A stretch of 64,000 bases of DNA, from NCBI GenBank assembly GCA_002170395.1, contig NHEJ01000007.1, positions 403,441 through 467,440 on the forward strand, given 5' to 3'. The notes beneath the pieces were generated by a model, which saw only the letters and a list, made by a program, of their open reading frames with translations, was not told the origin of the DNA and did not search any database. A program made the translations under genes and the position numbers. Within the stretch, counting starts at the first letter, position 1. The number at the start of each line of letters is the position of its first letter. This DNA comes from Betaproteobacteria bacterium TMED82. Lineage in GTDB: Bacteria; Pseudomonadota; Gammaproteobacteria; Burkholderiales; Burkholderiaceae_A. Of the stretch, positions 1 to 64,000 are shown piece after piece.

Positions 1-75
1 GCAAGCTGAAACGTAGTTGACTGCCAAAAATAGAAAGAGTCCCAATTCCTGTCCTGTCGGTTTTCGACCAACCAT
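1..75 (-). CDS. Partial CDS, N-terminus of a possible membrane protein
   Basis: An open frame starts at an ATG at 75 and reads off the left edge of the window. Only 25 residues are visible: a short basic start (MVGRKPTG) and then a hydrophobic stretch ([12 protein letters not shown]) that looks like a first membrane helix. An in-frame stop lies four codons upstream, so the ATG is the natural start. It is co-directional with fabI, 36 bases after the fabI stop. No clear Shine-Dalgarno is seen. The product cannot be identified from so little sequence, and the frame could be spurious. Confidence 0.3.
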
Positions 76-111
76 TTGCCAAAACTAATTTTAGAAGATC
101 AAGGTATTGTT

Positions 112-885
112 TCAAGATAGCATTAAGGTACTGTACCCATTATCCGCATGAATGATTTCGCCAGTTATACATCTTGACAAATCCGATAATAGGAAAGCTA
201 TTACATTACCTACTTCTTCAGGAGTAACGTTCCTCCTCAGAGGAGCTCTTTCCTCAACGTTGCTAAGAATTCTTGAAAAGCCTTTTATTCCTGAAGCAGC
301 TAAAGTTTTTATTGGTCCAGCTGAAACTGCATTGACTCGTATCCCCGATTGGCCTAAATCATTAGCTAAATATTTAACGCTTGTTTCCAGACTGGCTTTT
401 GCAAGGCCCATTGTATTGTAACCTTGGACCACTTTCTCCGACCCGACATAACTGATTGTTACGATCGAAGAGTTTTCAGGCATCATGGGCGAGACAACTT
501 TTGCCATTGCGGCAAAGCTATAAGAGGAAATTTCGTGAGCAGTGGAGAAGTTTTCTCTGGTAAGTCCATCTGTAAATTTTCCGGATATTGCTGCTCTAGG
601 AGCAAAAGCTATTGCGTGAATGAGTCCATCAACTGAACTCCATCTTTTCGAGAGATTATCTGGTATTTTTTCAATGTCGGAATCCTTCGATACATCACAT
701 TCAAAACAGAAATCACATGAAAAGGACTTAGCTAAATCAAAAATTCTTTTTTGAAATCGCCCCTCCTGATAACTGAACGCAAGCTCCGCTCCTAGTTTAT
801 GGCATGCTAGAGCTGTTCCGTAGGCAATTGACCTGTTAGATAAGAGACCGGTTACAAGAATTTTTTTATTTTTTAGGAGAGTCAT
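112..885 (-). CDS. fabI: Enoyl-[acyl-carrier-protein] reductase (NADH), FabI
   Basis: This enzyme catalyses the last reduction of each fatty-acid elongation cycle, trans-2-enoyl-ACP to acyl-ACP, in the cytosol. The 257-residue protein has the FabI-type Rossmann fold. Its N-terminal nucleotide site is [15 protein letters not shown] (residues 9-23), and the catalytic residues Tyr146, Tyr156 and Lys163 (YNTMGLAK) fall at the same numbers as in E. coli FabI. The inhibitor-pocket residue 93 is Ala instead of the E. coli Gly; Ala also occurs there in S. aureus FabI. A longer frame begins at a TTG at 906, but the ATG at 885 aligns with the family start. It is transcribed divergently from tonB. Confidence 0.96.
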
Positions 886-971
886 CGAAGTTAGTCCAGA
901 ACCCAAACCTGTAAAAAACGTTTACTGTAGGGTGTACAATTGCCACAAATATAGCATATCGTAGTGATACC

Positions 972-1730
972 ATGAATACTGAATCAATTTTTTTTAAGTT
1001 AAACACAAAATTAATAAGTCGAAGCTTCTATATTGTATTTCTTTTAGTTCTTTTAAGCCACCTTATTATATTAAATCTGATCATGACTAAAAGTAATAAT
1101 TCTCAAAATTTTAATAGAGCGTTGACAGCTAAATCCGTTGTCTTTGCCACCATAGACCAAAATGACAAGAAAAAAAAAGAAAAGGACTTTGTTCCTAAAC
1201 CTGAAAAAAAACAAGTAAAAAAAATTAAGCCAGTCAAGCTGATAAAAAATGAACAAAAAAAACAGATTGTACCTGTAGTTAACAAATCCTTAGAAGAGGA
1301 TATACCTGAGTTGGTAAGCAAAGAAAATAATCCTACGGGTGTCGATTTTAACAATAATGAAGTAGAAAAAATAAACAGTGAGTTTGAACAAGTTACCCAA
1401 AACTTTTCTAAACTAAACACCCCCAAAAACCGTTCGAGCAATTCACCTATGGAATTATTACAAGTTAAGTATTTTGATAAGGAGAAGTGTACCCCAAAGT
1501 ATCCAAGAATTTCTCTTAGGCGAGGCGAAATGGGACAGGTAACTGTTAGAGTATTGATTAATGAAGATGGATCCTCTGAATTGGTCAGCCTGGTTAATAG
1601 TTCGGGGTTTGAAAGACTGGATGACGCCGCACTGAGTGCGGCTCGAAACTGTAGATTTATTTCTGCAAAGAGAAACGGTGTCGCTGTAAAAAGTACCGCG
1701 CAAATTCCATACAACTTCGTTTACAAATAG
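972..1730 (+). CDS. tonB: Energy transducer TonB
   Basis: TonB transmits proton-motive force from ExbB/ExbD to outer-membrane receptors. The 252-residue protein has one N-terminal membrane helix (about residues 18-38), then a long Lys/Pro/Glu-rich linker typical of the periplasm-spanning region. A C-terminal TonB domain starts near residue 178 (YPRISLRRGEMG) and ends with YNFVYK. Frame and domain order match the family. The gene begins the tonB-exbB-exbD-exbD cluster with a 15-base gap to exbB, so the four are probably one operon. The A-rich codon runs in the linker reflect its lysine content and the AT-rich genome. Confidence 0.92.
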   Translation: MNTESIFFKLNTKLISRSFYIVFLLVLLSHLIILNLIMTKSNNSQNFNRALTAKSVVFATIDQNDKKKKEKDFVPKPEKKQVKKIKPVKLIKNEQKKQIVPVVNKSLEEDIPELVSKENNPTGVDFNNNEVEKINSEFEQVTQNFSKLNTPKNRSSNSPMELLQVKYFDKEKCTPKYPRISLRRGEMGQVTVRVLINEDGSSELVSLVNSSGFERLDDAALSAARNCRFISAKRNGVAVKSTAQIPYNFVYK

Positions 1731-1745
1731 GAGACTAGTAACTTT

Positions 1746-2570
1746 ATGAATATGAGGCCAGCACGCAAAGAGAAAGTTCTTAAATGCTTTTATATTACCC
1801 TTTTGAGCTTTCTACTCATAGTGGCATCTGAAAATGGGTTAGCTCAACCTGCAGCAATAGAAGATACGACCAAAGTCATCTCTGATATTGGGCGTATAGA
1901 ATCTCCGGAGTCTTCTAGCTCTGCGTATGGCTTTCAAGAACTGTGGAATCAAAGTGATTTAGTAGCTCGTATAACCCTGCTTATTCTTTTAGGTATGAGC
2001 ATTGGAACTTGGACAATATTCATCAGCAAATACATTGAGCAGATAAATTTGTCTGCGCAGTGTAAAAAAATTAATTCTCAGTTAGCTGAAAAGCTTGATT
2101 TCAATGCGCTACAGGAAAAAATACCAGAATCGAGCTCTGTAGGCCTATTAATTAAAGCTTCTCTTGATGCCAAGAATGACTTGGAAACAATAAAAGGGGT
2201 AAAAAATGATGAAGATTGGGTGGTCAACTGTATTCAAGAAGGTATTTTAGAATTTGAGTTGAAATTACATAAGGGCCTAACCTTTTTAGCAACTGTAGGG
2301 TCCACCGCTCCGTTTGTAGGATTATTTGGTACGGTTTGGGCTATTTACCACGCTTTAATAAAAATTGGTTTAGTCGGGGAGGCTAGTCTTGATAAAGTGG
2401 CTGGACCTGTTGGAGAAGCGTTAGTTATGACTGCGATAGGTTTGGCTGTAGCTGTTCCAGCCGTTTTGGGGTACAACTGGTTAGTCAGGCGAAACAAGGT
2501 ATTGCTCAGAAATATTTCATCTTTGAGTAATAAGTTGATGTTTAAAATTATCATGAGGCAGACAATTTAA
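1746..2570 (+). CDS. exbB: ExbB/TolQ-type proton channel subunit
   Basis: This is a MotA/TolQ/ExbB family inner-membrane subunit that forms the proton channel with ExbD and powers TonB. The 274-residue protein starts with a signal-like helix (about residues 14-33). A linker follows, then the first channel helix (LLILLGMSIGTWTIFISKY, about 79-97), a cytoplasmic helical region, and two C-terminal helices. The family motif lies at about 180-200 (ATVGSTAPFVGLFGTVWAI), and the final segment holds AIGLAVAVPAVLGYN. The N-terminal extension before the first channel helix is found in many proteobacterial ExbB proteins. It lies between tonB and exbD, three bases before the latter. Confidence 0.93.
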   Translation: MNMRPARKEKVLKCFYITLLSFLLIVASENGLAQPAAIEDTTKVISDIGRIESPESSSSAYGFQELWNQSDLVARITLLILLGMSIGTWTIFISKYIEQINLSAQCKKINSQLAEKLDFNALQEKIPESSSVGLLIKASLDAKNDLETIKGVKNDEDWVVNCIQEGILEFELKLHKGLTFLATVGSTAPFVGLFGTVWAIYHALIKIGLVGEASLDKVAGPVGEALVMTAIGLAVAVPAVLGYNWLVRRNKVLLRNISSLSNKLMFKIIMRQTI

Positions 2571-2572
2571 CC

Positions 2573-3022
2573 ATGCAGGGTAAGTATCAAATAAATTTTG
2601 TGAGAGAGAAGGATGAGGTTTTAAGTGAAATAAACACTACCCCTCTGGTTGATGTAATGCTTGTATTACTGATTATTTTTTTGATAACCATCCCAGTTTT
2701 TTCAACTTCATTGCTTGTAGACCCTCCCTCAGAAAAAAATTACCCAGGGATACTTAATGACGGTTCGTTGATAATTACCGTTGACTCACGGGGCAACTAT
2801 TACGTAGGAGAGGATTTAATGACGTCACTTGTTGAATTAAGTAATTTTCTTAAGGGGATTGGAGAAGAAAATCCAGACGAAGTGATTTATATTCTGAGCG
2901 ATAAGGAGTCTAAATTTCAAAGTGTTGGAGTACTACTCTCTGTTATTAAGAAAGCTGGGTTAGCAAATATTGCATTTTTAACGAAGCCTTCATCTTTGGA
3001 AAGAAAAGGTTCTATAAATTGA
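2573..3022 (+). CDS. exbD: ExbD/TolR-type proton channel subunit (first copy)
   Basis: This 149-residue biopolymer-transport protein has one N-terminal membrane helix and a periplasmic TolR-like domain. The family motif INTTPLVDVMLVLLIIFLI (about residues 21-39) carries the proton-carrying Asp in PLVDV. It probably pairs with the ExbB encoded just upstream. A second, diverged ExbD gene overlaps its end by four bases (TTGA), which suggests translational coupling and a heteromeric ExbB/ExbD1/ExbD2 complex. Confidence 0.92.
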   Translation: MQGKYQINFVREKDEVLSEINTTPLVDVMLVLLIIFLITIPVFSTSLLVDPPSEKNYPGILNDGSLIITVDSRGNYYVGEDLMTSLVELSNFLKGIGEENPDEVIYILSDKESKFQSVGVLLSVIKKAGLANIAFLTKPSSLERKGSIN

Positions 3023-3468
3023 CTAAATTCAAGAGTATTCTGTATCGACAACGTTATTTGGACCAAATCATCAACATAAACACTACTCCGTTGATAGATG
3101 TAATGTTGGTATTAATAATCATGTTGATAATCACTATTCCGGTTCAGTTACATCAATTAGATCTTTTTATTGGTACTAAAAAAAGTACAGCGCAGAGACT
3201 GGTCTCCGAAAATATCACCATCAAGATTGATTCTCAAAATAAAGTTTATGTGAATAACGAACAGGTGAATTTTGGGAGATCAGCCTCCTCACTGTATTCT
3301 AGGAAAGCTGACTTTCGGAGGAAACTCGAGAGTCTAAGGGACTCTAAAGCTGCTAAAGTTCAGATTGACTCGCACGATGAATCATTGTACGAATATACCA
3401 TCATGGTTTTGACAGAATTAAAGGCATTAGGGTTTTCATCTATTGGGTTTATTAATTTGAAAAAATAA
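3019..3468 (+). CDS. exbD: ExbD/TolR-type proton channel subunit (second copy)
   Basis: This is a second ExbD-like protein of 149 residues. Its motif INTTPLIDVMLVLIIMLII (about residues 19-37) keeps the essential Asp, and a periplasmic domain follows. Start codon TTG at 3019 shares bases with the stop of the preceding exbD (TTGA). The two ExbD proteins are clearly diverged outside the helix, so they are unlikely to be a recent duplication. Paired exbD genes behind one exbB are known in other proteobacteria. The cluster ends here; a 48-base gap separates it from the yejA-like gene. Confidence 0.9.
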   Translation: MTKFKSILYRQRYLDQIININTTPLIDVMLVLIIMLIITIPVQLHQLDLFIGTKKSTAQRLVSENITIKIDSQNKVYVNNEQVNFGRSASSLYSRKADFRRKLESLRDSKAAKVQIDSHDESLYEYTIMVLTELKALGFSSIGFINLKK

Positions 3469-3516
3469 GTTTTTGTAAAATCTTTTGAATAAACTTTTAG
3501 GAATAAAATTAAATTC

Positions 3517-5343
3517 ATGAGGAAAATTATAAGATTAAGAGTGTGTTTTTTGGTTTTGTTGATACTATTTCTGATTTCAGAAAGTCTTCAGGCTAGTAAA
3601 TTTGTTAGCGCTATTGCATTAGGTTCAAAACCAAAATACGGTGAAGGATTTGAAAGGTTCGAATACACTGGGTTGAAGCCGCTAGTTGGTGGAGAACTTA
3701 AACTAGCCGCTATGGGAAGCTTTGACAAAATAAACCCGTTTACGCTTAAGGGAATTCCTTCAAGAGGACTCATGACTCTAATTTTTGAGCCTTTGGCGAT
3801 CGCTAGTCTCGATGAACCAATGACCATGTATGGGTTGATAGCAAAAGAGATGTTTTTTGCCGATGATGAGCTATCAATGACTTTCAAATTAAATCCGAAG
3901 GCGAGGTTCTCAAATGGTGATTTTATTACTGCAAATGATGTTAAATTTTCTTTTGAGACTCTGGTGAGCAAAAGCGCAAGCCCAATTTGGAAAAATTTGT
4001 GGTCTGATGTTGAGAGAGCAGAGATCATTTCTGAAAGAATTATAAGGTTTAAGTTTAAGAGAAAAAATAGAGAGTTACACATGGTAATTGCAAGCCTACC
4101 GATTTTCTCGAGAAAATGGATTGGGAAGGATGAGGATTTTTCTCAAATATCAATGAAAAATCCGATTGCTTCAGGACCTTACTCCATCAAACGAGTCGAT
4201 CTCGGAAAAAATATTTTTTTTGAAAAAAGAGATGATTATTGGGCGAAAGACCACCCTGCCAGGAAGAATCAATTCAATTTTAAAACTGTTAGTTTCCGCT
4301 ATTATAAGGATGCTTTTGCTAGATTAGAGGCTTTCAAAGCCGGAGAATTTGATTTTATTCATGAAAATACTGCAAAAAACTGGGCAAGGTCATATGAGGG
4401 AAAACAATTTAGAAAAGGTAATCTTTCGAAAAAAGAGTTGCCCAATTCAAATCCTGCTGGAATGCAGGGATATATTTTTAATGTGAGAAACCCGCTATTC
4501 AAAGATAGAAGAGTTCGGAAAGCCATTAGCTTAGCTATGGATTTTGAGTGGATGAATCGACAACTTTTCTATAATCAATATATTCGGTCTTATTCTTATT
4601 TCACCAACACAAAATTAGCAGCTTTAGGAATTGCTTCTGACGCAGAAAGTGATCTTCTCAATAAAATCTCAAAACGAATCAAAATACCTTTTGACCCGGA
4701 AATTTTAGGTCCCGTACCCTTACCTGCAAGAAATATTTCCAGTACTTCTCTCCGTGAAAATTTACGATCTGCGAAAAGATTACTTGAAACTGCTGGTTGG
4801 GTAATAAAGGATGGGAAACTAAAAAATAATCGCGGAGAGAGTTTTAACTTTGAGATATTACTTAGTTCCCGGGGTTGGGAGAGGGTGGTAGCCCCCTTCA
4901 CCAGAAACTTAAAAAAACTTGGCATACAGCTTAATACTCGTGTTACGGATATCTCTCTATATAAAAAGCGAATTGATAATTTTGAATTTGATATGTTAGT
5001 CCATTGGTATCTTTCGAGTCAAAATCCTGGGAATGAGCTATACAATCGTTTTGGGTCGAACTCGGCAATACAAAAAGGATCAGATAATTTTATTGGTCTA
5101 AGTGATCCTTTCATAGATGAAACAATAAGGGTAATCTTATCCTCAAAAAAAAGGTCTGACTTGGTGATTGCATCTAAGCTATTGGATAGACAACTTCTTT
5201 CGGGTTTTTATGTAATACCCCACTGGCATAATACTGTTCATAGAATTGCGTTTGATAGTAATCTTCGTGGTCCTAAAACCTCTCCCTTATACTATCACTC
5301 GGAAGATTGGGCCATGGCTACTTGGTGGTGGGGCACGGAATAA
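3517..5343 (+). CDS. yejA: Oligopeptide ABC transporter, periplasmic binding protein (YejA/SBP_bac_5 family)
   Basis: This 608-residue solute-binding protein has an N-terminal signal peptide (about residues 1-26, ending LQAS). The SBP_bac_5 fold is recognisable from LNPKARFSNGDFITANDVKF (about 126-145) and the downstream region containing VRKAISLAMDFEWMN. Length and motifs fit the YejA branch (microcin C/oligopeptide uptake) better than short DppA/OppA proteins. It is followed directly by two permease genes and a double ATPase gene in the order yejA-B-E-F. The ligand is inferred to be peptides; the exact range cannot be read from the sequence. Confidence 0.9.
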   Translation: MRKIIRLRVCFLVLLILFLISESLQASKFVSAIALGSKPKYGEGFERFEYTGLKPLVGGELKLAAMGSFDKINPFTLKGIPSRGLMTLIFEPLAIASLDEPMTMYGLIAKEMFFADDELSMTFKLNPKARFSNGDFITANDVKFSFETLVSKSASPIWKNLWSDVERAEIISERIIRFKFKRKNRELHMVIASLPIFSRKWIGKDEDFSQISMKNPIASGPYSIKRVDLGKNIFFEKRDDYWAKDHPARKNQFNFKTVSFRYYKDAFARLEAFKAGEFDFIHENTAKNWARSYEGKQFRKGNLSKKELPNSNPAGMQGYIFNVRNPLFKDRRVRKAISLAMDFEWMNRQLFYNQYIRSYSYFTNTKLAALGIASDAESDLLNKISKRIKIPFDPEILGPVPLPARNISSTSLRENLRSAKRLLETAGWVIKDGKLKNNRGESFNFEILLSSRGWERVVAPFTRNLKKLGIQLNTRVTDISLYKKRIDNFEFDMLVHWYLSSQNPGNELYNRFGSNSAIQKGSDNFIGLSDPFIDETIRVILSSKKRSDLVIASKLLDRQLLSGFYVIPHWHNTVHRIAFDSNLRGPKTSPLYYHSEDWAMATWWWGTE

Positions 5344-5348
5344 CATTT

Positions 5349-6458
5349 ATGAGTAAGACCTTATACATTTATATAATAAAAAGATTACTGTTAATGGTAC
5401 CGACATTACTTGGAATTCTTGCCGTAACCTTTACGATAATTCAATTTGTACCAGGAGGGCCAGTTGAGCAAATGTTGCAGTTATTGAAAGGAGACCACGC
5501 CGCTTTTGGTGGGTCTAGCGCAGGAGTTGCTTTGCCAGGCTCCTCCATTGGAGCGGAAGTTGGGCAAAGAGGAAGTAATGACTTTTATCGGGGAAGATCC
5601 GGAATCGATGAGGAGAGGGTAAATGAAATTAAAAAGTTGTACGGCTTCGACAAACCCGCACATGAGAGATTTGCGGAGATGGTGGTGCGTTTTGCAAAAT
5701 TCGATTTAGGCGATAGTTTTTTTTATAATAAAGATGTCTGGAGTTTAATGAAAGAAAAGTTGCCGGTCTCCATCAGTTTAGGATTATGGAGTTTTTTGCT
5801 CACATATATTATTTCCCTACCCTTAGGAATCAGTAAAGCAGTTAGGCATGGCAGCGCTTTTGATATTTCAACCAGTTTTCTAGTTTTAGTCGGTTACGCA
5901 ATACCGGGGTTTGTTTTAGGTGTTATTTTACTAGTTTTTTTAGGGGGCGGAAGTTTCCTCCAGCTATTCCCGTTAAGAGGTCTTACCAGTGAGGGTTGGG
6001 AAAATTTGAGTTTTTTAAGTAAGGTCCTGGACTATCTGTGGCATCTATTTCTCCCACTTACTTGCCTGGTACTTGGGAGCTTTGCAGTTTTGACAATGCT
6101 GACTAAAAATATAATTTTGGAAGAAGTAAGTAAACAGTATGTAAAAACTGCTCGGGCGAAAGGCTTAACCGAGAACAAAGTTTTATGGAAACACGTATTG
6201 AGGAATGCATTGATCCCTATAATAACCGGTTTCCCTGCTGCCTTTGTTGGCGCTTTTTTTACGGGGGCATTGCTAATCGAAACATTATTTTCACTTGATG
6301 GACTAGGCTTATTATCTTATGAGGCAGTTATGAAAAGGGATTATCCAGTTGTCATGGGCACTTTATTTTTCTTCTCTTTGGTGGCTTTAGTGGCTAAACT
6401 CATTAACGATCTCCTGTATGTTTGGGTAGATCCTAGAGTAAAGTTTGAAGGATCATAG
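5349..6458 (+). CDS. yejB: Oligopeptide ABC transporter permease, YejB type
   Basis: This 369-residue inner-membrane permease belongs to the BPD_transp_1 family. The first helix begins at about residue 9 (LLLMVPTLLGILAVTFTI), followed by the characteristic PGGPVEQML. A long insert before the core, as in YejB, contains GGSSAGV. The coupling (EAA) loop contains AKGLTENKVLWKHVLRNAL. The start was set at the ATG at 5349, which gives MSKTLYIY. An upstream in-frame ATG at 5307 lies inside yejA and would add an unlikely leader. It heterodimerises with the YejE-like subunit encoded next. Confidence 0.92.
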   Translation: MSKTLYIYIIKRLLLMVPTLLGILAVTFTIIQFVPGGPVEQMLQLLKGDHAAFGGSSAGVALPGSSIGAEVGQRGSNDFYRGRSGIDEERVNEIKKLYGFDKPAHERFAEMVVRFAKFDLGDSFFYNKDVWSLMKEKLPVSISLGLWSFLLTYIISLPLGISKAVRHGSAFDISTSFLVLVGYAIPGFVLGVILLVFLGGGSFLQLFPLRGLTSEGWENLSFLSKVLDYLWHLFLPLTCLVLGSFAVLTMLTKNIILEEVSKQYVKTARAKGLTENKVLWKHVLRNALIPIITGFPAAFVGAFFTGALLIETLFSLDGLGLLSYEAVMKRDYPVVMGTLFFFSLVALVAKLINDLLYVWVDPRVKFEGS

Positions 6459-6461
6459 CTC

Positions 6462-7493
6462 GTGAAAAACTATTATTCAATCTCACCAGGGTCTAGAGCT
6501 TGGTTAAGATTTAAAAGGAATAAACGTGGATTTGTCTCTTTGTGGATTTTTGCGATCCTTTTTTTTGTAAGTTTGTTTGCAGAGTTTATATCAAATGACA
6601 GGCCCATAGTATTGAGCTACAACAATGGTATTTATGTTCCGGTTTTCTTTGATTATCCCGAAACAGTGTTTGGTGGTGACTTTTTGACAGCTACAGATTA
6701 TTTGGACCCGTTTATCAAAGAAAAATTAACCTCAGATAGAAATTGGGTTCTTTACCCATTAAACAACTATAGTCACAATAGCCTGAATTATTTTTCTCCG
6801 TACCCAAATCCAGCTGCTCCTTCGGGAGTGAATTGGCTAGGCACGGATGATAGAGGAAGAGATGTGTTAGCCAGATTAATATATGGTTTTCGAGTCTCAG
6901 TATTATTCGGACTATGTTTGACCTTTATAGGTGTCTTGCTAGGTATTTTAATGGGGGCTGTACAAGGTTATTTTGCTGGAAAAACAGATTTAATTATTCA
7001 GCGATTTATAGAGGTTTGGGGAGCAGTTCCAGAATTATATTTACTTATTATACTGGCATCAATTTTTGAACCAGGGTTGTTGATTTTACTGGTCATACTC
7101 TCTTTATTCGGCTGGATGGGTTTGTCAGATTATGTTAGAGCAGAGTTTCTCAGAAACAGATCTTTAGAATATGTAACGGCAGCTAGGGCTCTCGGACTAT
7201 CTAGTAGAAAAATTATATTGAGGCATGTACTGCCAAATAGTTTAACGCCCGTGATCGCATTTCTACCATTTAGGATGAGTGCCGCAATTTTGGCACTAAC
7301 TAGTCTAGATTTTTTGGGATTGGGAGTGCCCTCCTCAACGGCTAGTTTGGGTGAGTTGTTAGCTCAAGGAAAAGCCAATTTAGATGCATGGTGGATTTCT
7401 ATTAGTACTTTTTTCGTTTTAGTTTTTACTCTCATGCTTTTAATTTTCATTGGAGAGGCGCTACGTGATTCTCTTGATACGAGGGTAAATTAA
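6462..7493 (+). CDS. yejE: Oligopeptide ABC transporter permease, YejE type
   Basis: This 343-residue inner-membrane permease starts at GTG. Its first helix is at about residues 23-43, followed by a periplasmic loop rich in aromatic residues. The OppC/DppC/YejE hallmark WLGTDDRGRDVLARLIYG is at about 125-142. The BPD_transp_1 core follows, with coupling loop ARALGLSSRKIILRHVLPNS. It lies three bases after yejB and one base before yejF, so translation is probably coupled. It supplies the second half of the transmembrane channel. Confidence 0.92.
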   Translation: MKNYYSISPGSRAWLRFKRNKRGFVSLWIFAILFFVSLFAEFISNDRPIVLSYNNGIYVPVFFDYPETVFGGDFLTATDYLDPFIKEKLTSDRNWVLYPLNNYSHNSLNYFSPYPNPAAPSGVNWLGTDDRGRDVLARLIYGFRVSVLFGLCLTFIGVLLGILMGAVQGYFAGKTDLIIQRFIEVWGAVPELYLLIILASIFEPGLLILLVILSLFGWMGLSDYVRAEFLRNRSLEYVTAARALGLSSRKIILRHVLPNSLTPVIAFLPFRMSAAILALTSLDFLGLGVPSSTASLGELLAQGKANLDAWWISISTFFVLVFTLMLLIFIGEALRDSLDTRVN

Positions 7494-7494
7494 T

Positions 7495-9081
7495 ATGTTG
7501 GATATAGATAAATTATCCGTATCTTTTAAAGGAACAAAGGAAAATGAAAAAGTTGAGATCGTAAAAAATATTAGTTTTAATGTTGAGGCTAACGAAAGAT
7601 TTGCCCTTGTAGGTGAATCTGGTTCTGGAAAAACAGTCACTGCTCTAAGTATCTTAGGTCTTCTACCTGAGTCTCAAAAAAGTGGAAGTATTTTATGGAA
7701 TGGAAGAAACCTTCTAGAACTTTCTCAGGCTGAAATTAGATTCATCAGAGGTGGTGAAATAGCTATGATTTTTCAGGAGCCCATGAGTGCCTTAAATCCA
7801 TTGCTGACTGTTGGAGAGCAAATAGCAGAAGTTCTGGAAGTGCATAAAGTGATTTCTAAAGGAGAAAAATTAAATAGAGTTTTAGAGCTTCTCGTCCAGA
7901 CGGGTATTGACGATCCTGAGCGAAGGTTGAATTGTTTTCCTCATGAGTTATCGGGAGGCCAGAAGCAGAGAGTTTTAATTTCGATGGCTCTGGCCTGTGA
8001 GCCAAGTTTTCTTATAGCAGACGAGCCAACCACTGCATTGGATATGACCGTAAGGCAACAGATACTCAACCTTCTCTTTTCTATACAAGAGCAGAAAAAA
8101 ATGTCTATTTTGCTCATTACTCATGATTTACCGTTAGTGGAAAAATTCGCTAATAGAGTTGGTGTGATGCAAAGTGGAAGACTAATTGAGACTGGTTTAG
8201 TGGAAAAAATATTTAACAATCCGGAACAAGAATATACAAAAAAACTTCTAGATAGTCGCCCAAAACCATTAAATGCTACTTTTACAAAAAGATCAGTTTT
8301 AGTCGAAGTTCGAAATTTGTCTTGTAAATTTGACATAGGACGAAGTTTTTTTTCAAAGAGGCAGTTTTCAGCGGTGTCCAGGGAGTCATTTGTTATTTAC
8401 AAGGGGGAAACTCTAGGAATCGTAGGTGAGTCAGGTTCCGGTAAAACTAGTTTGGGGTTAGCTTTATTAAATCTATTTTCTGGAAAGCTAAGTGGAAAAA
8501 TCAGCTTCGATTCTATCGATTTAACATCAATTAAAAGCCGCAATCTTTCACCATTACGCAAACGTTTTCAAATGGTTTTCCAGGATCCTTTTTCCTCACT
8601 ATCACCTCGCATGACGGTAGGGCAGATTCTGAGAGAAGGTCTCAGTCTTCATTATCCTAGTCAATCTGATTCCGAAAAAATTAAGAAATGTGAAAGTATG
8701 ATTTCAGAGGTGGGTTTGGAAAGAATGCATTTAGATCGTTATCCCCATGAATTTTCAGGAGGTCAAAGGCAGCGTATCGCTATTGCAAGGGCGGTTATTC
8801 TTGAGCCAGAACTAATTGTTCTCGATGAACCAACGAGTGCACTTGATGTGTCTGTGCAAGCTCAGGTGTTAGAATTGTTAATGAAACTTCAAACGAACAG
8901 GGGTTTAACTTTCGTGTTTATTTCTCATGATCTTGCAGTTATTCGTGCTATTTCTCATAGAGTCGTTGTAATGAGAAACGGTAGAATACTCGAATTTGGG
9001 TCTACCTCTCATGTTTTGAAGCAACCTAAAAATGAGTATACCTGTCAATTATTAGATGCAGCTTTTTCCCATGAAAATTAG
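7495..9081 (+). CDS. yejF: Oligopeptide ABC transporter ATP-binding protein with two ATPase domains, YejF type
   Basis: This 528-residue protein contains two complete ABC ATPase domains. The first has Walker A GESGSGKT (about residue 40), signature LSGGQKQR and Walker B LIADEPT. The second has Walker A GESGSGKT (about residue 315), signature FSGGQRQR and Walker B IVLDEPT. The tandem ATPase layout is diagnostic of YejF/GsiA-like importers. Each half ends in the oligopeptide-transporter C-terminal segment (NPEQEYTKKLL and QPKNEYTCQLL). It energises the YejB/YejE channel and is the last gene of the importer. Confidence 0.94.
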   Translation: MLDIDKLSVSFKGTKENEKVEIVKNISFNVEANERFALVGESGSGKTVTALSILGLLPESQKSGSILWNGRNLLELSQAEIRFIRGGEIAMIFQEPMSALNPLLTVGEQIAEVLEVHKVISKGEKLNRVLELLVQTGIDDPERRLNCFPHELSGGQKQRVLISMALACEPSFLIADEPTTALDMTVRQQILNLLFSIQEQKKMSILLITHDLPLVEKFANRVGVMQSGRLIETGLVEKIFNNPEQEYTKKLLDSRPKPLNATFTKRSVLVEVRNLSCKFDIGRSFFSKRQFSAVSRESFVIYKGETLGIVGESGSGKTSLGLALLNLFSGKLSGKISFDSIDLTSIKSRNLSPLRKRFQMVFQDPFSSLSPRMTVGQILREGLSLHYPSQSDSEKIKKCESMISEVGLERMHLDRYPHEFSGGQRQRIAIARAVILEPELIVLDEPTSALDVSVQAQVLELLMKLQTNRGLTFVFISHDLAVIRAISHRVVVMRNGRILEFGSTSHVLKQPKNEYTCQLLDAAFSHEN

Positions 9082-9098
9082 ATCATTTTTATATAGCA

Positions 9099-10016
9099 TT
9101 GATAGGCATTAATCGTGGAAGTAAATTGAAGGGCGTTAGCTTACTAAATCTATGTCTTTTTTTGGTCTTTTTAGTTTCGTGCTCGCCTTCTGAAGAGCTG
9201 CAGGAAGACGTTATTCCACTAGTATATGTAGAATTGGTTCAGCCCTGGGAATCTGAAAAAGTTCCGTACGAAAAGTTAAAAAACTATGTAGAGGACGAAA
9301 AATTTTCCAATATGCTTTTTGCAGATAATTCTGGTTGGATTCTAGATATTCTTGTAACAAAAACTAGTATGGTGAAAGGAGGTGAGGCTTTAGTAAGAAT
9401 AGATCCAAGGGACGTTCGGCTTTCAGATAGCGCAGCCAGATTTAAATTTGAAGCTGCCAGGGCTAGACTAGAATCGCAAGAGGCTGATTTTGTTCGCTTT
9501 ACAGAGTTAAAAAGAAAAAATTTTATTTCTGAGGCAGATTGGCAAAACAAGCGAGCGTTACTATTAAGTCAAAGAGCTGAATTTGAAGACTTGGCAGATA
9601 GACTTGGCGTGATTTCAGTCCGGGCTTTTTCAAGCGGTCGGGTGAAGAACATTTTTGTCGAGGTCGGCGAATATGTTGTTGTTGGGCAAAAAATAATTAC
9701 GCTGGTGGGAAAAAAAGGTGCTGTAGATAAAAACGCAGAGGTGTTTAGCCTTACGAAAAAGTCTCAATCGAGTGGGGTTAAGGTACCTTTAAGCGCCCTC
9801 ATAGAAGGTAATAAAGTAATGGTCTTGATTACTGAAAAATCTGAAGCAAACATTCGAAATAAAGGTCTGGGAATTACTAGTATAAGAAATGTAAGTTTAG
9901 GGCAACGAAATGAGAAAAGTGTTCAAATTCTGGAAGGTGTTGAACTGGGAGAATTGGTGGTCGCCGTAGGTGCACACCTCTTAAGTGATGATCAAAAAGT
10001 ACGGTTTTTCCGTTGA
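9099..10016 (+). CDS. RND efflux periplasmic adaptor lipoprotein (membrane fusion protein)
   Basis: This adaptor links an RND pump to an outer-membrane channel. The protein has a lipoprotein signal with lipobox LVSC (about residues 25-28), an alpha-helical hairpin (about 120-165) and biotinyl-lipoyl-like halves (SGWILDILV and FSSGRVKNIFVEVGEYV). It is shorter than AcrA (305 against about 390 residues). The longest frame starts at a TTG at 9099. A TTG at 9126, preceded by GGAAG, gives a more usual signal peptide and is an equally good start. Its stop overlaps the start of the RND gene by four bases. Confidence 0.85.
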   Translation: MIGINRGSKLKGVSLLNLCLFLVFLVSCSPSEELQEDVIPLVYVELVQPWESEKVPYEKLKNYVEDEKFSNMLFADNSGWILDILVTKTSMVKGGEALVRIDPRDVRLSDSAARFKFEAARARLESQEADFVRFTELKRKNFISEADWQNKRALLLSQRAEFEDLADRLGVISVRAFSSGRVKNIFVEVGEYVVVGQKIITLVGKKGAVDKNAEVFSLTKKSQSSGVKVPLSALIEGNKVMVLITEKSEANIRNKGLGITSIRNVSLGQRNEKSVQILEGVELGELVVAVGAHLLSDDQKVRFFR

Positions 10017-13000
10017 AAGAAAAATTTGATCTCTCGACCTGGTCTTTATTGAATATCTCTTTAGTCAAGTGGTTTGCCTTTGTGTTTTTTTTCTTTGGCG
10101 CAATATCTTTTTTTGAACTTGGGCAAGACGAAGATCCTCCATTTGCTTTCAGAGCAATGGTTATACAGGTAAAGTGGCCAGGTGCGACTCCTACCCAAAT
10201 GGCTGAACAGGTATCAAGTCGAATAGAAGCTGCTCTGGAGACAATTACAAGTCGGGAAAAAATAATCAGTTTTTCAAGATCAGAGGAGACAAATATAATC
10301 TTCCAAATACGAGGAGATATTCCTGCCGTAGAGGTACCCCTTATTTGGCTAGAGGTCAGAAAAAAAGTAGGGGATATTAAAAGAAATTTACCGAATGACG
10401 TTTCTTCAATTTTTTTTGACGATGATTTTGGTGATACCTTTGGTTTTATATTTGCGCTAGAAACTTCTCTCTATTCCTTTAAGCAGATTGATGACGCTGT
10501 AATACTTTTGAGATCTAAATTACTTGATATCGAAGACGTTGGTAAAGTTAAAATTTATGGACAACAGCAAGATGTTGTTTACATTGAAGTTTCCAGAAGA
10601 AATCTCGCGAAATATAACCTGAGTCTCAAAAATATAAAGGAGCAAATATATCGAGAAAACTCTGTATTTAAGTCAGGAGAAGTCAGTCAGGCAGAATATT
10701 TGCTCCCCATCAGAATAGATAATGAATTTAAATCAATTCAAGATATCCGAGATGTCAGAATCAGAACCAAAGAAGGAGTAATTAATTTGGGTGAAATTTC
10801 CTCAATTTCTGACACCACACCCAAACCATATTTTCAAAAAGTAAGATTCAATGGAGAGGAAATAATTGCAGTGGGGGTATCCATGACGAAAGGGGGTGAT
10901 GTAGTTGAACTTGGTGACCGTCTAGATAAGTTTATAAAAAGCAGTAATAAAATTTTGCCGATTGGAATGAAATTTTCAAAAATACAGGATCAGTCTCGAG
11001 TTGTTTCCGCAACAATTGGAGAGTTTATGAAGGTTTTTGCAGAGGCAGTCATTGTAGTGCTAAGCGTCAGCCTAATTATTCTGGGAGTGAGCAGAAGCAA
11101 AAAAAAATATAGATTTCACTTTTCGCCAGGGCTGATTGTATCCGTCAGTGTGCCGCTCGTTATGGCAATGACTTTTTTGATTATGAATTTACTTGGTATT
11201 GGATTGAACAAAATTACATTGGGTGCTTTGATCATAGCGCTAGGTTTGTTAGTGGATGACGCAATAATTGTTGTAGAGATGATTTTTAGAAAATTAGATG
11301 AGGGAAATACTATTCCACAGGCTATATCCACCTGTTATAAATTAACTGCTAACCCAATGTTGATTGGTACCATCATCACGGCAGTAGGATTTCTTCCGAT
11401 TGCACTTGCGAAATCAAGTGTTGGGGAATACACCTTCGGAATATTTGCAGTGACTTCCATAGCGTTAATTTGTTCATGGCTTGTGGCTGTGATATTTATA
11501 CCAGTTTTCAGTTATTGGGTTCTACAGCGCATTAAATTCGAAAATAAGAGTACAGATACAAAAGAGACTAAAAGTTTTAAAATATTCTTGGGTACTTGTT
11601 TAGATTGGAAATTCTCAACCATAATTATATGTCTTTCGGTAATAAGCTTAGGTTTTTATTTTATGAGTAAAACTGAGAGACAGTTTTTTCCTAATTCAGC
11701 AAGATCCGAGGTTCTCGTTGATGTGTACTTGGTTGAGGGCTCATCTCCAGAATTAACTGAGGCAGAGGCATTGAAGATTGAGAAAATCGTATCTCAAATT
11801 GAAGGTGTAGAGAGTGTTACAACATTTCTTGGTTCCGGAGCTCCAAGATTTTTTCTCCCCATGGAAGTTGTTTTCGCTGAGTCTAGAGTAGCTCAGATAA
11901 TTGTCAAGCCAAGTAGCAGAGGCATTAGAAATTCTGTAAAGACAGAAATAGAAAAACAGTTATCAAAATCTTTTCTTAGAGCACGGTTAAGGGTGAAGGT
12001 ATTACCGAACGGTCCGCCAGTGAATTACCCAGTTGTATTCAGACTACTTAGCACAGATAAAAATGAACTTTTTGAACCCGCAGCGAAGATCTCTCAGTTA
12101 ATGCGTAATAATATTAACTTACAAGGAGTTCACACAAATTGGAATGAAATGAAGCCTTTCATTGAAGTTAAAATTGACAAGGTCAGAGCAAAAGATCTAG
12201 GTGTGAACATAGCTAGCATATCTGACGCTTTAAAGCTACGGTCGCGTGGAGTGACATTGGGATACTTTAGGGATAGTTTGCGAAGTATTCCTATAGTATT
12301 TAGGCTCACCGAGGAGGGGAGAGACGAGTTGTCAGATCTCAGAGGAATCTTAGTAGAATCCAATAGGGGTGAAGTAATACCGATAGAGAAACTAGTAACT
12401 TTCGATGTGATGTGGGAGCCTTCCGTAGTACACCGATATAACGGCGGATTTATGATCAGTGTACAGGGGGATGTTAAGGGAAATCTGCAAAGTTCAACAA
12501 TTACCAATCAAATTCTGACGCAAATAAATGAAGACGAAAAGATTTTGCCCGAAAGCATTAAACTGGAAGTAGGGGGTGTTTCTGAAGAAAGCTTAAAAGG
12601 ACAGTACTCTATTTTTAAGGGGTTTCCGCTTATGTTATTTATAATATTTACATTATTAATTATCCAGCTCTCCAGTGTAAAAAAAAGCATTTTGGTTTTT
12701 CTAACTGCTCCCTTAGGAATTGCAGGAGCTGGATTTGGCCTTTTTTTGGCCAACCAGCCACTTGGGTTTGTTGCTATGCTGGGGGTGATCGCTTTAATGG
12801 GAATGGTGATTCGAAACTCCTTAATTTTAGTAGATCAAATTGTTAGAGAAGAAAGCTGCGGGAAGTCCACACGTGATGCAATTATTGCTGGCACTGCGAG
12901 CAGATTTCGACCTATTTTTTTAACTGCTATCACGGCGGTTCTCGCAATGATTCCATTAACGCAAAGTATTTTTTGGGGTCCCATGGCGTACTGTATTATG

Positions 13001-13099
13001 GGCGGGTTAATACTTGCAACAGTGCTCACACTAATCTTGCTACCGTTATTTTACTTTGCCTTATTCAATGAAAAGAAATTGCGAACATTGAATCTTTAA
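10013..13099 (+). CDS. RND multidrug-type efflux permease (HAE1/AcrB superfamily)
   Basis: This 1028-residue inner-membrane transporter has the usual RND plan of two repeats, each with one helix, a large periplasmic domain and five helices. The TM4 proton-relay pair is visible in LGLLVDDAIIVVEMI (about residues 411-425). The N-terminal region around GQDEDPPFAFRAMVIQVKWPG resembles the HAE1 pumps with a conserved EDP segment. The start is TTG at 10013, overlapping the adaptor stop. No outer-membrane factor gene follows, so a channel encoded elsewhere is probably shared. The substrate cannot be deduced. Confidence 0.9.
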   Translation: MKEKFDLSTWSLLNISLVKWFAFVFFFFGAISFFELGQDEDPPFAFRAMVIQVKWPGATPTQMAEQVSSRIEAALETITSREKIISFSRSEETNIIFQIRGDIPAVEVPLIWLEVRKKVGDIKRNLPNDVSSIFFDDDFGDTFGFIFALETSLYSFKQIDDAVILLRSKLLDIEDVGKVKIYGQQQDVVYIEVSRRNLAKYNLSLKNIKEQIYRENSVFKSGEVSQAEYLLPIRIDNEFKSIQDIRDVRIRTKEGVINLGEISSISDTTPKPYFQKVRFNGEEIIAVGVSMTKGGDVVELGDRLDKFIKSSNKILPIGMKFSKIQDQSRVVSATIGEFMKVFAEAVIVVLSVSLIILGVSRSKKKYRFHFSPGLIVSVSVPLVMAMTFLIMNLLGIGLNKITLGALIIALGLLVDDAIIVVEMIFRKLDEGNTIPQAISTCYKLTANPMLIGTIITAVGFLPIALAKSSVGEYTFGIFAVTSIALICSWLVAVIFIPVFSYWVLQRIKFENKSTDTKETKSFKIFLGTCLDWKFSTIIICLSVISLGFYFMSKTERQFFPNSARSEVLVDVYLVEGSSPELTEAEALKIEKIVSQIEGVESVTTFLGSGAPRFFLPMEVVFAESRVAQIIVKPSSRGIRNSVKTEIEKQLSKSFLRARLRVKVLPNGPPVNYPVVFRLLSTDKNELFEPAAKISQLMRNNINLQGVHTNWNEMKPFIEVKIDKVRAKDLGVNIASISDALKLRSRGVTLGYFRDSLRSIPIVFRLTEEGRDELSDLRGILVESNRGEVIPIEKLVTFDVMWEPSVVHRYNGGFMISVQGDVKGNLQSSTITNQILTQINEDEKILPESIKLEVGGVSEESLKGQYSIFKGFPLMLFIIFTLLIIQLSSVKKSILVFLTAPLGIAGAGFGLFLANQPLGFVAMLGVIALMGMVIRNSLILVDQIVREESCGKSTRDAIIAGTASRFRPIFLTAITAVLAMIPLTQSIFWGPMAYCIMGGLILATVLTLILLPLFYFALFNEKKLRTLNL

Positions 13100-13216
13100 A
13101 ACAGCCCAAATAATATATCCCGAATTACTCGGTCTCGGGGTAACATATGTACTGTAATGATAGTAAAGATTACAACGATTTTTGTCTTAGGAAAGCCAAT
13201 TCTGTAAGGATGAGTA

Positions 13217-14389
13217 ATGAAAAAGCACAAAGAGGTTTTGGAGAGACCGAAGAACAGGAGGAAGTCTTCAGTCAGAGAGGTCAGGAGAAGTTTTTTTACA
13301 AAGATAGCTGCTACTTCAGCCATAGCTCCGATCGTCGGGGCGCCAATGATTGCAGTTGCCAAATCACCTATAGTTTTTAAAATGCAAGGGGCTTGGGGTG
13401 GTAATGACATAATGAACGAATTTGCCCAAGAGTATGTTGATAGAGTTAATCAAATGGCAGAAGGTAGATTGAGAATTGATTATCTTTATGGTGGAGCAGT
13501 GGTGAAACCTTTTGAAATTACTGACGCTGTTAGTAAGGGAGTACTAGATGCCGGTCATCAAGTCCCTGTTTATTGGTATGGGAAGTCTAAGATAGCATCA
13601 TTGTTTGGATCGGGACCAATAAATGGAGCTAACTCTAACCAGATGTTAGGTTGGATTTATAGAGGAGGAGGTTATGAACTCTATGAAAAGTTACAGAAAA
13701 AACTGAAACTTAACGTCAAAGGATTTTTTACGTTTCCAATGCCAACCCAGCCCTTGGGTTGGTTTAAATCAAGACCTCCTAAAAGTAAGAGTGAGCTGAA
13801 AGGAATTAAGTACAGAACCGTCGGACTTGCTACTGATTTGATGCAAGAACTGGGCATGAAGGTGACTCAATTACCAGGAGGTGAAGTAGTACCAGCTATG
13901 GAAAGAGGCGTGATAGATGCCTTTGAGTTTAATAATCCAACTTCCGATCGTCGGTTAGGAGCCCAGGATGTTTGCAAGCATTACTCATTAGGGTCTTTCC
14001 ACCAAGCCATGGAATCCTTTGAAATTTTGTTTAACCGAACAAAGTATGAGAACTTGCCGAAGGATTTGCAGGCAATTTTGAAATACAGTTCTGAAGCTGC
14101 TTCCTCTTCAAACAGTTGGACTGCCCAAAAAAATTACTCAGAAGACTTAAAAAATTTAATCGTGAAAGATAAGGTTAGGGTAAGTAGAACGTCCCAGGAG
14201 GTTTTTAAAGCTCAATTAGATGCATGGGACGTAGTTGCTGACCGCTTAGGTAAGGAAGACCCATTTTTTAAAGAAGTTAATGATTCAGCAAAAGCTTGGG
14301 CGAAAAAGGTTGCATATTATGGTTTTTTGAATGAAGCAGATTTCAAGATGGGATATGAGCACACCTTTAAAGTAAAATTACCTCGCTAA
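13217..14389 (+). CDS. dctP: TRAP transporter substrate-binding protein, DctP family
   Basis: This is the periplasmic binding protein of a tripartite ATP-independent importer, 390 residues long. The N-terminus has a twin-arginine-like signal (VRRSFFTKIAATSA, about residues 22-35), so export may be through Tat. The mature part opens with FKMQGAWGGNDIMNEFAQEY. The conserved segment PGGEVVPAMERGVIDAFEF (about 219-237) contains the usual ligand-contact and dimer-helix region. It belongs to the branch often annotated as mannitol/chloroaromatic or 2-oxo-acid binders. The ATG at 13217 is preceded by AAGGA at a proper distance. The Q and M subunit genes follow. Confidence 0.92.
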   Translation: MKKHKEVLERPKNRRKSSVREVRRSFFTKIAATSAIAPIVGAPMIAVAKSPIVFKMQGAWGGNDIMNEFAQEYVDRVNQMAEGRLRIDYLYGGAVVKPFEITDAVSKGVLDAGHQVPVYWYGKSKIASLFGSGPINGANSNQMLGWIYRGGGYELYEKLQKKLKLNVKGFFTFPMPTQPLGWFKSRPPKSKSELKGIKYRTVGLATDLMQELGMKVTQLPGGEVVPAMERGVIDAFEFNNPTSDRRLGAQDVCKHYSLGSFHQAMESFEILFNRTKYENLPKDLQAILKYSSEAASSSNSWTAQKNYSEDLKNLIVKDKVRVSRTSQEVFKAQLDAWDVVADRLGKEDPFFKEVNDSAKAWAKKVAYYGFLNEADFKMGYEHTFKVKLPR

Positions 14390-14411
14390 GTAATTGTATG
14401 GATCAAAGTTC

Positions 14412-14936
14412 ATGTCAAAGTTGAGGGTAATTGTTACTTGCATTGACTTAATTTCTGAGTCGGTGGGAAAATGCTTCTCATGGTGCATTGTCGTTCTCAT
14501 TATAGGGATTTGTTACGAAGTTTTAATGAGATATTCGTTTAATGACCCAACATCATGGGCGTATGACATGAGTTTTATTTTATACGGAGCCCTATTCATG
14601 ATGGCGGGTGCCTTTACCTTGTCAAAGGGTGGTCATGTCCGGGGAGATTTTCTTTACAGGAAGTGGAAAGCCAGTAATCAAGCGAAAGTTGATTTAGTCT
14701 TATATTTTTTGTTTTTTTTTCCAGGTATATTAGCAATGGTAATTGCTGGATTTGGTTATGGTTACTCATCTTTTTCGTTGGGGGAGGTGTCAGTTAATAG
14801 TCCAGTTGGCATACCAATTTGGCCTTTAAAATCGCTAATTTTCTTTTCTGGTTTTTTCCTTTTTCTGCAAGGAACAGGTGAGGTTTTAAGATGCGTAATT
14901 TGTATTAGTGAGGGCTCCTGGCCAGAAAGGAAATAA
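14412..14936 (+). CDS. dctQ: TRAP transporter small permease, DctQ family
   Basis: This 174-residue membrane protein has four predicted helices and the DctQ motif RYSFNDPTSWAYDMSFILYG (about residues 38-57), followed by GGHVRGDFLY. DctQ forms the transport complex with the large DctM subunit. The ATG at 14412 was chosen; a TTG at 14394 would add six residues without a better ribosome site. The gene lies 22 bases after dctP and 39 bases before dctM. Confidence 0.88.
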   Translation: MSKLRVIVTCIDLISESVGKCFSWCIVVLIIGICYEVLMRYSFNDPTSWAYDMSFILYGALFMMAGAFTLSKGGHVRGDFLYRKWKASNQAKVDLVLYFLFFFPGILAMVIAGFGYGYSSFSLGEVSVNSPVGIPIWPLKSLIFFSGFFLFLQGTGEVLRCVICISEGSWPERK

Positions 14937-14975
14937 ATGAAAAACAGCACGATTATATTTAATAAGTAGAATACA

Positions 14976-16388
14976 GTGAGTGATCCAGTTATAGCTTTAT
15001 TTATGTTGGCACTATTCATAGTGTTTATTTTTTTGGGTTTTCCCATTGCATTCACTTTGATGGCGGTTGGTATCTTTTTTGGTTTTTACGCTTATTTCGA
15101 TATTACAAAAAGTTTCTTAGAGAATAAGATCTTTTATTTGTTTGTTCAAAATACGTACAGTGTTATGAGTAATGATGTTCTTATTTCTGTGCCCTTATTT
15201 TTGTTTATGGGTTATATGATAGAGAGATCAAATATCTTAGACCGCCTATTTTTTAGCCTTCAGGTTGGCTTACGTGGATTACCAGGGTCCATGGCTTTAG
15301 CAGCTCTAATCACATGCACACTCTTTGCAACAGCAACTGGCATCGTTGGAGCAGTAGTCACGCTTATGGGGTTATTGGCCCTCCCCGCCATGCTCAAGGC
15401 AGGTTACGATCAAAAGCTAGCTTCAGGAGTAATAACCGCTGGAGGAACTCTGGGAATTCTTATTCCTCCCTCGATAATGCTTATTGTTTACGCAGCTACA
15501 GCAGGAATTTCAGTTGTTAAATTATATGCCGCAGCCATTGGACCTGGCGTATTATTAGCGGGGTTATATTTACTGTATGTTTTTGTAAGAGTATTTTTTA
15601 AACGTTCACTCGCTCCTAATTTAGATAACTTAGAGTCGTTTGGCTTGATAAAGTCAATATTTTTATTGGTTACTTCATTCGTACCTCTAGCAGTTTTAAT
15701 TTCTGCTGTGTTGGGTTCTATTCTTTTTGGTCTCGCTACACCTAGTGAAGCTGCTGCAATGGGAGCATTTGGCAGCATTTTTTTATCAGTTTTTTATGGA
15801 GCTTTTAGTTTCAAAAGATTAAAAGAATCGGTTTATCTAACGTCTCGGACGACGGCAATGGTATGCTTCCTTTTCGTTGGCTCTTGGACATTTTCTTCGG
15901 TATTCTCTTATTTAGGTGGGGAAGCGGTGATAAAAGAATTAATGTTAAGTATGAACCTATCGACTATTCAATTCTTAATACTTACCCAACTGATTATTTT
16001 TATTTTGGGTTGGCCATTAGAGTGGTCTGAGATAATCATAATTTTTGTTCCAATATTTTTACCGCTACTTAGTTTTTTTGATGTTGATCCTATTCTTTTC
16101 GGAATTTTAATAGCCATTAATCTCCAAACGTCATTTTTAACTCCTCCGATGGCAATGTCCGCTTACTATCTAAAGGGAGTGGCTCCAAAAGGTTTAGAGC
16201 TGATGACTATTTTTAAGGGTAGTTTCCCTTTTTTAGTTATGGTATTTATCAGTTTAATATGTGTTTATGCTGAGCCGAGAATCGTAACTTTCTTACCGGA
16301 ATATTTTTACTCCAATACTGCAGAGGCTTTAGAGCCGATTGATAATGAGCCTGGCCTAATTGACCCTAGTTTTTTTCTGAATGAATAA
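14976..16388 (+). CDS. dctM: TRAP transporter large permease, DctM family
   Basis: This 470-residue membrane protein starts at GTG and has about twelve hydrophobic segments. The DctM-type core includes SVPLFLFMGYMIERSNILDR (about residues 71-90), ASGVITAGGTLGILIPPSIM, and the C-terminal region INLQTSFLTPPMAMSAYYLKG. This subunit carries out sodium-coupled symport of the substrate delivered by DctP. The protein is longer than classical DctM (about 425 residues), in keeping with the larger subgroup that pairs with this type of DctP. The amidase-fold gene starts three bases after its stop. Confidence 0.92.
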   Translation: MSDPVIALFMLALFIVFIFLGFPIAFTLMAVGIFFGFYAYFDITKSFLENKIFYLFVQNTYSVMSNDVLISVPLFLFMGYMIERSNILDRLFFSLQVGLRGLPGSMALAALITCTLFATATGIVGAVVTLMGLLALPAMLKAGYDQKLASGVITAGGTLGILIPPSIMLIVYAATAGISVVKLYAAAIGPGVLLAGLYLLYVFVRVFFKRSLAPNLDNLESFGLIKSIFLLVTSFVPLAVLISAVLGSILFGLATPSEAAAMGAFGSIFLSVFYGAFSFKRLKESVYLTSRTTAMVCFLFVGSWTFSSVFSYLGGEAVIKELMLSMNLSTIQFLILTQLIIFILGWPLEWSEIIIIFVPIFLPLLSFFDVDPILFGILIAINLQTSFLTPPMAMSAYYLKGVAPKGLELMTIFKGSFPFLVMVFISLICVYAEPRIVTFLPEYFYSNTAEALEPIDNEPGLIDPSFFLNE

Positions 16389-16390
16389 TT

Positions 16391-17704
16391 ATGGAGAATG
16401 ACGAGTTTACCGCATTAAAAATTAGAGAGTTAATGATAAACGGAAATATTTCTGTGAATGATTTTTTTGACTCCTTGATTAATCGTTTAAGTAAGGTTAA
16501 TTCAATAAACCAATTATCTTGTTTGTTTGATAAAGAATACGTTTTGCGTCAGGTTAATAAGCTCAGTGAGCTTCGAAAAAGTGGTGTTCCAGGGGGCAGG
16601 TTGTTTGGAGTGCCTTTCGTAGTAAGTGGAGATGTTAAGACTGAATTACAAAATCATTTAGAAGTGGATATTCCGTGGAATATCGAAAGCTCATCGCAAG
16701 CGACTATTGTAAGACGGTTAATTATGGAAAATGCGATTCTACTTGGACAAAATTATCCTAGTGACTTTAAAAATCTTTTTTTAAACTCCGACATTAAAAA
16801 TCCCTACAATCCAAAATCAGTCATTGGCGGCGTATCTTCTTATGCAGCTTTTGTGGTGTGCTGTGGTCTTGTTCCTGTAAGTGTAACTAGTCAGTTTTGC
16901 GGCTGTGTTATATCAAATGCTTTAAATGTTGGGATTTATGGGTACAGGCCAACAAGAGAGTTTACTCCCCTCACTGGTATGAAAATATTTAGTCATACTT
17001 TAGACAAAATAGGATTATTAGGAAGAAATATTATTGACTTAGCTTCTCTCTCTGAAATTATTTTTGGAGATGATGGTAATGATATCGTGTCTAATGGTGT
17101 AAGCAGACAGCAAATTATCAACGTTTTAAACGAGGACAGATTTGGAAAGATAAAGCTTCTTTTATTTAAATCAAAAGTCATGCATGAACCGGACTCTGTG
17201 CACCGAGAAAATCTCAGACTGTTAAAGGAAAATATAGATTGTGAGATAGTTGAGATGGAGTTCGAGCACGCTTTCTCGGGGATTGCTGAAAGTTTTGACA
17301 ACATTTATTATTCAGAATTGGCAGCTAATTTTTCTCATTTTAGTGAGTCTGATGAAACTATTTTCAATAGTGCCTTAAAGAAAAAATTGACCTTAGGAAA
17401 AGCCACCTCTGCGTTCGATTACTTATCGTCATTTAAGTTAAGAGAGAAGTTTGATTCGTTTTTTAACGATATTTTTGAAGATTTTGATGGAATCCTAACT
17501 TTTGTAGAGCCGAATGGCAAGAGGGAAGCTAACGCTACAGTAGAAGATGAAGAAATTACAAAAATTTGGGATTTCTTTGGAATGCCTGCTTTGGGGATAC
17601 CTGTGTCCAATAGTAAATCACCAGTCCCTGAAGGTATTCAAATAGTTGGGAAAAAATTTAATGATGCGAAATTATTTAGGCTAGCAAAAGAGCTAACATT
17701 ATAA
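16391..17704 (+). CDS. Amidase-signature-family protein with replaced catalytic residues
   Basis: The 437-residue protein follows the amidase-signature fold from end to end: LFGVPFVV (about 71-78), NPYNPKSVIGG (137-147), GIYGYRPTRE (181-190), and a C-terminal MPALGIPVS segment. Aligned by eye to the family, the catalytic Lys position holds Ser79, the GGSSGGS loop reads GGVSSYA (146-152), and the nucleophile Ser position holds Cys172 with Gln168 in place of the usual Asp. It is therefore either a non-catalytic relative or a cysteine variant. The gene is three bases after dctM and looks co-transcribed with the TRAP genes, which suggests a role linked to the imported substrate. Confidence 0.75.
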   Translation: MENDEFTALKIRELMINGNISVNDFFDSLINRLSKVNSINQLSCLFDKEYVLRQVNKLSELRKSGVPGGRLFGVPFVVSGDVKTELQNHLEVDIPWNIESSSQATIVRRLIMENAILLGQNYPSDFKNLFLNSDIKNPYNPKSVIGGVSSYAAFVVCCGLVPVSVTSQFCGCVISNALNVGIYGYRPTREFTPLTGMKIFSHTLDKIGLLGRNIIDLASLSEIIFGDDGNDIVSNGVSRQQIINVLNEDRFGKIKLLLFKSKVMHEPDSVHRENLRLLKENIDCEIVEMEFEHAFSGIAESFDNIYYSELAANFSHFSESDETIFNSALKKKLTLGKATSAFDYLSSFKLREKFDSFFNDIFEDFDGILTFVEPNGKREANATVEDEEITKIWDFFGMPALGIPVSNSKSPVPEGIQIVGKKFNDAKLFRLAKELTL

Positions 17705-17723
17705 AAGAGCTAAGATTAGATAG

Positions 17724-17882
17724 ATGAAAAAACTTTTTAAACTTTTAGGTGTCGGCGTTTTCGTTAGCTTTTTAGCCGTTTATTTTGTTTTGGTTCCGAT
17801 TTTTGAACTGCGAATTTTACTTGGTGTTGGCATGCTGCTAGTAATCTTTGATTTATTCTTGTTTAGAGACAATGATTCTTAA
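17724..17882 (+). CDS. Small two-helix membrane peptide (52 residues)
   Basis: An ATG frame of 52 codons lies 19 bases after the amidase-like gene. The translation begins MKKLFKLLGVGVFVSFLAVY. It has two hydrophobic segments (about residues 7-25 and 30-47) separated by PIFELR and ends in an acidic tail (RDNDS). It is co-directional with the TRAP operon. The composition is that of a small inner-membrane protein. The family is not recognised, and conservation in relatives would be needed to prove it is translated. Confidence 0.5.
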   Translation: MKKLFKLLGVGVFVSFLAVYFVLVPIFELRILLGVGMLLVIFDLFLFRDNDS

Positions 17883-17900
17883 GGAATAGAGGGTCTCTTA

Positions 17901-18377
17901 TTACGAATTTTTATTATTCGGTTGAATGGTTTCGATTTTTTTTACTTTTTTGTGAGTTGGCATACCAAGTTCGTTTGGAGGCTTTGAAAAATCTTGCGAA
18001 TTCGGAGTTTCAGAATTTTTCAAAATCATTCTTCCATTTATATTTGAGCCTTGATGAACTTCTATTATTGAATATTTAACATCACCATTAATTTTTGCCC
18101 CTGATCTTACTTCCAGATGATCAGCCTCTATGTTTCCATGAATAGTTCCGAGCACGACGACACTGTGACAAAAGATATTTCCCTCGATCCTAGCTTTAGG
18201 ACCAACAATCAATACACCTGTTTTGGTATTTGGACCTTTGATGTTTCCATTTACAATTCCGTCCATTCGAGCGCTTTTATCAAAAAAGAAATTACCCTGA
18301 ATGTTCACCGAGGCATCCATTAGTGTTGCCAGTGTTTCAGTGGATATTGTCTTTTGTCTATTCTGGCCGAAAAACAT
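17901..18377 (-). CDS. Bactofilin (polymer-forming cytoskeletal protein)
   Basis: This 158-residue protein has a central bactofilin beta-helix made of short repeats rich in G-x-I/V turns, such as FDKSARMDGIVNGNIKG and GPKARIEGNIFCHSVVVLG (about residues 32-120). Flexible ends surround it. Bactofilins self-assemble into membrane-associated filaments involved in cell shape and peptidoglycan remodelling. It is the last gene of a three-gene set with a coiled-coil membrane protein and an M23 peptidase, a pairing seen in many bacteria and functionally consistent. Confidence 0.93.
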   Translation of the reverse strand: MFFGQNRQKTISTETLATLMDASVNIQGNFFFDKSARMDGIVNGNIKGPNTKTGVLIVGPKARIEGNIFCHSVVVLGTIHGNIEADHLEVRSGAKINGDVKYSIIEVHQGSNINGRMILKNSETPNSQDFSKPPNELGMPTHKKVKKIETIQPNNKNS

Positions 18378-18389
18378 TATATAACCCCC

Positions 18390-19082
18390 TTATTGAGCTG
18401 TAATTGGAATAATGATCACTTCAGATCTTGTCACGTCGTCAAAAGGAAGTATAGTCGCAATCAGAAAATTTGACACGGAGGACTCTAATTTACCTTTTAT
18501 GGCTTCCGCTACCTCTGGAACCTTGATCTTATGTTGCGCTACTCTAAACCGTTTAATAGATTCGGATATTGCTTTTTCAGGACTCAAAGGGTCAAGGTTG
18601 TCTACGCCCCTTATTATCACTCTGATGTTATTGCTATTTGGCGGTATTACCCCGGGGTTGGGGTTTCCAACAAGTAACTCATAATTTATGCTACTTTCCC
18701 CGGCAGATCTTGCTGCAGAAAATTGTCTCAAATAGCCATTGGATTGAGTTGCTTGCACAAGTTTCTCGAGCGTCTGAATTCTGGTTTGCATTTCAGCCTT
18801 TTGGGAAGCTAAATTTTTGACGTTTTCACTTAGTTGACTGGATTGCTCGAGCCCAACATTCTTTTGAAATTGCCAATCTGCAATTCTTGAAATACTTAAT
18901 CTCCACCAAGCTTCGGTGTAAACATCTTCCCCGAAAGATTTTAACAGCCATAACCACGTCAAAATTATAATAGTAATGATACCCAACAAAATCCAATAAG
19001 TAGTTTTTACTCTCTTAAAGGTTCCTGCCGAGGCAGCAATTAGTGGCTCATCAATGAGTGGGTTTTTTTTTGGTTGCAGCAT
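18390..19082 (-). CDS. Single-pass membrane protein with periplasmic coiled coil (DUF6776-like)
   Basis: This 230-residue protein has one membrane helix (about residues 29-48, YWILLGIITIIILTWLWLL), then a heptad-rich coiled coil (about 80-115, including VKNLASQKAEMQTRIQTLE) and a C-terminal beta-rich domain. It sits 12 bases before bactofilin and 14 bases after the M23 peptidase gene. By position it resembles the unnamed membrane protein found between these two genes in Burkholderiales. It may anchor the bactofilin/peptidase system, which is inference from the neighbourhood. The DUF assignment is from memory of gene order and uncertain. Confidence 0.7.
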   Translation of the reverse strand: MLQPKKNPLIDEPLIAASAGTFKRVKTTYWILLGIITIIILTWLWLLKSFGEDVYTEAWWRLSISRIADWQFQKNVGLEQSSQLSENVKNLASQKAEMQTRIQTLEKLVQATQSNGYLRQFSAARSAGESSINYELLVGNPNPGVIPPNSNNIRVIIRGVDNLDPLSPEKAISESIKRFRVAQHKIKVPEVAEAIKGKLESSVSNFLIATILPFDDVTRSEVIIIPITAQ

Positions 19083-19096
19083 CAGAAATTACAATC

Positions 19097-19975
19097 TTAT
19101 TTTTTATTAGAAACCCGAGCCTTAGCTAATTTATTAGCATTAGTACTATTCTCTTTTTCAGCCTCTCTGACTCTTGCAAGAAATTTTCTTGGATTTATAG
19201 GTCGATTTTTCAATACGAGCTCGAAGTGTAGATGTGATCCAGTTGATCTTCCAGTTGACCCTACTCTTGCTATTCTTTGACCAGCTCTCACAGGCATACC
19301 CGTAACAACTTCAATTCCCTGTAGGTGAGCGTAAGCACTCTTTAGTTGTGGGCTGTGTCGTATCTCAATGATATTACCGTAGCCCCCCATTCTACCTATA
19401 ACTTCAACGACTCCGTCACCAACTGCATAAACAGGAGTTCCAGCCTTTGCTATAAAATCAACACCACGGTGAAAAGCCTTCCTTTTACTGAACGGATCTT
19501 TTCTCATTCCAAATCCTGAAGAAATTCTTGAGACGGCTGATATTGGGTGAGCTGCTTGCCCAGTAGAAATTCTTTCAAAAATTCTTTGTCTATCTGTAAG
19601 AATGTTATCAATTGTGTGAGATATCTTCTTTACCCTAAACTCTAATTCCTCCATTCTAGGGGGCTTATCCTCCGGATAATCTCCGGCAGGCAAATTGGAG
19701 GAGTTTCCCTCGATTATTGACAAGGTCGATTCTAAAAGATCAACTTTAGCCTTTAAACTTCCCAGTTCTTTCGCTAAAGAATCCTCCCTGGTCAGTTTCC
19801 ACCACTCAATAACAGATTCTGTCAGGCTACCACTCTCTGAATTAAGTGTCATTCCAAAACGCATAGAAAGCAAAATTATTGCTGCGAATGCTCCCATTAC
19901 AAGCCACAATCTCCAACCAACTAATTTAAGAGAGACGTGCGCTTTATCGGATCGAGTTATTAATATTAATTGCAT
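19097..19975 (-). CDS. M23-family peptidoglycan endopeptidase (LytM domain)
   Basis: This 292-residue membrane-anchored endopeptidase has an N-terminal helix (about residues 23-38), a coiled-coil linker (about 65-130) and a C-terminal LytM domain. Zinc ligands are visible as His169 and Asp173 in HRGVD and His250 in HLHFE, with catalytic His217 in YAHL. All key residues are present, so it should be active rather than an EnvC/NlpD-like activator. The ATG at 19975 was chosen; a TTG four codons upstream is possible. It is the first gene of the bactofilin operon and lies downstream of a good promoter. Confidence 0.92.
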   Translation of the reverse strand: MQLILITRSDKAHVSLKLVGWRLWLVMGAFAAIILLSMRFGMTLNSESGSLTESVIEWWKLTREDSLAKELGSLKAKVDLLESTLSIIEGNSSNLPAGDYPEDKPPRMEELEFRVKKISHTIDNILTDRQRIFERISTGQAAHPISAVSRISSGFGMRKDPFSKRKAFHRGVDFIAKAGTPVYAVGDGVVEVIGRMGGYGNIIEIRHSPQLKSAYAHLQGIEVVTGMPVRAGQRIARVGSTGRSTGSHLHFELVLKNRPINPRKFLARVREAEKENSTNANKLAKARVSNKK

Positions 19976-20015
19976 AAAAAAGCCCAATTGCAGTGTTTTT
20001 GCTTATCAGTATTAC

Positions 20016-20028
20016 AAGTGTAACACTT
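20016..20028. repeat. 13-bp perfect palindrome in the leader of the M23/bactofilin operon
   Basis: AAGTGTAACACTT is a perfect inverted repeat with a single central base. It lies about 20-30 bases downstream of the predicted -10 box and about 40 bases upstream of the M23 start codon. It could be a repressor site or a small leader hairpin. Function is unknown. Confidence 0.4.
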
Positions 20029-20047
20029 CGAATACAAACTTTGTCAC

Positions 20048-20076
20048 ATTATACTTTAGTATCATTAATAATTCAA
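20048..20076 (-). promoter_or_regulatory. Sigma70-like promoter for the M23/coiled-coil/bactofilin operon
   Basis: On the minus strand a -35 box TTGAAT (20071-20076) is followed by a 17-base spacer and a perfect -10 box TATAAT (20048-20053). Transcription would start near 20041, giving a leader of about 65 bases before the M23 start codon. Spacing and sequence are the best promoter match I found in the window. Confidence 0.6.
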
Positions 20077-20092
20077 CATATGTTAATGCTAA

Positions 20093-23000
20093 CTAAGAGT
20101 TTTTAAAGTTGCTGTTGCTTAGCGAAAAGCTACCATAGTTTACTAACAAAGTCGGCAGAATTAGGAGATTTAACAGTGTGGATGAGATTAACCCTCCGAC
20201 AATAATGCTTGCCATTGGACCCTCGATCTCTCTTCCAGGCTCTCCGCTGCCTAGCACTAAGGGTAACAACCCAAGTCCAGTTACTATAGCAGTCATTAAA
20301 ATAGAAGGTAATCTTTCAGATGAACCTTTCAACGCTGTTTGAAAATTCCATGGTAATTTTTCAATCAAAACTAAATTTTGGAAATGAGAAATCAACATAA
20401 TTGAATTTCGTATGGTAATTCCAAACAATGTCACAAAGCCTACTAAAGAACCGATAGATAACCAACCGCCGCCAAAAACAATTGCAAAAACCCCACCAAT
20501 TAAACAGAATGGTAGGTTTAGTAACACTATTAGTAAATTTATGTTGCTGTATAAGGCAATTCTCAAAGTCAGACAGACTGCCAGAAATGCTAAGAGACAA
20601 TTAATGAAAAGAGATTTGATCATTGTTTCGTATTCGGTTGAGCTGCCCCGATATACGATATAATTTCCTTTACTTAATTTGATTTTATTTTTAATTTGGT
20701 TTTTCACCTCATTATCGAAGTCGTTAAAATCTCGATTGCTTAAATTTAGCGTGATCGCCTGTATTCTTTTACCTTCATTGCGTAATATTTTAGACTTACC
20801 GGTTGTAAAGTATATATTTGCGATATCTTGAAGCTTGTAAGTTGTTCCGTTAGCAGACTTAAAAGAGAACTTTTTTATATTCTCTACATTTTTGCTGACA
20901 TGATCTTGGAAACTAATAACTACCGGAACTGTGTTGAAACTCTGAACAATTTCGGCCACTTGAGTTCCATGGAATACAGTCGTTATGACACGAATAACTT
21001 CGTCTGGCTCCATACCAAGTGCTGCTAGTTTGTCCCATTTAATTTCTACTTTTACTTGAGGTATGTTCGGAGGGGAGACCATTTCGATTTCATGAGCTCC
21101 ATTAATTTCCGTTAAAATTTTAACAATCTTTTTAGCGTCTGATTGTATATCTTCCAGATTATTTCCAACGATTTCTATTACGAAATCAGCAGTATAGCCA
21201 GACACTGTTTCTTCTATTCGTTCAGATAAAAATGTATGAATTCCAAAAGTGAAACCAGGAAATGGAGCGCTACGGCTATCATTTCCGATTTCCGAAAGAG
21301 CCTTTTTTATTTGTTCTACAGTTTTTTCTTGTTGTTTGCCCGTTAAAGGTCCAACCTCAACTTGTATTTCACTGTAATTCATTCCAAAGGTGTCAGCTCC
21401 TTGTTCTGCTCTACCAACCCATTGTGCTGTAGATTTTACATTTTCTATGTCTCTAATTTTTTTAGTTACTAGTTTACCGACACGGTTCATTTCTTGCGGA
21501 GAGGTTCCGGGGATTGCAGTCATGTGAACTATGTAGTGACCTTCACGTAAATCAGGTATGAATTGCATTTTAAATAAGGGTATGGTGCCTAAGCCAATAA
21601 AAATGACAAAGATACTACCCCATGAGATTTGTTTAGGGTACTTCTCAATTGCAGTTAATATTTTCTTATAAAAGCTTTTCAAAATGATTACAGTTGGAGA
21701 GTCTTTAACAGGTAATTTTTCATGATTTTTGAGATAGATTGCACATAGCGCAGGTGTGATCGTTAACGCCACAACTAAAGAAGAAGCTAAAGCAAATATA
21801 TATGCTAGACCAAGAGGCTCAAATAATCTTCCAACAACTCCAGGTAAAAACAAAAGGGGAGAGAATGCGAAAATCACGATCAGGGTAGCAAAAATTATAG
21901 AGTGACGCACCTCAAGAGAGGCCTCTACTATTACTTGAAATGTTGATTTGGGGCTTTTCATTTGCTTGTTTTCTCTCAGTCTTCGGAAAATATTTTCAGT
22001 GTCAATAATGGCGTCATCAACTACCTCTCCAAGTGCAATTACTAATCCACCAAGCACCATAATATTTAGGGTAATACCATTCAATACTAAGATAGTGATT
22101 GAGGATAAAAGTGATATTGGTATTGCAATTGCGGAGATAATCGCTGCTCGTGCATTGAAAAGGAATAAAAGTAATATTGCTAAAACAAGTCCCGCTCCGA
22201 GCAGAATATCTTTTTGAACATTTAACGTAGCCTCTTCTATGAAGTTTGCAGGTCTGAAAAGCCCAGAATGAAGCTCTAAATTCTCAACCTGGAGAGCTGG
22301 TTTTAATTCTACTAAAGCATCTTCTAAACTCTTAGTCAACCGAATAGTGTCTGATTTTGGCAGAGCCTGCACCATTAGAAATACTCCCTGTACCCCATTA
22401 ATATTAGCTGTACTTATAACTGGTCCTGCTGAGTCCTCTATTATTGCAATATCTGAGAGTATCAAAGGCCTAGAGTCACGTTTTTTAATAACTAAAGAGG
22501 ATAAATCCTCGATAGTTTGAGGTTGTCCATTTGCAAATATCTCAATCCTTTGGTTCTCGTTTTCCAGATATCCGCTGGGTTGAAGGACAATACTTTCCTC
22601 GATTTTTTTTGTTAGTTCTTCAAGACTAATATTTGCTGCAAACATTTTTGATGGTGAAATCTTCACTTTTCTTTGTCTTGCTTCACCACCAAAAATGTTT
22701 ATATCAGCTACACCTTTAATTTCTCTTAGCCTAGGAATCACTAGCTCTTTTACCAATTCAGTCTGCTCTATTAAATCTCTCTCTTTTGAAGTGAATCCAA
22801 TTCCTAATACTGAGCTGGCTGACGAAGTTAAAGGTGTCATCATTGGAATTGCAACATCGTTAGGAAGTTTTCTCGAAACAGTTGATAGTCGTTCTGCCAC
22901 GATCTGCCTATTTATGCTGGGGTCTTGACTATCAGAGAAAATAATAGTGACGACTGACAAACCTGATGATGATTGCGAACGCATACTTGTAATGCCAGCT

Positions 23001-23227
23001 AATCCAGAGAGTTCATTCTCTATGGGTTTTGTTACTAGCATTTCAGTAAGTTCTGCAGTAAATCCCTGCACCTCGGTTTGAATGACAACCTGTGGAGGAG
23101 CAAAGTCTGGGAATACGTCCATTCGGGCTGTTTGCAGAGTGTAAGTCCCGAACATAATGAAAGCAACAGTCAAAATGGCAATTGTTATAGAGTTTTTAAC
23201 GCACAACTCGACAATTTTTTTTAGCAA
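20093..23227 (-). CDS. RND efflux permease, heavy-metal type (CusA/CzcA-like)
   Basis: This 1044-residue inner-membrane transporter has the RND two-repeat plan. The TM4 motif LGEVVDDAIIDTENIFRRLR (about residues 402-421) is of the heavy-metal (HME) type. The N-terminus (FPDFAPPQVVIQTEVQGFTA) also resembles CusA/CzcA. The start is a TTG at 23227, three bases after the adaptor gene. No metal-binding Met or His cluster is obvious, so the substrate could be metal ions or something else. No outer-membrane channel gene is adjacent. Confidence 0.9.
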   Translation of the reverse strand: MLKKIVELCVKNSITIAILTVAFIMFGTYTLQTARMDVFPDFAPPQVVIQTEVQGFTAELTEMLVTKPIENELSGLAGITSMRSQSSSGLSVVTIIFSDSQDPSINRQIVAERLSTVSRKLPNDVAIPMMTPLTSSASSVLGIGFTSKERDLIEQTELVKELVIPRLREIKGVADINIFGGEARQRKVKISPSKMFAANISLEELTKKIEESIVLQPSGYLENENQRIEIFANGQPQTIEDLSSLVIKKRDSRPLILSDIAIIEDSAGPVISTANINGVQGVFLMVQALPKSDTIRLTKSLEDALVELKPALQVENLELHSGLFRPANFIEEATLNVQKDILLGAGLVLAILLLFLFNARAAIISAIAIPISLLSSITILVLNGITLNIMVLGGLVIALGEVVDDAIIDTENIFRRLRENKQMKSPKSTFQVIVEASLEVRHSIIFATLIVIFAFSPLLFLPGVVGRLFEPLGLAYIFALASSLVVALTITPALCAIYLKNHEKLPVKDSPTVIILKSFYKKILTAIEKYPKQISWGSIFVIFIGLGTIPLFKMQFIPDLREGHYIVHMTAIPGTSPQEMNRVGKLVTKKIRDIENVKSTAQWVGRAEQGADTFGMNYSEIQVEVGPLTGKQQEKTVEQIKKALSEIGNDSRSAPFPGFTFGIHTFLSERIEETVSGYTADFVIEIVGNNLEDIQSDAKKIVKILTEINGAHEIEMVSPPNIPQVKVEIKWDKLAALGMEPDEVIRVITTVFHGTQVAEIVQSFNTVPVVISFQDHVSKNVENIKKFSFKSANGTTYKLQDIANIYFTTGKSKILRNEGKRIQAITLNLSNRDFNDFDNEVKNQIKNKIKLSKGNYIVYRGSSTEYETMIKSLFINCLLAFLAVCLTLRIALYSNINLLIVLLNLPFCLIGGVFAIVFGGGWLSIGSLVGFVTLFGITIRNSIMLISHFQNLVLIEKLPWNFQTALKGSSERLPSILMTAIVTGLGLLPLVLGSGEPGREIEGPMASIIVGGLISSTLLNLLILPTLLVNYGSFSLSNSNFKNS

Positions 23228-23230
23228 CAG

Positions 23231-24256
23231 CTAATCCTCATTTTCATTTGTAATTAAATGCTTTAATTCTTCAGATAATAGTATCTGTGCACCAGTTGTA
23301 ACAATTTCTTCGTTACTCATTATTTCTTCCGTAAAGATACTGTTATCTGTTTGAAACATCGATTTTAAAATTACTCTCTCGAACTTATGTTTGTTCCTCT
23401 TGACATATATCCACGTCTGTCCAGCGTAACGAACCATAGCGGAGTTTTGAATGTTGACGCCCACAAGCTTTTTTTTTGAATAAGAGACTACGGAAACTGG
23501 TGAGTTACTAGCTAAATTTAAAGATGGTGACTTTAAAAGCCATGTCTCTCCGGGTTCATCATCCTCAGTCGTTCCAGCTGGCCCAAGAATTTCGGCGTTT
23601 AAAACCGCAGATTTATAGTTAAAGGGGAGTTCAACTACCCATGAAAAATTTTCAAAATCAAATTCTTCTCTAACTGAGAATCTTACTAAGCTCACTTTGC
23701 CCTCAATTATTGACATAATTAATGTGTTAGATGTACCTAAACTCCTGGATATTTCCTCAGTCCATTGAGCCTGTGTATTCAATCTGATCGCTTCAGATCT
23801 AATCGTTAACTCTCTTAAAGATTGCTTTGTTTTTTCAAAGTCAACTTGAGCAAGTTCAACTTGTCTTTCAGAGGCCTTTTTTTCTGAATTGAATAATGCG
23901 GATATTCTAGTTAGATCCTGTTTCTTTTGTTTGTATCTCAAGTTCATTTCCAACTTTTTTGTTGAGAGCAATTTAATTTCTTCGTTAGCAGAAATAATTG
24001 AATTGACCGGAACTACAACCCCCGGAAAAATTTTTTTTGGGGTGTATTCCTTCGCTATAGGCCTTTCGGTTGTAAGCTTAATTGATTGTTGGGTTATTTC
24101 ATCTATCCAAATTAAATTTCCTTCCATCCTAGATCTAGATGACTCAATTTCTTCAGTAGGATCTGAAGAATGGAACTCATCTTTACCGACAATAGAGACT
24201 GCCCATGTGAGGATTACTATGATGATAGCCTGAGCTATTAAAAGTACTTTAAGCAA
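23231..24256 (-). CDS. RND efflux periplasmic adaptor (membrane fusion protein)
   Basis: This 341-residue adaptor is encoded just upstream of the CusA-like pump. The N-terminus is a hydrophobic anchor or signal (LLIAQAIIIVILTWAVS). A barrel-lipoyl region (KIFPGVVVPVNSII) and a helical hairpin (about 95-165) follow, and a C-terminal domain contains VVTTGAQILLSEELKH. Its sequence is diverged from CusB/CzcB, and family membership rests mainly on the architecture and the RND neighbour. The start is TTG; no nearby ATG preserves the signal helix. Confidence 0.75.
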   Translation of the reverse strand: MLKVLLIAQAIIIVILTWAVSIVGKDEFHSSDPTEEIESSRSRMEGNLIWIDEITQQSIKLTTERPIAKEYTPKKIFPGVVVPVNSIISANEEIKLLSTKKLEMNLRYKQKKQDLTRISALFNSEKKASERQVELAQVDFEKTKQSLRELTIRSEAIRLNTQAQWTEEISRSLGTSNTLIMSIIEGKVSLVRFSVREEFDFENFSWVVELPFNYKSAVLNAEILGPAGTTEDDEPGETWLLKSPSLNLASNSPVSVVSYSKKKLVGVNIQNSAMVRYAGQTWIYVKRNKHKFERVILKSMFQTDNSIFTEEIMSNEEIVTTGAQILLSEELKHLITNENED

Positions 24257-24284
24257 ATAAACCCCGATCTCTATTTCTAACGCA

Positions 24285-24785
24285 CTATTTGTCAGTCTGT
24301 GTTTTCAGCTCCTCTCTCAAAAAATCTAACACTTCAAAGGATTTTTCGAGATCCATGATATATGATATTTCATTAGCAATAAGTTGCGTGTGTTTTATTG
24401 CAGAATGACTTGTTATAGCCCTCGCCTGAAAATTTTTTGAGACTTTATAAACTTTTTTTGCAAATTTGAGAGGGATATATGCAAAGATTTCCCCGTGAGA
24501 AGATCGTATACGTTGAATATTATTTGGTGTTGGTTCGGGGGGGGCTGGTTTTTTATGCCAAATTGCATGCAGCTTTTGCTGTGTGTAGAGTTCATACTGG
24601 TTAGCTCCTTCAATAAAAAGCTTATCAATAACAGCCCTACATCTTAGAGCAATCCTAATTTTAAACCCCCTGGCTTCTCGAAGATCAGAACTTATGTTGC
24701 AAGCTTTCTCAAAATCTTCTTTTGCTGCGCATCGAAGATATTTAGTGCTATCTTTCGCGTGTTCGGTTAACCAATTAATAATCAT
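24285..24785 (-). CDS. Unknown 166-residue protein
   Basis: I do not recognise this protein. It is probably cytoplasmic, mostly helical, rich in Lys/Ala/Glu, with no signal peptide or membrane segment. The middle has a proline-rich stretch (KKPAPPEPTPNN, about residues 78-89), and both halves look like amphipathic helices. The ATG at 24785 is the only convincing start. It lies 28 bases upstream of the RND adaptor gene on the same strand, so it may be the first gene of that operon. It is divergent from the small exported protein cluster. Confidence 0.6.
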   Translation of the reverse strand: MIINWLTEHAKDSTKYLRCAAKEDFEKACNISSDLREARGFKIRIALRCRAVIDKLFIEGANQYELYTQQKLHAIWHKKPAPPEPTPNNIQRIRSSHGEIFAYIPLKFAKKVYKVSKNFQARAITSHSAIKHTQLIANEISYIMDLEKSFEVLDFLREELKTQTDK

Positions 24786-24810
24786 TGTTTGCTTTATTTA
24801 GGTATGTTTT

Positions 24811-24839
24811 TTGCTGATATTTTCAATATTAGCTAAAAT
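24811..24839 (+). promoter_or_regulatory. Possible promoter for the surface-adhesin-E-like cluster
   Basis: TTGCTG (24811-24816), a 17-base spacer and TAAAAT (24834-24839) form a weak sigma70-like pair 23 bases before the ATG at 24863. The -35 box is poor. The divergent gene at 24785 makes a promoter in this interval necessary, but this exact site is only a candidate. Confidence 0.3.
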
Positions 24840-24862
24840 ATGGATCAAAAAGGATATTTATT

Positions 24863-25324
24863 ATGTGGATGAAAGCTACTGAGGGTGCCGATGGCACTGT
24901 GTTCTATATTGATAGGGATTCTATTAAAAAAGAGGGTAGTCTGCTGAGAGTTTGGGAGTTACAGGACTTAAAGGAAAAGGGACCGTTAGACGAAAAGTCC
25001 CGAAGGGTTTTGGTAGAGTACGATTCAAAGGCTGAGAGAAGGAGAGTTTTATCTTTTAGTTTTCATGCTGAGCAAATGGGTGCTGGTGTCACGTTAAAAG
25101 CAGATCAGACACCAGGTAAATGGACAATGATCGCTCCTAACACTACAGCATCAGTGGCTTTTCAGGTAGCGACTGCTTTGAAGACTCCCTTGAAGAAGGC
25201 CTCTGCTCTTCCACCACCACCGCCTCCGCCTTCAACTCCTACTCAATCTGAAGTCGATCAAAATGTCGCAGAGGATACTGTTGTCAATTCCTCTAATGAT
25301 AAAATCGAAGAAAATAAAAATTAG
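24863..25324 (+). CDS. Surface-adhesin-E-like protein lacking signal peptide and cysteines
   Basis: The 153-residue product carries the surface-adhesin protein E-like domain from its first residues (VFYIDRDSIKK, then LRVWELQDLK, SRRVLVEYDS and PGKWTMIAP). A tail with seven consecutive prolines and an acidic end follows. Unlike its neighbours it has no signal peptide: the in-frame stop at 24830-24832 leaves no room for one upstream. It also has no cysteine at all, while the paralogues keep a pair. An AAGGA ribosome site precedes the ATG. It may be a cytoplasmic derivative of an exported family. The role is unknown. Confidence 0.7.
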   Translation: MWMKATEGADGTVFYIDRDSIKKEGSLLRVWELQDLKEKGPLDEKSRRVLVEYDSKAERRRVLSFSFHAEQMGAGVTLKADQTPGKWTMIAPNTTASVAFQVATALKTPLKKASALPPPPPPPSTPTQSEVDQNVAEDTVVNSSNDKIEENKN

Positions 25325-25344
25325 AAATTAAAATAGAGGAGCTT

Positions 25345-25659
25345 ATGACTAAAGTAACGTTAAATGTTGCGTTAATTTTGTTGATCTTTCAGGGCGGCGC
25401 GAAGGCTGCATGCTCTTGTAAATGTGTAAATGGTTCTGTGAAACTCATTTGTAGTGAGACTCCTAAGTTTAGCCCAATGTGCGCTCCAAAAGTCTGTGCT
25501 AAGAAACAGTTAACTTTCAAGCCAGCAAAGCCAAGATTTGTTCCCACACCCCCCGTGGTGAATATGATGAATTGTCAACAACGGAGAGTTCTGGATCCTA
25601 GCACGAACAAGCTAATATGGCGAACTATTTGTCGACCAGAAAACTCCTTTCAGTACTAA
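25345..25659 (+). CDS. Small exported cysteine-rich protein
   Basis: This is a 104-residue protein with a signal peptide (about 1-21, ending GGAKA) and a mature part starting ACSCKCVNGSVKLIC. It contains eight cysteines, several in CxC spacing, suggesting disulfide bonding or metal binding in the periplasm. An AGGAG ribosome site precedes the ATG. It lies between two surface-adhesin-E-like genes, and its 3' end overlaps the next gene by 43 bases in another frame. The family is not recognised. Confidence 0.65.
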   Translation: MTKVTLNVALILLIFQGGAKAACSCKCVNGSVKLICSETPKFSPMCAPKVCAKKQLTFKPAKPRFVPTPPVVNMMNCQQRRVLDPSTNKLIWRTICRPENSFQY

Positions 25660-26018
25660 TAATTCCTTTTTTGCTGACTTCTGAAGCTCTGTCAGGTTGG
25701 GAATATATTTCCGATGGTTACTTAGGTAGTGTCTATGTTGATTTTGAAACGATAGAAAGAAAAGGACGCATGGTAACTGGTTGGCAACTACAAAATTTAA
25801 AGGGCAGAGCAAAGTCTGGGGCATTGTCGCGAAGAATATTACTCGAGGTTGATTGTAAAGAGCAAAAACGCCGCATAATTTACCTCAGCACTCATTCTGA
25901 GCCCTTAGGTAAAGGCACCGTGTTGTATACTAACAGGGTTCCAACCAAGTGGGCATATCCTATTCCGAAATCTCTTGGAAGTAAAGTTATTAAAATGATG
26001 TGCGAAGGAGGAAAGTAA
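25617..26018 (+). CDS. Surface-adhesin-E-like exported protein
   Basis: This 133-residue protein has a signal peptide (about residues 1-26, ending EALSG) and one adhesin-E-like domain (WEYISDGYLGSVYVDFETIE, TGWQLQNLKG, SRRILLEVDC, PTKWAYPIP). Cysteines in EVDC and near the C-terminus (MMCEGG) probably form the single disulfide shared with two paralogues in this window. The start overlaps the preceding Cys-rich gene by 43 bases. Later in-frame starts would remove the signal peptide, so the ATG at 25617 is preferred. Function in this lineage is unknown. Confidence 0.7.
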   Translation: MANYLSTRKLLSVLIIPFLLTSEALSGWEYISDGYLGSVYVDFETIERKGRMVTGWQLQNLKGRAKSGALSRRILLEVDCKEQKRRIIYLSTHSEPLGKGTVLYTNRVPTKWAYPIPKSLGSKVIKMMCEGGK

Positions 26019-26022
26019 TTCA

Positions 26023-26421
26023 ATGTCGAAACAAAACAGATTTTCAGTTGTTTGTATGTCTTTGTGCTTGTTTTCCACTGCATCTGCGGAACTTGTCCGT
26101 GTTATTGAGGACTCCGACAAAATATTCTTTGTTGAGACTAATATGATCATACCTCATGTGGACAAAAGGAGGATGGCAAAGGAATTACATGAAATTTTGA
26201 AACCTGGTCAAAGTGGAGTTACCAGTCTGAGGATAAGGTCTGAATATGATTGCGGAAAGTCAATTTTTCGAGAATTAGCAGTTGACGAAATAATGGGAGA
26301 GATGGGAGTGGGCAAAGTAATAAAATCCTCAAGCACGCCTACTCAATGGAAAAAAATAAAGACCTCGAGTGGCAGGCAGAAAGTATTTAATTACATATGC
26401 TCTTATGTACCTAAAAATTGA
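26023..26421 (+). CDS. Surface-adhesin-E-like exported protein (diverged)
   Basis: This 132-residue protein has a signal peptide (about 1-24, ending ASAE). The domain is diverged but keeps the pattern IFFVETNMI, then SLRIRSEYDC, then STPTQWKKI, and a C-terminal Cys (YICSYV). It follows the previous paralogue by four bases with a GGAGG ribosome site. Its last bases overlap tail-to-tail with the AI-2E-type permease gene. It is the third member of the cluster. Confidence 0.65.
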   Translation: MSKQNRFSVVCMSLCLFSTASAELVRVIEDSDKIFFVETNMIIPHVDKRRMAKELHEILKPGQSGVTSLRIRSEYDCGKSIFRELAVDEIMGEMGVGKVIKSSSTPTQWKKIKTSSGRQKVFNYICSYVPKN

Positions 26422-27379
26422 ACGACATCTTTTCTAATACTTTAATAGCAATAGTTGTTAATATGGCTGTCAATGGTAGCGCGATTATTAAACCAGTAAA
26501 ACCCATTACCGACCCGAAAAACAGCAGTGCAAATATAACTGCTAAAGGGTGCAAGCCAATTTGTTCCCCTACTAATTTTGGTGTGAGGAAAAACCCCTCT
26601 ATTAATTGACCGAGCGAATAGATGATGATAGTCGCAACAATTCCCATATATAAGCCTAAATCCAATATCCCAGTCAATACAGCTAAAAGGAATGCGATAA
26701 CAAATCCAACATAGGGCAGGAGCAGGAGTATTGCTGAAAAGAGACCCACGGCAAACCAACTCTCATAGCCAATAATGAAAAGGCAACATGTGTAGTAAAG
26801 AGCCATCATACCTATAACTAATAGCTGACCTTTAAAATATAGCTTGAGTTTTTTATCGGCCTGCGCACAGATATCAGAAATATCTTCGCGATAACTCTGC
26901 GGTATTACTTTTATTAGTGTAGCTGTAAACCCGTCCCAATCTTTTAACAGATAATAAACACTGACAGGAATAATAATTAACCAACCTATTATCGTAACTA
27001 TTAAATTTGTGCCACTGACTATGAAAGAAATTATCGTGCTGGAAAATGCGCTTGAATGCCCCTTAATGTGAGCAATAATTTCGCTTTTGAATGTTTCTAT
27101 TTTTTTTAATTCAGAGCCTAACAAGTTTTCAACGATGGGCTTTATTTCGATGTAACCAAAAGAAATCATCTCTGGCAGTCTTTCTTTAAATCGTGCCAAC
27201 TCCCTATCTAATATTGGTAAAGCAAGAATTATCACTCCGCAAAGTATTAATAAGCCAAACATTATCGTCATAATGGTCGAAGCTGCCTTATTATCGATAA
27301 TAGTTCTAATTTTTCGACATATTGGTTCCAGAATGTAAGCAAAGAAAAATGCTGTTAAGAATAAATAAATGATGTCCAT
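26411..27379 (-). CDS. AI-2E family transporter (PerM/YhhQ-like permease)
   Basis: This inner-membrane protein of about 322 residues has around seven hydrophobic segments and the family motif region PYVGFVIAFLLAVLTG. The C-terminal hallmark LVGEQIGLHPLAVIFALLFF is also present. Members export varied substrates; most have not been tested for autoinducer-2. The N-terminus is short: the first helix (IYLFLTAFFFAYILEP) starts almost at once, where many relatives have some 15-20 more residues. The ATG at 27379 is used; a TTG at 27391 adds four residues and overlaps the metZ stop. It is probably co-transcribed with metZ. Confidence 0.85.
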   Translation of the reverse strand: MDIIYLFLTAFFFAYILEPICRKIRTIIDNKAASTIMTIMFGLLILCGVIILALPILDRELARFKERLPEMISFGYIEIKPIVENLLGSELKKIETFKSEIIAHIKGHSSAFSSTIISFIVSGTNLIVTIIGWLIIIPVSVYYLLKDWDGFTATLIKVIPQSYREDISDICAQADKKLKLYFKGQLLVIGMMALYYTCCLFIIGYESWFAVGLFSAILLLLPYVGFVIAFLLAVLTGILDLGLYMGIVATIIIYSLGQLIEGFFLTPKLVGEQIGLHPLAVIFALLFFGSVMGFTGLIIALPLTAILTTIAIKVLEKMSFNF

Positions 27380-27384
27380 TTGCT

Positions 27385-28596
27385 TTAACAACTCAATGAG
27401 TTTTTGAGATCAGAAATCAAATCAGATGCGTCTTCTAATCCAATAGAAAGTCTTATGAGTCCAGAATGTATACCAGCTTTTTCTCTTTCATCCTCGGTTA
27501 TTCTTCCATGAGTAGTAGTAGAGGGGTGGGTGATAGTGGAACGTGAATCACCCAAATTTCCAGTTTTAGAAAATAGCTGTATGTTATCAATAATTTTCCA
27601 AGCTCTATCTTTTAATCCAGTAGACTTTTGACTTTTTATCGAAAACGAAATGATACAACCGGGTTGCGATTGCTGAACTTGCGCCAGAGCATTTTGCGAT
27701 CGAGATAACAACCCAGGAAAAAAAACTTTTTCTACTTCGTTGCAGTTATTAAGCCATTGAGCAATTTTAATTGCAGATTCAGATTGGGCATTCATTCTAA
27801 TTTTTAAAGTCTCAAGTGATTTAAATAGAACCCAAGCATTGAATGAAGATAAACAAGGTCCACAGGTTCGGACTATTCCTCTCAACTTATCAATTAATTC
27901 CTTCCTACCTGCTATCGCTCCACCGAGTACTCTTCCTTGACCGTCTATAAACTTAGTGGCTGAGTGTAAAACAAGGTCGATAGAAAAATTCAAGGGTCTT
28001 TGCAAAGCAGGAGTACAAAGGCAATTGTCAACAATACTAATTATCTTATTTTTTTTTGAAATTTCAGCTATTGATGCTAAATCCGCAATTTCATTGAGCG
28101 GGTTTGAAGGAGTTTCCAAATAAATAATTTTTGTATTGGCATTCACAGCTGACTTCCACTCTTGATTATTAGTGAGTCGCACGTACTTCACTGTGATACC
28201 GTACCTGGGCAATATAGAATTAAATAATTGAATCGTTGCACCAAAAAGACTGGGAGTAGTTAAAATTTCATCACCCGATTTAAGAAACGCGAGACAACAA
28301 CACAAAATGGCTGACATTCCTGAAGAAGTTGAAACACAGTCCTCGGCATTCTCTAAGCAAGCTAAGCGTTTTTCAAACATATCAGTAGAGGGATTCGAAA
28401 ACCTAGAATAAACCATACCGGGATCATCTCCAATAAATCTGCTATGAGCCTCATGGGCTGATTTAAAAACAAAGCTTGAAGTTACATATATACCCTCAGA
28501 GTGCTCCCCTGCTTGAGATCGATAGGACCCAGCTCTCACAGCTTTTGTGGAAAAATTATAGTCCTTCATATTTTTTTTTGTCTTTTTTCTTGGCAT
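27385..28596 (-). CDS. metZ: O-succinylhomoserine sulfhydrylase, MetZ
   Basis: This PLP-dependent Cys/Met metabolism enzyme makes homocysteine from O-succinylhomoserine and sulfide. The 403-residue protein shows the cofactor motif SSGMSA (91-96), the Schiff-base Lys215 in SATK and the MetZ-type N-terminus (EHSEGIYVTSSFVF, 31-44). MetZ is favoured over MetB or MetC by this N-terminal segment, which is a family-level judgement. Two starts are possible, 28596 and an ATG at 28569; neither has a clear ribosome site. It fits with the sulfate-assimilation operon further right, which supplies sulfide. Confidence 0.88.
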   Translation of the reverse strand: MPRKKTKKNMKDYNFSTKAVRAGSYRSQAGEHSEGIYVTSSFVFKSAHEAHSRFIGDDPGMVYSRFSNPSTDMFEKRLACLENAEDCVSTSSGMSAILCCCLAFLKSGDEILTTPSLFGATIQLFNSILPRYGITVKYVRLTNNQEWKSAVNANTKIIYLETPSNPLNEIADLASIAEISKKNKIISIVDNCLCTPALQRPLNFSIDLVLHSATKFIDGQGRVLGGAIAGRKELIDKLRGIVRTCGPCLSSFNAWVLFKSLETLKIRMNAQSESAIKIAQWLNNCNEVEKVFFPGLLSRSQNALAQVQQSQPGCIISFSIKSQKSTGLKDRAWKIIDNIQLFSKTGNLGDSRSTITHPSTTTHGRITEDEREKAGIHSGLIRLSIGLEDASDLISDLKNSLSC

Positions 28597-28931
28597 TTTA
28601 TATACATTGATAATTTAGATGCAATTGCTACTAGCCTTAATTGACTGTTTTTTTTGTTACTTTAACCCCGGTAACTTCAGCAAAACTAACCATTAAACTG
28701 GAAGTTGCTTTTCATTTTCTACAGCTGCATATTTTGACTCTAATACTTACTTCTATTATTCGTTGTGACATCATCTGCTTTCAATAATATCAGATTCATT
28801 GGATTCCAAAAGAAAATTCATATATAACTGTATTCTAAACAAAATATTTATTACTGTTTGGATGTAAGATAAAAAAGTACTGTAAATAGAGTAACGTTAA
28901 AACTATGACCTTTAATAAAAGTTTTTGATGT
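28597..28931. other. 335-bp intergenic region between metZ and rmuC
   Basis: This is the only gene-free stretch longer than 300 bases. It separates divergent metZ (minus) and rmuC (plus), so it must hold promoters for both. It is very AT-rich with poly-T runs. I find no convincing open frame, tRNA, riboswitch or strong hairpin, and no promoter pair good enough to name. Confidence 0.6.
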
Positions 28932-30293
28932 ATGGATAATTTTTTTAATGCAGAAATTTGGATTGTTAACGTGATATTAGCTTTCCTTTCTGGAATTATC
29001 ATCTGCCTTCTTTTTTCGAATTGGTATTGGTCGAGATCACTGAGGGGTCTTGAGAGGAGACTTCTTCAATGCGAAAGTGAATTATTAGCAAGCGAAACCA
29101 AGAATGCTGAGTTTGAAAATATAGGAGAAAAGTATCAATCGTTAGAAACGGAAAAATTGGAGTTAGAAAAAAGTCAAATATTTCTTAAGGAAAAATTAAA
29201 CTCTCAAAAAGAAAAAATGGATTTCTTAGAAAAACAAAAAAGAGAATTTATAGTGGAGACAAAAGCATCACTTGAAAATAGCTTTAAAGGTTTGGCAAGC
29301 GAAATTCTGGAAGAAAAAACTAAGAGTTTTAATCAAACAAACTCTACGCAAATGGAAAATCTTCTGAAACCGATGAAAGAGAGATTTGAGGAATTTAGAA
29401 GTAAGGTCGAAGAGATTCATGTGAGAGATTCTAAGGAGAGAGGTGCTCTTGGTGCAGAACTGAGAGCTTTGAAAGAGTTGAACCTTACTATGAACGACCA
29501 AGCTAGGAGACTTACTCTAGCGTTGAGAAATGAACCAAAGACGAAGGGCAGATGGGGTGAGATGGCACTTGAAAATATTCTTGAAGGTAGTGGTTTAAGG
29601 CCAAATAAGGATTACAAGAAAGAAGTTTCTATGAGATCTTCCTCGGGTAAATATCAGAGGCCGGATATAATCATCTATCTTCCCCAAAACAAGCATCTTG
29701 TGATAGATGCTAAAGTATCGTTAGATTCTTACGAAAGATTAACTAACACTGAAACAGAATTGGAACGTAAAGAGGCCTTAAAGGAATTAGCAGCTGAAAT
29801 AGATAGGAGGATTAAAGAACTATCCGATAGAACTTATTATGATCTTCCAGGATTAAATACACCAGAAGTGGTTTTTATGTTCATTCCACTTGAGGCTGCG
29901 TATATAGAAGTGTTCAAGGCTGACGAATTTTTGGCCCAACGGGCTGTCGACAGCAATGTTTTAATCACTAGTCCTACAACTCTACTCGCTAGCCTTAGAA
30001 TTGTTCACCAGTTATGGCGGTTTGAGGAACAGAATAAAGAACAAGCAAACTTTTACGATAGAGCCGGTAAGATTTACAATAAATTATGCGGTTTTTTGAG
30101 CGACGTTGAGAAAATTGGAGTAAAAATTGAAGAAGTTAAAGCCGTTCATTCAGAGGCTTTAAATAAATTGTTTTTAGGAAAAGGTAATTTGATTGGCCAG
30201 GCAAAACAGTTTGAGAAATTAGGCGTTGTTGCTAAGTCAAAATTACCAGATAGTTTGGTTTCCAAAGCTGACATTGAGCTTCCAGAAAAGTGA
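28932..30293 (+). CDS. rmuC: DNA recombination protein RmuC
   Basis: The RmuC family limits inversions at short inverted repeats and has a restriction-endonuclease-like core. The 453-residue protein has an N-terminal membrane helix (about 11-30), a long coiled coil (about 35-120, with SLETEKLELEKSQIFLKEK) and the RmuC domain. That domain contains KGRWGEMALENILEGSGL (about 208-225), RPDIIIYLP and HLVIDAKVSLDSYERL. The end of the coding region converges with the CYTH gene 22 bases away. Confidence 0.93.
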   Translation: MDNFFNAEIWIVNVILAFLSGIIICLLFSNWYWSRSLRGLERRLLQCESELLASETKNAEFENIGEKYQSLETEKLELEKSQIFLKEKLNSQKEKMDFLEKQKREFIVETKASLENSFKGLASEILEEKTKSFNQTNSTQMENLLKPMKERFEEFRSKVEEIHVRDSKERGALGAELRALKELNLTMNDQARRLTLALRNEPKTKGRWGEMALENILEGSGLRPNKDYKKEVSMRSSSGKYQRPDIIIYLPQNKHLVIDAKVSLDSYERLTNTETELERKEALKELAAEIDRRIKELSDRTYYDLPGLNTPEVVFMFIPLEAAYIEVFKADEFLAQRAVDSNVLITSPTTLLASLRIVHQLWRFEEQNKEQANFYDRAGKIYNKLCGFLSDVEKIGVKIEEVKAVHSEALNKLFLGKGNLIGQAKQFEKLGVVAKSKLPDSLVSKADIELPEK

Positions 30294-30315
30294 AAGGGTC
30301 ATCAATGAAAAGAAA

Positions 30316-31398
30316 CTATTTGCAACACAAAGAACAAAAAAAACCTAACTCAATGTTAAAGTTTAACATTTCTTTTCTAAGAATCATCAATTGATTTTTT
30401 GTTAATTTACGCTTGATAACTGGTTTTGAAAAAATTACTTTTTTGTGGTGTAAACATATTGATGGTCGCCCTTGAGGTGATAATATTTTTCCATATAAAA
30501 GATTTTTTCTTTTTATTAGATTTTTTAGACATGTCCGAGAATAATTGTTTCTGTTGCTGACACACTGAGATAATTTTTGATTGCTGATTGCTTTTATAAT
30601 TTTTATAGTTTCTTTGAGTAGAGATTGTTTGCCAGTTTTACAATACTGGAGGAAAAAATACGATAACTTTTTTTGAATTATATATAAATTTTGAGCCAGT
30701 AGTTTTGTCGGATGTGGTTCAAATACGCTGTTAATCTTATAATGCTCAAATTCTGATGGAGGTATCCCTGCGAGAATAGCCCCCCTAAAGGCCTTGGATT
30801 GAGGTTCAAAAAATAAGTTTGGCGATGCCGTTGCTAATTCAGATGCCAACTGCCAAATTATCAAAGGATCTCCATTAATAAGCTCTATTTCAATCTCTGA
30901 TATTTTTTCCACAGCTTTCCCAGAAAGGATAGTACCTAAATCCAGCGCTAATTCGATTTCACTGCCCCTAAAGGGTAGTGTCCAGGTTTTTCTTTGAACG
31001 TCGACTTTAAAAATTATCTCTAAATCAGTTAAAGTTTTTTGCAGATTAAAGTCAAAATGAATACCTGTTTGAGAAAAGATATCTGTTACTGAGTCGATAT
31101 CTAAGTATTGTTTTGTTACTGGAGCAGCGAATTTTGACTTTATCATTCGAGTCCATTCTTTTCTTCTGTAATGTTTAAATTCAATTTTTAATGTTTGATA
31201 TAGCCTATCCCCTTCTTTTCTCAAGCGTAGGCCTATTCCATTCCGTATTAATGAACAATGAGAATCATCAAAGTATACAGAGTAAAGCTGTACGCTGGGC
31301 ACGGAGACTTGTACACCCTTTAACCTACGCTGTATCCGCGGAATAGAAATATTTCCTCCTATGCAAATTTCATTTTCTATAGTAGATTCCATATTCAT
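30316..31398 (-). CDS. CYTH-domain protein with altered active-site signature
   Basis: The 360-residue protein carries an N-terminal CYTH (triphosphate tunnel) domain, seen as YFDDSHCSLIRNGIGLRLRK (about 43-62), then QTLK, KEWTRMI, and ISEIEIELINGD near 165-176. The N-terminal ExExK signature that normally binds the [17 protein letters not shown] reads ENEIC (Lys replaced by Cys). The C-terminal half (about residues 225-360) is basic and Cys/Lys-rich, and I cannot align it to the CHAD domain found in YgiF-like relatives. Activity as an inorganic triphosphatase is therefore doubtful. It is divergent from the small exported gene at 31422. Confidence 0.75.
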   Translation of the reverse strand: MNMESTIENEICIGGNISIPRIQRRLKGVQVSVPSVQLYSVYFDDSHCSLIRNGIGLRLRKEGDRLYQTLKIEFKHYRRKEWTRMIKSKFAAPVTKQYLDIDSVTDIFSQTGIHFDFNLQKTLTDLEIIFKVDVQRKTWTLPFRGSEIELALDLGTILSGKAVEKISEIEIELINGDPLIIWQLASELATASPNLFFEPQSKAFRGAILAGIPPSEFEHYKINSVFEPHPTKLLAQNLYIIQKKLSYFFLQYCKTGKQSLLKETIKIIKAISNQKLSQCVSNRNNYSRTCLKNLIKRKNLLYGKILSPQGRPSICLHHKKVIFSKPVIKRKLTKNQLMILRKEMLNFNIELGFFCSLCCK

Positions 31399-31421
31399 GG
31401 TTAAATTTAGTTGACAATATT

Positions 31422-31811
31422 ATGTTGATGAAGAAAATCTCAATTGTGCTTTTATTATTGTATCTTACAGTCAATACATCCTATTCCGAGTGGAGAAAAA
31501 ACAGCTCAGACGATGAAGTGGATGTCCTCATCGATTTGGGAAGTGTTAGGTTAGTAGATGATGGTATAAAGAGCATATGGGTTTTAAAAAACTTTAAGGC
31601 AAAGGCTTCAACAATTGGATCTAGGCAATTGAAGCTTGAGATGGACTGCGAATCTGAGGAGATAAGAATAAAAAGAAGGTTTACTTATTCTGGTAAATAT
31701 TTAAGTGGTTTACCAATCAAAGATTATTATAAGACGGAAGAATGGCGTTCAATCGATACGGATTTGCATTTGCGTGGAATATTTGAAAAAATTTGTAAGC
31801 GAGTAAAGTAA
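31422..31811 (+). CDS. Surface-adhesin-E-like exported protein
   Basis: This 129-residue protein has a signal peptide (about residues 1-22, ending TSYS) and a domain with the same order of motifs as the cluster at 24.9-26.4 kb: EWRKNSSDDEVDVLIDLGSV, IWVLKNFK, SRQLKLEMDC, EEWRSI, and a final ICKRVK. It keeps the two cysteines (MDC and IC) of its paralogues. It stands alone between the CYTH gene and the transporter ATPase gene. The start may be the ATG at 31422 or the one at 31428. Confidence 0.7.
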   Translation: MLMKKISIVLLLLYLTVNTSYSEWRKNSSDDEVDVLIDLGSVRLVDDGIKSIWVLKNFKAKASTIGSRQLKLEMDCESEEIRIKRRFTYSGKYLSGLPIKDYYKTEEWRSIDTDLHLRGIFEKICKRVK

Positions 31812-31827
31812 GGTTTTTATTTTCGGT

Positions 31828-32541
31828 TTAGCTGGATTCAAATCTTAGGAATTTGTTAACCTCGTCAGGTTGTTTCTGAGAAAAGAAATTGTGAGCTGAA
31901 CACTTCTGAATTACCCTACCTTTAGAAATGAAAATGATTTCTCCCTGGAGCCTTCTTGCTTGGGCTAAATTATGTGTGGACATGATAACCAACGTTCCGG
32001 CGTGAATGATATTTCTAATTATCGTTTCGATAGAAAAGGTTGATGTTGGGTCCAAGCTTGCAGTAGGCTCGTCTAGAAATAATACTTGAGGTTTTAACAA
32101 GCATGCACGAGCAATTGCTAGTTTTTGCTGTTCACCTTGTGACAATAAATATGCTGGATAATTTAGGTATTTAGTCATTCCCACTTGGGACAGGCTTGCT
32201 TCAATTACTGTAGGCATTATTGTCTTTGAAACTTTTTGTATCTTAAGTACGAATTCTAGATTTTTTTTTACAGACTGACGCAACATAATAGGTCTTTGAA
32301 AAACCATAGTTTGTTGTTTAATTTTTCCTTGTATGAGATTAGTGTTCCACTGTATGGTACCGCTAGTTGGCTTTATTAGGCCATGACATATTCTCATGAG
32401 TACGGTTTTTCCAGCTCCGTTTGCCCCCAATAATATTTTTGGCGTTCCCTTTTCAATTTTTAAATTAATATTTTCTAGAATTAGATTGGTTTGTTTTAAG
32501 TAAGAAACATTCTTTAGTTCCAGTGGAAGTATACTAGCCAT
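31828..32541 (-). CDS. tupC: ABC transporter ATP-binding protein, tungstate type (TupC-like)
   Basis: This 237-residue ATPase has Walker A GANGAGKTV (about residues 38-46), signature LLSQGEQQKL (a variant of LSGGQ) and Walker B VLFLDEPTASLDP. The fold and the adjacent permease identify the tungstate/molybdate TupBC group. LSQGEQQ instead of LSGGQQ is common in this subgroup. It is encoded one base after the permease. No TupA-like binding protein gene is found in the window. Confidence 0.82.
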   Translation of the reverse strand: MASILPLELKNVSYLKQTNLILENINLKIEKGTPKILLGANGAGKTVLMRICHGLIKPTSGTIQWNTNLIQGKIKQQTMVFQRPIMLRQSVKKNLEFVLKIQKVSKTIMPTVIEASLSQVGMTKYLNYPAYLLSQGEQQKLAIARACLLKPQVLFLDEPTASLDPTSTFSIETIIRNIIHAGTLVIMSTHNLAQARRLQGEIIFISKGRVIQKCSAHNFFSQKQPDEVNKFLRFESS

Positions 32542-32542
32542 T

Positions 32543-33223
32543 TTAGATTCTTGCGTACTCTTTAAGTATGTATATAATCATATTCAATAATAAAATAACT
32601 AAAATCAAAATAATACCGAGTGAGATTGCTAGAGTTAGTTCTCCTTTTGATGTTTCAAGGGCTATTGCGGTTGTCATGACGCGCGTTACCCCTTCAATAT
32701 TGCCGCCGACAATGATAACCGCTCCAACTTCAGACAAAGCTCTTCCCAACCCAGCTAGTAATGCCGTAAGTAAAGAAAACTTTGCATCCCAAATTAAGGT
32801 TTTTACAGCTAGCCACTTAGAGGCTCCTAAAGAGGTCAATTGCTCGGAATAGTCCTCCCATAAGTCCTCTATAGTTTGGCGCGCTAACGCAGCAATAATT
32901 GGAAAAATTAAAATAATTTGTGCTATTACCATTGCTTGAGGCGTAAACAAAATCCCCAAATTTCCCAAGGGACCAGCTCGAGAAAGCATCAGATAAACCA
33001 TTAGTCCCACAACAACGGGAGGTAAACCCATAAACGTATTAATAAGAATTATAAGAAATTTTTTTCCAGGAAAAGTAAAGACCACTAAAGATGCGGCAAA
33101 AGGTAGAGCTAGTAAGGTGGAGAAAAAAACTGCTGAAAGACTGATTACCAAGCTTAGGGCAACTATTTGATAAAGAGCAACATCTGATCCTGTAACAAGC
33201 AAATAAACTTGATTTAAATCCAT
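32543..33223 (-). CDS. tupB: ABC transporter permease, tungstate type (TupB-like)
   Basis: This 226-residue permease has about five or six helices. Motifs typical of TupB are FMGLPPVVVGLMVYLMLSRA (about residues 63-82) and the coupling loop SLGASKWLAVKTLIWDAK, followed by GRALSEVGAVIIVGGNI. It would import tungstate together with the ATPase encoded next, if a binding protein is supplied from elsewhere. It lies six bases after glcF in the same orientation, so glcF-tupB-tupC probably form an operon. Confidence 0.85.
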   Translation of the reverse strand: MDLNQVYLLVTGSDVALYQIVALSLVISLSAVFFSTLLALPFAASLVVFTFPGKKFLIILINTFMGLPPVVVGLMVYLMLSRAGPLGNLGILFTPQAMVIAQIILIFPIIAALARQTIEDLWEDYSEQLTSLGASKWLAVKTLIWDAKFSLLTALLAGLGRALSEVGAVIIVGGNIEGVTRVMTTAIALETSKGELTLAISLGIILILVILLLNMIIYILKEYARI

Positions 33224-33229
33224 GAATTG

Positions 33230-34477
33230 TTAGGTTAAATCTTCTGCGAGTACTTCAACCCAATGTTTTACAGCAGAGGCGCTCTTACCTTGTAAATGTG
33301 TAATGCAGCCAATGTTACTTGAGATTACTGTGTCACAATTCAAGTCATTTAATTGTTCCATCTTTTTGTCTCTTAATGAGGTTGAAATATCATGATGAAA
33401 TAGAGAGTAAGTCCCAGCTGATCCACAGCAAATGTGACTATCCTCTTTAGTTTTAAACACTTTATAGCCTAGTTGTTCTAAATTCTTCTCAATTACTCCG
33501 GTTATTTTTAAGCCGTGTTGTAAGGTACAAGGCGGATGGAAAGCTAATTTCGTTCCGTTTTTAAAAACCAGCCTTCCCTTTAATTTTTCTACACAGCTCG
33601 GTAGTATTTCAGAAATATCTTTCGTTATGGCACTTAGAGCTTTTGCTTTTTTTGAATATTTATGATCATTTCGCAGAACTTCCTGAAAGTTTTTTATTTC
33701 AAAGCTGCATGCTGAAGCATCACTTACTATAAAAGCTAATTTTTTTTGTTCAATTAAAGGCCACCAAAGATCGATATTTCTTTTAATATTTTTTATTTGG
33801 CCCTTTGAGTCCGATAGGTGGCCACGAATCGCACCACAGCATTCACTTTTTTTGACTGTAATGACATCAAAACCACAAAATGTAAGGATTTTAGAGGTAG
33901 CTTCGTTAATTGAAGGAATCAAGGATTTTTGGACACAACCCTGAAATAAAAGAACTGTTTGTTTATTGATATTCAGTCCTTGCTCCGAAACAATATTTGT
34001 ATCGTTTACAGCCGAAGTTCGAAGTGGGATTAAAGCCTTTAAGTGAGAAGGAATAAAAAAATGTAGCTTCTTACCGAAGCTAACTGCAATTGAAAAAAGC
34101 TTTGAAAGTAAAAATTCTTTTAAAAAATACTTAAATATTTGATGTTGGATTGTACCTTTTACTTGACTATCTACGATGCTTTTTCCGATCTTGTAGAGCT
34201 TTCCATATTTGACTCCACTTGGACAAGTTGTTTCACAATTTCGGCATTGCAGACATCTGTCTAAATGTAGTTTTGTTTCAGTCGTAGGAGTTCCCCCTTC
34301 AAGTATTTCTTTTATAAGAGTGATTCTACCCCTTGGGCTATCTCTTTCATCTCCCAATAAATTAAAAGTTGGGCAAGTTGAGTTGCAGAAACCACAATGC
34401 ACACAACTTTTTATCAAATCAGCCGCAGTTTTTGCATTTTTTTTAGACTTAAACTCAGGTGCTAGTCTTATATCCAC
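33230..34477 (-). CDS. glcF: Glycolate oxidase iron-sulfur subunit, GlcF-like
   Basis: This 415-residue protein has two N-terminal [4Fe-4S] motifs, CVHCGFCNSTCP (about residues 25-36) and CLQCRNCETTCP (about 75-86). Two CCG (DUF224/heterodisulfide-reductase-like) domains follow, with ECCGAIRGH and HICCGSAGTYS. This is the plan of GlcF, the electron-transfer subunit of glycolate oxidase. The partners GlcD and GlcE are not in the window, so the physiological complex is uncertain and could be another FAD-linked oxidase. Confidence 0.88.
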   Translation of the reverse strand: MDIRLAPEFKSKKNAKTAADLIKSCVHCGFCNSTCPTFNLLGDERDSPRGRITLIKEILEGGTPTTETKLHLDRCLQCRNCETTCPSGVKYGKLYKIGKSIVDSQVKGTIQHQIFKYFLKEFLLSKLFSIAVSFGKKLHFFIPSHLKALIPLRTSAVNDTNIVSEQGLNINKQTVLLFQGCVQKSLIPSINEATSKILTFCGFDVITVKKSECCGAIRGHLSDSKGQIKNIKRNIDLWWPLIEQKKLAFIVSDASACSFEIKNFQEVLRNDHKYSKKAKALSAITKDISEILPSCVEKLKGRLVFKNGTKLAFHPPCTLQHGLKITGVIEKNLEQLGYKVFKTKEDSHICCGSAGTYSLFHHDISTSLRDKKMEQLNDLNCDTVISSNIGCITHLQGKSASAVKHWVEVLAEDLT

Positions 34478-34667
34478 AGTAATAAAGATACCTCAGCATG
34501 TAGTTATTTCGGATAGACAAAGTCTACCATTAATATTTTTTGTTCTGAACTTCTTATAAATTAATAATATGTTGTTATCATCAATGAAAGAAATTAATAT
34601 TAAGAAAATTTTATTTAGGATTGTACGAAATATGTGTACTAGCAGAGTATAGGGGAAAAAAGCTGAA

Positions 34668-35039
34668 ATGAAAGTTTATTACATTTGTTTCTTGAGTATT
34701 TTAGTCTACTTTAACACTGTCTTGAATGTAAAGGCTGAAGGGACGACCGGCTTGGAATTTGGAATCTGTGTAGATGAATCAGATTGTAAGAGATGTATAG
34801 AACGTTTCAAGCTTTCCTTTTGGAGTGATTTTGAAGAGCGTAGAGTGGTAGCGATTGGTTCTGATAAGGGAGGAAAAGCTATTTGGAGAGAATATCAAGG
34901 TTGTCAAATGGAGGATGCTACCAATTGGAGATGCTCTGGCTTCCATGGCGATTATGTTTCGAGATCAGGGGATATAAAACTGGAGTCAAATTCTAAGACT
35001 GTTTACCACCTCAGAAAGTTAAAAATATGCAATTTTTGA
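34668..35039 (+). CDS. Small exported cysteine-containing protein, unknown
   Basis: This 123-residue protein has a signal peptide (about residues 1-23, ending NVKA). The mature part has six cysteines, three close together (CVDESDCKRC). It does not match the adhesin-E-like pattern of the other small exported proteins here. It is divergent from glcF across 190 bases and convergent with the following gene. I do not recognise the family; disulfide-stabilised periplasmic location is inferred. Confidence 0.55.
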   Translation: MKVYYICFLSILVYFNTVLNVKAEGTTGLEFGICVDESDCKRCIERFKLSFWSDFEERRVVAIGSDKGGKAIWREYQGCQMEDATNWRCSGFHGDYVSRSGDIKLESNSKTVYHLRKLKICNF

Positions 35040-35070
35040 AATTAAATTTTAGCGTCCACTAAAGTTTTTT

Positions 35071-35823
35071 TCAACGTGAATCAATAATCTTTAAAATGGA
35101 GTCAATTTTGCTTTTTACGATTTTTACTGAAGCTACGTTTTCTGAGTGAAGTGGGCCATTTTTCCATAGTAAATGCAAGTCCTTTAGTTGACTTTTGAGA
35201 GAATCCTTATCTTCAATAGTTACCTTTGAAGCATGAGACCGAGCAACTTTAATGAATCCCCAAGCATCCTGATACTCCCCTAATTCAAGTATCTTCCTTT
35301 CTTCAGAGACTGCGATGCTATATTCATCAAGTACGGTTTCTAGCAAAAAAACAATTATTCTGTCACTTTCCCCATCAACTTTAGCAGCTAGATCATTTAA
35401 ATTACTTGCTGCCTCATCAAGTAATTTTGAAATTTCAGTTGCGGCAACATTTTGTCTTAATGATTCAGAAACCTGTTCAAAAACATGTTTTTTTAAACCT
35501 AATTTCTCTAATCCTACTCTCTCCTCTTTATGCGTTTCAGATATTGGATGTAATAAATGCTTTGCAGCCATTTGTAGTTCGCCCAGCCTGTATAACTCGA
35601 GACCTACTTCAACATGCCCAGTCATGAAAGCTAATCGATTTTCTATTCGCAGAGCACCCATAGGGAGCATTTTGTCGTGTTTAGCAAGAATTATTTCGCT
35701 CCTTGCACTCGCCTCATTTAATGAAAAAAAGCTAGCTATGATTAGGAAAATTAATTGCTTACTGCACTTACTTAACTTCATATTACTAAAGGAAGAAAAA
35801 AATAATAGGGTTGATGTTTTCAT
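35071..35823 (-). CDS. Exported helical protein of unknown function
   Basis: The product is about 250 residues, with a hydrophobic export signal ending near NEASARSE and a mature part that is almost wholly helical. Repeated patterns such as GHVEVGLELYRLGELQMAAK suggest helical bundle or repeat architecture. The longest frame begins at 35925 inside the upstream acyltransferase gene. The ATG at 35823 is preferred because GAGGA lies about ten bases before it and it directly follows the acyltransferase stop. The family is not recognised. Confidence 0.6.
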   Translation of the reverse strand: MKTSTLLFFSSFSNMKLSKCSKQLIFLIIASFFSLNEASARSEIILAKHDKMLPMGALRIENRLAFMTGHVEVGLELYRLGELQMAAKHLLHPISETHKEERVGLEKLGLKKHVFEQVSESLRQNVAATEISKLLDEAASNLNDLAAKVDGESDRIIVFLLETVLDEYSIAVSEERKILELGEYQDAWGFIKVARSHASKVTIEDKDSLKSQLKDLHLLWKNGPLHSENVASVKIVKSKIDSILKIIDSR

Positions 35824-35839
35824 AGTTTTTTGTTCCTCG

Positions 35840-36409
35840 TTAGTGGTCATTATCCTCTTTAAGCCGGATAGGCCCAAATCTTTCTGGATAAAGAGGTTTA
35901 ACATCTTTGTAAAAAGCTTTTGCATAGGTCATTATTTTCTCCGTATGTTCTGCCGAACTTATTGGAGAACTGAAGCCAATTTCTTTTACCTTATAGTCCA
36001 TATATGAGAATACAATTTTCACATCAGCGGCCTTGGCTATATGAATGAACCCAGACTTCCAGTGATCGGTTTTCGACCTTGTACCTTCAGGAGGTATAAG
36101 CAGTACAAATTTACTGGCATTTTTAATCAAAGTGCTAAAATGAGAAACAGTTTGGTTACTTTTACTTCTATCTATAGGTATTCCTCCCATCATTTCCATA
36201 AATCTCTTAAAAGGCCAATTAAATAAGCTTTTTTTGCCCATCCAGTAAAACTTAATATTCAAAATTTTAGCTGTAAGGATCATCAATGGGAAGTCCCAAT
36301 TGGTTGTATGTGGGGCAGCTACTAAAATATATTTATCCAGATCCGGCGCTACAGTCTTTATACGCCAAGAGAACAGCGTCAAAACACATTTATATAGAAT
36401 TGGGTGCAT
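35840..36409 (-). CDS. Lysophospholipid acyltransferase family protein
   Basis: This 189-residue PlsC-like protein has the catalytic HX4D motif HTTNWD (about residues 34-39), the substrate motif PPEGTRSKTDHWKSGF and a PIDRS segment. It transfers acyl chains to a glycerol-phosphate or similar acceptor at the inner membrane; the acceptor is not predictable. The length matches the short 1-acyl-sn-glycerol-3-phosphate acyltransferase-like branch. It is divergent from the dsbD-like gene (65 bases apart) and probably co-transcribed with the exported helical protein. Confidence 0.85.
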   Translation of the reverse strand: MHPILYKCVLTLFSWRIKTVAPDLDKYILVAAPHTTNWDFPLMILTAKILNIKFYWMGKKSLFNWPFKRFMEMMGGIPIDRSKSNQTVSHFSTLIKNASKFVLLIPPEGTRSKTDHWKSGFIHIAKAADVKIVFSYMDYKVKEIGFSSPISSAEHTEKIMTYAKAFYKDVKPLYPERFGPIRLKEDNDH

Positions 36410-36474
36410 AATGAACTTTCATAGGGGTACTCACTTCAAAGCAAGATGTATCAACAATTTAACGGATTATATTA

Positions 36475-38757
36475 GTGAAATTTGCAACGTATTTTTTTCT
36501 TTTCATGATAACGTTTTCAGCGAATGTGACGTGTTATTCAGCTTCTTTATTTTCTTTTACAAAAAATACTTCAGATGCATTAAGCACTAAACTTGTGAAG
36601 GTTGGTAATTTGCGGTTAGGGCTATATCCTAGTACCCCTACTATTGTACCCGGAAAGCAATTCAATTTGGGTTTGCGACTTGTCCATTCCACAGACTGGC
36701 ACTCTTATTGGGTCAACCCGGGTGATTCTGGTCTTCCTACAACCATAGACTTTAAATTTTCAGAGCTTGGTAATGAGTGGGACGTGGGCGAAATACAGTG
36801 GCCTGTTCCAAAGCGAATTGATGTTGGCCCACTTACAAATTTTGGCTTTGAGGGAGACGTTCTATTGGTAAGTAGAGTTACTCCACCAAAGAATTTAAAG
36901 GCTAATAGTATTATCGTGGAGGCAAAAGTTAACTGGCTTATTTGTAGAGAAGTTTGTATTCCTGGTGAAAAAATAATTTTTCTCAAGTTGCCTGTATCTC
37001 CATTCGAAAAAACAGGATCCGCTGAAGCTGACAACTACTTAGAGTTGTTTGCCAAGGGAAAAAAAGATTTGCCAGTTTATGATGACTCTGTGAATGGTAA
37101 TCAGTTCACGGCTAGTATTGATAGTGCGGGAAAATATTTGTCTCTCTTATCAAAGCAGAAAGAGTTTGATTTATTTGACAATTTTTTTCCGTTTAAGAAT
37201 GGTTTAATCGTGTCTAGTTTTAACGATTACGCTAGTTATCGCTCCAATAAAATTGCATTTAAAGCGGAAGAGCAAGGCTGGGTATTTAGAATTCCCTTAT
37301 CTCAAAAATTCGATTCTCAGACTATATTTGTCGATGGAGAGAGAAAAATTGAAGGGGTATTGGCTACAAGTGATGGTGCTGGCAAGGAAGTTACTTTCCA
37401 GTTAGTTAGTTCTAAAGAGTTTGAAAAAAAATTACGAGGATTTATAGGTCGATCAAGAGACAATAACAACGATTACAGAAGCAACATATTGAGTGAGGTA
37501 GGCATTATTTTAATGGCAGCATTTGTTGGCGGATTAATTCTGAATCTAATGCCTTGCGTTTTTCCAATTCTCGGGATAAAAATCTTATCTTTGATAAACA
37601 GTGGTACATCAAAAAAGAAAATGGTAGCCCATGGCCTGGGATACTCTTGTGGAGTTATAACTTTTATGATGTTCTTTGCCTTGTTATTTTTATCACTCCG
37701 CGCACTAGGAGAGTCGTTCGGGTGGGGCTTCCAACTTCAGAATCCAGCAATTGTATTGTTGTTATTATTACTTTTTATATTTTTGACAATCAATTTCCTT
37801 GGCTTCGTTGAACTTGGAGGAATCTTTTCAAAACTTAGCCAGTTAGATAAGTATCATGGTTTTTGGGGAGCTTTTCTTACAGGGTTATTAACAGTTTTAG
37901 TAGCTACTCCTTGTACAGCTCCGTTTATGGGAAGTGCAATGGGTTACGCAATTTCTGCGCAAGCAAGCACAGTGCTCGCTATTTTTCTTTCCTTAGCATT
38001 GGGAATAGCTGCCCCCTACACAATATTTTCGTTTACTCCAAAACTTATTTCTTTGCTGCCGAAGCCTGGTGTCTGGATGGTTAAGTTAAAACAGGCTTTA
38101 GCGTTTCCGATGTTGTTATCGGCCGGTTGGTTATTTTGGATTTTTGTCGAGCTTCAAGGGGTAAGGTCAGTTATGCTGATTTGGGCGCTAATAACTGTAT
38201 TGTTCTCGATCGTTTGGATAAACACAAACTTTCCAGTACAAAAGAGTCAGATAAACAGTAGGTTTCGTTTCAGTATTGGGATACTTAAGATATTGATGAT
38301 ATTAGTTGCCGCATTCCTTGGTTATAAGAGTGTTTCTCTCAATGCAGGAAATGTCATTGACCCAGTCAAAAGCATTGATAAATCGATTGGCACTTCAGAG
38401 AGTGGACAATATAGGGTAGAATGGAAGAGGTGGGAACCTGGGTTGCCCGAGAAGTTAAGTGAGTCAGGGAGGTTCGTGTTTGTCGACTTCACTGCGGCTT
38501 GGTGTATCGTATGTCAGGCAAATAAAGTGAGGGTATTAGAGAGTCTTGAAATAGAAGATGCTTTTAGAAAACATAGGATTGTTTTGGTTAGAGCAGATTG
38601 GACTAAACCAAATGAGTTGATAAAAAATGAAATACTAAACTTTAATAGGTTAGGAATTCCTTTAAATGTTATTTATTTTCCCGATGATAGAAAACCAAAG
38701 ATTCTTCCTGAATGGTTGAATAAACAACAAATTTTAGAAATTTTTAACAAGGGATGA
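36475..38757 (+). CDS. dsbD: Thiol:disulfide interchange protein, DsbD/ScsB-like
   Basis: This 760-residue protein carries reducing power across the inner membrane to periplasmic thiol proteins. Layout: signal peptide (about 1-22), N-terminal DsbC/DsbD-like domain with Cys157 and Cys161 (CREVC), an eight-helix DsbD core with the Cys pair in LMPCVFP and ATPCTAP, and a C-terminal thioredoxin domain with CIVC (677-680). The large N-terminal domain with a CX3C pair resembles ScsB rather than E. coli DsbD. The start is GTG at 36475. It lies just upstream, on the same strand, of the predicted selenium importer. Confidence 0.9.
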   Translation: MKFATYFFLFMITFSANVTCYSASLFSFTKNTSDALSTKLVKVGNLRLGLYPSTPTIVPGKQFNLGLRLVHSTDWHSYWVNPGDSGLPTTIDFKFSELGNEWDVGEIQWPVPKRIDVGPLTNFGFEGDVLLVSRVTPPKNLKANSIIVEAKVNWLICREVCIPGEKIIFLKLPVSPFEKTGSAEADNYLELFAKGKKDLPVYDDSVNGNQFTASIDSAGKYLSLLSKQKEFDLFDNFFPFKNGLIVSSFNDYASYRSNKIAFKAEEQGWVFRIPLSQKFDSQTIFVDGERKIEGVLATSDGAGKEVTFQLVSSKEFEKKLRGFIGRSRDNNNDYRSNILSEVGIILMAAFVGGLILNLMPCVFPILGIKILSLINSGTSKKKMVAHGLGYSCGVITFMMFFALLFLSLRALGESFGWGFQLQNPAIVLLLLLLFIFLTINFLGFVELGGIFSKLSQLDKYHGFWGAFLTGLLTVLVATPCTAPFMGSAMGYAISAQASTVLAIFLSLALGIAAPYTIFSFTPKLISLLPKPGVWMVKLKQALAFPMLLSAGWLFWIFVELQGVRSVMLIWALITVLFSIVWINTNFPVQKSQINSRFRFSIGILKILMILVAAFLGYKSVSLNAGNVIDPVKSIDKSIGTSESGQYRVEWKRWEPGLPEKLSESGRFVFVDFTAAWCIVCQANKVRVLESLEIEDAFRKHRIVLVRADWTKPNELIKNEILNFNRLGIPLNVIYFPDDRKPKILPEWLNKQQILEIFNKG

Positions 38758-38805
38758 GTAGTTCATACATAGACTATTGAGTTGTCAAATAATATGGGAT
38801 TTATG

Positions 38806-39678
38806 ATGAAAAGAATTAGAGAATATACGATATTTATAACACTTTGCTTTTTTTTAGTCTCTTGCTCTGGAGATAAGCAACAAAAAGATATTCTCAAAGT
38901 GACCGCAATACCAGATGAGGACGCAACGGAACTGATAAGAAAGGCTAAACCACTTATAGAATACCTAGAGAATAGCGTTAATATGCAAGTTGAATTTATA
39001 CCTGTTAGCGACTATTCTGCTGCTGTAGAGGCAATTGTGAGTCGAAAAGTTGACTTGGCTTGGTTTGGAGGATTGACTTTTTTGCAGGCTTACAGCCGGT
39101 CAAATGGAAAAGTCGAGCCACTTATTCAGAGAGTTGAGGATCAGTCATTCAGATCGGTTTTCATTACTAGTGATGCAAATATAAAAGAACTAAGTGATTT
39201 AAAAGGTAAGGAGGTTATGTTCGGTTCGCAGAGTTCAACTAGCGGACACCTCATGCCTAGAACGTTTTTGATGCAAGAGGGAATTATTCCCGAACAAGAT
39301 TTCAAGAGAATAGCCTACAGTGGAGCGCATGATGCAACTATTGCTGCTGTTGGATCTGGGAAAGTACAGGCTGGGGCCATGAATATTAAGACATGGAGAA
39401 GATTTGTAAAGGAAAAAAGAGTACCTGAGGGCACTAAAGTTTTCTACACTACTCCAACTTATTACAATTACAATTGGACTATTCATAAGGAAGTCCCCGA
39501 AGAATTGAGGAATAAAATTAAAGAATCATTTCTCAAAATAAGTTCGGACCAGGAGCTCGGAAAAAAAATATTAGAGGCTCAGGATGCATCGGGATTTTTG
39601 GAGACCGAAAAGAAAAATTATGATGGACTTAAAGCTGCCGCCGAGAATGTTGGTCTTATCAAAAGTTCTTTAAACTAA
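38806..39678 (+). CDS. PhnD-like ABC substrate-binding lipoprotein, putative selenate/selenite binder
   Basis: This 290-residue binding protein has a lipoprotein signal (lipobox LVSC). The mature part matches the PhnD-related group annotated in databases as putative selenate ABC transporter binding proteins: VTAIPDEDATELIRKAKPL, DLAWFGGLTF, FGSQSSTSGHLMPRTFL, YSGAHDATIAAVGSGKVQAG and TTPTYYNYNWTIH. Database membership is recalled from the family's consensus, not searched. The ATG at 38806 follows GGGA at good spacing; longer starts reach 38782. The importer genes run into egtD and the sen genes, which supports a selenium rather than phosphonate substrate. Confidence 0.8.
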   Translation: MKRIREYTIFITLCFFLVSCSGDKQQKDILKVTAIPDEDATELIRKAKPLIEYLENSVNMQVEFIPVSDYSAAVEAIVSRKVDLAWFGGLTFLQAYSRSNGKVEPLIQRVEDQSFRSVFITSDANIKELSDLKGKEVMFGSQSSTSGHLMPRTFLMQEGIIPEQDFKRIAYSGAHDATIAAVGSGKVQAGAMNIKTWRRFVKEKRVPEGTKVFYTTPTYYNYNWTIHKEVPEELRNKIKESFLKISSDQELGKKILEAQDASGFLETEKKNYDGLKAAAENVGLIKSSLN

Positions 39679-39694
39679 GTTTATTGCAGAAGTT

Positions 39695-40447
39695 TTGATA
39701 GATGTTCAAACAGAGAACCTCAGCTTTGCTTTTTCAGTCGGAGGTAGTCAAAAAAAAAAGGTTCTTAGCGATGTTACAGTGGATATTTCCGCGGGAGAGC
39801 ATATAGCAGTCATAGGGTCCTCGGGAGCCGGAAAAACCACTCTATTGAGAGCATTAATATTTGCAAATAGGCCTTTGAGTGGCTCATTAAAGTTTGGAGG
39901 AGTCAATCCTTGGAAATTATCTGGCAAAGCTAGGCACGGTTTAAGAACTAAGTTATGTTATGTTCCGCAGAGTCCCCCGTTGCCTCCTAGACAACGGGTA
40001 GTTCATTCAGTAATAGCTGGAAAACTACCCTATGTGGGATTAGTCGAAAGTTTAATCTCCCTTATTCACCCTCAGTTCACAAAGTCTGCTTTCGAAGCTT
40101 TGGAAGAATTCAACCTGGCACACAAGTTGTATGAAAGAGTCGATCAATTATCTGGAGGAGAGAGACAGAGAGTATCCTTAGCTCGCGCAGTTATTTCTAA
40201 AGCTGCCTTATGGGCTGTAGATGAACCACTTTCCGCCTTGGATCCTGATTCAGCAATGAGTGCTTTGGACGTATTGCTTAAGCATGCAAAAGCTAGAGGC
40301 ATAACCCTTATCTGCACCTTACATCAAGTGGATATGGCTTTAAGGTTTTTTCCGAGAATTATAGCTATGCGTCAAGGAAAAATTTATTTTGATGGCTCTA
40401 GCTCCTCCATAGATCAATCTTTATTAATGAAAGTTTATGAATCTTGA
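39695..40447 (+). CDS. PhnC-like ABC ATP-binding protein of the putative selenium importer
   Basis: This 250-residue ATPase has Walker A GSSGAGKTT (about residues 37-45), signature QLSGGERQRV and Walker B LWAVDEPLSALDP. It is closest to PhnC by its layout (SPPLPPRQRVVHSVIAGKLP region). The start is TTG at 39695, 16 bases after the binding-protein gene. Its 3' end overlaps the first permease gene by 11 bases. No phosphonate C-P lyase or phosphonatase gene is near, so transport for phosphonate breakdown is unlikely. Confidence 0.85.
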   Translation: MIDVQTENLSFAFSVGGSQKKKVLSDVTVDISAGEHIAVIGSSGAGKTTLLRALIFANRPLSGSLKFGGVNPWKLSGKARHGLRTKLCYVPQSPPLPPRQRVVHSVIAGKLPYVGLVESLISLIHPQFTKSAFEALEEFNLAHKLYERVDQLSGGERQRVSLARAVISKAALWAVDEPLSALDPDSAMSALDVLLKHAKARGITLICTLHQVDMALRFFPRIIAMRQGKIYFDGSSSSIDQSLLMKVYES

Positions 40448-41282
40448 GCTAAGTAATCGTTTAGATAAAAAAAAATATGAGGATCCTCTATGGCATAAAA
40501 GATTCTATATTTTTATAGGTCTGATTATTTTTTTTATTTACTTACTGGGCTCGGTGGAGTTCAATTTAAAGAATTTGTTTGACGCCAGAAGCGTTGAAGT
40601 AACTAAAAAGTTTTTAATCTCTTTTTTTCCACCTGAGATATCGAGTGAGTTTTTAATATTAGTTTTTGATGAAGCCTTGGTCACGATAGCAATTGCAACT
40701 GTCGGATTAATATCTGCATTGTTGATTGGTATTCCGGCAGCGTTATTAATATGTAATTCTCTTTCCTTTTCAAGTGTAGAGGGACAGGCAAGCATCGTAT
40801 CAAAGTCTTTTAGATATGCTGTAAGGCTTATTTTAATTTTCCTTAGAAGTGTTCCTGAGATAGTTTGGGCTTTACTTTTTGTTAGAGTGGTTGGCTTAGG
40901 CCCAACCGCCGCAATTATTGCAATAGCATTAACGTATGGTGGTATGCTAGGAAAAGTGTACGCTGAAATTTTAGAGAGTGGCGGCGGAGAAATATCTGAT
41001 AAATTAGTGTTCAATGGATTAAGTAGAGGGCAGATTCTTTTTTATGTATTGATCCCACAAAATATTTTGGAAATTGTTTCCTACACTGTTTACAGATGGG
41101 AATGTGCAGTTCGCTCAACCGTTATCCTGGGGTTCGTTGGAGCTGGGGGTCTGGGGCAGCAACTTGAAAATTCAATGAAAATGTTTGCTGGAGGAGAAAT
41201 TTGCACACTTCTTATGGCATTCATTATCTTAGTTTGGTTTTCAGATTGGTTAAGTAAAAGTTTGAGAGATCAAATCGTGTGA
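40437..41282 (+). CDS. PhnE-like ABC permease, first copy
   Basis: This 281-residue permease has about six helices. PhnE-type motifs are present: LRSVPEIVWALLFVRVVGLG (about residues 141-160), the coupling-loop segment VFNGLSRGQILFYVLIPQN, and YRWECAVRSTVILGFVGAGG. The C-terminal RSTVILGFVGAGGLGQ is a hallmark of the family. It overlaps the ATPase gene at its start and the second permease gene at its end by four bases, so the genes are translationally coupled. It probably heterodimerises with the next subunit. Confidence 0.88.
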   Translation: MNLELSNRLDKKKYEDPLWHKRFYIFIGLIIFFIYLLGSVEFNLKNLFDARSVEVTKKFLISFFPPEISSEFLILVFDEALVTIAIATVGLISALLIGIPAALLICNSLSFSSVEGQASIVSKSFRYAVRLILIFLRSVPEIVWALLFVRVVGLGPTAAIIAIALTYGGMLGKVYAEILESGGGEISDKLVFNGLSRGQILFYVLIPQNILEIVSYTVYRWECAVRSTVILGFVGAGGLGQQLENSMKMFAGGEICTLLMAFIILVWFSDWLSKSLRDQIV

Positions 41283-42040
41283 AAAATAAAATAATACTTT
41301 TGATAATAATTTCTTTAATTTTGCTTTGCTTTTATAAAGTTGATTTGCACTTAAGTGAGATTTTTACTGTGGAAGCTTTTAATCTTACAAAAAGGTTCCT
41401 TGAGGAGTTTTTCCCGCCAAATATAGAAATGGAATTTTTGATAATTGTACTGAAGGCTTCATTAGAGACATTCTCAATGTCTGTCGTTGGAACTGTCCTC
41501 GCCATTATGATGGGGTTACTACTTGCTTTTATCGGCACTAGTTCGCGAAATGGCAGACCTTTAATTTTGCATAATATTGCTAAATTATTACTAAATATCC
41601 TTAGATCTATTCCAGATTTAGTCTGGGCATCATTACTGATAATTAGTGCTGGCCTGGGTCCTTTTGCTGGAACCCTGGCGTTAGCTTTCCACACTACTGG
41701 TGTTCTCGGTAGGTTATTTTCAGAAGCCTTAGAGAACCTGCCGAGAGATAATAGTGAGGTCCTCTCATATCATGGAGTTGGGTTTATAAAGCGTCTGTTT
41801 TACGTAGAGCTTTTTCAGTTGTTACCACAAATAATAAGTTATTCACTGTACCGTTGGGAAAATAACATCAGGGCCGCTGCAGTTTTAGGAGTAGTTGGGG
41901 CAGGTGGACTGGGTCAACTTTTAAGTTTTAATTTAGGACTTTTTTTTATGGACAAAGCAAGCACAATAATTTTTATGATGATTTTTCTGGTTTGTTTTGT
42001 TGATTTTACAAGTAGTTTAATAAGAAGGGAGCTTTTGTAA
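41279..42040 (+). CDS. PhnE-like ABC permease, second copy
   Basis: This 253-residue permease starts at GTG and is homologous to the preceding subunit: LRSIPDLVWASLLIISAGLG (about residues 102-121), LSYHGVGFIKRLFYVELFQL and YRWENNIRAAAVLGVVGAGG. Tandem PhnE genes are normal for PhnCDE-type importers. Its stop is followed after one base by the GTG start of egtD, so importer and hercynine synthesis are physically one operon. Confidence 0.88.
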   Translation: MKNKIILLIIISLILLCFYKVDLHLSEIFTVEAFNLTKRFLEEFFPPNIEMEFLIIVLKASLETFSMSVVGTVLAIMMGLLLAFIGTSSRNGRPLILHNIAKLLLNILRSIPDLVWASLLIISAGLGPFAGTLALAFHTTGVLGRLFSEALENLPRDNSEVLSYHGVGFIKRLFYVELFQLLPQIISYSLYRWENNIRAAAVLGVVGAGGLGQLLSFNLGLFFMDKASTIIFMMIFLVCFVDFTSSLIRRELL

Positions 42041-42041
42041 A

Positions 42042-42974
42042 GTGAAAAAGTGTGAGGACATGGAGAAAATAAACTATTTAGAGGGATTAAAAAATCCTAA
42101 TCCAACAATTCCAACTAAATTACTATACGATGATTTGGGGGGCGTTTTGTTTGAAGCGATAACTAAACTTCCTGAATATAAGGTTACAAGAGATGAGTAC
42201 GAATTACTTGATAAAGAAAAGGAAATGATTGTCAATGAGTTACCTAGTAACGCATGCATGATCGATTTAGGGGCTGGTAGTTGCCAGAAAGCCGCCTATA
42301 TAATTCCACAACTTAAACCAATTAGATATATACCTGTAGACCTTGCGTCTGATTTCTTTTCTCACTCTGTTAGTAAATTGAAAAATAAGTTTAGAGAGTT
42401 AGAAATCAAAAGTATTGAGGCTGATTTTTCCACTGATTTTAATACGGGAATGGTGAAAGATATACAAGGAGAAAATTTTAAAAGTGAACCCACTGTTTAT
42501 TTTTTTCCTGGTTCCACGATTGGCAACTTTCGCCCTGATATTGGAATCAACTTTCTACGCAACTTAAACGCGGACTTTATCTTAATCGGTGTCGACTTAG
42601 TCAAACCGTTGGATGATTTGATGGGCGCCTATAATGATAGCCTAGGTGTCACATCAGCATTTAACAAAAATATACTTTTGCATTTTAATCGCTTGGCAAA
42701 AACAAATTTTGACATACGGTTTTGGAGGCATGATGTAAGATTTAACGTTAGAGAGTCAAGAATAGAAATGCATTTAGTTGCAACTTCTGATCAAAAAGTA
42801 GCATCTCCCCAAGGCAGTATATTCTTTAAAAAAGGAAAAAGCATACATACAGAAAACTCTTATAAATATACCGTACAAGGATTTACGGAGTTACTTGAGG
42901 AGGCTGGTTTTGACAATTTGAAAAGTTTCGTAACGCCGACAGAGCGATATGCTCTATTTACCGGATCTAAATAA
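42042..42974 (+). CDS. egtD: L-histidine N(alpha)-methyltransferase, EgtD
   Basis: EgtD trimethylates histidine with three SAM to hercynine, the shared precursor of ergothioneine and selenoneine. The 310-residue protein has the family N-terminus with Tyr29 (LLYDDLGGVLFEAITKLPEY), the SAM site IDLGAGSCQKA (74-84) and the histidine-binding Asn162 in FFPGSTIGNF (154-163). The GTG at 42042 has GGGAG ten bases upstream; an ATG at 42060 is too close to its GAGG. It is the last gene of the importer operon, and its 3' end overlaps the convergent senA gene by eight bases. Confidence 0.95.
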   Translation: MKKCEDMEKINYLEGLKNPNPTIPTKLLYDDLGGVLFEAITKLPEYKVTRDEYELLDKEKEMIVNELPSNACMIDLGAGSCQKAAYIIPQLKPIRYIPVDLASDFFSHSVSKLKNKFRELEIKSIEADFSTDFNTGMVKDIQGENFKSEPTVYFFPGSTIGNFRPDIGINFLRNLNADFILIGVDLVKPLDDLMGAYNDSLGVTSAFNKNILLHFNRLAKTNFDIRFWRHDVRFNVRESRIEMHLVATSDQKVASPQGSIFFKKGKSIHTENSYKYTVQGFTELLEEAGFDNLKSFVTPTERYALFTGSK

Positions 42975-44214
42975 TTTCCACCGTTCTAAAGCCAGCGAAA
43001 ATGTCCTGCCTGTGGGGCATGTAAAAATTTCTATAGCGAGAACACTTCAGTGATCTGTATGTTGCAAAACTTGATCCTTTCAAGACCATATGGTCGCCAA
43101 ACCATGGTTCAGAATATTCTTTGTATGGGTGAGCCTTGAACTTCTTATCTTTTTTAAAAATGCTTGAAGTCCACTCCCAGACCGATCCCCATTGAAAAAA
43201 CTGATTTTTAGAGGCCGCCAACCACTGATTTTCAGTGGGAAGTTCCCGACTTTTTGAGTTTACATATGCCTCTGCCTCAAAGTAATTAATGTTAAAAACT
43301 GGCAATTGTTTTCCTATCCTAAGAACTTTACCAAACCATTCAATAGTGATCTCAGCCTCGTTTTCTTTTCCACACTTAACCGCAAGAGCAAGCTTATCTG
43401 ATAACGAGGTATGCTGATATTTATTTAGGCTTTTATAATCTTTTAACCAATTTTTTCCATCTTCCGACCAATTTTTTTCATTTTCATATTCTCCGCTTTT
43501 TATAAAATCCAAAAATTCTGCTATCGAGGTGGGGTGGGAGTCAATCCTAAAGTCTGAGGACGGACCATGTGATTCATTTATTTCATTGTCAAATCTAAAC
43601 CCTGATATCTCTTCATTCTTGAATACATCATGGGCAGAAATTAAAATTTTTCTTCGTTCTCCTGCCGAGGGTTCTTGAAGAAATGATACTGCCACTTCAG
43701 GCAAGAACAGGCCGAGGGTTTGAGCAGTCATCCTCAACGCTTCAATATGCATCATTTCATGAGCAAGACAGAGACGATAGAAATAACAGTCTTCATTTGA
43801 TGAGGGATAATTCCGTTTTATTAAATCTAAAATTTTAACTTTTGTTTGTAAAAGATATTCTTTAACTTCTTGTTTTTTAGGTAGTGTGACTAACCACCTT
43901 TCTTCATGCGGAATGGTAGCCGAATTAAAAAGCTCATCCGCCTGCTTCAGAATCGATTCACCACACAAACAATTTTTCCAAGCCTTAGGTCTACGTTCGT
44001 CGAAGCTAAGATATTTATTTCTCAATAACCATCTTTCCGAGAACCACCCAATATGACTAAATTCCCACAAGGGCAGATTTATCTCTTTTCTTCTCTCCAC
44101 AAAAAGATTATCATCTAAAGCGGACTCAAATCTCTCGAATAGTTTTATTGTGGAATCTCGAACGTCATTAAAGCCAGAGGCCAAATCAATGGAATATAAA
44201 TCTCTGAATTTCAT
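42967..44214 (-). CDS. senA: Selenoneine synthase SenA (EgtB-like non-haem iron enzyme)
   Basis: This enzyme joins a selenosugar to hercynine in the selenoneine pathway. The 415-residue protein has an N-terminal DinB-like domain with iron ligands His54 (EFSHIGWF) and His152 and His156 (HEMMHIEAL). A C-terminal formylglycine-generating-enzyme-like domain has WGSVWEWTSS and the terminal RNFYMPHRQDIFAGFRT. Sequence alone does not exclude an ergothioneine EgtB. SenA is preferred because selD and a SenB-type glycosyltransferase are adjacent and no egtA, egtC or egtE is present. It is convergent with egtD and 21 bases from selD, head to head. Confidence 0.85.
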   Translation of the reverse strand: MKFRDLYSIDLASGFNDVRDSTIKLFERFESALDDNLFVERRKEINLPLWEFSHIGWFSERWLLRNKYLSFDERRPKAWKNCLCGESILKQADELFNSATIPHEERWLVTLPKKQEVKEYLLQTKVKILDLIKRNYPSSNEDCYFYRLCLAHEMMHIEALRMTAQTLGLFLPEVAVSFLQEPSAGERRKILISAHDVFKNEEISGFRFDNEINESHGPSSDFRIDSHPTSIAEFLDFIKSGEYENEKNWSEDGKNWLKDYKSLNKYQHTSLSDKLALAVKCGKENEAEITIEWFGKVLRIGKQLPVFNINYFEAEAYVNSKSRELPTENQWLAASKNQFFQWGSVWEWTSSIFKKDKKFKAHPYKEYSEPWFGDHMVLKGSSFATYRSLKCSRYRNFYMPHRQDIFAGFRTVEII

Positions 44215-44235
44215 ATTATCTTTAGAAGGACCATA
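44215..44235. promoter_or_regulatory. 21-bp divergent gap between senA and selD
   Basis: Only 21 bases separate the two start codons. The plus strand holds AAGGA, a plausible ribosome site for selD. There is not enough room for two promoters, so their -35/-10 elements must lie inside the opposing coding regions. I could not name a convincing pair. Confidence 0.4.
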
Positions 44236-45276
44236 ATGCTAGAACCTAAATTAACAAAACTTACAAGTGGTGGAGGTTGTGGCTGCAAAATATCTCCAGA
44301 AATATTATCAGAAATTCTTGCAAAAACAAGGGGCGTATCTTTACCTCCCGAGTTACTCGTTGGAAATAATACATCAGATGATGCAGCGGTTTATAAACTA
44401 GATGCAGAGCGAGCACTTGTAGCAACCACTGATTTTTTTACTCCCATTGTAGATGACCCAGCGGATTTTGGTGCTATTTCTGCTACAAACGCGCTATCAG
44501 ATGTTTATGCGATGGGGGCAAAGCCAATTTTTGCTCTCGCAATAGCAGGGATACCTGTATCTGTATTAACAACCACTACTATTTCTAAAATTTTTACTGC
44601 AGGGAAAGATATCTGTGAGAGGGCTGGCATTCCGATAGTTGGCGGACATACGATTGATTCCCAAGAACCAATATATGGTTTAGTTTGTATTGGGCTAGTA
44701 GAGACGAGGAATTTAAAAAAGAATTCAACTGCAAAAATAAAAGATAAATTAATTTTAGGAAAACCACTAGGTGTTGGGGTTTATTCCGCTGCGTTAAAAA
44801 AAAATAAATTACGAGAAGCAGAGTATAAAACATTCATAAAATACGCAACTCAACTGAATTGGATAGGTTATAAACTGGGCGCAAAATCTTGTGTAAATGC
44901 TATGACTGACATTACTGGTTTTGGTCTTTTAGGTCATTTGGTGGAAATTGCTTCTGGTTCAAATGTGACTATTCAATTAGAAGCGGAAAAAGTAATATTT
45001 CACCCGCAAGTTATTAGTTTAGCTAAGGAAGGCTATCTCACAGGTGCGTCCACTCGTAATTGGGAATCAATAAGTTCTAAGGTTGAATTTCAGACGCAAT
45101 TAAACCCTACCAAAAAAAGTTTATTGACTGATCCACAGACTAGTGGTGGGTTACTGGTATCTGTTTGTTCGGAAAATTCTAAAGAAATCTTAGAATTATT
45201 TTTATCAAATGGCTATACGGCTTTTGAGATAGGTTCAGTTACTGAAAGAAATCAATGTGAAATTACTATCGTTTGA
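44236..45276 (+). CDS. selD: Selenide, water dikinase SelD (SenC)
   Basis: SelD makes selenophosphate from selenide and ATP. The 346-residue protein has the N-terminal catalytic motif GGGCGCK with Cys15, Cys17 and Lys18, corresponding to E. coli Cys17, Cys19 and Lys20. The ATP-grasp/PurM-like core follows: SDDAAVYKL, TTDFFTPIVDDPADFGAISA, GGHTIDSQEPIYGLV and TDPQTSGGLL near the C-terminus. The catalytic position is Cys, with no in-frame TGA, so it is not itself a selenoprotein. Next to senA and senB its selenophosphate is likely used for selenosugar synthesis. Whether this cell also makes Sec or selenouridine cannot be judged here. Confidence 0.95.
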   Translation: MLEPKLTKLTSGGGCGCKISPEILSEILAKTRGVSLPPELLVGNNTSDDAAVYKLDAERALVATTDFFTPIVDDPADFGAISATNALSDVYAMGAKPIFALAIAGIPVSVLTTTTISKIFTAGKDICERAGIPIVGGHTIDSQEPIYGLVCIGLVETRNLKKNSTAKIKDKLILGKPLGVGVYSAALKKNKLREAEYKTFIKYATQLNWIGYKLGAKSCVNAMTDITGFGLLGHLVEIASGSNVTIQLEAEKVIFHPQVISLAKEGYLTGASTRNWESISSKVEFQTQLNPTKKSLLTDPQTSGGLLVSVCSENSKEILELFLSNGYTAFEIGSVTERNQCEITIV

Positions 45277-45280
45277 GGAG
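45275..45280 (+). promoter_or_regulatory. Ribosome binding site that sets the senB start
   Basis: GAGGAG overlaps the selD stop codon and lies seven bases before a TTG at 45288. This strong site favours 45288 over the longer frame start at 45273 and suggests that senB translation is coupled to selD. Confidence 0.65.
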
Positions 45281-45287
45281 AAATTTT

Positions 45288-46289
45288 TTGATAAAAATAT
45301 TTTCTCCGACGGAAAAAATTGCTCTTACCGGAAATCGGATAACCGCAAAAAGATATTCATATTTACTCAAAAAATGTGGTTTTGACGTAAGTTTGGAGGA
45401 GAAACTCTCCGGTATTGATCTTTTAAGTAGTCAAGATGTGGTGATAACACTGCATGCCTATAAAAGCCGTCTGATCATTAATAAGTGTCATCAACTTAAT
45501 ATTCCTTGCATTTTAGTTTTAACTGGTACCGACCTATATAAAATTATGGTAAGCGGCGATCCAAAACAGAGAAAGGAATGTAATACGGCAATTCAAAAAA
45601 GTAATGCCATAGTAGTTTTGCAATCTAATGCAAAATTTGACTTGTTAAAATTGCTTAAAGTTGATGAGAAAAAAATATCTGTTATTCATCAGTCTGTCGA
45701 TATAAATGAAAGTAGACAAGTTTTTTTTAATAAAAAGTCCAGTTATCGTGTGCTGATGGTTGGGAATGTTAGAGAGGAAAAAAACTATATTTCTGCTATC
45801 GAAGGATTTAAATTAGCACTATCGGACATTAAAAATAGTTCTAAAATACAAATCACCCTCAATCATATCGGGGGTATATTAGACAAGTCATACATGAAAA
45901 GAATGGTTGAGATCAGTACAAATTCATCCGTTCAGTTTCTGGGAGAAAAGTCTACCCATGATGTTCTCTCAGAGATGATCAGTTGTGATTTATTACTTCA
46001 CCCTTCCACATTAGAGGGTGGAGCACTAGTCATTATGGAGGCAATTAATGCCGGCATGCCAATACTAGCGAGTAATATATCTTGTCATAGGGCAATTCTG
46101 GGAAAAAATTATGCTGGGTTATTTCCTGCAAGTGAAGGAAAAAGTATTGCCAAGAAAATACTAATGTTTTTTTCTTTGAAACAGTTTAGATCAGAACTAA
46201 AACAGCAACTACGTTGTAATAAACTCGCCAAATATTCAATGGAATGTGAAAGAGCACAGTTATTTGATTTAATTAGTAAGTTAACGTAA
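45288..46289 (+). CDS. senB: Selenosugar synthase SenB (GT4-like glycosyltransferase)
   Basis: SenB uses selenophosphate and a UDP-sugar to form a selenosugar. The 333-residue protein has a GT-B fold: N-terminal GNRITAKR (15-22), the characteristic LVLTGTDLYK (76-85), a nucleotide-sugar domain from RVLMVGNVREEKN (154-166) and the donor motif HPSTLEGGALVIMEAINAG (238-256) with Glu243 and Glu251. The LTGTDLY segment and overall length match the SenB family. Its start overlaps the end of selD, which ties the two steps together. A C-Se lyase step needed to release selenoneine has no candidate gene nearby. Confidence 0.87.
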   Translation: MIKIFSPTEKIALTGNRITAKRYSYLLKKCGFDVSLEEKLSGIDLLSSQDVVITLHAYKSRLIINKCHQLNIPCILVLTGTDLYKIMVSGDPKQRKECNTAIQKSNAIVVLQSNAKFDLLKLLKVDEKKISVIHQSVDINESRQVFFNKKSSYRVLMVGNVREEKNYISAIEGFKLALSDIKNSSKIQITLNHIGGILDKSYMKRMVEISTNSSVQFLGEKSTHDVLSEMISCDLLLHPSTLEGGALVIMEAINAGMPILASNISCHRAILGKNYAGLFPASEGKSIAKKILMFFSLKQFRSELKQQLRCNKLAKYSMECERAQLFDLISKLT

Positions 46290-46307
46290 CTTAAAGAACT
46301 CCTCATG

Positions 46308-46799
46308 TTACTTTTTTTCCTTCACTTCCACATCAATTACAGATTCTTCACTTCTACTTTTACCCGATGAGAAGTATGACTTATCGACAGATTTATGTGA
46401 TGAACTTATTGAATTCTTTCTTAAAGAAACGCTTGATTTGTAATTCCCGGTAGCAACATTTAACATAATCGACACCGCTGACACAATGATACCGGCTAGA
46501 ATGCTAGTCCAAAAGCTATCGATATTGAATCCCCCTATTAACTCGCTAATCAAAAGCAGAAAAGCTCCATTCAGTATTGGAACAATGAGACCAAATGATA
46601 CGAGTGCTAGAGGAAAAGCCAAAAGAAAAATAATAGGTTTAATAAACAGATTTATTAACGCTAGTAAAAGCCCACTTACCGCCAATGCCTCTAAGTTTAA
46701 AATTTGAAAACCATCAAAAATAACGCTAGCGGTCCAAAGCCCTAGAGTTGTCGTTAAAAAGTGAGAAACAAACTGAAAAAAATTTTTACTCATACTCAA
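46308..46799 (-). CDS. Phage-holin-family four-helix membrane protein
   Basis: This 163-residue inner-membrane protein has four helices matching the 4-TMS holin family (PF04020 type), including ALINLFIKPIIFLLAFPLAL (about residues 47-66) and IVPILNGAFLLLISEL. A charged, Ser/Lys-rich tail of about 45 residues ends EVKEKK and is longer than in most relatives. No phage gene is nearby, so this is the common chromosomal form of unknown role. It converges with senB over 18 bases. Confidence 0.8.
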   Translation of the reverse strand: MSMSKNFFQFVSHFLTTTLGLWTASVIFDGFQILNLEALAVSGLLLALINLFIKPIIFLLAFPLALVSFGLIVPILNGAFLLLISELIGGFNIDSFWTSILAGIIVSAVSIMLNVATGNYKSSVSLRKNSISSSHKSVDKSYFSSGKSRSEESVIDVEVKEKK

Positions 46800-47012
46800 A
46801 ATATTATACTTTACTAGTCAAAAAATACGTGGCGGAATTGCATTTCGAATTGGATAAAAAAGTTGATAAGGGCTGTGATTCAGATTAGTTTGAGCTTTTC
46901 TCGAAGATTATTTTTTTTGCTCAAAGCTACAATAAGAAAAAGAGAAATTTTATGTTGACCAAATTCTCCTTATGAGTTCTCTGAACAAATGAAAAATTCT
47001 AAATGTTTATAA

Positions 47013-47031
47013 TTTTGTGCACCGCACAAAA
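47013..47031. promoter_or_regulatory. Palindromic operator candidate upstream of the SDR gene
   Basis: TTTTGTGC (47013-47020) and GCACAAAA (47024-47031) are perfect eight-base inverted arms around ACC. A good -10 box TATAGT (47040-47045) follows, and the left arm includes a TTGTGC hexamer that could act as -35, although the spacer is 19 bases. The element ends 43 bases before the SDR start, so a regulator bound here would cover the promoter. The TGC-N3-GCA core is reminiscent of PhaR-type operators, a guess from memory. Confidence 0.5.
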
Positions 47032-47074
47032 AATTCAAGTATAGTATTAGTTATGCATTAATTATGGAGTTTAT

Positions 47075-47869
47075 ATGGAGTTAGTTAACAGCGTTGGAGT
47101 AATCACTGGTGCTGCAAGTGGTATCGGAGCGATTGTGGCAAGGCAACTGGCCAAGAGGGGGGTTAGACTTATTCTCGGTGACAGAGATGAAACAGCTGTA
47201 CAAGAAGTCGCATCTAAAATTAATGACTCGGGGGGTGAGTCTATTGGAATGAAAGTTGATGTTACAAGTCAGGAAGAATGTGCTGCCCTAGCTGATGAAG
47301 CAGTAAAAAAATTTTCTAAATTAAACATTGTTATTCCTTGTGCTGGGATAATCGCAGATGGTTTATTTTTGAATACGGACTCTCAAACAAAAAAAGTGAA
47401 AAAAAAGCTAAGTTTGGAAAAGTGGCAGTCTGTTTTAGACATTAATTTAACAGGCACATTTTTGACTGTTAGAGAATCTGCCGAAAAAATGGTAAATGGG
47501 GGCTGGCCTGGAGTAATTATTCCTATTTCTTCGATTAATAAAATGGGTCAAATTGGCCAGCTAAATTATTCTTCTTCAAAAGCCTCTCTTGCGTTATTTC
47601 CGAAAATATTAGTAGGGGAGTTTCTTTTAAGGAAAATCAGGAATTTGCGGGTGGTAGGAATTGCCCCAGGATATGTAAAAACACCATTATTGGAAAAAAT
47701 GAATCAGGATGCATTGGTTAAACTATTAAGTCAGGTTCACGTTGGCAGACTCATTGAACCAGATGAAATAGCCTCCCTTATCCAGCATATCATTGAAAAC
47801 GAATCTTTAAATGGTACCACCATAGAGATAACTGGTGGTCTATGTTTTGACGGAGCTATTGCAAAATAG
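47075..47869 (+). CDS. Short-chain dehydrogenase/reductase (FabG-like)
   Basis: This 264-residue NAD(P)-dependent oxidoreductase has the nucleotide motif TGAASGIGA (about residues 11-19), NIVIPCAGI, and a catalytic Ser-Tyr-Lys set in ISSINKMGQIGQLNYSSSKA. The acidic residue after the second strand (GDRDE) suggests NAD(H) preference. An unusual insert near residues 100-120 (TDSQTKKVKKKLSLEKW) is longer than in FabG and occurs in SDRs annotated as 3-oxoacyl reductase or hydroxyacyl-CoA dehydrogenase. Ribosome site GGAG precedes the ATG. The substrate cannot be decided. Confidence 0.85.
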   Translation: MELVNSVGVITGAASGIGAIVARQLAKRGVRLILGDRDETAVQEVASKINDSGGESIGMKVDVTSQEECAALADEAVKKFSKLNIVIPCAGIIADGLFLNTDSQTKKVKKKLSLEKWQSVLDINLTGTFLTVRESAEKMVNGGWPGVIIPISSINKMGQIGQLNYSSSKASLALFPKILVGEFLLRKIRNLRVVGIAPGYVKTPLLEKMNQDALVKLLSQVHVGRLIEPDEIASLIQHIIENESLNGTTIEITGGLCFDGAIAK

Positions 47870-47892
47870 TTAAAAATTGAAAGTTAACCATA

Positions 47893-48552
47893 ATGAGTAA
47901 TTTTAAAACAAATGAAATAGGGAGCTTTATTTGGCTCCATGGCTTAGGTTCTAGTTCAGGTGATTCGGAGAATCTTGTTAGAGCCTTAAAGCTTAATCAT
48001 GCTTCCATGTTTAGTTTGACATTACCAGATGCACCCTTAATTTCGGTGACTATAAATGGCGGAGAAAAAATGCCCGCGTGGTATGATATTAAGGGTACTG
48101 AGTTGACCGATAGGCAAGACAAGATCGGTATAGAACAGTCGGGAAAAATAATTAAGAAGTTAATAGTTGATGAGGTGGAGAGAGGTATAAATCCCGAACG
48201 CATTTTTTTAGGGGGTTTCTCGCAGGGAGGTGCAATGGCTTTACATGTTGGCACAAGGCTCGATTTTCCAATTGCTGGTGTAGTGTGTTTATCTGGCTAC
48301 CTTCCGGTTGCTGAGGCTTTCGAAAAGGATTTCGTTAGAGCTACTAGAGAAACTCCCTTTTTCATTGCTCATGGACTTAGTGATCATGTGGTCAGAGCCG
48401 AGTGGACCAAAAGCTCTACTGAAATTTTGAGGGCGAAAGGATTTACCGTAACTGAACGCGAGTATGCAAATTTAGGACACAGTGTTTCTCAGGAGGAAAT
48501 CGACGATTTATCTTCCTTTCTAAATAGCAAATGCAAAAGTATATTTGTTTAA
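47893..48552 (+). CDS. Carboxylesterase/phospholipase-type alpha/beta hydrolase
   Basis: This 219-residue alpha/beta hydrolase belongs to the Abhydrolase_2 (carboxylesterase/acyl-protein thioesterase-like) family. The N-terminal motif is FIWLHGLGSSSGDSENLV (about residues 13-30), nucleophile Ser is in GGFSQGGAMA (about 107-116), Asp in HGLSDHVV and His in LGHSV. It follows the SDR gene by 23 bases and probably shares its transcript. Natural substrates are unknown esters. Confidence 0.88.
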   Translation: MSNFKTNEIGSFIWLHGLGSSSGDSENLVRALKLNHASMFSLTLPDAPLISVTINGGEKMPAWYDIKGTELTDRQDKIGIEQSGKIIKKLIVDEVERGINPERIFLGGFSQGGAMALHVGTRLDFPIAGVVCLSGYLPVAEAFEKDFVRATRETPFFIAHGLSDHVVRAEWTKSSTEILRAKGFTVTEREYANLGHSVSQEEIDDLSSFLNSKCKSIFV

Positions 48553-48632
48553 ACTATTGGCGGTTGAAACCATAGAAATGCAATTAGCAAAGCGGCTGGA
48601 GCGAGTATTAGAATCAAAACTATCGGTTTCAT
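48549..48632 (-). CDS. 27-residue hydrophobic peptide
   Basis: A minus-strand ATG frame encodes MKPIVLILILAPAALLIAFL plus seven residues ending PPIV. This is a single membrane helix. A clear AGGAAA ribosome site lies seven bases upstream of the ATG. Its stop overlaps the esterase stop tail-to-tail. The good ribosome site and uninterrupted helix favour a real small membrane protein over chance, but there is no homologue I can name. Confidence 0.5.
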   Translation of the reverse strand: MKPIVLILILAPAALLIAFLWFQPPIV

Positions 48633-48737
48633 GTAAATTTCCTATTTAAGTTTTAAATTTCGGCTTTTAACAATTAATTTCTACAATAAACAGCCTCTTA
48701 GACTAACAGTTGTCTATAATATTTTGAAGTCATTTTT

Positions 48738-49556
48738 TTAAAGCCCTGGAAATTCATTTCTTAGCCTCTGTAAAAGAGGCTGGAACCCAAACCAGCCTGC
48801 TTCTTCGCCGCCGATAATATCATAAGCTTTTTGTGCTGCTTGATTACTAATTATTGATATTTTCTGATTAGTGTTTATAGCGCTTTGCACTGCCATCTGA
48901 ACTTGGCAACTTCTTTCCATTGTAATGAACCACCAAGCAGCGGATTCCACAAATTTTCCGGTTGTCAATAAACCATGGTTTTGCAGAATTAAAGCTTTGT
49001 TAGATTTTAGCATTTTTGCAATTTCATCGCCTTCATCAGTTTCTAATACTAAACCGGAATACTTCTTAAAAACGTCGTGGTCATTAAAAAATGCACAAGA
49101 ATCTTGAGTTAGTAAATCTAAGCGCTTACCGAATGCAGACCAAGCCTTACCATATGTTGAATGTGCATGACAGGCTGCATTAATATTTGGGTGAGCTAAA
49201 TGTATCCGAGAGTGAATTGCAAAAGCTGCAGCATTAACTGGATGTTTCCCCTCGATAATTTCACCATCATGAGATACGCGAATTAAATCATCTATTGTTA
49301 CAAGACTAAAATGTATTCCAAATGGATTAACCCAAAAACTTTCTAAGTGCTCAGGATCCCTAACAGTAATATGGCCTGCAACTCCTTCATCAAAACCACA
49401 TTTGGAAAAAATTTTTAACGCGGCAATCAATCTCTGTTTCCTATAGTGTCTCTCTTCACTAACAGAGGAAAAAACCTCAGGCCTTGGTAATTTAGGATTA
49501 TTTTTTAAGTTTGCTAAGGATTGTCCACACTCAAAAGGAGAAAAAATATCATTCAT
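48738..49556 (-). CDS. Class II aldolase/adducin family protein
   Basis: This 272-residue protein has the zinc-site motifs of class II aldolases: HAHSTYG (about residues 139-145) and QNHGLLTTGK (about 196-205), with GFDEGVAGHITVRDP near 54-68. Family members cleave or decarboxylate sugar phosphates, or have unknown roles; this length and the long N-terminal tail match the group annotated only as class II aldolase/adducin. It follows the TauE-like permease gene by 31 bases on the same strand and may be the last gene of the sulfate operon. Confidence 0.87.
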   Translation of the reverse strand: MNDIFSPFECGQSLANLKNNPKLPRPEVFSSVSEERHYRKQRLIAALKIFSKCGFDEGVAGHITVRDPEHLESFWVNPFGIHFSLVTIDDLIRVSHDGEIIEGKHPVNAAAFAIHSRIHLAHPNINAACHAHSTYGKAWSAFGKRLDLLTQDSCAFFNDHDVFKKYSGLVLETDEGDEIAKMLKSNKALILQNHGLLTTGKFVESAAWWFITMERSCQVQMAVQSAINTNQKISIISNQAAQKAYDIIGGEEAGWFGFQPLLQRLRNEFPGL

Positions 49557-49587
49557 ATTTATGATTCCTGGTTTCTAATAAAAATAA

Positions 49588-50559
49588 TTATGCCATTTTA
49601 TAAATAGTAAAGACACTTAATACTATAATAATGATTCCAACTAAGGTCATTAATGCCCTTGGGGGAATATATCGACATAGGTAAGCAGCAAAAGGGGCGG
49701 CAAAAAGACCACCAATTACTAATCCAAAAACACTTACCCAAGGGCTACTTGTTACAAAAATCGTAAAGAATCCAGCAGTGGATAAGGTCAGAAAAAACTC
49801 AGCGAAGTTCACTGAGCCAATTGTAGACCTAGGGTCTTGACCATTTCCGATTAAGTTAGTGGTAACAATAGGGCCCCAACCACCACCACCGGCCGAATCC
49901 ATAAGGCCACCAAACAGAGCTAAAGAAGAAATTTTAGATTGTTTTATAGGTTTGGGCTCGCTGTACTTCTTCAACCCCTTAACTAAAATTAAAAGCCCCA
50001 TTAGCAAAAGATAGAAACACATTATTGGTTTGAATATCGCAGTATCTAATTGAGTAACAAGCAAAACTCCTAATAACGCTCCCAAAATACCTGGAACAAG
50101 AAGGCGTAAAAAAAGGTCTTTTGAAACATTTCCTAAATTAACATGAGAGATACCGGACAAACCAGTTGTAAAAACAGCGGCTATATGAACGCTTGCGCTC
50201 GCAACCGCAGGACTTGCCCCAGAACTAAGGAGGAATGTTGTGGCGGAGATACCATAAGCCATACCTAACGCACCATCGATGACTTGAGCAATGAAGCCAA
50301 TTAAAACAGCATTTAAAAATTGTTCAGTTTTTAAAATATTGATTATTTTCGAAAAAGAATCATCACCATTGACATTTATAAATGAAACAACGATATATAT
50401 AAGCAACGCTAGTAAGATCACGAAAGCTATCCAACTAAACCAAAATAAGTAAGGGTGCTTTTCTCCTTGAAAAACTATCGTTTCTAGTTGCGGAAGGCCA
50501 GCTCTTGAACGTTCCTTCTGTACTTCACTTGTTCTTAGTTCCCTGTCCCTGATTTTCAT
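49588..50559 (-). CDS. TauE/SafE family permease, probable sulfite/sulfate-linked transporter
   Basis: This 323-residue inner-membrane protein has eight or nine helices. A cytoplasmic N-terminal extension of about 30 residues precedes them. Family motifs are GFIAQVIDGALGMAYGISAT (about residues 91-110), AVASASVHIAAVFTTGLSG and GLMDSAGGGGWGPIVTTNLI. In betaproteobacterial sulfate operons this family is common at this position and probably moves sulfite, sulfate or a related anion. It is 17 bases from cysN, so it is very likely co-transcribed. Confidence 0.88.
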   Translation of the reverse strand: MKIRDRELRTSEVQKERSRAGLPQLETIVFQGEKHPYLFWFSWIAFVILLALLIYIVVSFINVNGDDSFSKIINILKTEQFLNAVLIGFIAQVIDGALGMAYGISATTFLLSSGASPAVASASVHIAAVFTTGLSGISHVNLGNVSKDLFLRLLVPGILGALLGVLLVTQLDTAIFKPIMCFYLLLMGLLILVKGLKKYSEPKPIKQSKISSLALFGGLMDSAGGGGWGPIVTTNLIGNGQDPRSTIGSVNFAEFFLTLSTAGFFTIFVTSSPWVSVFGLVIGGLFAAPFAAYLCRYIPPRALMTLVGIIIIVLSVFTIYKMA

Positions 50560-50576
50560 AAATTAGCAACCTTAGC

Positions 50577-51839
50577 TTATTTAATCATTAAAGCGGCTGC
50601 GGTCTGGTTTGTTATTTTATCGATTAAGATAAGAGAGCCAGTAGTTGCAAATTTTTCAAATGAATCAGCCAAAATAGCCTGAGATACTTTTACAGAAGCC
50701 TCGCCGATTTCGTTGATTGTTAAAGTATCAGTGCTTACAGATTTGAGCGTTACTGGATTTATCTTATTTACAATTGAAATTTTTGCTTGGATTTCTTTAG
50801 TGTTATGTTTCAGGATATAACGGCTACTTGAATTGAAAGGCAAAGAGTCCAGCCAAGCAATTTTCGCCAAAAAAGTTTTAGAGCTCACTACTCTGTCATT
50901 GGACTCGATCAACACATCACCTCTAGAAATGTCAAGGTCTTTATTTAACCAAAGAATAACATTTTGTCCCGCGGTAGCTGAGTCAATTTCCTTTCCTAGG
51001 TATACGATCCTATCAATCCTTGAAGAGATTTCAGAGGGAAAAGATTTTACTAATCTGTTTTTACTCAGAACTCCCGATTCCACTCTCCCAGCATATGCTC
51101 TTTGTGAGTTATGTTTTTCTCCATCCCATCTTAAAACATATTGGATTGGCAACCGAAGCTGATCATTAATTCTAATTGACTTACTACTTTTTTCTAGGAG
51201 TTCTAGGAATGAGAAACTTTCGTACCATTTTGTTCGTTTGGAATTGCTTATAATATTATCACCTTGTAACGCGGAAATGGGTATTGCTGAGCACTTGGGA
51301 AAAAAATTTAAGTCGCGAAGTAATTTCTGAAATGAATCAAAAATTTCAGTGAATAGAGCTTCACTAAAATTCACTAAGTCCATTTTGTTAACTGCTAATA
51401 TGACTGTTTTGATTTTTAATAAAGATATGATTAATGTGTGTCTACGAGTTTGTTCTAGTAGAGAACCGTCTTTCACCTTGCTAGCGTCTACTAAGATCAC
51501 TGCGATGTCGGCATTTGAAGCACCAGTAACCATATTTCTTGTGTATTGTTCATGACCAGGGCAGTCTGCAATTATAAATTTATTTGTTGGCGTATTAAAG
51601 TAGCGATATGCTACATCAATAGTAATTCCCTGCTCTCTTTCTGACTCTAATCCATCAGTTAAAAAAGATAAATCAAAAGACTCAAAATTTGCACGATTAT
51701 TTTTTGCGCTTTCTAGATTTTTTATTTGGTCATTCAGTATGAATTTTGTATCAAACAGAAGTCTGCCTATTAAAGTACTCTTGCCGTCATCTACGCTTCC
51801 AGCAGTAATAAACCTAATCGGGGATTTTTTGGCTATCAT
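50577..51839 (-). CDS. cysN: Sulfate adenylyltransferase large subunit, CysN
   Basis: CysN is the GTPase subunit of ATP sulfurylase; with CysD it makes APS from sulfate and ATP. The 420-residue protein has G1 GSVDDGKSTL (about residues 14-23), G3 DCPGHEQYT and G4 NKMD, followed by two EF-Tu-like beta-barrel domains. It lacks a C-terminal CysC (APS kinase) fusion, in keeping with APS being reduced directly by CysH. Its start overlaps the end of cysD by one base. Confidence 0.95.
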   Translation of the reverse strand: MIAKKSPIRFITAGSVDDGKSTLIGRLLFDTKFILNDQIKNLESAKNNRANFESFDLSFLTDGLESEREQGITIDVAYRYFNTPTNKFIIADCPGHEQYTRNMVTGASNADIAVILVDASKVKDGSLLEQTRRHTLIISLLKIKTVILAVNKMDLVNFSEALFTEIFDSFQKLLRDLNFFPKCSAIPISALQGDNIISNSKRTKWYESFSFLELLEKSSKSIRINDQLRLPIQYVLRWDGEKHNSQRAYAGRVESGVLSKNRLVKSFPSEISSRIDRIVYLGKEIDSATAGQNVILWLNKDLDISRGDVLIESNDRVVSSKTFLAKIAWLDSLPFNSSSRYILKHNTKEIQAKISIVNKINPVTLKSVSTDTLTINEIGEASVKVSQAILADSFEKFATTGSLILIDKITNQTAAALMIK

Positions 51840-52756
51840 TAAAAGTATCCCTCTTTTTTTCTCTTCTCCATTGAAGCTTCCTCAGTTTGATCGTCCAAAC
51901 GAGTAGCTCCTCTCTCACTTAAATCAGAGGCGGCTGTTTCGGAAATGATTTCCCGCGGTGAAGTAGCAAGACTCTCAATAGGACAAGTGCAAGTGATATC
52001 ACCCACCGTTCTAAACCTGACCATCTTCTCTATGACCTTTTCATTTTTTTCCGGAGGAGTATAACTTGTAAGTGGAACTAATAAATTCTTCCGGTAAAAA
52101 ACCTTGCGAGGATGAGCAAAGTAGATATTTGGAAGTTTTAGGTTTTCAAACTGTATATATTTCCAGATATCTAATTCAGTCCAATTCGAGATTGGGAAAA
52201 CTCGCATATGTTCGTCTTTCTGATGTCTGGTGTTAAATAGATCCCACAATTCCGGTCGTTGAGACTTTGGATCCCAATGACCAAATTCATTTCTGAATGA
52301 AAAAATCCTCTCTTTTGCTCGCGCTTTTTCTTCATCTCTTCTGGCGCCTCCCAACAAGGCATCAAATTCAAATTCTTCAATAGCTTCAAGTAAGGTTATT
52401 GATTGAGCTGCATTTCGTGATTGCATCTGATGTTTAAGTTTTACAGTGCCTCTTTTAATTGAATCTTCGACTTTTCTAATTATCAGGTTGGCATTAATTT
52501 CTGTTACTTTTTCGTCTCTAAAAGCTAACACCTCCGAAAAATTATGTCCGGTATCTATGTGAAGTAAAGGAAAAGGCAGGGGCATAGGTGCAAACGCTTT
52601 TTGGGCAATTCTTAACATTACAACCGAGTCTTTACCGCCCGAAAACAGTAAAACAGGATTTTTGGAAGTAGCTGCAACTTCTCTCATTATGAATATAGAT
52701 TCATTTTCGAGAAATTCTAAATGTTCTGTAGACTCTACCGTTGCTTTAGTCTTCAT
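51839..52756 (-). CDS. cysD: Sulfate adenylyltransferase small subunit, CysD
   Basis: CysD is the catalytic subunit of ATP sulfurylase. The 305-residue protein has the PP-loop motif LLFSGGKDSVVML (about residues 37-49) and other family segments (LPLLHIDTGHNFSEV, GARRDEEKARAKER, FPISNWTELDIWKYI). The ATG at 52756 is used; a GTG at 52765 would add three residues. It overlaps cysH by 11 bases and is followed by cysN. Confidence 0.95.
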   Translation of the reverse strand: MKTKATVESTEHLEFLENESIFIMREVAATSKNPVLLFSGGKDSVVMLRIAQKAFAPMPLPFPLLHIDTGHNFSEVLAFRDEKVTEINANLIIRKVEDSIKRGTVKLKHQMQSRNAAQSITLLEAIEEFEFDALLGGARRDEEKARAKERIFSFRNEFGHWDPKSQRPELWDLFNTRHQKDEHMRVFPISNWTELDIWKYIQFENLKLPNIYFAHPRKVFYRKNLLVPLTSYTPPEKNEKVIEKMVRFRTVGDITCTCPIESLATSPREIISETAASDLSERGATRLDDQTEEASMEKRKKEGYF

Positions 52757-53426
52757 GTAAACCACACTCTTTATTGATTAAGCTTCGCTCCCACCACCAT
52801 CTACCACTTCGCTCATCTTCTCCAGGTTTAACTGCTCTAGTGCATGGGGCACAACCAATGCTACTGAATCCCTTTTTATGCAGTGGATTAGTCGGAATTC
52901 CATTCTTTAGAATAAATCTCCACAAAAAGTCGCCGCTCCAATTCAGAAGTGGATGATACTTCATAAGATTAAGCTTATTGTCCCATTCCATAAATGTATT
53001 TTTTGATCTTTTCAAACTGTGTTCCGATCTTATGCCTGTGATCCAAGCTGATTTATCTTTCAACGCTCTCCTGACAACTTTTACCTTTCTGATTTCACAA
53101 CATTCAATTCTTTGACTAACACTTTTATAAAAACCATTAATACCGTTTATTTTTACGTAGTTTTCGACGTCGGCGCTATCCGGACAATACACTTTTATTT
53201 TCTTATTGAAGTGAGCCTCAGTATGAGCCAATAAGTTTAAGGTCTCGTTATGAAGTCGACCAGTATCCAGAACAAAGATTTCGATCGGTAATTTATAAAT
53301 GTAAATTAAGTGTGTAATAGCTTGGTCTTCAGCACTAAGACTGGTTGAAAAAACTGGAGAGGGACCATCATTAACAGCTCTTTCAAGAATACTTATGGAA
53401 TCAGGTAGATCGTTAAATTTACTCAT
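52746..53426 (-). CDS. cysH: Adenylyl-sulfate (APS) reductase, CysH
   Basis: CysH reduces activated sulfate to sulfite with thioredoxin or glutaredoxin. The 226-residue protein has the PP-loop-like core (FSTSLSAEDQAIT, about residues 26-38) and the GRWWWE tail. Four cysteines bind a [4Fe-4S] cluster: Cys109-Cys110 (ECCEIRK) and Cys192/Cys195 (CAPC). That cluster marks the APS-reducing type, not the PAPS reductase of E. coli. No cysC gene is present, which supports this. It sits between the chelatase and cysD in the operon. Confidence 0.94.
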   Translation of the reverse strand: MSKFNDLPDSISILERAVNDGPSPVFSTSLSAEDQAITHLIYIYKLPIEIFVLDTGRLHNETLNLLAHTEAHFNKKIKVYCPDSADVENYVKINGINGFYKSVSQRIECCEIRKVKVVRRALKDKSAWITGIRSEHSLKRSKNTFMEWDNKLNLMKYHPLLNWSGDFLWRFILKNGIPTNPLHKKGFSSIGCAPCTRAVKPGEDERSGRWWWERSLINKECGLHED

Positions 53427-53436
53427 TTAGAAATTC

Positions 53437-53817
53437 TTAATTGGATGGGTTTAAAATTACTTCACAAATAGATCGTTGAATATTTTTATGGTTTATCAGA
53501 GGTTTTCCAAAAGTCAAATTCAAACCTTCATGCATAGAGATAATGTTTTTCACTCGTTTTGGCAGGTCATTTTTTAAATGAAAACCATTAGCTAAAAGCA
53601 GAGGTTCCACATGTATGCACTTGTATCCACTATCAATAAGCATTTGAATCACAGTTTCCAAAAGAGGTTTTTGTAGTTCAAAAAACGCCAATTCTACTGG
53701 TCCTTTCAGCCAATTTTTTTTTACGTTGTTTGTAATAGTTTGGAAGGGTGAACTCCATTCGGGATCTTTTGATCCATGAGCAATCAAAATCAAAGCCTGC
53801 CTTTTTTTATGCTGCAT
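53437..53817 (-). CDS. Short CbiX-type chelatase (sirohydrochlorin ferrochelatase)
   Basis: This 126-residue protein is a CbiX-S/SirB-like class II chelatase, recognised by LILIAHGSKDPEW (about residues 9-21; catalytic His in AHGS) and the second conserved His in VEPLLLANGFHLKNDLP. Beside uroporphyrinogen methyltransferase and sulfite reductase it most likely inserts iron into sirohydrochlorin for sirohaem. It overlaps cobA by 11 bases. The short length is normal for the homodimeric single-domain form. Confidence 0.85.
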   Translation of the reverse strand: MQHKKRQALILIAHGSKDPEWSSPFQTITNNVKKNWLKGPVELAFFELQKPLLETVIQMLIDSGYKCIHVEPLLLANGFHLKNDLPKRVKNIISMHEGLNLTFGKPLINHKNIQRSICEVILNPSN

Positions 53818-54610
53818 TGAAAGCCAGTCTTTTCAAGTCAAGGCTAGATTCCAGGTTGCTCATACTATTTGTGCTTACATCCTCAATAACTTTGCCGATT
53901 ATTATACAAACCGGCCCTTTGAATGATTGGGTATCAATTGTCACAAGCTTAGCTAAAGAAGTTATCTGTTTCTTCGACTCTAAGCTGGCACTTTCAACGA
54001 TAGCAACCGGAGTTGTAGGTCTCAACCCATTCTCCAATAAGGTAGAGGAAATATACTTCAGAGTTTTGCCGCCCATGTATATAACGCTGGTTTCAGAGGT
54101 TTTTACTATCTCAGCCCAATTTTCAGTTTTTTCACTATTTTTACTCACAGCTGGTGTAACAAAGCTAACGGAGCGAGAGATTTCCCTCTTAGTGAGGCTC
54201 AGTTCAAGATCTGCAGCAGCAGCAGAGGCAGCAGAGACACCAGGTATTACGGAAAAAGGGATATTCTTTTTTTTTAACTCTGAAATTTCCTCACTCAATC
54301 TCCCAAATATTGTGGGATCTCCTCCCTTAAGCCGCACAATTTGTAAACCCCTCTCTAGATAGCTTACAATCAAACGATTGATTAATTTTTGATTAGTGGA
54401 TAGTTGATTAGATCTCTTCCCAACGTAAAGCCAAGTGGCACTGGGATTAATTTTACGAAATCCTTTTTCATCAATAAGTGCATCATAAAAAACGATCTGT
54501 GCCTTCTTTATAGCTTGAAAGCCAGCAATTGTGAGTAATTCAACATTGCCAGGGCCAGCTCCAACAAAATAAATTTGCTTTTCTCTTGTTAAATAATGTG
54601 ATTTTTTCAT
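53807..54610 (-). CDS. cobA: Uroporphyrinogen-III C-methyltransferase
   Basis: This SAM-dependent enzyme makes precorrin-2 from uroporphyrinogen III. The 267-residue protein shows YFVGAGPGNVELLTI (about residues 14-28), VRLKGGDPTIFGR (about 97-109) and VIPGVSAASAAAADLEL. It lacks the N-terminal dehydrogenase/chelatase domain of E. coli CysG, so it is a stand-alone SUMT. It is encoded between the chelatase and DUF934 genes and serves sirohaem supply for the sulfite reductase. Confidence 0.95.
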   Translation of the reverse strand: MKKSHYLTREKQIYFVGAGPGNVELLTIAGFQAIKKAQIVFYDALIDEKGFRKINPSATWLYVGKRSNQLSTNQKLINRLIVSYLERGLQIVRLKGGDPTIFGRLSEEISELKKKNIPFSVIPGVSAASAAAADLELSLTKREISRSVSFVTPAVSKNSEKTENWAEIVKTSETSVIYMGGKTLKYISSTLLENGLRPTTPVAIVESASLESKKQITSLAKLVTIDTQSFKGPVCIIIGKVIEDVSTNSMSNLESSLDLKRLAFNAA

Positions 54611-54612
54611 TA

Positions 54613-55035
54613 TTAAAAAACCCCTTTACTTCCATCATTTCCACTTTGATAGTGGTGTTTGAACGGATTAATAATTCGTTGCATCTTAATTTCCTCAGTC
54701 ATAGTTGAGTCCAGTGAAGAAATAAACATCGTATCAAAACCACTTCTTTTTAAAAAATAGCTTAATTCTTCGTTAATTTTTCCAACGGCGTGTAATCGTA
54801 AATTGGGATGGTTTTCCCTCAAGCGTGCGGCAATAGAAAAACCTCTTCCGTCAGTAAAATTAGGGAAAATAATAGCAATTGACTCAGAGCCGGAAATTGG
54901 GAAGTCATCAAGAGAGAATCTTTCGACTGACGGATCAATTATAAAACTAAAATTTTCTGAGGCAACTTCCTTCCCTGTTACAAGACAAATACTCTTTCCA
55001 TAAATGTGTGACCGGGTTGAACGAGTATCAGCCAT
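54613..55035 (-). CDS. DUF934 family protein linked to sulfite reductase
   Basis: This 140-residue protein belongs to DUF934, identified by IAIIFPNFTDGRGFSIAARL (about residues 50-69) and LRENHPNLRLHAVGKI. In proteobacteria it nearly always follows a cysI-type gene and is presumed to help sulfite reductase or its electron supply, though the role has not been worked out to my knowledge. It overlaps cysI by one base and lies two bases before cobA. Confidence 0.88.
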   Translation of the reverse strand: MADTRSTRSHIYGKSICLVTGKEVASENFSFIIDPSVERFSLDDFPISGSESIAIIFPNFTDGRGFSIAARLRENHPNLRLHAVGKINEELSYFLKRSGFDTMFISSLDSTMTEEIKMQRIINPFKHHYQSGNDGSKGVF

Positions 55036-56705
55036 TAGATACTATTTTTTCGAGCTAAGTTAGCAGCGTCTGCAAAAGGTTGATTGCCTAACCTTTTTAA
55101 CGTTTCACTCAAATTTTCCCCATCTAATCGCAGACTTATATAGCATTCTAGAATTTCCTCAACAGCATCAACAATTTCGTTTTCAGCAAAAGCCTTTCCA
55201 ATAATTTTTCCAAGTTTTGCACTAGAAGAGTTTCCGGAGTGGCCTCCTAATAAAAGTTGGTAGTAGGCCTTATCATTTTTATCGACCCCAAGAATTCCGA
55301 TATGTCCAATATGATGGTGGCCGCAACTATTTATACAACCAGATATTCTCAAGTCAATCGGACCAAGATTTTCTAGTTGGTCGAGTTGTTTAAATCTAGT
55401 TGCAATATCCTCAGCGATCGGTATTGATCGTGCATTAGCTAAGGAGCAAAAATCCCCTCCGGGACAGCAAACCATGTCAGTGAGCAGTCCTCCAATTGGC
55501 CGAGAGAGATCTTCCTTCTTTAAACTTTGATAAAGATCTTCCAAATGAACTTCAGGAACTGCGGGCATAATAAAATTCTGACTATGAGTGACACGTAGTA
55601 GGGAATCACTGTATTTATCGCATAAGTCAGCAAGAATATCTAATTCCTCTGAAGTAACATCTCCAGGAGCCCGATGTTCCCCCTTGACAGGAAGTAAGAC
55701 GGCCTTTAGGCCATCAATTTTATGTTCAATAACATTATTTTTTTTCCATTGATTAAATTCTTTACTTTCAAAAAGAGTATTAACTTCTTTAGTAATATTC
55801 TTTTGAATACTGGGAGGTCGAAAATAACTAAACTGATCTTTTATCATTTCTAATGTTTGGCATGTCACCTCTGAGGTAAGGCTCTTTAATCTCTGAAACT
55901 CTTCCTCTACTAAGAGTTTAAACTTTTCAATTCCAGCAGCTCTAACAAGAATTTTTATTCTAGCTTTGGTCATATTATCTCTTCTACCTAATTCGTTATA
56001 TACACGCATGACCGCATGCGTGTAAGAGAGCAAATATTTAAAATGAAGTCTCTCTCTTAAAACTGGTCCTAATATGGGTGTTCTTCCTAAACCACCACCT
56101 ACCCGCACTTTAAAAATAGTGTCTGGTTCGCCGTTAACAGCCTCAAAAGCAAGATCGTGTACCTGAATTAAAGCACGATCTTCGGTAGCGCCTGTAAATG
56201 CAACCTTGAATTTTCTAGGAAGAAAAGAAAGCTCAGGGTGAAATGTGCTCCATTGCCGTAAAACCTCTGCGTAAGGTCTAGGATCTAATAATTCATCTTT
56301 AGCTATGCCAGCTAAAGCGTCACTGGTTATATTTCGGAGACAATTACCGCTTGCCTGTATACCATGCAAACCTACTTCCGCGAGTAAAGCTAATGCTTTT
56401 GGAACGTCATTAACCTTTATCCAGTTTAACTGCATATTTTGACGGGTTGTTAAATGGCCATATCCTCTATCAAATTTTTTTGTTATGTGACTTAGCATTC
56501 GAAGTTGCTTTGTATTTAACATTCCATAAGCTATGGCGATTCTTAGCATTGGCGCGTGACGTTGAATATAAAGACCATTTTGAAGCCTGAGGGGTCTAAA
56601 TTCCTCGGCCGAAGTTTTACCCTCACTGTGGCGTTTTAACTGATCCTTAAATTGAATCGCTCGTTCTTTTAGTCGCTCGGCGTCGAATGATGTTTGATGA
56701 TACAT
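55035..56705 (-). CDS. cysI: Sulfite reductase haemoprotein subunit, CysI
   Basis: CysI reduces sulfite to sulfide with sirohaem and a [4Fe-4S] cluster. The 556-residue protein has the N-terminal FRPLRLQNGLYIQRHAPMLR region and two duplicated nitrite/sulfite reductase halves. Cluster cysteines are in CCPGGDFCSLANA (near residue 415) and SGCINSCGHHH (near 460). The ATG at 56705 (MYHQTSFD) fits the family; the longer frame to 56798 would add 31 unrelated residues. There is no CysJ flavoprotein gene, so another electron donor is expected. It is the first gene of the sulfate operon. Confidence 0.93.
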   Translation of the reverse strand: MYHQTSFDAERLKERAIQFKDQLKRHSEGKTSAEEFRPLRLQNGLYIQRHAPMLRIAIAYGMLNTKQLRMLSHITKKFDRGYGHLTTRQNMQLNWIKVNDVPKALALLAEVGLHGIQASGNCLRNITSDALAGIAKDELLDPRPYAEVLRQWSTFHPELSFLPRKFKVAFTGATEDRALIQVHDLAFEAVNGEPDTIFKVRVGGGLGRTPILGPVLRERLHFKYLLSYTHAVMRVYNELGRRDNMTKARIKILVRAAGIEKFKLLVEEEFQRLKSLTSEVTCQTLEMIKDQFSYFRPPSIQKNITKEVNTLFESKEFNQWKKNNVIEHKIDGLKAVLLPVKGEHRAPGDVTSEELDILADLCDKYSDSLLRVTHSQNFIMPAVPEVHLEDLYQSLKKEDLSRPIGGLLTDMVCCPGGDFCSLANARSIPIAEDIATRFKQLDQLENLGPIDLRISGCINSCGHHHIGHIGILGVDKNDKAYYQLLLGGHSGNSSSAKLGKIIGKAFAENEIVDAVEEILECYISLRLDGENLSETLKRLGNQPFADAANLARKNSI

Positions 56706-56841
56706 TATTTTTATTTGGTTTATTAACTTGTATAATGTACGGTAATAAAAGCAAAATGAAAAATACTTTTTTCTAAAAAGCTTAGAAGAAAAAGGCATAA
56801 AGGAAATTAAAAAGTAAACATGGTGAAAGGGATCCCACTGA

Positions 56842-57132
56842 ATGTCAAAAGCTTACATAGTTGGTAATAATACAATTACTAATACGCAAGGTTATAAAGA
56901 GTATGCGGAGAAGGTTCCTCAAACTCTAGTTGAGTTTGGAGGAAAGTTCCTAGCGAGGGGCGGGGATACTTTAGTTTTGGATGGAGATCCATCTGGCACT
57001 AGAAATGTCATTATTGAATTTCCTAGTATAGAGTCAGCAAAGGCTTGGTATTTCTCAAAACCTTATCAAGAAATTGTTGCTGGAAGACTGAGGAACGCTG
57101 AAGGTTATCTAATGATAGTAGAAGGTATCTAG
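56842..57132 (+). CDS. DUF1330 family protein
   Basis: This 96-residue ferredoxin-like-fold protein is identified by KAYIVGNNTITNTQGYKEYA, FLARGGDTLVLDGD, and SIESAKAWYFSKPYQEIVA (about residues 64-82). Family members are dimeric dabb-like proteins of unknown function. It is divergent from cysI and 12 bases upstream of cutA. Nothing in the sequence links it to sulfate assimilation. Confidence 0.9.
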   Translation: MSKAYIVGNNTITNTQGYKEYAEKVPQTLVEFGGKFLARGGDTLVLDGDPSGTRNVIIEFPSIESAKAWYFSKPYQEIVAGRLRNAEGYLMIVEGI

Positions 57133-57144
57133 GTACCAATAGTA

Positions 57145-57480
57145 ATGGAAACTTTAGATCATGAGGAAGAGATTATTTTTGTCTGTACGTCTGTAGATTC
57201 ATTGAAAGAGGCCAGATCAATTGCAAAAATACTTATAGAGGAAAAACTTTGTGCTTGTGTACAAATAGATCAAGTAAGAAGTATATACGAATGGGAAGAG
57301 GAAATATGCGAGGAGCTAGAATCACGATTAACAATAAAAACAATTGCTGCAAATTTTGAAAATCTGGAAATTAGGCTCCTAGATATACATCCTTACGATT
57401 TGCCCGAAATCATTAGTTTACCAACCGTATATTGTTTTAATCCTTATGCTGAGTGGATTGTAGAAAACTCAACCGAGTAG
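57145..57480 (+). CDS. cutA: Divalent-cation tolerance protein CutA
   Basis: This 111-residue trimeric CutA1 protein has the segments CTSVDSLKEARSIAKIL (about residues 14-30), EKLCACVQI, SIYEWEEEI and HPYDLPEIISLPT (about 85-97). The gene lies between DUF1330 and the DUF3429 membrane protein on the same strand and may be co-transcribed. CutA was first linked to copper tolerance; its real role in most bacteria is unsettled. Confidence 0.93.
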   Translation: METLDHEEEIIFVCTSVDSLKEARSIAKILIEEKLCACVQIDQVRSIYEWEEEICEELESRLTIKTIAANFENLEIRLLDIHPYDLPEIISLPTVYCFNPYAEWIVENSTE

Positions 57481-57485
57481 GAGTG

Positions 57486-57974
57486 ATGTTAAGGACCATC
57501 AATTTGTTAGTTTTCGGTCAGGATAAGCCCGAAGAAAAAATAAGATATACTGCTTTGCTTGGTTATGCAGGTTTAATACCTTTTATTTTTTTTTCTTTCT
57601 GCTCGATAATAGAAAAAGAATTTTTTAATTCAATTGGTTCACTAGATATATTACGTAATTATGCGGTCATCATATTAACTTTCCTTGGCGCGGTCCACTG
57701 GGGCCTGACTTTAAATGACTTTGATGAATCGTCGACTAAATTTTTTTTGATATGGGGTGTGATACCTTCTTTGCTTGCTTATGTGACCACCTTCCTCGAT
57801 TCATTTGTTGCGTTACTTGGATTGATAATTGGGTTTTCGTTGTGCTACTTACTTGATAGGAAAGTTTTTATAGCTCGTGAAGCCAATCGATGGTATGTGA
57901 AAATAAGACTAAGATTAACTTTACTTGTTGAAATCTGTTTAATATCTGTATTGATAAACGAGGTCATGTTCTGA
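57486..57974 (+). CDS. DUF3429 family membrane protein
   Basis: This 162-residue protein has five hydrophobic segments. The DUF3429 pattern is LLGYAGLIPFIFFSF near the start and FLGAVHWGLTL (about residues 65-75) in the second helix. The ATG at 57486 is six bases after the cutA stop. A longer frame from 57453 overlaps cutA and adds a polar leader that fits poorly. The 3' end overlaps the deacetylase gene tail-to-tail by 11 bases. Function is unknown. Confidence 0.82.
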   Translation: MLRTINLLVFGQDKPEEKIRYTALLGYAGLIPFIFFSFCSIIEKEFFNSIGSLDILRNYAVIILTFLGAVHWGLTLNDFDESSTKFFLIWGVIPSLLAYVTTFLDSFVALLGLIIGFSLCYLLDRKVFIAREANRWYVKIRLRLTLLVEICLISVLINEVMF

Positions 57975-58962
57975 CTTTTAAAAGTTCTTCAACATGGCTT
58001 TGGATAGCTGTTGCAACACCATCAGGGCTGTAGCCCCCTTCAAAAATAGAAACCAATTTTTTATCACAAAACTTTTCTGCCAAATTTTTTAACAGAATTG
58101 TGAGTTCTTTATAACCTTCATCATCTATTTTGAAGCAACCTAATCGGTCATCAACTCTCGAGTCAAAACCAGCAGACAATAATATGAATTCCGGTTGGAA
58201 TTGATTAGCTGCGGGAAGGAGCTTTTCCTCAAAAGCTTTTTGAATGTCTTTGTTAGTGCTTCCACAGTCTAAATGCACATTTATATTGTAACCGAGCCCC
58301 TCCCCAGCGCCTCTCTTAGTTGGACTTCCTGTTCCCGGGTAAGCGTACTGATCATGTGTTGAAAAAAATAATACGCTGGGATCTTCATAAAAAAAATATT
58401 CAGTTCCATCTCCGTGGTGGTAATCCCAGTCAACAATCAATATTTTTTTATACCCATATTTTTTTTGAAGATATTTAGCAGCGATGGATATATTATTAAA
58501 AAAGCAAAAGCCTTCCTCTTTACCGTAGTTTCTAGCATGATGACCGGGTGGTCTAGAACCCACAAACGCATTCTTGATAATCCCCTTGTGCACATCATCA
58601 CAGGCTTGAAGAGCTGCTCCGACGCTGGCTCTAGCGACCAAATTTGTAGACTTATTATATTTAGCATTTAATTTTCTAATATGGTCATCTGTATGTAGAA
58701 TCTTCAATTCCTCTGAACTAGCAAGTCTTACTGAACAAAACTTTAGTTGGGGCTTTAAATGATGGGAACCCACCAACAAATCTATTCCTCTTGACAGCCT
58801 TTTCGGTGTTTCAGGGTGTCCTTCCTCAAAAATTGGTTGAAGAAAAATATCATCGAAAAATAGTCCAGTAAGAGATTCGTCATCATCGGACAATATTTTA
58901 GTTTGGGCTGAATTAGCAAGTGCCATGGCTACGGTAGCTGAAAAAAAAGCACGTCTTTGCAT
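57964..58962 (-). CDS. Histone deacetylase/acetylpolyamine amidohydrolase-fold protein with Tat-like signal
   Basis: This 332-residue zinc deacetylase-fold protein keeps the active site: PPGHHARNYGKEEGFCFFNN, the metal motif DWDYHHGDGTE, and LSAGFDSRVDD. Family substrates include acetylated polyamines and other small amides. An unusual feature is the N-terminus MQRRAFFSATVAMALANSAQ, a twin-arginine-type signal, which would put the enzyme in the periplasm. The ATG at 58962 was preferred over a TTG at 58971. It overlaps the upstream unknown exported gene's frame region closely, so the two may be co-transcribed. Confidence 0.87.
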   Translation of the reverse strand: MQRRAFFSATVAMALANSAQTKILSDDDESLTGLFFDDIFLQPIFEEGHPETPKRLSRGIDLLVGSHHLKPQLKFCSVRLASSEELKILHTDDHIRKLNAKYNKSTNLVARASVGAALQACDDVHKGIIKNAFVGSRPPGHHARNYGKEEGFCFFNNISIAAKYLQKKYGYKKILIVDWDYHHGDGTEYFFYEDPSVLFFSTHDQYAYPGTGSPTKRGAGEGLGYNINVHLDCGSTNKDIQKAFEEKLLPAANQFQPEFILLSAGFDSRVDDRLGCFKIDDEGYKELTILLKNLAEKFCDKKLVSIFEGGYSPDGVATAIQSHVEELLKVRT

Positions 58963-58967
58963 ATTTA

Positions 58968-59453
58968 TCAAAGTTTTTTGATTTCATTATCTGGCCTAAT
59001 CAGATCTCCTGCACAATTTAAGTAGGCGCTAGATATATCTCTTGGAAGTCTATCCGGTAATTTAAAAGTCTTAGCATCACTCAATCCTTCTAAAATCAAC
59101 TCTCCTCCAAAAAGCGCCAATTCATAGAAAATAAGTCCACCTTCCTCTTTATTTTGCAGATCGCCAATAGCGATAAATTGGTCTTTTATAGTACTCTGCT
59201 TCACTAAAAAATTGTTGGTTTGTAGGTTTCGGGTCTTTAAGTACACGGACTTTGTATTTAAAACGTATGGCGATTTGACTGAAAGTGAGGTTAATACTTC
59301 CTTTTTTCTGGATACAAATTTTTCAAGCTTCAGCTCAATGTAAGGATCTTTTGAGGAATAATGAAGTCCACACACAGTGGGTACACCAATCTCTATTTTA
59401 ACGAAAGGAATGACGCTCCAGCTTATAGCAGAAACTATCGTGGTTAATAACAT
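58968..59453 (-). CDS. Unknown exported protein
   Basis: This is a 161-residue protein with a hydrophobic N-terminus (LLTTIVSAISWSVIPFV) that could be a signal peptide or anchor, followed by a beta-rich polar domain. It has two cysteines (TVCGLHY and LNCAGD). The ATG at 59453 is used; a TTG at 59462 is possible. It directly precedes the Tat-signal deacetylase gene, ending five bases before its start. I do not recognise the family. Confidence 0.6.
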   Translation of the reverse strand: MLLTTIVSAISWSVIPFVKIEIGVPTVCGLHYSSKDPYIELKLEKFVSRKKEVLTSLSVKSPYVLNTKSVYLKTRNLQTNNFLVKQSTIKDQFIAIGDLQNKEEGGLIFYELALFGGELILEGLSDAKTFKLPDRLPRDISSAYLNCAGDLIRPDNEIKKL

Positions 59454-59473
59454 AAGTCCCAAAATATATCAAA

Positions 59474-60616
59474 ATGAACGAATACTCAATCAATAATAAG
59501 CCTGGAGTGGATTTTGCACTTGCCACGCTAAACAACTTAAGCATTTCTGAATACGGCAGAAGCCGAAACTTTTTAAACGGATCTGTATCACGATTATCCC
59601 CTTATATTTCTCATGGCATTTTGAATACTCGGGAAATATTTGAAATATTGTCAGAAAAAGGAGTTTTATCAATGAAAGATAAATTTCTCATGGAGCTCGC
59701 ATGGCGAGAATTTTTTCAGCATGTTTGGGAGCATAAAAAAGAAAAAATTTTTAGCTCTTTGAGGGAATCAATAATACCTGAAAACTTTTACAAGGCCTTT
59801 ATCCCAGATGACGTGAAAAATGCGGCAACCGGGTTAGTGCCGATTGATAATGCTGTACGTGAACTATATTCAACTGGCTATTTGCATAATCATGTGAGGC
59901 TATGGTTATCATCTTATTTAATACACTATCGCAAAATACATTGGCGAACCGGTGCTGATTGGCTATACTCACTATTACTTGATGGAGACCTTGCTTCCAA
60001 CCATTTATCGTGGCAGTGGGTGGCAGGTACGAATAGTAGTAAACCCTATCTTTTCAATGCTTCAAATGTGGCAAAGTATGCCCCTAGAAGCTGGCATTGC
60101 TTTGCAACAAATATTGATACTACATACGATGTCTTATCCGATTTAGCCAGCGACAATAGAGAAATTGCTCAAGAGAATAAACTGACTGAACTTTTTGAAG
60201 AGGAACCTTCTTTTTTTTCTATGCCTCCCGAAAGCTTTCCTGAATTACCGCTTAAAGGGATTAAAGAAATCTTTTTACAACATCCTTGGTTTATCAAAAG
60301 GGCAACTGGGGCAGCGTTTAAAAAAAATTTAGGGGTGATATTTTTGGAATATCATAAGAATCGTCCCTGGACAAGTCAAAGATGGAACTTCGTTATTCAG
60401 AACATGAAGTTGACCTGTGACGAAATATACATTTGTTCAAATTTCAGTAAGTTGACGGGCTATTCTCTTCAAAATAATTTGCACCTGACGGAGATTACCT
60501 CTGTTAAAAACGAAAGTCTAAATTATAGTAATTTTCAGGAAAAAATTTTTGCGCCGTTGAGTAGTTATTGTTCTTCATTTTCTAAGTTTTGGAGAACTGT
60601 TAATGTTATGGTTTAG
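59474..60616 (+). CDS. Photolyase-family FAD-binding protein lacking the N-terminal antenna domain
   Basis: The 380-residue protein starts directly in the photolyase FAD-binding helical domain: RLSPYISHGILNTREIFEIL (about residues 41-60), MELAWREFFQHVWEH, GYLHNHVRLWLSSYLIHY (about 133-150) and DGDLASNHLSWQWVAGT. The usual N-terminal alpha/beta antenna domain is absent. The C-terminal 115 residues (HPWFIKRATG and NRPWTSQRWNFV) look alpha/beta, as in a short family found beside DUF2256 and full-length photolyases. Whether it repairs DNA or acts as a photoreceptor is unknown. Confidence 0.85.
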   Translation: MNEYSINNKPGVDFALATLNNLSISEYGRSRNFLNGSVSRLSPYISHGILNTREIFEILSEKGVLSMKDKFLMELAWREFFQHVWEHKKEKIFSSLRESIIPENFYKAFIPDDVKNAATGLVPIDNAVRELYSTGYLHNHVRLWLSSYLIHYRKIHWRTGADWLYSLLLDGDLASNHLSWQWVAGTNSSKPYLFNASNVAKYAPRSWHCFATNIDTTYDVLSDLASDNREIAQENKLTELFEEEPSFFSMPPESFPELPLKGIKEIFLQHPWFIKRATGAAFKKNLGVIFLEYHKNRPWTSQRWNFVIQNMKLTCDEIYICSNFSKLTGYSLQNNLHLTEITSVKNESLNYSNFQEKIFAPLSSYCSSFSKFWRTVNVMV

Positions 60617-60637
60617 TTAAATGAGTTTGGATTTTTA

Positions 60638-60790
60638 CTACACTTTGGCAACGTTAGCCTTTGTTTTTCTGCAGCGGTCGGAGCAATACTTCACATTCTC
60701 CCAGTTGTTTCTCCAAGATTTTCGCCATTCCATAATCTTTCCGCAACGATCACAGATCTTTTTTGGTAAGTTTGATTTTTTTTTCTTCAT
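60638..60790 (-). CDS. DUF2256 zinc-ribbon-like small protein (50 residues)
   Basis: A 50-codon frame begins with a run of lysines and continues LPKKICDRCGKIMEWRKSW, then NWENVKYCSDRCRKTK. Two Cys pairs (CDRC and CSDRC) form a zinc-ribbon-like unit, and the Trp-rich centre is typical of DUF2256. These proteins are commonly encoded beside photolyase or cryptochrome genes, as here. The gene is convergent with the antenna-less photolyase gene and 19 bases downstream of the full-length one on the same strand. Confidence 0.85.
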   Translation of the reverse strand: MKKKKSNLPKKICDRCGKIMEWRKSWRNNWENVKYCSDRCRKTKANVAKV

Positions 60791-60809
60791 GAAGAAGATA
60801 CTTAAGAGT

Positions 60810-62375
60810 CTAATCGGGAAAAAATTTCAGTTGTTGAGGACCCTCATTTTTCAAGTTTTTAGGGATTTTTGGTTTATTGGAAATAATTTTGTTTTTCCTA
60901 CTCCCATGTTTTTTAAAGACCACCTTAGAAATGGATTTAAAATTTTTAGCAGTTCGTTTTTCATAAATCATTGACTTTGCTATATTCGACGTTTTCTTTA
61001 TATCCACAATGGGATTAAGCAAACTCTTACCAAAATTTGGATCCCACTTCTTAGTGAAGATTGCTTCGGGGTCGTGGTCGGTCATTTGTTTATCAGGATT
61101 GTATATACGAACAGTATTGATTCCTGTAGTTCCACTTTGCATTTGAATTTGTGGCCAGTGTATACCCGGCTCATAATCTAAAAATAAATTAGCTAAATGA
61201 GATCCACTGTGTCTCCAATGAATCCATAAATTGTGACTTACGAAAGACACTAACATCGCCCTCATTCTAAAGTTAATCCAGCCATTGATTCGAAGATAAT
61301 TCATGCAGGCGTCGACGAATGGGACTCCCGTTTTACAATCTTTCCAAGCTTCGAGTTTCTCCAGTTCATAGTCAGTTAAACAGCCTTCATTCCTGACTGC
61401 ATTCATTGAGGGGTGTAGGTTCCTGAATTCTATTTCCGGCTCAGCTTCAAGTTTTTGTATAAAATGGCACCTCCAATGTAAACGTTTTTTGAAACTGGAT
61501 AAGCCCGCTCTGTGGCTCTTATTTGAGACTGAAGCAGCCGTATTTTTTATATTATATTCTGCACTTAGTAATTGCTGGTATACATCGCGAATGGATAGAA
61601 TCCCCCAGGTTAAAAATGGTGATATTCTTGAGCAAGAATATTCTGCAGTTAGTGGACTACTCATTTCTTTTGAATAATTGGTTGACCTATTTATTAAAAA
61701 TGATTCAAGTAATTTGGTCGAAGTTTTTTTGACGGATCTTGGTAGTTGCTTGGAAACATCGTCCAAATGGAATAGGTCAATTCCGAAGAGTTTACATAGT
61801 TTTCTATGATCAAAATCACTAATATCGTATAACGGCGGCTTAAATGTTAAACCTCTCATGTCGTGTAAGTTAGCTTTAAAATAGGGTTCTGGAAAACATT
61901 CCTTCGACATGAATTTTCTCCAATGACTTGACCAAGTATTTCTGTCCCTTAAATTTCTAATTACATTGTTCTGACGGTATTCAATCCATTCAATATTTTC
62001 TAAATCACACCATTTCTTAACAGCCAAATCTCTCTTGTAAGAGGCCCAATCGCCAGTTTCTTGATGACTAAAAAGACGGAAATTACCCAGTTGTATTTTT
62101 AATTGGGTCAGTAAGATGATCATATTTTCTGTACCCGTGAAAACTTTTACAAAGCGTTTTTGTAATAGTCTAGATAGTTCCAAAACAGCAGTAGAGAAAA
62201 AAATTTGATGTTGCTGGCCGTATTCGGTGGAATTCCAAAGTTTTTTTTCAAAAGGTGCGATTGCTATTGTTGGACCATCTTGTTTAGATGCATTGTAAAG
62301 GGAGGAATGATCAAACAATCTAAGGTCTTTTTTCAACCAAACTACATTTGCAACGGGTAATCTAGCATTTTTCAT
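60810..62375 (-). CDS. Cryptochrome/deoxyribodipyrimidine photolyase family protein
   Basis: This is a full-length photolyase-family protein of 521 residues. The N-terminal alpha/beta domain starts VVWLKKDLRLFDHSSLYNAS (about residues 11-30). The C-terminal FAD domain holds RISPFLTWGILSIRDVYQQL, WINFRMRAMLVSFVSHNLWI and QMQSGTTGINTVRIYNP. The last 35 residues are basic and not conserved. It is likely a light-dependent DNA repair enzyme or a cryptochrome. Subclass is not assigned; the TGINTVRIYNP type is common in marine bacteria. It overlaps the START-like gene by 14 bases. Confidence 0.9.
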   Translation of the reverse strand: MKNARLPVANVVWLKKDLRLFDHSSLYNASKQDGPTIAIAPFEKKLWNSTEYGQQHQIFFSTAVLELSRLLQKRFVKVFTGTENMIILLTQLKIQLGNFRLFSHQETGDWASYKRDLAVKKWCDLENIEWIEYRQNNVIRNLRDRNTWSSHWRKFMSKECFPEPYFKANLHDMRGLTFKPPLYDISDFDHRKLCKLFGIDLFHLDDVSKQLPRSVKKTSTKLLESFLINRSTNYSKEMSSPLTAEYSCSRISPFLTWGILSIRDVYQQLLSAEYNIKNTAASVSNKSHRAGLSSFKKRLHWRCHFIQKLEAEPEIEFRNLHPSMNAVRNEGCLTDYELEKLEAWKDCKTGVPFVDACMNYLRINGWINFRMRAMLVSFVSHNLWIHWRHSGSHLANLFLDYEPGIHWPQIQMQSGTTGINTVRIYNPDKQMTDHDPEAIFTKKWDPNFGKSLLNPIVDIKKTSNIAKSMIYEKRTAKNFKSISKVVFKKHGSRKNKIISNKPKIPKNLKNEGPQQLKFFPD

Positions 62376-62922
62376 TGTTTTCGTAGTGGTTCACTTGATA
62401 AGTTAGATTTTCAGAAAAAACTTTATAGTTATGTTCTAAGGCCTCTCGTGTAAGAAATAAATTTTTTAAAAAAGGCAACTTAAATTCAACATTTAGAATT
62501 AAATGAACGTTTTTTGTTTCGAAAAGTTCCCAAGTTGCTGAGTAAAAAGAAAAGTCACCGGAAACTTGAAATATTTTTATTGTTTTATAGGGCTCCTCAA
62601 TAACTGACAATGTTGAGCTTTGTTTAACTTTAAGTCCAAGTGCCTCCCCAACAAAAACTTGTTTAATTAATTTTTTGTTGTTTATATCCGTTATTACCGT
62701 ACTGTCTTGTAAATTTTCATAGAATTTTGATAGTTTATTATAGTCTGTGATTGCGTTCCAGACTGTACATCGTTCTGCAGAAAAAACCTTTCTGATAGTA
62801 ACATGATGTATATTGTTCAGTGTAGAAATGGTAAGTTGTTCATTGTCCTTTGATAAAACCGGAAATATGATATTTGATAGAAAAAGTAAGGTTAAAAATC
62901 TATGAATAGTGCAACATGTCAT
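62362..62922 (-). CDS. Exported SRPBCC/START-like protein
   Basis: This 186-residue protein has a signal-like N-terminus (about residues 1-24, ending PVLS) and a domain resembling the SRPBCC (polyketide cyclase/START) fold. In particular it contains VWNAITDYNKLSKFYENLQ (about 54-72) and FYSATWELFE, and it ends with a long helix. It probably binds a hydrophobic ligand in the periplasm. The ATG at 62922 overlaps the start of the divergent DUF423 gene by seven bases. It is co-directional with the photolyase gene. Confidence 0.7.
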   Translation of the reverse strand: MTCCTIHRFLTLLFLSNIIFPVLSKDNEQLTISTLNNIHHVTIRKVFSAERCTVWNAITDYNKLSKFYENLQDSTVITDINNKKLIKQVFVGEALGLKVKQSSTLSVIEEPYKTIKIFQVSGDFSFYSATWELFETKNVHLILNVEFKLPFLKNLFLTREALEHNYKVFSENLTYQVNHYENNEKC

Positions 62923-63341
62923 CCAAATCTCGATTAGTATCAATCAACAATCTATTTCTGATTTTCTCAGTAATTAATCTCATGGTATCAGTTCTTGTTA
63001 TGGCGCTAATAGCTCATCAACAAACCCCACAAGGACAAAATTCAATATTATATGCTGTAAACATTCAACAATTGCATAGCCTCGTGTTGTTAATCTTATC
63101 ACTGCTATTAATTTGGTACAGGTTAAAAATTATTGTTATCGCCTCATTTTTTTTTGTAATCGGGATAATTTTTTTTTCAATAAATATATACCTCTCTGAT
63201 ATTTTCAATATTCGTTTTTTTTCTGGCCTAACGCCTTTAGGTGGATTGTCGCTTATTGTGGGGTGGCTGACGTTTTTGATATTTTCATTATGTTTGTTGA
63301 TTAAGCGTGACATTCGAGAATTGGGAAAAAAATTAAACTGA
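62916..63341 (+). CDS. DUF423-like membrane protein
   Basis: This 141-residue protein has four hydrophobic segments. It matches DUF423 by position: a helix, then a loop with QQTPQGQNSILYAVNIQQLH (about residues 29-48), and the C-terminal SGLTPLGGLSLIVGWLTFLI, close to the family's TPIGG...GW pattern. The usual GAFGAHGL after the first helix is replaced by ALIAHQQ. Ribosome site is poor. Its start overlaps that of the divergent SRPBCC gene. Function is unknown. Confidence 0.75.
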   Translation: MSSKSRLVSINNLFLIFSVINLMVSVLVMALIAHQQTPQGQNSILYAVNIQQLHSLVLLILSLLLIWYRLKIIVIASFFFVIGIIFFSINIYLSDIFNIRFFSGLTPLGGLSLIVGWLTFLIFSLCLLIKRDIRELGKKLN

Positions 63342-63343
63342 AT

Positions 63344-63727
63344 TTATTTTAGTGTTATAAAATTTGCTGTCAAAAACCCAAGGTATGCCATTAAAACTGA
63401 GCCCAGAGTATGAAAGAACATAACGAACAATGCAGAAAAATATTTTTGAATCTGAAGCAACAGAAGTATTTCGAGCGAAAATGAAGAAAAAGTTGTCAGA
63501 CTGCCTAGGAGCCCTGTTATTAAAAATAGTTTTAGAAATTGGTTATCTGGTGCTTGTTGAGCTAAATAAAAAAAACAAAGTCCAATAAAATAGGCGCCCA
63601 CAAGATTCGATGTGAGAATGCCCGCTCCAATGCTTTTTGCTAAGGGGTCTAATAAAAGACCCAAAGCCCACCTTAGCAGGGCGCCGATAGATGCCCCAGT
63701 AATTACAGCAATAACAGAAAACAACAT
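63344..63727 (-). CDS. crcB: Fluoride ion channel CrcB/Fluc
   Basis: This 127-residue small membrane protein has four helices and the Fluc motifs GASIGALLRWAL (about residues 10-21), GTSNLVGAYFIG-like ILTSNLVGAYFIGL (about 37-50) and TGLLGSLTTFSSFSLEILLL (about 71-90). Fluc channels export fluoride as antiparallel dimers. It converges with the DUF423 gene. No fluoride riboswitch is visible upstream, but an inverted repeat lies seven bases before the start codon. Confidence 0.93.
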   Translation of the reverse strand: MLFSVIAVITGASIGALLRWALGLLLDPLAKSIGAGILTSNLVGAYFIGLCFFYLAQQAPDNQFLKLFLITGLLGSLTTFSSFSLEILLLLQIQKYFSALFVMFFHTLGSVLMAYLGFLTANFITLK

Positions 63728-63733
63728 TTTAAT

Positions 63734-63759
63734 GTATAGTCTTAAATTATTAACTATAC
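63734..63759. repeat. Inverted repeat upstream of crcB
   Basis: GTATAGT (63734-63740) and ACTATAC (63753-63759) are perfect seven-base inverted arms around a 12-base AT-only-but-one spacer. The element begins seven bases before the crcB start codon on the minus strand. It could be a regulator site or a weak leader hairpin that hides the ribosome site. It does not resemble the fluoride riboswitch. Confidence 0.4.
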
Positions 63760-63840
63760 GTACTTTTAGTTTTTTTAGTTAGTCAATTTTTTTGGAACTT
63801 TTCTAAAAAATTGTCGTCATTTAAAAAAAAGAATAAACTT

Positions 63841-64000
63841 ATGCGCGATGTCATGACTGAAAGAGGCTTTTTCGAACGGTCATTCATGTTTAGAATGATT
63901 AGGGATTTTTTCCTGTTGCTCGTGGTAGTCGCGGCCGTTGAGCTACTTGTTCGTTACGTAGTGATTTTGTACGAGTTTAAAAACAGTGAGCCCGAAAGAG
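63841..64000 (+). CDS. Partial CDS, N-terminus of a single-pass membrane protein
   Basis: An open frame from an ATG at 63841 runs off the right edge with 53 residues visible: MRDVMTERGFFERSF, then a strong membrane helix (about residues 23-42, DFFLLLVVVAAVELLVRYVV) and a polar continuation. Another ATG at 63853 is an alternative start, and neither has a good ribosome site. The topology would suit a sensor kinase or other anchored protein, but there is too little sequence to decide. The DNA here looks slightly richer in G and C than its surroundings. Confidence 0.5.
   Translation, partial: MRDVMTERGFFERSFMFRMIRDFFLLLVVVAAVELLVRYVVILYEFKNSEPER

Follow-up and report, generated by a model that had tools for sequence, protein, structure and literature searches.

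A probable selenium-uptake and selenoneine-synthesis locus in a marine Burkholderiales genome

How a bacterium might import inorganic selenium and convert it to selenoneine is the question raised by an eight-gene block at positions 38806 to 46289 of the stretch of DNA analyzed here (the window, 64,000 nucleotides with a GC content of 36.8%). The host, a marine MAG of the Burkholderiales with TMED41 and TMED100 as relatives, has a genome assembly of 1.58 Mb in 7 contigs. A sequence-only reading of the window had described a complete selenoneine gene set fused to a dedicated importer, together forming a self-contained module. The ORF list, combined with NCBIfam and Pfam naming, confirmed eight intact ORFs in the order and with the overlaps claimed. 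Taken as a whole, the block is quite likely to be a locus for selenium uptake and selenoneine synthesis.

The first four genes, all on the plus strand, encode the substrate-binding lipoprotein (SBP) of a putative selenium-oxyanion ABC importer (38806 to 39678; TIGR04553, 338 bits against a cut-off of 250), a PhnC-like ATPase (39695 to 40447; best NCBIfam TIGR02315 PhnC, 202 bits, below the cut-off of 266), and two PhnE-like permeases (40437 to 41282 and 41279 to 42040; TIGR01097, 173 and 226 bits, respectively, against a cut-off of 217). They are followed on the same strand by egtD, encoding a histidine N-alpha-methyltransferase predicted to form hercynine (42042 to 42974; TIGR03438, 280 bits against a cut-off of 291 [290.9]; PF10017, 274 bits, above its cut-off). 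The minus-strand gene senA encodes a predicted iron-dependent selenoneine synthase acting on a selenosugar and hercynine (42967 to 44214; NF041186, 344 bits, cut-off 420). The plus-strand genes selD/senC and senB encode a Cys-type selenophosphate synthase (44236 to 45276; NF002098, 462 bits, cut-off 299; GGGCGCK at residues 12 to 18) and a predicted selenosugar synthase, or Se-glycosyltransferase (45273 to 46289; TIGR04348, 177 bits, cut-off 300). Curated cut-offs were passed by SelD, the SBP, and permease 2 and not by SenA, SenB, EgtD, the ATPase, and permease 1; for SenA, SenB, SelD, and EgtD, the top-scoring NCBIfam profile was the named family in each case. The active-site motifs reported earlier were all found, namely, N162 of EgtD, H54, H152, and H156 of SenA, C15 and K18 of SelD, and LTGTDLY and EGG of SenB.

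The four importer genes and egtD are tightly packed. The one-base gap described between the importer and egtD holds for a GTG start at 42042 but not for the alternative ATG start at 42060. The antisense gene senA is convergent with egtD, whose end it overlaps by 8 bases, and divergent from selD, with 21 bases separating the two start codons; selD and senB overlap by 4 bases. Because senA lies on the opposite strand, the gene set is not one plain operon, and the word "fused" had to be dropped. From this layout, any selD promoter must sit inside senA, barring readthrough into selD-senB from the upstream genes. Consensus promoters were found at chance level (22 versus 23.5 expected). The embedding of senA between egtD and selD (42967 to 44236) is also a possible case of a noncontiguous operon.

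The identity of the senA product was examined with profiles, structures, and a tree. Its score under the SenA cut-off and the adjoining egtD, as found with EgtB, could both point to an EgtB (ergothioneine) or OvsA (ovoselenol) enzyme. We consider such an identity very improbable. The full-length copies of other genus members also fall below the cut-off (348, 348, 347, and 385 bits), and the EgtB profile TIGR03440 gave the window protein 175 bits, short of its own cut-off of 360. The difference between the SenA and EgtB profile scores was +169 bits for the window protein and +175 to +238 bits for three SenAs of sen loci, versus -152 to -215 bits for four EgtBs. The nearest structures were those of SenA (8ryz and 8k5i, 230 bits), with OvsA at 108 bits and EgtB at 75 bits. 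In a 28-row tree, the window protein and Variovorax paradoxus SenA fell inside a 15-row set with support of 98/96, and the EgtBs and the OvsA pair formed separate clades, each with support of 100/100. This tree does not establish one clade of all SenA rows. The three-histidine iron site (H54, H152, and H156) was invariant in 18 SenA-type proteins, and the TIGR04373 signature was present in the window protein (82 bits, cut-off 71); scans of the four EgtBs and of an OvsA-like protein did not find it at an E value of ≤1e-20. In addition, senB and selD adjoin senA. An EgtB identity was rejected on the basis of the profile scores and the tree, and the window protein is, by sequence, a divergent SenA-type protein. 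The tree check proposed by the sequence-only reading placed it with SenA, outside the EgtB clade; the accompanying profile check gave NF041186 as the best match, at a score under the family cut-off.

The OvsA-like protein mentioned above is encoded on the minus strand in another genome (L046:7492-8778, genome G028) that also has a sen cluster, and it grouped with OvsA 8ux5 with support of 100/100. Because this enzyme exceeds the SenA cut-off (427 versus 420 bits), NF041186 can mislabel OvsA-like proteins.

The remaining three enzymes were compared with characterized relatives. For SenB, TIGR04348 was the best family by 42 bits, at a score under the cut-off; the five other members of the GTDB family of the host in a 200-genome draw scored 173 to 229 bits. 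Its nearest solved structures (8k5u, 8jjn, and 8fbx) are Se-glycosyltransferases and not an unrelated glycosyltransferase group; for SenB as for SenA, they come from Variovorax or its near relatives. In V. paradoxus SenB, mutation shows that N20, T23, K158, and E231 matter, with K158 being catalytic and the other three sugar binding (PMC10891094). By alignment, these residues correspond to N21, T24, K170, and E248 of the window protein, which are invariant in 15 SenBs, and V. paradoxus H235 corresponds to L252, so that EGGALV replaces EGGAHV. The assignment of SenB as a TIGR04348 Se-glycosyltransferase is supported, and its match to the NCBI selenoneine family stands as a best hit without reaching the curated threshold. 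SelD carries a Cys/Lys active site (C15 and K18) and is nearest to structure 3u0o. EgtD is nearest to mycobacterial EgtD (7scf and 4pim) and conserves the GSTIGN motif with N162. Families, structures, and the SenA tree together bear out the proposed selenoneine gene set, with SenA rather than EgtB alongside SenB, SelD, and EgtD.

Two further observations concern these genes in other genomes. The selD genes of G030, G037, G070, G079, G267, G296, G336, G373, and others contain one in-frame TGA, and the products in these Burkholderiales are probably selenocysteine-containing SelD proteins. At locus L043 (G020:C11:327000-344000), the importer, egtD, senA, and selD occur together with no SenB match in the region; SenB may lie elsewhere, be too divergent, or have been replaced.

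Next, we compared the locus with known sen clusters and with related genomes. Like the V. paradoxus sen cluster (senABC; SenB 8fbx/8jjn, SenA 8k5i), it encodes homologues of SenA, SenB, and SelD/SenC with catalytic residues kept, and as in the loci of Variovorax soli and V. beijingensis, senA lies on the strand opposite to selD and senB. Unlike the V. paradoxus cluster, the block includes egtD and a four-gene importer, selD precedes senB, and SenB and SenA are divergent, with about 30% identity to Burkholderiales homologues outside the genus. Three congeners (G001, G003, and G006) showed the identical eight genes in identical order, and in two others (G004 and G007) the block was interrupted by contig ends; because of this recurrence, the arrangement is not a matter of chance. 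In two other genomes (G016 and G028), the importer is divergent from egtD, and senA, senB, and selD lie beyond egtD. The host genome had no SelA or SelU match; of the 143 genomes that carried SelD in the draw of 200, no other lacked both. Because 7/7 congeners encode SelU and genome completeness is 85.6%, the lack of a SelU match probably reflects a gap in the assembly. On the same grounds, the idea that selenoneine is the only selenium trait of the host was rejected.

The importer was then examined across genomes. TIGR04553 is named "putative selenate ABC transporter substrate-binding protein," and like other systems of this family, the window importer combines an SBP above the curated cut-off with an ATPase and two PhnE-like permeases; unlike the others, its SBP is in lipoprotein form, with a lipobox-like LVSC at residues 17 to 20. 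The known ergothioneine importer is of a different ABC type. We collected 80 loci nearest to the window SBP in a scan of named genomes, which were therefore selected by similarity; within 10 kb, 62 had at least one selenium gene (SenB in 38, SelD in 46, SelA in 8, and SelU in 5). The importer adjoins sen genes in Limnobacter, V. soli, V. beijingensis, Hydrogenophaga, and others. A fairer figure came from an even draw of 200 Burkholderiales genomes, 45 of which carried TIGR04553. Among these carriers, SelD was encoded by 40, SenB by 30, SelA by 22, and SelU by 40; co-occurrence was 40/45 with SelD and 30/45 with SenB (odds ratio, 7.4; P = 3e-8, Fisher test, shared ancestry ignored). In 12 of the 45, including the host, the contig with the importer had selD, senB, or selA at a distance of up to 20 kb; the assemblies are often fragmented. 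In two carriers (G363 and G398), no SelD, SelA, SelU, or SenB was found. A draw across the class gave seven SBPs above the cut-off, of which four, including two from outside the order, were linked to sen genes. Three genomes without SenB (G265, G370, and G375) had the importer adjoining selD or selD-selU.

In a 127-row SBP tree, all TIGR04553 rows formed one clade (99/91), apart from the below-cut-off homologues tested. Inside this clade, the sen label required 23 changes, with at least 13 of them forced by well-supported branches, the selU label required 5, and the selA label required 2. Because one importer type keeps switching its downstream selenium pathway, a selenium cargo is the best explanation, and it looks like a general selenium importer, whatever the downstream use. 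On this basis we infer, as had been proposed, that the neighboring transporter imports inorganic selenium; the further claim that it is dedicated to selenoneine was rejected, because same-clade importers adjoin selA or selU/selD without senB. The neighbors of importers without selenium linkage (TctC receptors, CcmF/CcmI, CsgG, and others) suggested no alternative substrate. Separately, at locus L156 (G257:C1:29000-48500), a below-cut-off PhnD-type SBP, an ATPase, and a permease lie directly beside selD and selU, pointing to a possible second type of selenium-linked importer.

The pocket of the SBP bears on the transported species. Phosphite is bound in Prochlorococcus PhnD1 by Y46, S126, T127, S128, H158, and D205, and the capping residue Y206 sterically disfavors bulkier ligands (PMC5700983). 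Alignment to solved relatives gave Y70, S144, T145, S146, H175, and the cap Y222 as window equivalents, with N221 in place of D205; all of these except N221 were invariant in ten SBPs. The window SBP shares the fold family, the STS motif, and the pocket His, Tyr, and capping Tyr with PhnD1/PtxB (5lq5, 7s6g, and 5o2j), and it differs from them in N221 and in its selenium-gene neighborhood. Because the oxyanion ligands and capping Tyr of a phosphite-binding protein are kept, the pocket would favor a pyramidal anion with three oxygens, for example, selenite, over the selenate of the family name. Pocket geometry alone is not decisive between the two, because Synechococcus PhnD1 was crystallized with phosphate (PMC10284923). 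The same residues, and the fact that cyanobacterial PhnD1 (7s6g and 5lq5) and phosphite-binding PtxB are the closest SBPs of solved structure, would also fit a phosphite or phosphonate transporter of the PtxB/PhnD1 type that merely adjoins selenoneine genes. This explanation appears unlikely given the separate TIGR04553 clade, whose association has switched repeatedly among sen, selA, and selU loci, the presence of selenium genes near only 1 of 20 below-cut-off relatives (that at L156), and a PhnD equivalog score of 161 bits against a cut-off of 261 (TIGR03431). An organic or finished cargo, such as hercynine, ergothioneine, or selenoneine, is suggested by the adjoining egtD and is hardly credible: the SBP has the residues of a buried pocket for a small oxyanion, importers of the same clade lie beside selA or selU/selD without egtD, and the ergothioneine importer (PMC9732360) is another ABC system.

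For an importer of inorganic selenium, the proposed pathway would begin with binding of an oxyanion, most likely selenite, by the lipoprotein SBP and its transfer into the cell by the PhnC/E/E-like ABC importer. Reduction to selenide would take place outside the locus, with glutathione or a nearby sulfite reductase as candidates. SelD would then form selenophosphate, SenB would place selenium onto a UDP-sugar to give a selenosugar, and EgtD would convert histidine to hercynine; SenA would join the selenosugar and hercynine, with elimination and reduction leading to selenoneine. The eight-gene block contains no gene for the reduction of the oxyanion to selenide, and "self-contained" was too strong a term for it. 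A sulfate-assimilation cluster 4 to 10 kb downstream may supply selenide; it encodes CysN, a PAPS-reductase-domain pair resembling CysD and CysH, a siroheme methylase, and a sulfite reductase (50577 to 56798), the last being named among selenite-reducing enzymes in a review (PMC9312934). Together with a TauE-like exporter gene, this cluster occupies positions 49588 to 56798 of the minus strand.

The pathway of which these enzymes are divergent members and the "putative selenate" name of the importer family are already known. The present analysis adds a conserved block of eight genes, an association of the importer clade with three selenium pathways, and an argument from the residues of the pocket. 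Our literature search, with the founding selenoneine paper outside its coverage, returned no paper treating the TIGR04553 importer together with selenoneine and no test of selenium-oxyanion transport for the family. According to reviews of 2022 and 2026, a specific high-affinity prokaryotic selenium transporter is still unidentified (PMC9312934 and PMC13188914). We lean toward the view that TIGR04553 importers are this missing bacterial high-affinity selenium (selenite) uptake system, in which the pocket of a phosphite binder would have been reused for pyramidal SeO3 and recruited repeatedly beside selenoneine, selenocysteine, and selenouridine pathways. Because an importer clade is linked to three selenium pathways and has a defined pocket, bacterial selenium import becomes testable. 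Altogether, the locus would add a marine Burkholderiales lineage, with SenA and SenB of divergent sequence, to the producers of selenoneine, and its importer is a testable candidate for the route of bacterial selenium uptake.
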